From Psychrobacter sp. (GTDB taxonomy: Bacteria; Pseudomonadota; Gammaproteobacteria; Pseudomonadales; Moraxellaceae), in NCBI GenBank assembly GCA_012270355.1, contig JAAXIL010000033.1, positions 1 through 28,727 on the forward strand: a DNA stretch of 28,727 nt, given 5' to 3'. A program made the position numbers and the translations under genes. The notes under the pieces were generated by a model. The model was not told the DNA's origin, made no database searches, and worked only from the letters and a program-made list of their open reading frames with translations. The first letter of the stretch is position 1. Every line of letters starts with the position of its first letter. Shown in pieces: positions 1 to 28,727 of this stretch.

Positions 1-200
1 CTCCACAGCTGCGATTTGCTCACCACTGAGTAGGGGTGGTTCCCCCAGCAAACGGGCCTGGAGATACATCCGCGCCAAGGTTTCCACCTCAATCACCAAG
101 CCAAGGGCTTGAGGCAACGTTGCACCCAACGCGACCTGACCGTGATGGGCCATCAGTCAAGCGCGCCTGTCGTCAAAAAGCCCGGCCAGTTGCCAAAAAG
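1..200 (-). pseudogene. Class II aldolase/adducin-family C-terminal remnant
   Basis: Read on the minus strand, codons leftward from about position 200 give a class II aldolase tail: DDRRA, a TGA stop, then LMAHHGQVALG and LPQALGLVIEVETLARMYLQ, ending in LLSGEQIAAVE at the window edge. The LMA(N/H)HG..ALG block and the following helix ending in ETLARMYL are typical of L-fuculose-phosphate aldolase-like zinc enzymes that cleave or epimerise phosphosugars. Two things mark it as broken. A TGA sits where relatives commonly have RRACLMANHG, so TGC to TGA is likely. The N-terminal two thirds are absent: to the right of about 200 the frame no longer resembles the family. The remaining C-terminus lies outside the window. 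There is no start codon, so ordinary ORF calling misses it. Family assignment is fairly sure; substrate is unknown. Confidence 0.65.
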
Positions 201-487
201 TACTCGAACAGCCGGTTGACTGTAACACCATCGTTCGCACCAAAGAAATCATGCGAACGACGCATTGCGATTACTTTTTGTTCCCTGAAGTGGGCGATAC
301 GTTGGTTGTCGGTGCGATACCTGAAGAGTTGCAAGTGGCTTTAGTTGCTCCCACTTGGCATAACTTTATTGAGGGGAATTATGTGGTACAAGATACGGTT
401 CGCCATGACATTAGAGTGACAGACAACCGCTTAACTGACCGTCAAACGCCCATCAACTATGACATGTCAGTCACCATGGTGGATTAA
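200..487 (+). pseudogene. Unidentified C-terminal gene fragment
   Basis: An open plus-strand frame ends at TAA 485-487. Its first ATG is at 251 (MRTTHCDYFLFPEVGDTL..., 78 residues), but the protein-like reading extends upstream to about 200 (VLEQPVDCNTIVRTKE) without a start codon. The product would be acidic with many valines and no membrane segment. I do not recognise the family. Its left edge coincides with the end of the aldolase remnant on the other strand, so this looks like a junction where two truncated genes were joined. The stop overlaps the stop of the convergent peptidase gene (484-486). No Shine-Dalgarno precedes ATG 251. It could be a short real ORF, but a remnant is more likely. 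Confidence 0.35.
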
Positions 488-2091
488 GGGGTATTTCTAA
501 ACCGCCTGTCATCAAAATCAGGCTGTCCGACGGTGATGATCATAAAATCGTCAGGATTGATTTTTTTCCGTAGGGCTTGATTGACTTCACCCATGGTCGT
601 GTTTTCGATACGTTTTGGGTAGTCCGTAATGAATGAGTCTGGCAACTCATAAAAGGTGAGTGCTCCCAGCGTTTGGTTCATGCTGGCGTTGCTGGCAAAA
701 CTCATGGGATAAGCATTCACGATGCTCTGTTTGGTAAGCTCAAATTCACTTTGCGTCACCCCATCTGTCAAAGTGTCCTCTATCACCTCCAACGTTAAGT
801 CAATGGCATCTTGAGCTTTGGCGTTGCGGGTAGAAAAGCTGATTTGATAAGGTCCTGTGGTTTGCATGGCATTGAATGCCCCATAAATTCCGTAGGTGTA
901 ACCCTCACGCTTACGCACCGCTTGCATCAAGCGAGAGTTAAATCCCGAACCTGCCAAAATTTCATTGCCGATGGTCAGGGCAGACTGCTGTTGCCATGTT
1001 TTCGGGTCAGCACTGATGGCGTTACCCAACTGCCCCATGAGCACATAAGTCTGGTCGCTGGCATAATCAATGTTGATTTGCTGAGGTTTGGGTGGTTTGG
1101 GTAAGGGAAGAGCGGGGTCGGGCGAGCATGCTTTTAAACCTTGAGTTAAGTTTTCTGCCATCCGCTTTGCTTCACTAAGCGTCAAATCGCCTGTGATGCT
1201 TAATGACGCATTGTTTGCCACGCCATAGCGTCGCCAAAATGCCTGAATGTCTTCGGTGGTGATGGTTGGCACGGTGGCAAGCGAACCAAACGTCATGTCG
1301 GCATAAGGGTGGTCGCCATATAAGACTTGATCAAACGCCCGCTGTGCCAAAAAAGCGGGGCTTTGTTCCATGCTTTTGAGTATCAAGGTTTGCTGGGCTT
1401 TGCTTCGGGCTAGCACGTCTGCGTCAAAACGGGGGGTGCGGAGCATGGCATTGACCAAACGCACGGCAGGCGCAAGGTTATCTGCATCCGACAGACTGCG
1501 AAGGGTGATGACTAATTGGTCTTTGTATGCCATACCCGCCAAATTAATGCCCAAATTTTCCACTTCGGTGGCAAATTCAGTTTCATTCAACTCTGTGGTG
1601 CCTTTGCTCAGCATTTGAGCCGTTAGGCTGGCTAAACCGCCTGCGTCTGCTCGAATGCTCTCATCCCTCGCACTGCCTGCATTAAAGTGTAATGACACAT
1701 CCACGATGGGCAACTGGTCAGTCGAGACAAAAGCAACAGGGATTCCGCTTGTGGTCTCAAATCTGTGAATGGTGGGCAAATCAAACTCAAGCGGTTTGGT
1801 GTGCTGCAAACTGGTGAGAGCCTGCTCGGCAAGGATGGGCTGGCTGATATCCACATCTTTTGCGGTGTGTTCTTGCAAAGCAGTATTCGAGATATCTGCC
1901 ATCGGGGCACTAGCAATAGCCGTGTCAGGTGCAATGGCTGGCGTGCTGGCATAAACCGTGGTTGAGCTAATGACAAATCCGCCCGCTAACAACAGGCAAG
2001 TGAGGGATTGACGAGAATGGTTGATAATAGGTTGTAGATTAAGCATAGAGATGACCGTAATATTTAGATTGACCATTTTTAAGTTGATCAT
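484..2091 (-). CDS. M16-family peptidase-like protein without HxxEH motif (secreted)
   Basis: This is an M16 (pitrilysin/insulinase) family protein of the roughly 450-residue PqqL/YmxG-like class. N-terminal and C-terminal M16 domains are recognisable (GIPVAFVSTDQLPIVDVSLHF; later NEILAGSGFNSRLMQAVR and REGYTYGIYG). At the position where active members have HxxEH it reads AGGLASLTAQML, so the zinc site is missing and the protein is probably the non-catalytic partner of the HxxEH protein encoded just upstream. A signal peptide is visible (hydrophobic LTCLLLAGGFVISS, likely cleavage after TTVYA), implying a periplasmic location. The start is uncertain. ATG 2091 overlaps the stop of an upstream mini-ORF, ATG 2076 is in frame, and ATG 2046 (MLNLQPII) gives a more usual signal-peptide length. 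None has a clear Shine-Dalgarno. Confidence 0.88.
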   Translation of the reverse strand: MINLKMVNLNITVISMLNLQPIINHSRQSLTCLLLAGGFVISSTTVYASTPAIAPDTAIASAPMADISNTALQEHTAKDVDISQPILAEQALTSLQHTKPLEFDLPTIHRFETTSGIPVAFVSTDQLPIVDVSLHFNAGSARDESIRADAGGLASLTAQMLSKGTTELNETEFATEVENLGINLAGMAYKDQLVITLRSLSDADNLAPAVRLVNAMLRTPRFDADVLARSKAQQTLILKSMEQSPAFLAQRAFDQVLYGDHPYADMTFGSLATVPTITTEDIQAFWRRYGVANNASLSITGDLTLSEAKRMAENLTQGLKACSPDPALPLPKPPKPQQINIDYASDQTYVLMGQLGNAISADPKTWQQQSALTIGNEILAGSGFNSRLMQAVRKREGYTYGIYGAFNAMQTTGPYQISFSTRNAKAQDAIDLTLEVIEDTLTDGVTQSEFELTKQSIVNAYPMSFASNASMNQTLGALTFYELPDSFITDYPKRIENTTMGEVNQALRKKINPDDFMIITVGQPDFDDRRFRNTP

Positions 2092-2176
2092 GTTTTTGGG
2101 CTGAGAGTCATGTTTTTGGGCTGAGAGTCATGTTTTTGCGAATCACGTTTTTGAGAGTCACGTTTTTGAGAGTCAC
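2088..2176 (-). repeat. Tandem repeat encoding chained mini-ORFs before the M16 partner gene
   Basis: On the minus strand three 15-nt units (GTGACTCTCAAAAAC, twice exact, then a variant GTGATTCGCAAAAAC) are followed by two exact 20-nt units (ATGACTCTCAGCCCAAAAAC). Each unit begins with GTG or ATG. The 15-nt units stay in frame from GTG 2176 into ATG 2131 and end at TGA 2108-2110. The second 20-nt unit gives ATG 2111 to TGA 2088-2090 (MTLSPKT). Both stops overlap the next ATG as ATGA, and the last of these is the longest candidate start of the peptidase gene (2091). An in-frame TAA lies just before GTG 2176. No ribosome binding site is evident. Translation coupling is inferred. Confidence 0.7.
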
Positions 2177-2224
2177 GTTTTAAAGTCGAATTGGGATATA
2201 GGGCGTGTGAAAATCAATAAGGAG

Positions 2225-3778
2225 TTAATGACCGTCTTCGCTCATCTCACCGTCACTTTTTTCATCCTCATAAGGAATGACATGCATGACGGTAAGATTG
2301 TCTGTGGTTAAATACTTTTTAGCCACTGCATGAATGTCAGCCGTGGTGACGTTTGCCACGTTGTCCGGCAGTTGCTCGATGATACGGTCATCCAGCCCTG
2401 CCGTTTGCAAACTGCCAATCATTTGGGCTTGCCCCATCACGCTGTCTTGCCCAAACACAAACCCCTTTACCAAATTGTTTTCGGCTCGGCTTAAAACTGC
2501 GTCATCGAAGTCATCGGTGGTCATTTGTGCAATTTCGTGTTGCAAGGCTTGCTGAGCGTCATCTAACGATACGCCTGCACGAGGCACGGTTTGTAACAAA
2601 AACAGTCCATCGCCTCGGTCGTAAAGGTCATAATAGGTCACGATAGAAGCGAGCAGATTTTGTTCTCGCACCAAGCGACGCTCAAGCCGTGCCGAATAGC
2701 CCCCGTCTAACACGAACTGTAATTTCAATAACGCATATGCCTCATCAGTCGGCTTGCCCGCTTCTGCCAAGCTGGCGACAGTCGGCACGTTGTATGCCAT
2801 CACCAGCATCGGCACATTAACGGTTTCTACCAACTCTTTTTTAACATACCCTCGCATGCCGTTTTGCGTGACGCTGGGGCGTTTGGGCAAGGTTTTGGCG
2901 GGTATGTCAGCAAAATATCGCACCACGTTTTGCATCGCATCGATGGGGTCAACGTCACCCACAATTACCAGCGTCGCATTGTTTGGGGCATACCAAGTGT
3001 CATACCAGTCCTGTAGCTCATCAATGGTGATGCTCCCAATTTCCGCCATCGGACCAATCACCGATTCACCTTTGGGGCTGTCTGGCATGGCTAGCAGGCG
3101 AAACTTCTCTGACGCTCGAGCAACGGGGCTGTCGTCGGTGCGTTGCCGACGTTCTTCCATGACAATTTGACGCTCTTGCTTAAATTCTTCGGCAAACGCC
3201 TCGCTAGCAAAATCAAGATTGGTCATGCGGTCGGCTTCGAGCTCTAACGCCAATGCCAAACGGTTGGCGGGAAAAACTTCATAATATCCCGTGTAGTCGT
3301 GACTGGTGAAGGCGTTGTGATTGCCCCCATATTTAGGAATCAAGCGGTCGAAGTCATCGCCCGAAACGGGGGGCGTGCCTTTAAACATCATGTGTTCAAG
3401 CAGATGCGAGATGCCCCCTTTGTCCTCGGGCTCGTCTGCACTACCTACGTGATACCAAATTTGGCTGATGACCACAGGTGTGCGGTGATCTTCCTTAATG
3501 ATGACCTGCAAACCATTATCTAAGCGATATTCATGCCGACTGGGCTCGGAGGCAAATTCATTGCCAGTAGGCACTTTGGTATATCCTGTTGAGGTAGTTA
3601 TGGTGGATTTAGTGCTGGTTTGGGCAGTAGCGGACGGCAAAGTCTGTGAGCTTTGGCATCCTGACAGTGTCAGCATGGTTAGGGAGGCAAACGAAGCAAA
3701 AACGACGGGTACAAGTGCTGGGGTAAGAAGTGATAAAGCGGACAATTTGTATAAAGACGGCAGTTTAAGTGGCATCAT
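2225..3778 (-). CDS. M16-family zinc metallopeptidase lipoprotein (HxxEH)
   Basis: This is an active-type M16 peptidase. The zinc motif HLLEH (residues about 125-129 from this start) is followed by MMFKGT and, about 75 residues later, the conserved acidic ELEADRM segment. The C-terminal half has the usual DGGYSARLERRLVRE block. The N-terminus carries a hydrophobic stretch ending in LTLSGC, a good lipobox, so the mature protein should be a lipoprotein anchored by Cys 41 facing the periplasm. I chose ATG 3778; the longer frame upstream opens only with TTG at 3847. No Shine-Dalgarno is visible, but a perfect TATAAT lies 7 nt before the ATG. It is transcribed ahead of the motif-less M16 gene, and such active/inactive pairs are common. 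Its substrate is unknown; peptide clearance in the envelope is plausible. Confidence 0.9.
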   Translation of the reverse strand: MMPLKLPSLYKLSALSLLTPALVPVVFASFASLTMLTLSGCQSSQTLPSATAQTSTKSTITTSTGYTKVPTGNEFASEPSRHEYRLDNGLQVIIKEDHRTPVVISQIWYHVGSADEPEDKGGISHLLEHMMFKGTPPVSGDDFDRLIPKYGGNHNAFTSHDYTGYYEVFPANRLALALELEADRMTNLDFASEAFAEEFKQERQIVMEERRQRTDDSPVARASEKFRLLAMPDSPKGESVIGPMAEIGSITIDELQDWYDTWYAPNNATLVIVGDVDPIDAMQNVVRYFADIPAKTLPKRPSVTQNGMRGYVKKELVETVNVPMLVMAYNVPTVASLAEAGKPTDEAYALLKLQFVLDGGYSARLERRLVREQNLLASIVTYYDLYDRGDGLFLLQTVPRAGVSLDDAQQALQHEIAQMTTDDFDDAVLSRAENNLVKGFVFGQDSVMGQAQMIGSLQTAGLDDRIIEQLPDNVANVTTADIHAVAKKYLTTDNLTVMHVIPYEDEKSDGEMSEDGH

Positions 3779-3785
3779 AAGGCAG

Positions 3786-3791
3786 ATTATA
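3786..3791 (-). promoter_or_regulatory. Consensus -10 box, possible leaderless start of the M16 lipoprotein gene
   Basis: TATAAT on the minus strand lies 7 nt before ATG 3778, so transcription would begin at or next to the start codon. No good -35 hexamer is seen at 16-18 nt spacing, which limits confidence. Confidence 0.4.
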
Positions 3792-3923
3792 GAATGAACA
3801 TTCAAAATGATTGTTTGGATATTATCGGGCTGTGGCAAGTTAGGCAAATCATTCGATATTCTTATTTGGCAATTTAAACCCTTACTATTAAATCATAATC
3901 AGACGGCTTAAACGGAAATTTGC

Positions 3924-3929
3924 TATAAT
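3924..3929 (+). promoter_or_regulatory. Extended -10 promoter element upstream of mnmG
   Basis: TGCTATAAT gives an extended -10 (TGn before TATAAT). There is no clear -35. Transcription would start near 3936 and run through the palindromic element at 3981-4053 into mnmG. The rest of 3779-4136 shows no gene. Confidence 0.4.
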
Positions 3930-3980
3930 TATCACCATTTTGGTTAGAGTGAAAACCAGATTGTATTGTATGTCTAAACC

Positions 3981-4053
3981 CTCCCCTTGACCCGCTCCTT
4001 CGTAAGGTGGGGGAACGGATTCCTTCCCTTAGCAAGGGGAGAGCTGGGGTCAA
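3981..4053. repeat. GC-rich palindromic intergenic element
   Basis: CTCCCCTTG (3981-3989) pairs with CAAGGGGAG (4033-4041), and TTGACCC (3987-3993) pairs with GGGTCAA (4047-4053). The two pairings overlap, so alternative foldings are possible. Inside, CTTCGTAAGG faces the complement of CCTTAGCAAG-like sequence. The whole element is a roughly 73-bp imperfect palindrome in the mnmG leader. It resembles REP-like intergenic repeats. There is no T-run, so it is not an obvious terminator. Confidence 0.5.
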
Positions 4054-4136
4054 TCGTTCAATTTATTTTCATGATTAAATTACGAGATTGATATATTCGG
4101 GTGTATGCCCAATTTTTATTAAACGCCGAGGTTGCC

Positions 4137-6065
4137 ATGTCCACATCTACTCACACTTATCCCAAAACCTATGACGTGATTGTCATTGGCGGTGGACACG
4201 CTGGCACGGAAGCGGCGTTAGCAGCGGCTCGCATGGGGTCGCAAACCTTACTACTCACGCACAACATCGAGACGCTGGGGCAGATGAGTTGTAACCCTGC
4301 CATCGGCGGCATTGGTAAATCGCATTTGGTGCGAGAAATTGATGCGTTGGGCGGAGCAATGGCACTGGCAACCGACAAAGCGGGCATTCAGTTTCGAGTA
4401 CTTAACAGTCGCAAAGGGGCAGCGGTGCGAGCCACTCGGGCACAAGCAGATCGAGTTCTGTATAAAGCGGCGATTCGTTATGCCTTAGAAAACCAGCCCA
4501 ATTTGGATTTATTTCAGCAAGGGGCAGATGATATCGTGGTCGAAAATGGTAAGGCATGTGGCGTGGTGACCTCGACGGGTATTGTGTTTCGTTCGCATAG
4601 CGTTATTTTGACGTCGGGCACGTTTTTGGGCGGGGTGATTCACATTGGCTTGAACAATGCCAAAGGCGGTCGGGCTGGCGAACATCCGGACATCTCACTA
4701 GCCGAGCGACTTCTTCAACACAAACTGCCTTTCGGACTAGTCTAGCCAGGTACGCCCGCTCGTATCGACGCCAAAACCGTTGATTTTAGCAAAATGACGG
4801 TGCAACCTGGCGACACGCCATTGCCGGTCATGAGTTTTATGGGCAATGTGAGCATGCACCCTGAGCAGGTGAACTGCTACATCACCTATACCAATGTCAA
4901 AACACATGAAATCATCGCCAAGCACCTTGACCGCTCGCCCTTGTTTTCGGGCGATATTGAAGGGGTAGGACCTCGCTATTGTCCGTCGATTGAAGACAAA
5001 ATCCATCGTTTTGCTGATAAAGACAGTCATCAAATTTTTATTGAACCTGAAGGCTTGACCACACACGAGCTCTACCCAAATGGTATCTCGACCAGTTTGC
5101 CATTTGACGTGCAGTTTGAGTTTATCCGCACGATGGCAGGGTTAGAGAACGCCCACATTACTCGCCCAGGTTATGCCATTGAGTACGATTATTTTAATCC
5201 GCAAAACCTCAAGCCCACCCTTGAAACCAAATCTATCGACCGTCTGTATTTTGCGGGGCAAATCAACGGCACAACGGGCTATGAAGAAGCAGGTGTGCAA
5301 GGCTTGCTCGCTGGCGTGAATGCCGCCTTATCCACGCAGGATAATCCTGTAATGGATACGTGGACACCTACCCGAGATCAAGCGTATTTGGGTGTATTGG
5401 TCGATGACCTCATCACACACGGCACCAAAGAGCCATATCGTATGTTCACCAGCCGTGCCGAATACCGTTTGCTATTGCGTGAAGACAATGCCGATCAGCG
5501 ATTGACCGCGGTTGGACGCAAACTTGGTTTGGTGAATGATGCTCGTTGGCAAGCCTATCAAACCAAAATGAACAGCATCGAAAGCGAGTCCGCCCGCCTC
5601 AAAGACTTGTGGGCAACCCCGCAAAATGAGATTCGGCCAAAATTCGCCGAACAAACAGGCGAGACGTTCTCTCACGACGCCAATCCTTATGATTTGCTCA
5701 AGCGACCAAAAGTGACGTTTGCCGACATTCGAACCATCACTGATAGCGAGGTGAGCGATGAAGTGGGCGAGCAGATTGAGATTTCCGTGAAATATGCGGG
5801 TTATATTGACCGTCAGCAAGATGAAATCAATCAGATGAAACGTCTTGAGAGCACCACGTTGCCGACGGATTTTGATTATGCCAGCGTGTCGGGCTTGTCT
5901 AATGAGATTGTGCAAAAGTTAAGTGACGTGCGACCTGCCACGCTTGGGCAAGCAGGTCGCATCAGTGGCGTGACACCTGCTGCCATTCAACTGCTTGGCA
6001 TGACGCTTAAGAAACAAAAGAAGCTTAAAGGTATGTTAGCAAATACTGATAAAGCTTCGGCATAA
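4137..6065 (+). pseudogene. mnmG: tRNA U34 carboxymethylaminomethyl-modifying enzyme MnmG (GidA), interrupted
   Basis: MnmG works with MnmE to install the cmnm5 group on wobble uridine of tRNAs, using FAD, glycine and methylene-THF. The start ATG 4137 follows CGAGG. The FAD site GGGHAG is at residues 18-23, then [19 protein letters not shown] and the C-terminal signature ([42 protein letters not shown]) are all present. The total of about 640 codons matches the family. The reading frame contains TAG at 4743-4745. Around it the normally invariant R-V/T-GRLKT before GTPARID is replaced by G-L-V-stop-P, two codons shorter than relatives. Readthrough would therefore still lack the motif. Frame is preserved on both sides (4137-4745, then open from 4746 with first ATG at 4794). 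Either the gene is recently inactivated or this spot is misassembled. Confidence 0.88.
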
Positions 6066-6110
6066 TACAAAAAAGAAAATTTTGATTGAATTAATATTAA
6101 AGAGTTTACT

Positions 6111-7208
6111 ATGAGCGTACTGCCCGAACAAAGCCCCGTCACTAAGCCCCATGGTGACACCCAACACAATACTCAAAGCGACGCAAAAAATAGCGGACGC
6201 CAATTTGATTATTTGGTGTTTATTGGACGCTTTCAGCCGTTTCATAACGGGCACAAAGCGGTGGTGGACGAGGCACTGCAGCGAGCTAAAAATGTCATCA
6301 TGCTGATTGGCTCGGCAAATTTGCCTCGCAGTTTGCGTAATCCGTTTACGGTGGCAGAACGAAGTAAGATGATTAAGGGGGCGTATTCTAAGGCGGACGC
6401 AAGTCGTATTCATTGCGTTGGGTTGGACGATGCCCTTTATAACGACACTCGCTGGCTCAAATATGTGCAGGCGGGTGTGAAGTCAGTTACGGGCGATTTG
6501 CAAGCCGACATTGGTTTGATTGGACATTCTAAAGACAGCTCGTCTTATTATCTATCTTTGTTTCCCAATTGGGCGTCGGTATCGGTGCCAAACTATAAAA
6601 ATTTATCCGCCACGCCCATTCGGGACGGCTATTTGATGGGGGCAACGCCTACACTAGACCGCACGCCTGAATCCACTCGAGAAGTGCTCGAAGCGTTTAA
6701 GAAAACCGACGACTATCAGCAGTTGCACGAAGAGGCGTGGTTTATTGACCGCTATAAAAAACAGTGGGAAGACACGCCTTATCCGCCGACTTTTATGACC
6801 GCCGATGCGGTGGTGGTGCAATCGGGGCATATTTTGCTGGTGGAGCGTCGCAGTTTGCCTGGTAAGGGCTTGTGGGCATTGCCCGGTGGCTTTGTCGATC
6901 AAAAAGAAACCTTGTTTGATGCGTGCATTCGGGAGCTTCGAGAAGAAACTCGCCTAAAAGTACCTGAGCCTGTGCTACGAGGTTCTCGCCACAGTCAGTA
7001 TACCTTTGATGACCCGTACCGTTCGGCACGAGGACGCACCATCACCCAAGCGTTTTATTTTCAACTTAAAAACGACCCCAAAGGCTTGCCCAAAGTGAAA
7101 GGTGGCGACGATGCGGCACGGGCATTTTGGCTGCCGCTTGCCGAACTCGATGCCAAACAGATGTTTGAAGACCATTATGCGATTATCACCAAAATGGTCG
7201 GTTTATAA
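6111..7208 (+). CDS. nadM: Bifunctional NMN adenylyltransferase / Nudix hydrolase
   Basis: This cytoplasmic enzyme joins NMN and ATP to make NAD. Its C-terminal Nudix domain in relatives hydrolyses ADP-ribose-type compounds. The nucleotidyltransferase domain shows GRFQPFHNGH at residues 39-48 and SATPIRDG at 166-173. The Nudix box starts at G260 (GGFVDQKETLFDACIREL, then REET), matching GX5EX7REUXEE with E266, R274, E275, E278 and E279. The usual Gly near its end is Arg 281. A length of 365 residues is normal for the fusion, with a slightly long N-terminal tail of about 30 residues. AAAGAG lies before the ATG. It is 45 nt downstream of mnmG and is followed, after a structured gap, by nadV, which supplies its NMN substrate. 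Together they form a nicotinamide salvage route. Confidence 0.93.
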   Translation: MSVLPEQSPVTKPHGDTQHNTQSDAKNSGRQFDYLVFIGRFQPFHNGHKAVVDEALQRAKNVIMLIGSANLPRSLRNPFTVAERSKMIKGAYSKADASRIHCVGLDDALYNDTRWLKYVQAGVKSVTGDLQADIGLIGHSKDSSSYYLSLFPNWASVSVPNYKNLSATPIRDGYLMGATPTLDRTPESTREVLEAFKKTDDYQQLHEEAWFIDRYKKQWEDTPYPPTFMTADAVVVQSGHILLVERRSLPGKGLWALPGGFVDQKETLFDACIRELREETRLKVPEPVLRGSRHSQYTFDDPYRSARGRTITQAFYFQLKNDPKGLPKVKGGDDAARAFWLPLAELDAKQMFEDHYAIITKMVGL

Positions 7209-7263
7209 ATGACATATTTTATCAATTCCACCTCAAACCGATAGACGGAAATGGGTTTTTTAG

Positions 7264-7408
7264 CACCACTTAATAGAGATGGTTTTCTGTCAAAATTAAA
7301 TGGTGCAAATGAACGAATTCCGTCACGCTTGCGGATTAAATTAACTTGAAGTACGACTTGTACATCGGCGTTAATTTGCACCGCAATCGTTCAGGACTTC
7401 GTTCATTT
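7264..7408 (+). ncRNA. Structured nadV leader with a 39-bp-arm hairpin and alternative pairings
   Basis: The nadM-nadV gap is mostly inverted repeats. Arms 7307-7345 and 7370-7408 match at 31 of 39 positions, including AAATGAACGAA, TTGCGG and AAATTAAC with their complements. They enclose a 24-nt loop with GAAGTACGACTTGTAC. An upstream hairpin pairs GCACCACTTAAT (7264-7275) with ATTAAATGGTGC (7295-7306). A third, mutually exclusive pairing joins GGTGCAAAT (7302-7310) with ATTTGCACC (7374-7382). The large hairpin ends 10 nt before the GAGGAG of nadV. This could be a regulatory leader or simply a palindromic mobile repeat. It does not match the NAD-I or NAD-II riboswitch motifs as I know them. 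Confidence 0.5.
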
Positions 7409-7430
7409 CACACAACAGAGGAGTTCTGTG

Positions 7431-8822
7431 ATGTTTACGACCAACTTTACCAACCTAATCTTAAATGCCGACAGCTACAAAACGTCGCACTGGTTGCAAT
7501 ATCCGCCCGACACCGAATATGTGTCCAGCTACGTCGAAGCCCGCAAAGGCGATTATGACGTGGTGTTTTTTGGCTTGCAGGCGTTTATCAAAGACTATTT
7601 GATGACCCCCATCACTGCCAGCGACATTGATGAAGCCGAAACCATGATTACCGCCCACGGCTTACCGTTTTATCGAGCAGGTTGGGAGGCAATGCTAAAC
7701 AAGCACGGCGGTTATTTGCCGATTCGCATTCAAGCCGTGCCTGAAGGGTCGATTGTGCCTGTGTCGAACGTGGTGTGCCAAATCGTCAATACCGACCCTG
7801 AATTTTATTGGCTGCCAAGCTATTTGGAGACGGCGTTGCTACGAGGCATCTGGTATCCCTCAACGGTAGCGAGTGTGTCGCACTATTGCCGAAGCGTGAT
7901 TAAATCTGCCCTAGAAAAATCTGCCGACAGTTTGGAGGGCTTACCGTTTAAACTACATGATTTTGGAGCACGAGGTGTGTCGAGTATGGAAACGGTAGCA
8001 CTCGGTAGTTTGGCTAATTTGGTCAACTTTTCGGGTACAGACAGCATGACCGCCCTCATTGCCGCCGCCCGTTGGTATGGCATGACTGATGAGATGCCAG
8101 CGTTTTCGATTCCTGCTGCTGAGCATAGCACCATGACTGCATGGGGACGAGATCATGAGGAGCAAGCCTTTGCCAACATGCTTGAGCAGTTCGGCGGAGA
8201 GGGTAAACTGGTAGCAGTGGTGTCGGACAGCTATGACTTATGGAACGCTATTGACCACATTTGGGGCGAATCGCTGAAAGCCGACGTAGAAAATATGGGT
8301 GGCACGCTGGTCATTCGCCCCGACAGTGGCGAACCTGCCAAAGTGGTGCGGGAAGCATTGGAACGTTTGGCGGTGAAGTTTGGTACGACGACCAACAGCA
8401 AAGGCTATAAAGTTCTGCCCGATTATGTGCGGTTGATTCAAGGCGATGGCATCAATCCGCAAAGCCTTGGCAAAATTTTGGATGCGGTGATGAACGCAGG
8501 CTTTAGTGCCGATAACGTAACCTTTGGTATGGGTGGTGGACTGCTTCAGCAAGTCAACCGAGACACCATGAGCTGGGCGATGAAAGCCAGTGCCGCAAAA
8601 GTGGACGGCGAGTGGCGAGATGTGTTTAAAGACCCTATCACCAGCCGTTCTAAACGCTCGAAAAAAGGTCGCTTGGCGTTGGTGGAAACAGACGGCAAAT
8701 TCGATACCATCAAAGAAGATGCCTTGAATGGACAAACTAACCTACTGCAAGATGTGTTTGTGGATGGCAAGTTGCTTGTCGATGACACCTTAACAACCAT
8801 TCGAGAGCGGGCGGGTTGGTGA
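7431..8822 (+). CDS. nadV: Nicotinamide phosphoribosyltransferase NadV
   Basis: NadV condenses nicotinamide with PRPP to give NMN, the substrate of the upstream NadM. Recognisable blocks run in order: NADSYKTSHWLQYPP near the N-terminus, HDFGARGVSS, the SIPAAEHSTMTAWG segment carrying the catalytic-type His (about residue 232), VVSDSYDLWNAI, VIRPDSGEP and FGMGGGLLQQVNRDT. At about 463 residues it has the normal length of bacterial NAMPT-like enzymes, and no key block is missing. The start ATG 7431 is set by GAGGAG 7 nt upstream; an adjacent GTG at 7428 is less likely. The gene sits directly behind a large hairpin that could modulate its translation. Nicotinamide salvage through NadV bypasses the deamidating PncA route. 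Confidence 0.95.
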   Translation: MFTTNFTNLILNADSYKTSHWLQYPPDTEYVSSYVEARKGDYDVVFFGLQAFIKDYLMTPITASDIDEAETMITAHGLPFYRAGWEAMLNKHGGYLPIRIQAVPEGSIVPVSNVVCQIVNTDPEFYWLPSYLETALLRGIWYPSTVASVSHYCRSVIKSALEKSADSLEGLPFKLHDFGARGVSSMETVALGSLANLVNFSGTDSMTALIAAARWYGMTDEMPAFSIPAAEHSTMTAWGRDHEEQAFANMLEQFGGEGKLVAVVSDSYDLWNAIDHIWGESLKADVENMGGTLVIRPDSGEPAKVVREALERLAVKFGTTTNSKGYKVLPDYVRLIQGDGINPQSLGKILDAVMNAGFSADNVTFGMGGGLLQQVNRDTMSWAMKASAAKVDGEWRDVFKDPITSRSKRSKKGRLALVETDGKFDTIKEDALNGQTNLLQDVFVDGKLLVDDTLTTIRERAGW

Positions 8823-8857
8823 AGGTTAGGAGTTGAAGGATAAGACACTGGTAGAGC

Positions 8858-9013
8858 CAGTTTTATGGGTGTCCGCCTAAAGTGATTTGGTTTAGATTTG
8901 GTAATACGACAACTCGTAAAATCGCAAACATTCTTATTGAGTATGAGAGGGTGATTAAAGATTTTTTAGAAGATACAGAGATCGAATGCTTACAACTCTC
9001 AATTTCTGAGTAA
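8858..9013 (+). pseudogene. DUF5615-family PIN-like toxin, C-terminal remnant
   Basis: A frame without a start codon, opening after an in-frame TAG at 8852, reads QFYGCPPKVIWFRFGNTTT then RKIANILIEYERVIKDFLED and ends at TAA 9011-9013. The PPKVIW(L/F)R.GN..T..I block followed by a short helix is the C-terminus of DUF5615 (Mut7-C/PIN-like) proteins, which act as toxins in type II toxin-antitoxin pairs with DUF433 antitoxins. Just upstream, the bases at 8838-8857 resemble the family's KDSDF segment but in a shifted frame. The N-terminal half and any antitoxin gene are gone. It sits between nadV and the AEC permease gene as a relic. Confidence 0.6.
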
Positions 9014-9029
9014 TTTCTTTTTAATCATT

Positions 9030-9035
9030 TATAAT
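9030..9035 (+). promoter_or_regulatory. Consensus -10 box placed for a leaderless transcript
   Basis: TATAAT lies 6 nt before ATG 9042, and no Shine-Dalgarno is present. A matching -35 is not apparent. Transcription would start at or beside the ATG of the permease gene. Confidence 0.35.
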
Positions 9036-9041
9036 GCTTTG

Positions 9042-10028
9042 ATGCTATCCGCCCTCCTTTTTGCCCTAAAAATTATTTTGCCCAACCTCATACTCATGGG
9101 GTTGGGTTTTTTGCTGAACAAATTTGAGCAGGTGAGTAAAGCCTTTATCGATGATGCGTCAAAGCTCGTGTTCAATTACGCGTTGCCCTGCTTGTTGTTT
9201 TTTAGCGTGGCAGACAGCGATGTCAATTATGCCGAGCAAGTTCGCTTGATTTTAGCGGGTGTTGTGGTGACGCTGATGCTATTCATTGGCTCAGAAATTT
9301 ATGCTCGCAAGTTTATTGCAGAACCTGCCGACCAAGGCGTGTTTGTGCAAGGGGTGTTTCGCAGTAACATGGCGATTATTGGTTTGGCGACTGTTGCCAA
9401 CGCTTATGGCAGTGAGGGCTTGAGCGTTGGGGCGGTGTATATGGGCATTGTCACTATTTTGTTTAATATTTTGGCGGTGATTACCTTAAGCCGAGCAGGT
9501 AGTGAAGCAGAAGGGGATAACCCGTCTATTTCCATGACACAAAAAATCGGTAATGCTGGCAAAAAAATGGCAACCAATCCGCTGATTTGGGCGTTGGTGC
9601 TGGCGTTTGTGTATAAAGCCCTGCCATTTTCGTCTGAGTTGCTCAGTGAGGGCAGTATCTTACACACGGTGGGCGATTTACTGGCGAGTACCGCATTGCC
9701 ACTGGCTCTCATCTGTGCAGGGGCAACAATCAAGGTTAAAGCCATGTTACATCCATCAGGGTTGTCGATGCAGGCAAGTATCGGACGCATCGTGATAGCC
9801 CCTTTGCTTGCTGTTGGGGTCGGTGTGGCATTTGGTTTGCAAGGGGTGGCGTTGGGCGTGCTGTTTATGATGGTTGCCTCACCAACCGCCGCCGCCAGCT
9901 ATGTCATGGCGAAGGCGATGGGTGGTAATGAGGTGTTGGCGGCAAACATTTTGGCGTTTACCACCGTGGTGTCATTGTTTGGCATGGCACTGGGCATGGC
10001 AGTTTTACGGGGGCTTGGCTGGGCTTAG
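9042..10028 (+). CDS. AEC-family permease (auxin efflux carrier/malonate transporter type)
   Basis: A hydrophobic protein of about 328 residues with around ten membrane helices in two halves separated by a hydrophilic linker (RAGSEAEGDNPSISMTQK). Typical AEC features are the N-terminal PNLILMGLGFLLNK, the FVQGVFRSNMAIIGLA segment, NPLIWALVLAF after the linker, and a C-terminal MMVASPTAAASYVMAKAMGG block. Family members export or import small organic acids or amino acids across the inner membrane; the substrate cannot be told here. The start is ATG 9042. A TTG codon directly before it extends the frame by one residue only. The gene lies behind a toxin relic and converges with the monooxygenase gene, so it is probably a single transcription unit. 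It ends with TAG. Confidence 0.88.
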   Translation: MLSALLFALKIILPNLILMGLGFLLNKFEQVSKAFIDDASKLVFNYALPCLLFFSVADSDVNYAEQVRLILAGVVVTLMLFIGSEIYARKFIAEPADQGVFVQGVFRSNMAIIGLATVANAYGSEGLSVGAVYMGIVTILFNILAVITLSRAGSEAEGDNPSISMTQKIGNAGKKMATNPLIWALVLAFVYKALPFSSELLSEGSILHTVGDLLASTALPLALICAGATIKVKAMLHPSGLSMQASIGRIVIAPLLAVGVGVAFGLQGVALGVLFMMVASPTAAASYVMAKAMGGNEVLAANILAFTTVVSLFGMALGMAVLRGLGWA

Positions 10029-10060
10029 CCGGTCTTAAACAACTTTTTTATGCAATCAGT

Positions 10061-11089
10061 TTAAGCAATCAGTGGCAAATTAAATAACTCCAATTCCCCT
10101 GCCAATTCAAGCGAACGCACTCGAGCATCTTGATCGTAAATGTTAGCTGTAACAATCAACTCATCGGGCTGATGTTCTGCCAAAAATGCCGAGAGTTTCG
10201 GACGCACCGAATCCACACTGCCCACAAATGACACCGATAATGCGTCATTGACCATCGCTTCTTCTGCCACGTTCCATAAATTGGTCATGCTATCGACAGG
10301 TTTGGGAATTTGCCCTCGTCCGCCACGACGCAGACGCAAAAAACTTTGTTGCGTGCTGGTAAAGTGGTATTCAGCTTCCTCGATGGTGTCAGCAAGCAAT
10401 AAATTTCCTGCCAGCATGACATAAGGCTTATCCAAATAAGGCGAAGGTTCAAATTGCTCACGGTAAGTCGCCATCGCTTGAGCCATCATGCGAGGAGCAA
10501 AATGCGAGGCAAACGCATACGGCAAGCCATATTTAGCCGCAAGCGTCGCTCCAAACAGCGATGAGCCTAAAATCCAAATGGGTACATTGCTATTCGCCCC
10601 AGGGAAGGCCTGCACAGGGCTTGCCCCCGACTCAGAGCCTAAGAAAAACAGCAATTCGCCCACGTCTTGCGGAAAACGATCGGCATCGCTGATTTGCCGA
10701 CGCAAAGCATTAAACGTCGCCCCGTCCGTGCCAGGGGCTCGACCTAAACCTAAGTCAATGCGATCACCATACAATGCCTGCAACGTGCCAAACTGTTCGG
10801 CAACCACTAGCGGGGCGTGATTGGGCAACATGACTCCGCCAGAGCCGATGCGAATGGTGTCCGTGTTTGCTCCGATGTGCGACAGCAACACGGCGGTTGC
10901 GGCACTGGCAATGCCGGGCATGTTGTGGTGTTCGGCAAGCCAATAGCGGTTAAAGCCCATCTTTTCGGCAGTTTGTGCCATCTCAACCGTGTGAGAGATG
11001 CCCTCTGCGGTAGACTGCCCCTCAGGCACGGGGGCAAGGTCAAGAAAGGATAAAGGAATAGAGTTAGTCATAGGAATTACCGTCATCAT
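10061..11089 (-). CDS. LLM-class flavin-dependent oxidoreductase (luciferase-like)
   Basis: A luciferase-like monooxygenase of the YhbW/MsnO8-type subgroup: [10 protein letters not shown] at the N-terminus, [19 protein letters not shown], the [17 protein letters not shown] segment and [12 protein letters not shown] are all characteristic. These enzymes use reduced FMN for oxidation of small molecules and form a TIM barrel. The physiological substrate is usually unknown. At about 336-342 residues it is full length. The start is ambiguous: ATG 11089 and ATG 11071 (MTNSIPLSF) are both plausible, neither has a strong Shine-Dalgarno, and 11071 fits relatives better. Upstream lies a MITE and then the CysB-like gene on the same strand. 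A link to sulfur assimilation (alkanesulfonate monooxygenases are in this superfamily) is conceivable but not shown. Confidence 0.9.
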
Positions 11090-11146
11090 AATAAATTGTT
11101 AATCTCTTAATGACGGCAAAGAGGGTAAAAATCAATAGAGTTTTTA

Positions 11147-11347
11147 GGGTCTGTTGAACTTTCGTCTTCGTAGATAAAACTGAGATTAAATTTGCCTTAG
11201 TCAAGGCGATGAGTACAAGCAATATCTAGATATTGGTGAGCTCATCAACGCAGAATAAGGCGAATTTAGCCAGTTTTAGCACGAAAGCTATTTTAAGATT
11301 TAACGCTTGCAACAGATAACTTTGCGTGGTGAAGGTTCAACAGACCC
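11147..11347. mobile_element. 201-bp MITE with GGGTCTGTTGAAC inverted repeats and TA duplication
   Basis: Terminal repeats GGGTCTGTTGAAC (11147-11159) and GTTCAACAGACCC (11335-11347) are perfect and flanked on both sides by TA (11145-11146 and 11348-11349). The interior from about 11159 to 11288 is a long imperfect palindrome (CTTTCGT with ACGAAAG, AAAACTG with CAGTTTT) centred on AATATCTAGATATT (11221-11234). No transposase ORF is present. The ends and TA target resemble IS5-family (IS427-like) elements, which is a family guess. It lies directly after the stop of the CysB-like gene, and the TIR nearly touches the stop codon. Confidence 0.75.
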
Positions 11348-11350
11348 TAG

Positions 11351-12283
11351 TTAGCTCACATCAAACGGCTGTTGACACAGTTCAATAAATGCTTGTCCAA
11401 AGCCCCGAATTTCCGCATCATCCCGCACCGCAATCCAACTGGTGAAGCGTCCAAAATCTTGCGTATCAATGGCGGTGAGGTTTTGATAATGGCTCGGCTC
11501 AAACGCCATCTCAGCGATGATACCCACACCAAGCCCTGCCCCAACATAGGTGCTAATCACATCAGCGTCGAGAGCGGCGAGTACGATATCAGGCTCTAAC
11601 CCTGCGTTGGCAACGGTTTCGTCAATCTGGCTGAGTCCTGTAAACCCTCCGTTATAGGTAATAATTGGATAGCTGGCTAGCAGCGGCAAGTCTACCTCGC
11701 TTTGGTTTGCCAGTTCGTGGTCGTTCGGCACAATCACCCGATGCGACCAGTCATAAAAGCGGTAGCACCGCAAATAGTCGTTATGCAGCAGCGATTCGGT
11801 CGCCACACCAATGTCGGCTTGCCCCCGAATCACCATGTTAGCGATGGTTTCGGGGTCAGCTTGTTGTAGCACCAGTTGCACTTTAGGATATTGCTTTTTA
11901 AACGCTTTAATAATGTCGGGCAACACATAACGGGCTTGGGTATGCGTGGTGGCGATGGTAAGCGTGCCACTGTTGGGGTTATTAAAATCTAGACTCAGGT
12001 TTTCGATGGTGCGGATTTCTGCAAAAATGTTTTCGATATGTGGCAAAAGCGATTGCCCCATTGGCGTAAGCCCCGTCAGGCGTTTGCCTTGTCGCACAAA
12101 GACTTCGGTTTTAAGCTGGTTTTCTAGGGCGGCGATGTGCTTAGACAGACTGGATTGGCTGGTATGCAGCGTGGTTGCCGCTTGGCTTAGATTATAGCCA
12201 TTGACCACTGTATGCCATACTGTCTCCAACTGTTTGAGCTGAATTTGTAAATGCCGTTGATTCACCACCACGTCAATTGCCAT
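11351..12283 (-). CDS. cysB: CysB-like LysR-type transcriptional regulator
   Basis: A LysR regulator of about 310 residues. The N-terminal winged HTH (LSQAATTLHTSQSSLSKHIA, roughly residues 30-50) is followed by the effector domain. GTLTIATTHTQARYVLPDII, the ADIGVATESL segment, ITYNGGFTG and ADVISTYVGAGLGVGIIAEM line up with CysB/Cbl, the regulators of cysteine biosynthesis and sulfonate use that respond to N-acetylserine. Assignment to the CysB subgroup is firm; the exact regulon is inferred. ATG 12283 is chosen because GGGAAG lies 7 nt upstream; the longer frame begins with TTG 12298. The neighbouring luciferase-like gene is on the same strand, but a MITE separates the two. Confidence 0.85.
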   Translation of the reverse strand: MAIDVVVNQRHLQIQLKQLETVWHTVVNGYNLSQAATTLHTSQSSLSKHIAALENQLKTEVFVRQGKRLTGLTPMGQSLLPHIENIFAEIRTIENLSLDFNNPNSGTLTIATTHTQARYVLPDIIKAFKKQYPKVQLVLQQADPETIANMVIRGQADIGVATESLLHNDYLRCYRFYDWSHRVIVPNDHELANQSEVDLPLLASYPIITYNGGFTGLSQIDETVANAGLEPDIVLAALDADVISTYVGAGLGVGIIAEMAFEPSHYQNLTAIDTQDFGRFTSWIAVRDDAEIRGFGQAFIELCQQPFDVS

Positions 12284-12349
12284 ATTATTTCTTCCCAAGG
12301 CTGATTTATCATAAAATAGGGCAGTTTATCTAACCTTTATCCATAACAA

Positions 12350-12378
12350 AACGCATAAAAAAACTGTCTTTATGCGTT
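12350..12378 (-). terminator. Hairpin terminator downstream of the HicB-like gene
   Basis: AACGCATAAA (12350-12359) pairs with TTTATGCGTT (12369-12378) around a 9-nt loop, and on the minus strand the hairpin is followed by a T-rich stretch. It sits 33 nt past the stop of the HicB-like gene. A low-GC stem makes it a moderate terminator. Confidence 0.55.
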
Positions 12379-12410
12379 TATAGCATAAGCGAGATTGAAC
12401 TCTATTTTTC

Positions 12411-12809
12411 TTATTTATCAGACTGTATCGCTTCTTTAAGCAGTTTAACGATAAAATTTTCGACGGTCATATCTTTGTCTTTAAGGTGTGCCATGACTTT
12501 TTTTAACAAGCGTTCGGGAAAATCCACACTAACCGTTACCTCTTCACCGACGATGCGAGATGCCCCAATGCTCACAATCGCCCAAGTCCATCCTGCATAG
12601 TTACCCGAAGTCAAATGTGTGGCAACATCGCTACCCTGCGGTAAGGGATCATCATTTTCTGCTAGGTCTTGCAGATGCGCAATCACTTGAGTGCGGGCTT
12701 GTTCGATGGTGTTAGCCATCGTGTCGCCCGTGACTTCGATGTCGGGCAAGTCAGGCAGTCGCCCGTGAAATTGTCCGTCTTGTTGAATGATGGCAATGGG
12801 ATAAAGCAT
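12411..12809 (-). CDS. HicB-family antitoxin-like protein, no HicA partner
   Basis: A protein of about 132 residues. The N-terminal half is HicB-like (MLYPIAIIQQDGQFHGRLPD, then DIEVTGDTMANTIEQARTQV), a partial RNase-H-like fold. The C-terminal third (EEVTVSVDFPERLLKKVM, then MTVENFIVKLLKEAI) looks like a ribbon-helix-helix DNA-binding segment. HicB neutralises the HicA mRNA interferase and represses its own operon. No HicA (a small protein with a conserved His) is found on either side: the 130 nt upstream lead straight into the divergent ampG and downstream is a terminator. It may be a solitary regulator. The start is ATG 12809; a longer frame opens with TTG 12830. No Shine-Dalgarno is visible. 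Confidence 0.75.
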   Translation of the reverse strand: MLYPIAIIQQDGQFHGRLPDLPDIEVTGDTMANTIEQARTQVIAHLQDLAENDDPLPQGSDVATHLTSGNYAGWTWAIVSIGASRIVGEEVTVSVDFPERLLKKVMAHLKDKDMTVENFIVKLLKEAIQSDK

Positions 12810-12939
12810 AGGGGTGTCAATCCATGGCAATAAGTGAGACGATATTGATGCAAGTTACTTTAGCATAACTTTTACAAAAAATGGTCATTGCTTGCATTCT
12901 CAAGTAAGATAGCATTTTTTGTTCTGCGTGATTGTTTTT

Positions 12940-14523
12940 ATGTCCAATTCACCCTTATCGTCTGCCTCTGAAATTAAGTCCATTCAAAAAAAATCGTGGT
13001 GGGAGGCTGCCAAAGCCTACCTTGATACCCGTGCCATCATCATGCTGTTTTTAGGCTTTGTAGCAGGCATTCCCATTTTGCTGATTTTTTCGAGCTTGTC
13101 GCTATGGCTTAGAGAAGCGGGCATTGAGCGGAGTGTGGTGACGACATTTAGTTGGGCTGCTCTTGGCTATTCGTTTAAGTTTATTTGGGCACCGCTCATT
13201 GATGCGTTGCCGTTGCCTGTCTTGACCCGGCTTTTAGGTAGGCGACGGGCGTGGATGCTGGTATCGCAACTTGGCGTGATTGGGGCTATTGTGCTGATGG
13301 CAAGCGTGAATCCCGTTGATACGTCAGTATTGCCGATGATGGCGATGGGGGCGGTGCTTTTAGGGTTTTCGTCTGCCACGCAAGACATTGTGATTGATGC
13401 CTACCGCATCGAGCTTGCCCCCCCGTCGATGCAGTCGGTTTTGGCTGCCATGTACACGATGGGTTATCGGCTCGGCATGATTGTGGCAGGGGCAGGGGCG
13501 TTGTATTTGGCGGTGTATTTCGGCTCAACCGAAGAAGCCTATAGCTATGCAGCGTGGCGAAATACCTATTGGGTGATGGCAGCAGTGATGGGCATTGGCG
13601 TACTCACCACGCTACTCATTCATGAGCCAGTCAGTCAGCAAGTCCGCACCGAACGCCCCACGTCCGACTACTTGCGTTTGGTGGCAGTGTTTTTATTGTC
13701 GGTAGTAGCGTTGGTGTTGGTGTATCGTCAGTTTGGAGCAATCAAACCCGAATTTGATGACCCATTACGCCAATTTTTAATCAATTCTGCTCAAATGCTG
13801 TGCAGTCTGGCGGCGGCAATTTTAGCAGGGTGGGGCTTGGTAAAAGTTGGACTGGTAAAAAAACGAGTGGCGTTTGAAACGTGGATTGAGCCTGTGCTCG
13901 ACTTTTTTAACCGCTATGGCAAACAAGCCTTATTACTGCTCGCATTGATAGGGTTGTATCGCATCTCAGACATTGTGGCGGGCGTGATTTCTAATGTGTT
14001 TTATCAAGACATGGGCTTTAGCAAAACCGACATTGCCAATGCGGTGAAACTGGTTGGCGTGGTGAGGGTGATTGCGGGCGGATTTTTGGGCGGCATGTTG
14101 GCTCAGCGTTTTCGTATCATGCAAGCCATGATGGTCGGGGCAATTTTGGCGTGTGTCACCAACTTGCTATTTGTCTTATTGACCTATCACCCTGGCGACT
14201 TAACCTATATGTATATGGCGGTCATCATGGATAATTTGGCAGCAGGGCTTGCCAGTGCGGTGTTCATTGCCTTTTTATCGGCTCTCACGTCCATCAAATT
14301 TACCGCCGTGCAATATGCCATTTTCTCATCACTCATGACATTGTTCCCTAAAGTGTTGGGCGGCTATTCGGGCGGTATTGTCGATGCGATGGGCTATCCG
14401 TTCTTTTTCACTTTCACTTTCGCCATTGGTATTCCGATTTTGTTGCTGATTTATTTGGTCGATAAACAGCTGATGATTGGTGAAAACGACACCACAGGCA
14501 AGCCCGCTAATGAAATTGAATAA
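12940..14523 (+). CDS. ampG: AmpG-family muropeptide permease (MFS)
   Basis: An inner-membrane MFS-type carrier of 527 residues with about 12-14 helices. It resembles AmpG, which imports GlcNAc-anhydro-muropeptides released during cell-wall turnover for recycling. The AmpG-like N-terminus is LGFVAGIPILLIFSSLSLWL with REAGIERSVVTTFSWAALGY. The loop TRLLGRRRAWMLVSQ is the MFS-A-like basic loop, and DIVIDAYRIEL is conserved in the AmpG group. A later FYQDMGFSKTDIANAVKLVG segment also fits. ATG 12940 is the start; the frame upstream opens only with TTG 12919, and no Shine-Dalgarno is obvious. It is divergent from the HicB-like gene. Unlike enterobacteria there is no adjacent ampC or recycling gene in the window. 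Confidence 0.88.
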   Translation: MSNSPLSSASEIKSIQKKSWWEAAKAYLDTRAIIMLFLGFVAGIPILLIFSSLSLWLREAGIERSVVTTFSWAALGYSFKFIWAPLIDALPLPVLTRLLGRRRAWMLVSQLGVIGAIVLMASVNPVDTSVLPMMAMGAVLLGFSSATQDIVIDAYRIELAPPSMQSVLAAMYTMGYRLGMIVAGAGALYLAVYFGSTEEAYSYAAWRNTYWVMAAVMGIGVLTTLLIHEPVSQQVRTERPTSDYLRLVAVFLLSVVALVLVYRQFGAIKPEFDDPLRQFLINSAQMLCSLAAAILAGWGLVKVGLVKKRVAFETWIEPVLDFFNRYGKQALLLLALIGLYRISDIVAGVISNVFYQDMGFSKTDIANAVKLVGVVRVIAGGFLGGMLAQRFRIMQAMMVGAILACVTNLLFVLLTYHPGDLTYMYMAVIMDNLAAGLASAVFIAFLSALTSIKFTAVQYAIFSSLMTLFPKVLGGYSGGIVDAMGYPFFFTFTFAIGIPILLLIYLVDKQLMIGENDTTGKPANEIE

Positions 14524-14570
14524 TTGAAATTGCTATCTGAATCAAAATTTCCCTCTAAATTCCCGCTAAA

Positions 14571-14591
14571 TCCCCCTCCACAAAGGGGGGC
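14571..14591. repeat. C/G hairpin between ampG and prmC
   Basis: CCCCCT pairs with AGGGGGG around CCACAA. No T-run follows on the plus strand, so it is a weak terminator candidate or a fragment of the same GC-rich palindrome type seen at 3981-4053. Confidence 0.4.
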
Positions 14592-14622
14592 TTAAGAACC
14601 TTATATTTTATTGATTAAATGT

Positions 14623-15576
14623 ATGACTATTGAGGAAATAAAACGTCATTTACCTGCAGGATTGCCATCGCATTGGGTGCAAGATTGGTTGTGTCATGTT
14701 ATCAATCAGTCGCCAACGTTTCTTTATAGTCATGGTGATTATGAGTTAAACGACTCAGAGCAAGCCGAGTTTGATGACGGCATCGCTAAGATGCAAGCAG
14801 GTACGCCACTGGCGTATCTGACTGGTAAGCAAGCATTTTGGGATTTGGAATTTATCGTTAATGAGCACACGCTAATTCCTCGCTCTGATACCGAAGTGTT
14901 AATTGAGCAAGTGCTGGCATGGATTGATGCTAATTATCAAACGTCCGCAGAAGATAATAATTATACCGAGACACCCGCCACGAAACGCTTACTTGATTTA
15001 GGCACAGGCTCAGGGTTCATTGCAATCACGTTAGAGATCGAGTTACATATATCTTATACAGGTGAGTGGCAGGTGATTGGCGTGGATAATTCGGCAGAGG
15101 CTTTAACCATCGCAAGGCAAAATGCCAAGCTGAATCAAGTGCCCAACGTCACTTTTATGCAAAGCGATTGGTATGCCACTCTTGATAGCATCGACGAGCA
15201 AGACAAGTTTGCGGTCATTGTGTCTAACCCACCTTATATCAGCGAGAGCGATGCTCATTTAGCAAACCTTAAAACCGAACCGCATACCGCTTTGGTGGCG
15301 GATGAGGGTGGACTGGCGGACATTCGCCATATCGTAAAGTATGCCCCTAAATTTTTGCAGACGGGCTATTTGCAGGCAGGTGGGTTACTTGCCATCGAGC
15401 ATGGACATGACCAAGGCGAGGCGGTACGGGCAATTTTTAACCATTACAGTTTTGATGACGTTCGCACTGTGCAAGATTATGGCGGCAATGAACGGTTGAC
15501 GATGGGGGTTATGCCCTGTGGACAAAAAGCCACATGGTGTTTGCCCCCCTCTACCTTATCCAAGCCCGCAAGCTAA
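14623..15576 (+). CDS. prmC: Peptide chain release factor N5-glutamine methyltransferase
   Basis: PrmC (HemK) methylates the glutamine of the GGQ motif in release factors RF1 and RF2 using S-adenosylmethionine. The SAM-binding Rossmann motif LLDLGTGSGFIAI and the catalytic NPPYIS (from residue 202) are clear, as are AYLTGKQAFWDLEF and LIPRSDTEVLIEQ of the N-terminal region. The start is ATG 14623; the open frame upstream begins only with TTG 14611. The protein is about 317 residues, somewhat longer than usual. The last 20 or so residues (CGQKATWCLPPSTLSKPAS) are not family-like and are encoded by bases that also encode the N-terminus of the next gene. prfA, the common neighbour, is not in the window. 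Confidence 0.93.
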   Translation: MTIEEIKRHLPAGLPSHWVQDWLCHVINQSPTFLYSHGDYELNDSEQAEFDDGIAKMQAGTPLAYLTGKQAFWDLEFIVNEHTLIPRSDTEVLIEQVLAWIDANYQTSAEDNNYTETPATKRLLDLGTGSGFIAITLEIELHISYTGEWQVIGVDNSAEALTIARQNAKLNQVPNVTFMQSDWYATLDSIDEQDKFAVIVSNPPYISESDAHLANLKTEPHTALVADEGGLADIRHIVKYAPKFLQTGYLQAGGLLAIEHGHDQGEAVRAIFNHYSFDDVRTVQDYGGNERLTMGVMPCGQKATWCLPPSTLSKPAS

Positions 15577-16304
15577 AGCAGGATACGGTACGGTTACCTG
15601 AAGCAGAAGGCGAGCTGGGAGGGTTATTTACGCTTAATCCGTCATCAAAAAAGCCTAACTTATCACTGATGATGGTCGGAGATTCGTCGGCATGTGGTGT
15701 GGGCGTGACGTATCAAGATGACGCACTAATCGGACAGGTGCTTGTTAATTTGCAAACGGATGCGGGTTTGAGTCAACAATTTGCTGGAATTGACTGGCAA
15801 CTGCACGCCACCACAGGGCATACCAGTTTTGATGTGCTAAGACGCTTGTATGTGTTGCCCAAACCGTCTGACCCTATCGATGTAATGGTTATTGTGGTGG
15901 GGGTTAATGATGTGACAATAAGCACACCAATGGACGTTTGGCAAAATAATCTTAGTAAAATTCTAGCTATTGCTCATCGTAAGTTTGGCGTAAAGCATCT
16001 ATTTTTAACTGCCCTGCCACCGATGGCGTTATTTCCTGCTTTGCCTAAGCCATTAAACGCTTTTGTGGGCAAAAAATCGGACGTTTACGATGATGCTTTG
16101 CAAACATTTTGCCAGAACAATGACGTTTATTATGTGTCTGCCGACTTTTTGACGCATGCAGAAAGTTTAAGACAGCCCATTGCCGATGGTTTTGCAAGCG
16201 ATGGCTTTCATCCCAATGCCACAGCTTATGCTCTTTGGGTTAAGCTTTTGGAACACATCATTGCTACCACCTTAAGCCTAGACAATGAGTTGCAAGTTTA
16301 CTGA
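15534..16304 (+). CDS. SGNH/GDSL-family hydrolase
   Basis: A 256-residue SGNH esterase-like protein. The four blocks are visible: MMVGDSSACGVGV with the nucleophile Ser (about 51), a Gly-containing ATTGHTSFDVLRR, VVGVNDV with Asn (about 125), and DGFHPN with Asp and His (about 223 and 226). Members hydrolyse lipid or carbohydrate esters. The N-terminus (MVFAPLYLIQARKLK and LPEAEGELGG) is weakly hydrophobic rather than a clear signal peptide, so the location is uncertain. Its first 43 nt overlap the end of prmC in another frame, which implies translational coupling. The ATG at 15534 has no strong Shine-Dalgarno. It ends 57 nt before the riboswitch, just upstream of the gcv promoter. Confidence 0.85.
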   Translation: MVFAPLYLIQARKLKQDTVRLPEAEGELGGLFTLNPSSKKPNLSLMMVGDSSACGVGVTYQDDALIGQVLVNLQTDAGLSQQFAGIDWQLHATTGHTSFDVLRRLYVLPKPSDPIDVMVIVVGVNDVTISTPMDVWQNNLSKILAIAHRKFGVKHLFLTALPPMALFPALPKPLNAFVGKKSDVYDDALQTFCQNNDVYYVSADFLTHAESLRQPIADGFASDGFHPNATAYALWVKLLEHIIATTLSLDNELQVY

Positions 16305-16314
16305 TAACTTCGAC

Positions 16315-16343
16315 TTGTAAAATTCGTCAGCACCTTTCATAAT
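16315..16343 (+). promoter_or_regulatory. Sigma70-type promoter for the gcv leader
   Basis: TTGTAA (-35, 16315-16320) and CATAAT (-10, 16338-16343) are separated by exactly 17 nt. Transcription would begin near 16350, just before P1 of the first glycine aptamer (16362). Confidence 0.6.
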
Positions 16344-16361
16344 AGTTTTGATTAAATTTAG

Positions 16362-16445
16362 GCATATCAGGAGAGTGGCAGGCACGACTTGCCCACCGAA
16401 GGCGTAAGCACCCCGCCAATCGCTCAGGTCAATGGACTGATATGC
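16362..16445 (+). ncRNA. Glycine riboswitch, aptamer 1
   Basis: P1 is formed by GCATATCA (16362-16369) and TGATATGC (16438-16445). Between them are the class signatures GGAGAG, CACCGAAGG and GCTCAGGTCAATGGAC. The short P3 arm (GGCG with CGCC) is of normal size. Glycine binding to aptamers of this class usually switches gcv expression on. Confidence 0.9.
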
Positions 16446-16482
16446 TTTGTCGTTAACTATAGAATAAGTTAGCCGATACAAA

Positions 16483-16692
16483 AATCTGGAGAGTAGGGCA
16501 GGATAGTTTGCCCACACCGAAGGGGCAAAGCGGTTTATAGACTGCCCATAATAAACGTATCACTTTGTTAGGCTTGCTCGAAGTACGACATCTTCACTCG
16601 CCTGCCTCGTGCTACATTCATTATGGATTGTCTATATATTCTTGGCTAAATATGCAAAGCTAACCGTGAAAATCTCAGGTTTCAGGACAGAT
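16483..16692 (+). ncRNA. Glycine riboswitch, aptamer 2, with expanded P3 arm
   Basis: The 5' half (ATCTGGAGAG, then CACCGAAGGGGCAAAGCGG) and the 3' half (CCGTGAAAATCTCAGG, then AGGACAGATGG) are the expected core sequences, and P1 pairs ATCTG with CAGAT (16688-16692). They are about 135 nt apart, where aptamer 1 has roughly 12. GGTT (16532-16535) and AACC (16662-16665) close the enlarged P3 arm. The extra sequence at 16536-16636 is described separately. Tandem arrangement with aptamer 1 and the terminator at 16693 make the overall assignment firm. Confidence 0.88.
16536..16636 (+). repeat. Palindromic repeat inserted in P3 of glycine aptamer 2
   Basis: The outer arms TATAGAC (16536-16542) and GTCTATA (16630-16636) are perfect complements, as are CCATAAT (16546-16552) and ATTATGG (16620-16626). 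They enclose TTTGTTAGGCTTGCTCGAAG, then TACGACATCTTCACTCGCC and TGCCTCG. Nearly the same core follows gcvP (22286 onward), and its central GAAGTACGAC also lies in the nadV leader hairpin loop. In RNA it would extend P3 as a coaxial stem with an apical domain. Confidence 0.65.
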
Positions 16693-16776
16693 GGGGCAAA
16701 CGCATGAGCAGATGCTATTGAACGGTCAAAAAGTTGAGCGGTCAGTAAGATTTGCTCATGGGTTTGCCCTTTTTTT
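16693..16776 (+). terminator. Riboswitch-controlled intrinsic terminator
   Basis: GGGCAAACGCATGAGCA on the 5' side pairs with TGCTCATGGGTTTGCCC on the 3' side (to 16769) with one mismatch, followed by seven T. The 5' arm starts directly after the 3' strand of aptamer 2 P1. Glycine binding would be expected to favour readthrough into gcvT; that direction is inferred from the family. Confidence 0.85.
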
Positions 16777-16821
16777 ATGTCCATATACTTGATACTTGCC
16801 AAATTAATTTAAGGAATTGTT

Positions 16822-17976
16822 ATGTCCGAAGCCACGCCAAACCGTACCCCCTTTTATCAAGCCCATGTCGATGCCGAAGGAAAAATGGTCGACTTTGCAG
16901 GGTGGGAATTGCCCATTCATTATGGCTCACAGCGTGAAGAGCACGATGCGGTGCGTACCGATGCTGGCATGTTTGATGTGTCGCATATGGTTGTCACCGA
17001 TGTGGCAGGCGAGGACGCAAAAGCTTTTTTACAAAAGCTGATTGCTAATGATGTGGCAAAACTTAAAACTGTCGGTAAGGCATTATACTCGGGTATGTTA
17101 AACGATGAAGGCGGCGTGATTGACGATTTGATTGTGTATCGTATGAACGAGGCGGAAACCGAATATCGCATCGTGTCGAATGCGGCAACTCGTGACAAAG
17201 ATTTGGCACAATTCAACAAGGTTGCCTCTGACTTTGCAGTGACGCTTACCGAACGCCCTGAGCTTGCCATGTTAGCGGTGCAAGGACCCAACGCCATTGC
17301 CAAATTGAGTCAAGCAAAGCCTGCTTGGGCAGAGACGTTAGAAGGCTTAAAGCCGTTTGTTGGGGCAGATTTGACCGACATTGAGGGCAAAGATTGGTTT
17401 GTGGCTCGCACAGGCTACACGGGTGAGAACGGTGTGGAAGTAATTTTGCCTGAAGGAAAAGCCGAAGTGTTTTTTAATGCGCTAAAAGAGGCAGGCATTC
17501 GTCCTTGTGGACTTGGGGCACGTGATACCTTACGCATGGAAGCGGGGATGAACCTGTATGGTAACGACATGGACGATACAGTTAGCCCATATGAGTGCAA
17601 CATGAGTTGGACGCTTGCCCTGAAGTCTAAAGAAGGGCAAGCCGATAGAGATTTTGTCGGACGAGAAGCCTTGGTTAGCAAACGTGAACAAGCCAAAGCC
17701 GATGGCAGTGCATTAAAGCAAGTCGGTCTTGTGCTAGAATCTCGGGGCGTATTGCGTGATGGCATGGCAGTAGTGATAGACGGTCAGCCAGCTGGCATCA
17801 TCACCAGTGGCACGTTTTCACCAACCCTTGAGCATTAGATTGGTATCGCCCGTGTGCCCATGAGCGTGAACGAAGGCGACACCCTGCAAGTCGATTTACG
17901 TGGCAAAGGCAAATTTGTTGATGTGCGGGTGGTAAAATTACCCTTTGTACGCAATGGCAAAAAGCAGTTTGATTAA
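16822..17976 (+). pseudogene. gcvT: Glycine cleavage T-protein (aminomethyltransferase), internal TAG
   Basis: GcvT transfers the methylene group from the aminomethyl-lipoyl H-protein to tetrahydrofolate, releasing ammonia. ATG 16822 follows [27 protein letters not shown], the [12 protein letters not shown] block and [20 protein letters not shown] are intact. Codon 339 (17836-17838) is TAG inside the conserved GTFSPTLE-H-(S)-IGIARVP segment. Relatives usually have serine here, so TCG to TAG is the simplest explanation. The same frame then continues with family sequence ([31 protein letters not shown]) to TAA 17974-17976. The truncated product would lose the last 45 residues of the C-terminal barrel. 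The change is one base, so it is a fresh mutation, a population variant or a sequencing error. Confidence 0.9.
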
Positions 17977-18013
17977 CTTTAATTAATTTCATACTACCCC
18001 TTAGGAGACCCCC

Positions 18014-18394
18014 ATGAGCAATATCCCAGCAGAACTAAAATACGTTGCCAGCCATGAATGGCTACGCATGGAAGATGACGGTACGATTACAGTCGGCATC
18101 ACTGACCACGCTCAAGACTTGCTTGGTGACATTGTGTTTATTGAGTTGCCAGAAGTGGGCGATACGGTTGCGGTTGATGATGAAATTGCCGTTGTGGAGT
18201 CGGTCAAAGCCGCCTCGGACGTGTATGCCCCCATCACAGGCGAAATCGTTGCCATTAATGACAGCTTGGAAGATGAGCCAGAAATCGTGAATACGGACCC
18301 GTACGGCGACGGTTGGTTTTTTAAAATCCGCCCAGACAATGCCGATGATTATGACGAGTTGATGAGTGCCGATGAGTACAAAAACGAGTTTTAA
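18014..18394 (+). CDS. gcvH: Glycine cleavage H-protein
   Basis: The H-protein carries the lipoyl arm that shuttles the aminomethyl group between P-, T- and L-proteins. It is 126 residues, the normal size. The lipoylation site is Lys 65 in [15 protein letters not shown], with [17 protein letters not shown] upstream and the [10 protein letters not shown] motif near the end. TAGGAG precedes ATG 18014 at good spacing. It follows gcvT by 37 nt and shares its riboswitch-controlled transcript. A short palindrome (AGTTTTAAAACT) covers the stop codon and could act as a weak attenuator. Confidence 0.96.
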
Positions 18395-18485
18395 AACTCA
18401 TTTTTGTCGTATAGTTAAGGTTATTTACTGCATTACTAACACGACCTACTTAAGATTTAAAATTCATTGATAATTGAGCTTCATC

Positions 18486-19253
18486 ATGTCGAACCCTGCC
18501 AATCCAACTGATCCAAAAACTGACCTAGCAACCCCCAATCATACGCCCCAGCTTGACGCTTTTACACAAGTGGTGGAGTCTCGTCGTTCGGTGCGAAAAT
18601 TTACTGACACGCCGATTCCTGACGAGGTGCTAGACGATTGCCTACGCCTTGCCATGCTTGCCCCAAACTCAAGCACCCTGCAACCGTGGGAGGTGTATGT
18701 CCTTGACTCCGCCGCCAACCGTGAAAAAGCAAATAAAAGTGCCATGGGGCAAAACGCCGCCAACACCGCGGCTCTGGTGATCGCCGTGGTGGCTCGGACT
18801 GACACTTGGGATGAGCGTGCCAAACAAAACTTGCGTGAATTTCCCAGCTCGCCTGTGCCTAAAAAGGTGCAGAACTACTACACCAAAGTGGTGGCACTCG
18901 ACTTTGTGCGAGGTCCTGCCAATGTCGCATCGGCTGCCAAATGGGGACTCACCCAAGCGGTTCGTACCTTTAAAGGTCCGATGAAGTCGCCTTATTATAC
19001 CTTTGAAGATGTAAAAAACTGGGCGACAAACAACACCGCACTTGCTGCCGAAAACTTGATACTTGCCCTCAGAGCCCACGGTTTTGACAGTTGTGCGATG
19101 GGCGGATTTGATGAGCCTGCTCTTAAAAAACTTTTGAACCTGACCGATGATCATCATGTGGTGATGATGATTGGGGCAGGGGAACGTAGCGAGAAAGGTA
19201 TTTATAGCGAGCAATATCGTTTTGACTTTAATGAGTTTGTGTTTAGGGTTTAG
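18486..19253 (+). CDS. Nitroreductase-family FMN protein
   Basis: A nitroreductase-fold oxidoreductase of 255 residues. The N-terminal FMN-phosphate motif ESRRSVRKF is followed by LAMLAPNSSTLQPWEVYVL, and a C-terminal LILALRAHGFDSCAMGGFDE with GERSEKGIYS fits the family. These are NAD(P)H-dependent FMN enzymes reducing nitro compounds, quinones or other substrates; the natural role is unknown. The start is ATG 18486 (MSNPANPTDP); the frame extends upstream only through a TTG at 18474. About 20 N-terminal residues before the fold are disordered-looking. It sits between gcvH and gcvP, an unusual place, and is closed by a strong terminator. Confidence 0.9.
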   Translation: MSNPANPTDPKTDLATPNHTPQLDAFTQVVESRRSVRKFTDTPIPDEVLDDCLRLAMLAPNSSTLQPWEVYVLDSAANREKANKSAMGQNAANTAALVIAVVARTDTWDERAKQNLREFPSSPVPKKVQNYYTKVVALDFVRGPANVASAAKWGLTQAVRTFKGPMKSPYYTFEDVKNWATNNTALAAENLILALRAHGFDSCAMGGFDEPALKKLLNLTDDHHVVMMIGAGERSEKGIYSEQYRFDFNEFVFRV

Positions 19254-19265
19254 GTATTTATTGTA

Positions 19266-19320
19266 GGTTAGCAAAGTCGGAGCAAATGATTTACTTGCTC
19301 CAGTTTGCTAGCCTTTTTTT
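19266..19320 (+). terminator. Strong intrinsic terminator between nitroreductase and gcvP
   Basis: GGTTAGCAAA (19266-19275) pairs with TTTGCTAGCC (19304-19313), with an inner GGAGCAA/TTGCTCC stem, and seven T follow. It should end the gcvT-gcvH-nitroreductase transcript, so gcvP (start 19391) must have its own promoter. TATACG at about 19370 is a possible -10. Confidence 0.88.
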
Positions 19321-19390
19321 AATTAGCATATTGTGTCTTCCCTTCGATTTATTATTTATGTTCCATCTTATACGTTAACAGAGACTGCCC

Positions 19391-22261
19391 ATGACTACTT
19401 TTTCTACTCTTTTTAATGACCATGCTTTTGTCGAACGCCATCTTGGTTCGGGAAAAACAGAACAGGCGGAGATGCTAAAAGCCGTCGGTTATGACGACAT
19501 GGACAGTTTTGTTAATGACACTGTGCCCGAATCGGTACGCATGCATCGGTCGCTTGATTTGCCCGCTGCCATGAGTGAGCATGATGCGTTGGCAAAACTT
19601 AAAGGCATGGCAGACGACATTACCGTCAACAAAAGCTACATTGGGCAAGGCTATTCGCCCGTGCGAATGCCTGCGGTGATTCAGCGAAACGTGCTTGAAA
19701 ACCCGGGTTGGTACACCGCCTACACACCGTATCAAGCGGAGATTTCGCAAGGCCGCCTTGAGGCATTGCTTAATTTTCAACAGGTTTGTATTGATCTCAC
19801 AGGCTTAGAGCTCGCTGGGGCTTCATTGCTCGATGAGGCAACCGCCGCAGCTGAAGGTATGGCGATGGCAAAACGGGTGAGTAAATCGAAGTCTAATCAA
19901 TTTTTTGTCGATGAGCGTACCTATCCGCAAACGTTGGACGTGATTAAAACCCGTGCCGAGTATTTCGGCTGGGAAATCGTGGTTGGTGATTTTGATACCG
20001 CAAAAGAGGGCGACTTCTTTGGGGCGTATTTCCAATACGTGGGCAAAGATGGTGATGTGGTCGATTTAACCGATGTTATAGCCAGCGTTAAAGAAAACAA
20101 AACCTACGCCATCGTCGGAGCGGATATCATGAGTTTGGTACTGCTCAAATCGCCTGCCGACATGGGAGCAGACGTGGCATTAGGCAGTACGCAACGCTTT
20201 GGCATTCCGATGGGCTTTGGCGGCCCGCACGCCGCATATTTTGCCTTTACTGACAAAGCCAAACGCTCTGCCCCCGGTCGCATCATTGGCGTATCCAAAG
20301 ACGCTCAAGGCAACACCGCCCTACGCATGGCACTACAAACCCGTGAGCAACACATTCGCCGTGAAAAAGCCAACTCAAACATTTGCACCTCACAAGTGTT
20401 ACTTGCTAATTTGGCTGGCATGTATGCGGTTTATCATGGACCTGAAGGGGTCAAACGCATCGCTACCCGCATTCATGCGATGGCAACCGCCTTTGCTGAT
20501 GTGATTGGGCAAGAAGGTGGTGAACTAAACGTGGTGCATGACCAATTTTTCGACGCAGTGCTGATAGATTGTGGTTCGGAAAAATTAGCACAGCAGATTT
20601 ACGACAATGACCAAAACGTCGGCTACAACCTGTGGCGAGTGGGTAATGATAAATTGTCAGTCGCATTTAGTGAGGTCAGTGATGCCGACGATTTTGCGGT
20701 GCTGACGCAACTGTTTGTCGGTAAATCACACGAATTTCCAAACGATGTCCGCATCGGACTAAACGATGACGTATTACGCAACGATGAGATTTTAACGCAC
20801 CCTGTGTTTAATTCGCATCACACCGAACATGAGATGTTACGCTATCTCAAGTCGCTTGAAGACAAAGACTTGGCGATGAACCGTAGCATGATTTCGCTCG
20901 GCAGTTGTACCATGAAACTCAATGCCACGAGCGAGATGTTGCCCATCACTTGGAATGAGTTTGCCAATGTGCATCCCTTCGCCCCCCGTGAGCAAGTCGG
21001 TGGCTACATTGCCATGATTGACAGCTTGCAAGACCAGCTTAAAGCCATTACAGGCTTTGATGACATTTCGATGCAACCTAACTCAGGGGCATCGGGTGAG
21101 TACGCTGGCTTGCTTGCTATCCGTCGTTATCACGAGTCACAAGGTCAGCCCAATCGTGACGTGTGCTTGATTCCAAAGTCCGCTCATGGCACGAACCCTG
21201 CGACCGCTCAAATGATGGGCATGCAAGTCGTCGTCGTTGATACCGATGAAGACGGCAATATTGACGTTGCTGACTTAACCGCCAAATGTGAAGAACATAG
21301 CGAGCGACTTGGGGCGTTGATGGTGACGTACCCGTCCACGCACGGCGTGTTTGAAGCTGGTATCCGAGACATTTGCTCGCTGATTCACGAGCATGGCGGG
21401 CAAGTGTATATGGACGGGGCGAACATGAACGCTCAGGTGGGCGTGATGCAACCTGCCGAAGTGGGTGCCGATGTGCTACACATGAACTTGCACAAAACTT
21501 TCTGTATTCCGCACGGTGGCGGTGGTCCGGGCATGGGACCGATTGGCATGAAGTCGCACCTTGCCCCATTTAAGGCAAATCATGCTGTTAGCCCAGTACA
21601 TAATGCCCCAAATGAGTGTTCAGCCGTGTCTGCCGCACCTTATGGTTCTGCCAGCATTTTGCCAATTTCATGGATGTATATCACCATGATGGGACACGAC
21701 GGCTTGCTTGAAGCCACAGAAGTGGCATTGCTCAATGCTAACTATGTCGCCAGCCAACTCAAGGATGATTATCCCGTTTTATACACAGGTAAAAATGGAC
21801 GAGTGGCTCACGAGTGCATCATCGACATTCGTCCGCGCAAGGAAGAAACAGGCAGCACCGAGACTGACATAGCCAAACGCCTGATGGATTACGGTTTCCA
21901 CGCCCCGACGATGAGTTTCCCTGTCGCAGGCACGCTGATGATTGAGCCAACCGAATCCGAGCCAAAGCATGAGCTAGACCGCTTTATTTCAGCACTCAAG
22001 CAAATCAAGCAAGAAGCAATGCAGGTCAAAGACGGCACAGACGGTTGGACGGCGGAAGATAACCCATTGGTCAATGCCCCACATACTGCCAGTGTCGTCA
22101 CGGGCGAGGACTGGTCACACCCGTACAGCCGAGAAACTGCCGTGTTCCCACTCGAGTATGTGCGTCAGCATAAGTTTTGGCCTTCGGTTGGACGGGTTGA
22201 TGATGTGTATGGCGACAAGAATTTGATGTGTAGTTGCCCCAGTATCGAAAACTATATGTAA
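19391..22261 (+). CDS. gcvP: Glycine dehydrogenase (decarboxylating), P-protein
   Basis: The P-protein is the pyridoxal-phosphate enzyme that decarboxylates glycine and hands the aminomethyl group to the lipoyl arm of GcvH. It is a single 956-residue chain, the fused two-domain form of gammaproteobacteria. The PLP lysine is Lys 702 in [20 protein letters not shown]. Other conserved pieces are FVERHLG near the N-terminus, [35 protein letters not shown] and [19 protein letters not shown]. The start ATG 19391 has only a weak GAG upstream. It is cut off from gcvTH by a terminator and so may lie outside glycine-riboswitch control. A palindromic repeat begins in its stop codon. Confidence 0.97.
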
Positions 22262-22363
22262 TGCCAATCCAAAAACCAATCTATCTTTGTTAGGCTCACT
22301 TGAAGTACCATTTGTACGTCTTCGTTCGCCTGCCTCGATAGATTGTTTTTTGCAAATGGCATT
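22260..22363. repeat. Palindromic repeat after gcvP (same core as in the riboswitch)
   Basis: Outer arms AATGCCA (22260-22266) and TGGCATT (22357-22363) and inner arms AATCTATC (22278-22285) and GATAGATT (22337-22344) are perfect complements. The loop region contains GTTAGGCTCACTTGAAGTAC then CATTTGTACGTCTTC and GTTCGCCTGCCTCG, in which AGGC/GCCT and GAAGTAC/GTAC..CTTC can pair. It forms a long nested hairpin at the end of gcvP and may protect or end its mRNA. Confidence 0.7.
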
Positions 22364-22432
22364 TATTTTGTATCTTTTGAGCCTCTACGGTGTTAGTTTC
22401 GTTTGCTGTGCGATTTGTGTTTTCTGCACTCG

Positions 22433-22453
22433 TTTGCCTCGTGATGAGGCAAA
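22433..22453. repeat. Short perfect stem-loop
   Basis: TTTGCCTC and GAGGCAAA flank a 5-nt loop. No T-run follows on either strand. Apart from this hairpin and the GNAT remnant, the 22364-22625 stretch shows nothing else. Confidence 0.4.
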
Positions 22454-22483
22454 ATACTTGACCAAATTTTGAAATGATTTTGA

Positions 22484-22615
22484 ATGCAAGAAATAACGAT
22501 TCGTCCCTATCAACCGCAAGATGCCTCTGCCCTCGCAGAGGTTTTTTGTAAGTCCATCATGGCGATTGATGAAGCGGTATTTAATGCAGAAATCCATAAA
22601 TGTTTAAGGCAATAA
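22484..22615 (+). pseudogene. GNAT acetyltransferase N-terminal remnant (43 aa)
   Basis: ATG 22484 opens a 43-codon frame: MQEITIRPYQPQDASALAEV then FCKSIMAIDEAVFN, ending at TAA 22613-22615. The ITIRPYQPQDASALAEVF start is the beta1-alpha1 segment of GNAT N-acetyltransferases, but the acetyl-CoA-binding part is missing. It could be an expressed micro-protein, but a truncated relic fits better. Confidence 0.5.
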
Positions 22616-22625
22616 GTAATAAAAA

Positions 22626-23543
22626 TTAGGGTTTAGTATGCTCTAACTTACTCACCCCTACCCAATGCCGTGCGAATTGATACGCCACCCTGCCCGAACG
22701 TCCGCCTCTCGAGCTTGCCCATTTAAGAGCTTCGGCACGCACGTCGTCGTTCCAGTCTAACCCCGATTGCTCAAGATAGTGCTGAGTGATTTGTAGGTAA
22801 GTGTCTTGGTTCATCGGGTGAAACGCCAGCCATAACCCAAATCGGTCAGACAGCGACACGGTTTCGTCAATCGTTTCATACGGGTTGACCTCATCTGTCT
22901 GCCCGTTATAAATGTCCACATTGTCTCGCATCAATTGCGGTAACAAATGCCGTCGGTTGCTCGTCGCATACACCAGCAAATTGTCTTGCTCGGAAGCCAG
23001 CGAGCCATCAAGCACCGACTTTAACGTGCGGTAATTTTCATCTTGAGCATTAAACGCCAAATCATCGCAATACACCACATACCGAAGCGATTTTGTACCA
23101 TCTTTTGGGTCATCGGATAACTCTTCAATGGCATGGCGTATGTCGTCCAATGCATGCAAATCATCTCTTGCGACCTCAATCATGCGTAACCCCTCGGACT
23201 GATACGCATTTAGTAACGCCCGTACCAGCGATGACTTACCTGCCCCTCGTGTACCTGTCATCAACACATGATTGGCAGGATAGCCTGCTAAAAACTGACG
23301 GGTGTTCTGCACGATTTTTGCTTTTTGTGTGTCGATGCCGTGCAAGTCATCGAGTGACAGCGATAAATTCACGTCAAGCGGTTTCAACCAGCCTTGTCCG
23401 TTTTGCGGGCTAACCCAGCGATACGCCAACACGTTCGGGTCAAGGGCAATTGGCTTGGGCAGTTGTTTTTGTAAATATTGGCTGAGTAGGGTGGCGAGGT
23501 CATCGGGTAAGGGCACAGCTTGAGTGGATACGGTGTTTGGCAT
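22626..23543 (-). CDS. DUF815-family AAA ATPase
   Basis: A 305-residue P-loop ATPase of the DUF815 group. Walker A is GTRGAGKSS (about residues 97-105), Walker B is YVVYCDDLAF, followed by the sensor-like LLVYATSNRRHLLPQLM and LSDRFGLWLAFHPMNQD with YLQITQHYLEQSGLDW, all typical of DUF815. The family is widespread in proteobacteria; its function is not established, though it is sometimes compared to ClpX- or DnaA-like AAA proteins. The start ATG 23543 (MPNTVSTQ) is preferred over TTG 23576, with no clear Shine-Dalgarno. It is divergent from the kinase gene across an 87-nt gap rich in short TTCAATGTT/GTCAATGTT repeats, so the two may share a regulatory region. Confidence 0.88.
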   Translation of the reverse strand: MPNTVSTQAVPLPDDLATLLSQYLQKQLPKPIALDPNVLAYRWVSPQNGQGWLKPLDVNLSLSLDDLHGIDTQKAKIVQNTRQFLAGYPANHVLMTGTRGAGKSSLVRALLNAYQSEGLRMIEVARDDLHALDDIRHAIEELSDDPKDGTKSLRYVVYCDDLAFNAQDENYRTLKSVLDGSLASEQDNLLVYATSNRRHLLPQLMRDNVDIYNGQTDEVNPYETIDETVSLSDRFGLWLAFHPMNQDTYLQITQHYLEQSGLDWNDDVRAEALKWASSRGGRSGRVAYQFARHWVGVSKLEHTKP

Positions 23544-23630
23544 GATGGTCAATGTTGGATTAAATGTTGCGTTCAATGTTAAAGGTTGAGTGTTAAAATC
23601 TGACTATAACTCGAATTCAATCATTTAACC

Positions 23631-24605
23631 ATGCCCAATCCCAGTCCATACAACCCTTTGCTAAATTTAGTGACCGATTGCTTGCATCAATTAGATTATA
23701 AGTCCATTCATCATGCTCGATTAAGCGTATTTAATGGGATTTATGGGCGTTTGCATGAGGCGAGTTACCAAGGCTTAAGCCGTGCCAAAACTAGGGTAGG
23801 GGGTGACGTATTTGTTAAATGGCAACTTGACAGTTTTAATAATGGGCAAACGGTTGATGATGACTTCAAACATGACTTGCAACGTGAAATAGCGGTTTAT
23901 AAATCGTTAAGTCCGCTAAGTAATGCCAATCCATCACCGATATTATCCCCCATCGCTACGCATCATCAGCAAACCGCATCAGGGCAAAAGTTTATCGCTT
24001 TGGTGTTGCTGTATTGTCCTGCAGGTAGCGTCAAACAATGGCTAGCGTCTCATCAATTAAGTCATGATGCAAAAACAACTTTGATTAAAGCAATGGCAAT
24101 AAGTTTATACCAACTGCACGAATTGGGTTGGGTTCATGGCGACATTAAGCCAAGTAATTTTTTACGAGTAGAGCAAAATGGGCAAGTCAGCGTTAAATTG
24201 ATTGATTTAAGCCATGCCATGCTGTGCGACAATTCTACAGCCAATCAACCGTATCAATCCAATCCAACTGGGACACCCGCTTATCTTGCCCCTGAACTTT
24301 GGCAAGGACATTCAATTAGTCATGCGAGCGACGTGTATGCGTTTGGCGTGACGGTTTTTGAAATTTTGGCGAGTAAACTTCCGTTCACCTTGATGAATGA
24401 AGATAGTATGAATGAGGTTGAGAAATCGCAAATGTGGCAAAGTTCACATGGCAAAGAGCCTATTCCAGCTCTGCCAAAAGCATGGCAACACTGGCAGACG
24501 TTACTAGAATCCATGCTCGCCAAACAACCAAACAACCGCCCCAATATGAGGCAAGTGGTGCAACACATCGGTAAATTTGGTGCTGATTTTAGTGCAAACT
24601 CTTGA
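23631..24605 (+). CDS. Hanks-type serine/threonine protein kinase
   Basis: A soluble eukaryote-like kinase of 324 residues. A candidate beta3 lysine is Lys 63 (GGDVFVKWQL). The catalytic loop is VHGDIKPSNF (HGD for HRD; Asp 171), the metal-binding triplet is DLS for DFG (Asp 192 in LIDLSHAML), and the activation segment ends with GTPAYLAPELW. ASDVYAFGVTVFEILASKLPF is subdomain IX. The glycine-rich loop is weak (GLSRAKTRVGG). The key aspartates and lysine are present, so it is probably active. There is no membrane segment or sensor domain. It lies 131 nt upstream of the ATP-grasp gene on the same strand and could belong to that block. The 24606-24736 gap holds a small GCATGG/CCGTGC hairpin. 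Confidence 0.88.
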   Translation: MPNPSPYNPLLNLVTDCLHQLDYKSIHHARLSVFNGIYGRLHEASYQGLSRAKTRVGGDVFVKWQLDSFNNGQTVDDDFKHDLQREIAVYKSLSPLSNANPSPILSPIATHHQQTASGQKFIALVLLYCPAGSVKQWLASHQLSHDAKTTLIKAMAISLYQLHELGWVHGDIKPSNFLRVEQNGQVSVKLIDLSHAMLCDNSTANQPYQSNPTGTPAYLAPELWQGHSISHASDVYAFGVTVFEILASKLPFTLMNEDSMNEVEKSQMWQSSHGKEPIPALPKAWQHWQTLLESMLAKQPNNRPNMRQVVQHIGKFGADFSANS

Positions 24606-24736
24606 CTGAGGTTGTGATAAGCTAAACGCACGACTCTTGTTAAGGAATGCACAAGGGCGAAAGAGTCATGGCATGGTAAATGCACCGTGCAAACGACGTA
24701 CCTATCTTAAAATTTATTCAATAAAACGAGGCAACG

Positions 24737-26926
24737 ATGCCCACCTCATCTATCTCACCCGACACCGCAAGCAGTAGCCACAGTCAGTCACCAACCCACA
24801 GCTTTGACGAGTTGCAATTTGCCGATGGTAGTTATCGCCCCAGTGCCTCGCAAATTGGCGACTGGCTAAAAGGCATGAGCGACGCTGAACTCAATGGACT
24901 AAACGACCAAGCGGCAGATATGTTCTATCGCAAAGGCGTGACGTTCACCGTGTATAGCGATGCGAATAACATCGAGCGAATGATTCCATTTGACATCATT
25001 CCTCGCATCATCGACCTGCAGGAATGGCGAACCATCGAGGCGGGGTGTCAGCAACGCATCAAAGCTTTGAACCACTTTTTGCATGACATTTATCATGGGC
25101 GAAACATCATTCAAGAGGGCATCGTGCCTGCCGAGTTTGTGTATGCCAGCGGGTGCTACGAGCCGTGGATGATGAACATTGAGCTCGACAAACCGATTTA
25201 TTCGCACATTAGTGGCATCGATTTGATTCGAGACAGCGAAGGACAATATCGGGTGCTTGAGGACAACCTCAGAACCCCGTCGGGCGTGTCGTATATGCTT
25301 GAGAGTCGGGTTATTTCCGAAACCTTGCTTGGCGACGTGTATCGTGGGCAATCGGTGCTACCCGTTGCAGATTATCCTGCCCGCCTCAAAACTTGCTTAT
25401 CGCATTCTACCCACAAATATGACCCGCAAATTGTCATTCTCACGCCAGGTCGGTTCAACAGTGCTTATTATGAACACGCCTTTTTAGCTCACGAAATGAA
25501 CGTGCCGTTGGTGAGCGGGTTTGACCTCATCGTTGAGGACAATAAGGTTTACATTCAGGGGGTACGGGGTAAGGTGCAGGTGGACGTAATTTATCGCCGT
25601 ATCGATGACCCGTTTTTAGACCCGCTCGCCTTCCGTTCTGATTCAATTTTGGGCGTTTCGGGTTTGATGAGTGCGTATCGGGCGGGCAATGTGGTGATTG
25701 TCAATGCCCCTGGCACGGGCGTGGCGGACGATAAGAGCATTTATCCGTACGTGCCTGCGATGATTGACTATTATCTAAACGAAACGCCCATTTTGCCCAA
25801 CGTCGAAACCTATCAATGTCGCAATTCCGATGAGCTTGCTTATGTGATGGACAATCTGCAAGATTTGGTGGTGAAAGAAACGCAAGGCTCGGGCGGATAC
25901 GGAATGCTGATTGGTCCAAGTGCCACGCCAGACGAAATCGAAGCCTATCGCAAACGAGTACTCTCTAATCCGAATGGGTTTATTGCCCAGCCGACCATCA
26001 GTTTATCGACAAATCCGACGGCGGTCAGCTCGGGCATTGCCCCACGGCACATTGATTTGCGTCCATTTGTGTTAAGCCATGGCAATGGCGAAGTGGATAT
26101 CGTGCCGGGCGGATTGACCCGAGTGGCGATGACTGAAGGCTCGCTGGTGGTCAATTCGTCGCAAGGGGGCGGGGTGAAAGATACGTGGGTGGTGGACACC
26201 TCGATAAGTCCCGAACCGCAAGTGTCAAACCAGCAATTGCTTCTATCGGTATTGCAACAACAACGCCAATTACTTGGTAATATCGCCAGTGAAAATCTAG
26301 ACGATGCCCCGCTGATTTTGTTGCTATCAACCGCCAGCAATTTGGTGTGGCTCGGGCGTTATAGCGAACGCTTACGGCATTACGAAGAGCTGATAGAAGG
26401 CTTGGTGAATAGTCGATTTGATGAAGACGACGTGCGACAAATTGTGTGGCAACTTGGGTTATCCATTGAACCCTCACACGAAGCCTTGTTTGCTGAACTG
26501 GGCGGAAATAAAGTGCCAGACACCATTGCTCACATTGAAACCAACGTGCAAGACGTGAAAGGGGTGATTGGCAAAGACACTGCCGAGTTATACAACCTCA
26601 TCAAACGCTTGGCAAATACAGGCACATATCGGGCAGCGTCGCTACAGCTCAATGCTTGTAATGCAGCAATGGAACAAGAGTCCGAAATTGTTAAGCGGTT
26701 TTGGGAGTTGGGGCGACATTTTGAGGCACTCAGTCGCACCATCATGATGCAAGAGGCGTGGTTGAGTGAGGCACAGCAACTCAAAGACTGCGTGCAACAA
26801 TTGCCCGAAAATACCCGTTGGCGAGATTTAGAACGACTGACCAATCAACTGCTTAAGTCGCAAAACGTGCAGGATTTTGCTCAACTCAGCGACGAATTTC
26901 AAAGCATTTTGCAACAGGGGGTGTAG
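24737..26926 (+). CDS. Circularly permuted ATP-grasp / alpha-E fusion protein
   Basis: A 729-residue fusion. Residues about 60-490 are a circularly permuted type 2 ATP-grasp (DUF404/DUF407): VTFTVYSDANNIERMIPFDI, FVYASGCYEPWM, YRVLEDNLRTPSGVSYMLES, a VKETQGSGGYGMLIGP ATP-binding segment and HIDLRPFVLS are all typical. From about 530 on it is an alpha-E (DUF403) helical domain, starting LLLSTASNLVWLGRYSERLR and ending within about 200 residues, which is shorter than stand-alone alpha-E proteins. ATP-grasp members ligate a carboxylate to an amine, here predicted for a peptide or amino acid; no substrate is known. GAGG precedes ATG 24737. It is followed 2 nt later by a transglutaminase-like gene and then Anbu, a conserved neighbourhood. 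Confidence 0.92.
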   Translation: MPTSSISPDTASSSHSQSPTHSFDELQFADGSYRPSASQIGDWLKGMSDAELNGLNDQAADMFYRKGVTFTVYSDANNIERMIPFDIIPRIIDLQEWRTIEAGCQQRIKALNHFLHDIYHGRNIIQEGIVPAEFVYASGCYEPWMMNIELDKPIYSHISGIDLIRDSEGQYRVLEDNLRTPSGVSYMLESRVISETLLGDVYRGQSVLPVADYPARLKTCLSHSTHKYDPQIVILTPGRFNSAYYEHAFLAHEMNVPLVSGFDLIVEDNKVYIQGVRGKVQVDVIYRRIDDPFLDPLAFRSDSILGVSGLMSAYRAGNVVIVNAPGTGVADDKSIYPYVPAMIDYYLNETPILPNVETYQCRNSDELAYVMDNLQDLVVKETQGSGGYGMLIGPSATPDEIEAYRKRVLSNPNGFIAQPTISLSTNPTAVSSGIAPRHIDLRPFVLSHGNGEVDIVPGGLTRVAMTEGSLVVNSSQGGGVKDTWVVDTSISPEPQVSNQQLLLSVLQQQRQLLGNIASENLDDAPLILLLSTASNLVWLGRYSERLRHYEELIEGLVNSRFDEDDVRQIVWQLGLSIEPSHEALFAELGGNKVPDTIAHIETNVQDVKGVIGKDTAELYNLIKRLANTGTYRAASLQLNACNAAMEQESEIVKRFWELGRHFEALSRTIMMQEAWLSEAQQLKDCVQQLPENTRWRDLERLTNQLLKSQNVQDFAQLSDEFQSILQQGV

Positions 26927-26928
26927 CC

Positions 26929-27753
26929 GTGCGTTTACTCATTAATCATCAAACCAACTATTTTTATGGCGAATTGGCACAGCGAAGCGTTCAGTATATT
27001 CGCATGACCCCGATGCCACTGGCTCATCAAACCATACACCGTTGGCAGGTCATGTTGCCCAAAGTCGGGGCATTGCAAAAGGACGGCTTTGGCAATGAGT
27101 GGGTGACGCTTTGCCGTAACGAAGCCCACAACAATTTGCAGATGCAAGCCAGAGGTGAGGTGGAAATTAATCCTGCCACAGAGTTCATTCCTGACGACCC
27201 CAGTGTGCCGTATCGCCTGTTTACCATCGCCACCCCACTCACCACCTGTGGCGAGGCGATGCGAGCGTTTACACAAGAGCATTTGCAAGGGTTTTTTGAC
27301 GCTGATTCGGAAAGCAACAGCGTGGCAGATAAACGACAAATGCTACAAAATTTAGCCCAAGCGTTACTGCAAAAAATGCCCTACACCAAAGGTGTGACCC
27401 ACGTTGGCACAACCGCCAGCGAGGCGTTTGAGCTTGGGGCAGGCGTGTGCCAAGATCACAGCCATGTGTTCATCGCTTGCTTGCGAGACTTAAACATTCC
27501 TGCTCGCTATGTGTCGGGCTACATCTATGAAGCGTCGGACGCCATGATGGCAAGTCATGCTTGGGCGGAAGTGTGGCTCGATGGTAATTGGTACACCTTT
27601 GACGTTTCCAATCAACATTTTACGCCCAATTGTCACGTGTACGTCGCCATCGGGCGTGACTATTTGGATGCTGCCCCCGTACGTGGCGTTCGTTTGGGCG
27701 GTGGCTACGAAAATTTATTCAGCCAAGTGATGGTGACGGCATTGCCCAGCTAA
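26929..27753 (+). CDS. Transglutaminase-like cysteine peptidase/transferase
   Basis: A 274-residue protein with an N-terminal domain (MRLLINHQTNYFYGELAQRS) and a transglutaminase core. The catalytic triad is visible: Cys 174 in GAGVCQDHSHVFIACLRDL, His 210 in SHAWAEVWLDG and Asp 225 in YTFDVSNQ. RYVSGYIYE is the usual strand between them. Members cleave or form isopeptide-type amide bonds and recur next to ATP-grasp/alpha-E proteins. There is no signal peptide, so it is probably cytoplasmic. The start is GTG 26929, 2 nt after the TAG of the ATP-grasp gene and preceded by AGGGGG, so the two are translationally coupled. It likely hydrolyses or edits the ligase product; that is inference. Confidence 0.92.
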   Translation: MRLLINHQTNYFYGELAQRSVQYIRMTPMPLAHQTIHRWQVMLPKVGALQKDGFGNEWVTLCRNEAHNNLQMQARGEVEINPATEFIPDDPSVPYRLFTIATPLTTCGEAMRAFTQEHLQGFFDADSESNSVADKRQMLQNLAQALLQKMPYTKGVTHVGTTASEAFELGAGVCQDHSHVFIACLRDLNIPARYVSGYIYEASDAMMASHAWAEVWLDGNWYTFDVSNQHFTPNCHVYVAIGRDYLDAAPVRGVRLGGGYENLFSQVMVTALPS

Positions 27754-27871
27754 AAAACTAAAATCTCACCACAAACCGCTCAAATCTTTACAAAGTGTGA
27801 GTGGCAAAACGCTAAACTATTGCGGTTTTTTAGCTTACTTATTTTCTAGTTTCCCATTTGGAGAAATTTCA

Positions 27872-28609
27872 ATGACCTATTGCGTCGGTATCAAACTTAA
27901 AGACGGTATGATTTTCGCCAGCGACACCCGTACCAATGCAGGCGTGGACAACATTTCAACCTTTCGCAAAATGTACCAATTTGGCGTGGAAGGCGAGCGG
28001 TTTTTGGTGCTACTCACCGCAGGCAATCTTGCTACCTCACAGGCGGTATTTAGCAAACTCAACATAGCCATCGATCAAGGGCAAGAACGCAATTTGCATA
28101 ACATGCCGACGGTGTTTGACTGTGCTCAATTGATCGGCGAAAGTGTGCGAGATACGGTTACCCATGCCCAAAATGTGGCTCAAAATAACAACACCAATTT
28201 TACCAGTTCATTTATTTTGGGCGGACAGATTAAAGACCAACCGCCCGAGATTTTTATGATTTATCCCGAAGGCAATTGTGTTCGCACCACCGATGATACC
28301 TCGTTCTTTCAGCTGGGCGAAAGCAAATATGGCAAGCCAATTCTTGACCGCTCTTTGTCATATGAATCCAGCTTACAAGAAGCCTTGCGGGCAACGTTGA
28401 TTTCGTTTGATTCCACCATTCGCTCAAACCTGTCGGTGGGCATGCCGATTGATTTGCTGGTCTATAAAAATGACAGTCTCGCCATGCCCAATGGCAAACG
28501 CATTGATGAAAATGATCCGTACTTTGCGAGCTTGCGTCAACAGTGGGCAGAGGGGCTTAAAGAAATTTTGCATGGGTTTGAAGCCTCGCCCGAGAGTTAT
28601 TGGGAGTAG
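27872..28609 (+). CDS. Anbu-type proteasome-like peptidase
   Basis: A 245-residue Ntn-hydrolase related to HslV and the proteasome beta subunit, of the Anbu group. The predicted catalytic Thr is residue 2, exposed by loss of Met (MTYCVGIKLKDGMIFASDTR). GVDNISTFRKMYQF and FLVLLTAGNLATSQAVF follow as in relatives. The C-terminal part (SFQLGESKYGKPILDR-like, SVGMPIDLLVYKND) completes the fold. I chose ATG 27872 because GGAGAA lies 7 nt upstream; the longer frame from 27797 would bury the Thr. It follows the transglutaminase gene after 118 nt holding a weak AAAACGC/GCGGTTTT hairpin. Anbu particles are assembled from single subunits without an ATPase partner in known cases. Its substrate is unknown; the upstream ligase product is a candidate. 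Confidence 0.93.
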   Translation: MTYCVGIKLKDGMIFASDTRTNAGVDNISTFRKMYQFGVEGERFLVLLTAGNLATSQAVFSKLNIAIDQGQERNLHNMPTVFDCAQLIGESVRDTVTHAQNVAQNNNTNFTSSFILGGQIKDQPPEIFMIYPEGNCVRTTDDTSFFQLGESKYGKPILDRSLSYESSLQEALRATLISFDSTIRSNLSVGMPIDLLVYKNDSLAMPNGKRIDENDPYFASLRQQWAEGLKEILHGFEASPESYWE

Positions 28610-28618
28610 CTCATTAAT

Positions 28619-28684
28619 TGATGATTATTCAATAGATTCTATACCTCGAAACTGCGTGGTATTGCTAGATTTGAATAATCATCA
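28619..28684. repeat. Inverted repeat after the Anbu gene
   Basis: TGATGATTATTCAA (28619-28632) and TTGAATAATCATCA (28671-28684) are perfect 14-bp complements, with an inner ATACC/GGTAT pair. No T-run follows. It may be a bidirectional transcription end or a small palindromic repeat. The remaining bases to 28727 show nothing recognisable. Confidence 0.55.
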
Positions 28685-28727
28685 TGTAATTAGCGCCGAC
28701 CAATAACTCTCTGGCGAGCCTTCAAAC

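What the first reader, a model, noticed from the sequence alone, without database searches (positions are those of the whole stretch)
16483..16692. Glycine aptamer 2 interrupted in P3 by a dispersed palindromic repeat
Aptamer 1 is 84 nt, while aptamer 2 spans about 210 nt because 16536-16636 sits in the P3 arm. All binding-core segments (GGAGAG, CACCGAAGG, CTCAGG, GGACAG) and P1 remain, and the inserted arms are self-complementary, so the extra RNA could fold as an autonomous domain on P3 without destroying the core. The insert's core is shared with a repeat after gcvP. A structured mobile repeat tolerated within a riboswitch aptamer would be a natural example of RNA domain insertion and could change switching.
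Basis: partly seen in the sequence, partly recalled or inferred. Interest (0 to 1): 0.8.

Follow-up and report, generated by a model that had tools for sequence, protein, structure and literature searches.

The report
Mobile hairpin inside glycine riboswitch arm
In a Psychrobacter-like bacterium, a small non-coding jumping DNA element that can fold into a hairpin sits inside one arm of a glycine-sensing RNA switch whose binding core is unchanged, and another species of the genus carries a different such element in the same arm, so this arm looks like a tolerated landing site for mobile DNA.

Summary
Confirmed and extended. The gcvT leader holds a tandem glycine riboswitch (RF00504: 72.7 and 36.2 bits). 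P3 of aptamer 2 contains a 101-nt hairpin, 16536-16636, of a dispersed family: 36 matches at E<=3.3e-6 in this draft genome, and a match in 93 of 105 genus genomes (own included). The family behaves as an IS630-type MITE: at another locus, genomes with and without a copy show insertion at TA with TA doubled, and family ends resemble those of IS630-family elements in the genus. The P3 arm of aptamer 2 is ancestrally variable (35-119 nt in 102 other leaders). One other species (G035) has a different MITE in the same arm. The binding-core segments are at genus consensus and a terminator follows. Best reading: a tolerated peripheral insertion on P3b, its effect on switching unknown. Cautions: predicted folds show the insert competing with P2 and P3b; covariation among copies need not mean RNA selection, since one copy shows one arm rewritten to match the other; gcvT has an in-frame stop 45 codons early; no close relative shows the empty site of this very insertion.

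The parts
16358..16449 (+). glycine riboswitch aptamer 1
   Evidence: RF00504, 72.7 bits
16476..16700 (+). glycine riboswitch aptamer 2, P3 arm enlarged by the insert
   Evidence: RF00504, 36.2 bits; core segments at genus consensus
16536..16636 (+). IS630-type MITE copy in P3b, with the outer TA on each side (TATAGAC...GTCTATA)
   Evidence: Covariance model of the family, 103.4 bits end to end (this copy is one of the nine in the model); 80% DNA identity to another copy
16693..16777 (+). intrinsic terminator of the leader (stem to 16770, then a run of U)
   Evidence: Fold of 16684-16785: -54.9 kcal/mol, z -10.3. The simple terminator scan, which allows loops of 3-8 only, lists none in 16200-16900
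16822..17838 (+). gcvT reading frame, ending at an in-frame TAG where two relatives read on
22259..22364 (+). another copy of the MITE family, after gcvP
   Evidence: 95.1 bits (in the model)
7308..7407 (+). diverged copy of the family upstream of the ORF at 7428-8822
   Evidence: 42.3 bits, E 3.3e-6, not in the model

Best explanation
An IS630-type miniature inverted-repeat element (about 103-107 bp with its TA duplication, no transposase of its own, presumably moved in trans by an IS630-family transposase) inserted at a TA in the distal P3b arm of aptamer 2. In the RNA it can refold as its own hairpin beside the native rest of P3b, so P2, P3a and the glycine pocket can still form and the riboswitch most likely still works. 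The arm tolerates this because in this genus the P3 arm of aptamer 2 is a free periphery. Shown: the insert, its family and spread, TA duplication at another locus, the variable arm, the intact core segments, the terminator. Inferred: transposition at this very site, the mobilising transposase, refolding in the cell, retained switching.
For: Family membership; 93 of 105 genus genomes with a match at E<=0.001, own included, at most 37 candidates scored per genome. Empty against filled site elsewhere: eight genomes filled, G028 and G016 empty, one TA in the empty sites and TA on both sides in the filled ones apart from point changes. Family ends match IS630-family ends beyond TATAG at up to 19 of 25 positions, p 0.0002. 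Arms of 35-119 nt in 102 other leaders (101, G105); without the element the window's arm is 49-51 nt. A different TA-bounded MITE in the same arm of G035. Window departs from genus consensus at 8 of 60 columns around the aptamer 2 core, none in GGAGAG, CCGAAGG, GAAAATCTCAGG or AGGACAGAT. The structure with P1, P2, P3b and the insert hairpin lies 2.0 kcal/mol above the MFE. A 73-nt P3 loop is present in aptamer 2 of the glycine-responsive gonococcal gcvT riboswitch (PMC13104608).
Against: Predicted P2 and P3b pairing falls with the insert (0.97 to 0.64 and 0.96 to 0.50 with the terminator). The model does not favour canonical P1 of aptamer 2 in any case (0.27 with insert, 0.09 without; 0 in both once the terminator is included). 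The window copy's own ends match the IS ends only weakly (11-14 of 25, p 0.006-0.075, uncorrected). No orthologous empty site. gcvT carries an in-frame stop.
Confidence: 0.68

Rival explanations
1. The insertion damages aptamer 2 and the leader is decaying: gcvT is interrupted by a stop, selection on the switch is weak, and the MITE is tolerated junk.
For: In-frame TAG at codon 339 of gcvT where two relatives examined read on; predicted P2 and P3b pairing reduced; aptamer 2 scores 36.2 bits, close to the cut-off.
Against: The 45 codons after the stop remain open and resemble the GcvT C-terminus, so the lesion is recent or a read error; the core segments and a strong terminator are intact; aptamer 2 of other genus genomes also scores low, mostly 38-46 bits in the rows listed.
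Confidence: 0.18
2. Co-option: the insert changes the switch and is kept for that, for instance by pairing 16543-16549 (UGCCCAU) with 16691-16698 (AUGGGGCA), the G-tract at the foot of the terminator.
For: Seven pairs with one bulged G can be drawn from the sequence (my reading, not tested). A pseudoknot of a C-tract in P3b with a G-tract after aptamer 2 is reported for 66% of the gcvT-type riboswitches of one study (cited in PMC13104608). Two species hold MITEs in this arm.
Against: The TGCCCA stretch also occurs in other copies of the family outside any riboswitch, so it came with the element; no statistical test was made; G035's insert is of another family.
Confidence: 0.1
3. Ancestral long arm: the P3 arm is simply a native variable arm, not an insertion.
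For: P3 arms of aptamer 2 are variable in the genus and long in Neisseria gonorrhoeae.
Against: The arm contains an end-to-end copy of a dispersed family.
Confidence: 0.02
4. Assembly chimera at a repeat in a draft genome.
For: 258 contigs, 83% complete; a repeat is involved.
Against: Both flanks are the two halves of one aptamer at genus consensus; the longest exact run shared with any of ten other copies is 20 nt.
Confidence: 0.02

Closest known systems
Tandem glycine riboswitch of Neisseria gonorrhoeae gcvT (PMC13104608; passages, section 7 part 1 of 2)
   Same: Tandem aptamers before gcvT; aptamer 2 with a large P3 loop (73 nt) variable between species; still glycine-responsive
   Different: Translational switch without a predicted terminator; no mobile element reported in the parts I saw
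BOX element between two T-box riboswitches of the pneumococcal trp operon (PMC3049150; passages)
   Same: A structured dispersed repeat co-transcribed with riboswitches that seem still to work
   Different: It lies between two riboswitches, not inside an aptamer arm; different repeat family and riboswitch
Correia elements of Neisseria (review PMC10969869; passages)
   Same: Many-copy MITE near genes; TATAG-type ends and TA target are recalled, from no call
   Different: Different genus; end sequences not compared here; known effects are promoters, IHF sites and RNase III cleavage, not riboswitch arms
MITEAba12 of Acinetobacter (PMC6382973; passages)
   Same: A MITE of similar size (111-114 bp) in the same bacterial family
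   Different: 9-bp duplications, mobilised by ISAba12; the related ISs in the passage have GGCTTTGTTGCACAAA-like ends

Membership tests
Glycine riboswitch (RF00504) | Covariance-model score at or above the gathering cut-off for both aptamers | tested here: met
   72.7 and 36.2 bits against 32
Glycine riboswitch (RF00504) | Conserved core segments | tested here: met
   No departure from genus consensus in GGAGAG, CCGAAGG, GAAAATCTCAGG, AGGACAGAT of aptamer 2 over 104 leaders
Glycine riboswitch (RF00504) | Binds glycine and controls the gene | not testable with these tools
   needs probing and reporter assays
IS630-type MITE | Many dispersed short copies with inverted ends | tested here: met
   36 matches at E<=3.3e-6 in the own genome; terminal stem in 8 of the 9 aligned copies paired mostly or wholly
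IS630-type MITE | TA target duplicated on insertion (family) | tested here: met
   G028 and G016 empty against eight filled genomes at one locus
IS630-type MITE | TA target duplicated at the riboswitch insertion itself | tested here: inconclusive
   TA on both sides, but a further TA follows at 16637-16638 and no orthologous empty site was found among 105 genomes
IS630-type MITE | Ends shared with an autonomous IS630-family element | tested here: inconclusive
   Met for other family copies (up to 19 of 25, p 0.0002); window copy 11-14 of 25, p 0.006-0.075; IS frames with DDE_3; no such element shown to be active, and the own genome's DDE_3 frame has a stop
IS630-type MITE | Moved by an IS630-family transposase | not testable with these tools
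   needs a transposition assay
Correia element | Sequence of the Correia terminal repeats | not tested
   resemblance recalled only
MITEAba12 | ISAba12-like ends and 9-bp duplication | tested here: not met
   Ends TATAG..., TA duplication

The most novel reading that the evidence does not exclude
The distal P3 arm of aptamer 2 is a recurrent landing pad where TA-targeting MITEs insert and are kept because they retune the switch. Here the insert would supply a C-rich strand (16543-16549) that pairs with the G-tract at the foot of the terminator (16691-16698), recreating the P3b to G-tract pseudoknot reported for many gcvT glycine riboswitches: a natural case of a transposon adding a regulatory domain to a riboswitch.
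Probability: 0.1. Interest if true: 0.82.

Novelty: new variant of a known kind. Interest (0 to 1): 0.57.

Why it matters
Engineers graft RNA modules onto riboswitch arms; this looks like nature doing so with a mobile element, and another species holds a different element in the same arm. It gives a natural series of arms (35 to 208 nt) for asking how much peripheral RNA an aptamer tolerates and how riboswitch peripheries grow. In the papers searched (an open-access library only) I met a repeat between two riboswitches but none inside an aptamer. It also brings up a large MITE family for which those searches gave no description, and a warning that covariation in such palindromes can come from copying between arms.

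Tried and rejected
Rejected: 'G105 has a third such insertion' - its TATAG...CTATA arm (104 nt) has no good copy elsewhere in its genome (best other match E 0.08); an old, single or decayed insertion is not excluded. Not taken as insertions: TATAG...CTATA in the aptamer 1 P2 arms of G002, G119 and G100, which look like the native P2 stem; not tested further. Rejected: 'the insert is MITEAba12'. Rejected as proof of RNA function: the strong covariation, after the G094 arm change. Without a result: an ON or OFF assignment; the energy model gives canonical P1 of aptamer 2 a probability of 0 once the terminator is included, with or without insert, and a non-canonical helix (16482-16492 with 16673-16682) competes, so it cannot speak to glycine-bound states. 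No close relative for the empty site among 105 genus genomes (best gcvT DNA identities about 70-76% in the 25 best alignments). The promoter scan gave 3 sites where shuffles average 1.4; no promoter is claimed. PMC6944388 (passages), PMC5771137 and PMC9208149 had nothing to the point in the passages shown.

Full report
What is there. The window lies in a draft genome (G000, 1.95 Mb, 258 contigs, 83% complete). Before gcvT (16822), gcvH (18014) and gcvP (19391; gene names are my reading of the ORFs) is a tandem glycine riboswitch: aptamer 1 at 16358-16449 (72.7 bits) and aptamer 2 at 16476-16700 (36.2 bits, cut-off 32), the latter with 135 nt of P3 outside the model alignment. An intrinsic terminator follows (16684-16785 folds at -54.9 kcal/mol, z -10.3; the simple pattern scan, limited to loops of 3-8, lists none).

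The insert belongs to a dispersed family. DNA search of the own genome with 16530-16645 gave 15 matches at E<=10, ten below E 0.02 including itself. Nine copies were aligned as a hairpin (two further copies, L005 and L007, were left out of this alignment because their outer arms pair poorly), and a covariance model from them found 41 matches at E<=1, 36 at E<=3.3e-6. The window holds 16536-16636, 22259-22364, 7308-7407 and a weak 22362-22466. Of 30 copies looked at with a crude ORF caller, 25 lay outside ORFs, 4 overlapped one and 1 could not be placed. In the genus 93 of 105 genomes, own included, have a match at E<=0.001, with at most 37 candidates scored per genome; in the family 107 of 299 genomes, in 4 of 16 genera, at E<=1e-4 with at most 13 scored. 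No Rfam family reached its cut-off on the copies in the window or in the nine loci tried.

It behaves as an IS630-type MITE. A 907-base stretch around one G094 copy was searched in 27 genus genomes and 23 of the loci were compared at the site. Eight carry the copy. G028 reads AACCCA-TA-CGGCTTAC and G016 AACTCA-TA-TAGCTTAC, where the filled ones read AACCCA-TA-TAGTCGA...-TA-TGACTTAC apart from point differences (the first TA reads CA in G094 and G009; the last reads TG in G003). The other 13 I did not score: one (G091) keeps only the 3' part of the element and the rest are too different around the site. IS630-family elements in G108 and G025 (about 910-920 bases, a DDE_3 frame and another frame ahead of it) begin and end with TATAGTCA. 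Beyond TATAG, family ends match theirs at up to 19 of 25 positions (p 0.0002 by permutation); the window copy's ends only at 11-14 of 25 (p 0.006-0.075, uncorrected). That such a transposase moves the element is inferred.

The arm it entered is a variable periphery. Leaders of 103 genomes were parsed and G105; G020 gave no riboswitch match. In 9 of the 103 only one aptamer was parsed, which I take to be aptamer 2. Where parsed, aptamer 1 has a P3 arm of 20-21 nt and a P2 arm of 20-82 nt. The P3 arm of aptamer 2 is 150 nt in the window and 208 in G035; 101 others range from 35 to 119, median 70, and G105 has 104. Without the element the window's arm is 49-51 nt, inside that range. G035 has a different element there, TATAGTCAGG...CAACTATA, with TA on both sides, leaving a 60-nt arm; its sequence has 52 matches in that genome, some of them pieces or both strands of one place. 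It is not a match of the window's family, and its left end matches an IS630 end at 21 of 25 positions. So the same arm holds two different MITEs in two species. In 100 of the 103 other leader loci the window's family gave two matches, both upstream of the aptamers.

Effect on the switch. At 60 columns around the aptamer 2 core the window departs from genus consensus at 8, none in the binding segments. Alone the insert folds at -27.9 kcal/mol, z -3.7, with 1 of 200 shuffles as good. In aptamer 2 the structure with P1, P2, P3b and the insert hairpin lies 2.0 kcal/mol above the MFE, which is a different fold. The insert's pairs have mean probability 0.92 alone, 0.50 in aptamer 2 or the tandem, 0.91 in aptamer 2 with the terminator. 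Against the joined arm, P2 falls from 0.97 to 0.64 and P3b from 0.96 to 0.50 with the terminator, from 0.95 to 0.59 and 0.95 to 0.31 without. Of 60 shuffled inserts, 0 and 1 (without) reach the native value for P3b, but 18 and 14 do for P2; ten other family copies in its place average 0.49 (P2) and 0.31 (P3b) with the terminator. So self-complementarity helps P3b, but the insert is not an insulated domain in this model, which knows neither glycine nor tertiary contacts and does not favour canonical P1 with or without insert. A precedent for tolerance is the gonococcal gcvT riboswitch, whose aptamer 2 has a 73-nt P3 loop and still answers to glycine (PMC13104608).

Covariation, read with care. 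Among the nine copies 20 of 32 pairs show a change on both sides (0 of 500 shuffles reach this; slid controls at most 6). But in G094 the 3' arm differs from the orthologue in G009 at five positions within nine nt, and now matches its own 5' arm at 21 of 22 positions, against 15-16 of 22 in seven orthologues. The simplest reading is copying of one arm from the other by template switching, which yields covariation without RNA function. Unexplained: the hairpin core is better conserved than the ends.

Limits. No empty site at this locus. The gcvT frame has an in-frame TAG at codon 339, where two relatives examined read on; 45 further codons stay open and resemble the GcvT C-terminus. This is a recent lesion or a read error, and leaves open weaker selection on the leader. 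Literature statements rest on eight searches of an open-access library; the nearest case met is a BOX element between two T-box riboswitches (PMC3049150, passages).

Noticed in passing
window 17836-17838: gcvT frame ends at an in-frame TAG at codon 339; the next 45 codons stay open and resemble the GcvT C-terminus of two Psychrobacter relatives. Lesion or sequencing error.
   Followed up: partly
leaders of 104 genus genomes: Mirror-image freedom of the two aptamers: aptamer 1 keeps P3 at 20-21 nt and varies P2 (20-82 nt where parsed), aptamer 2 keeps P2 mostly at 27 nt and varies P3.
   Followed up: partly
L288 (G094) against L289-L295: One MITE copy whose 3' arm carries five clustered changes that all match its own 5' arm, unlike seven orthologues: apparent template-switch correction caught in the act.
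   Followed up: partly
L273:1306-1481: A second dispersed repeat of about 175 nt, with many near-identical copies in Psychrobacter genomes, lies just beside the MITE copy there.
   Followed up: no
window 7308-7407: A diverged copy of the family directly upstream of the ORF at 7428-8822 (looks like a nicotinamide phosphoribosyltransferase, my reading), possibly in its leader.
   Followed up: no
window 28576-28632 and 28671-28727: 57-nt inverted repeat, 84% complementary, at the very end of the contig: palindrome or assembly artefact.
   Followed up: no
L157:182-410 (G105): Aptamer 2 of this genome has both P2 and P3 arms enlarged; neither has a good copy elsewhere in its genome.
   Followed up: partly
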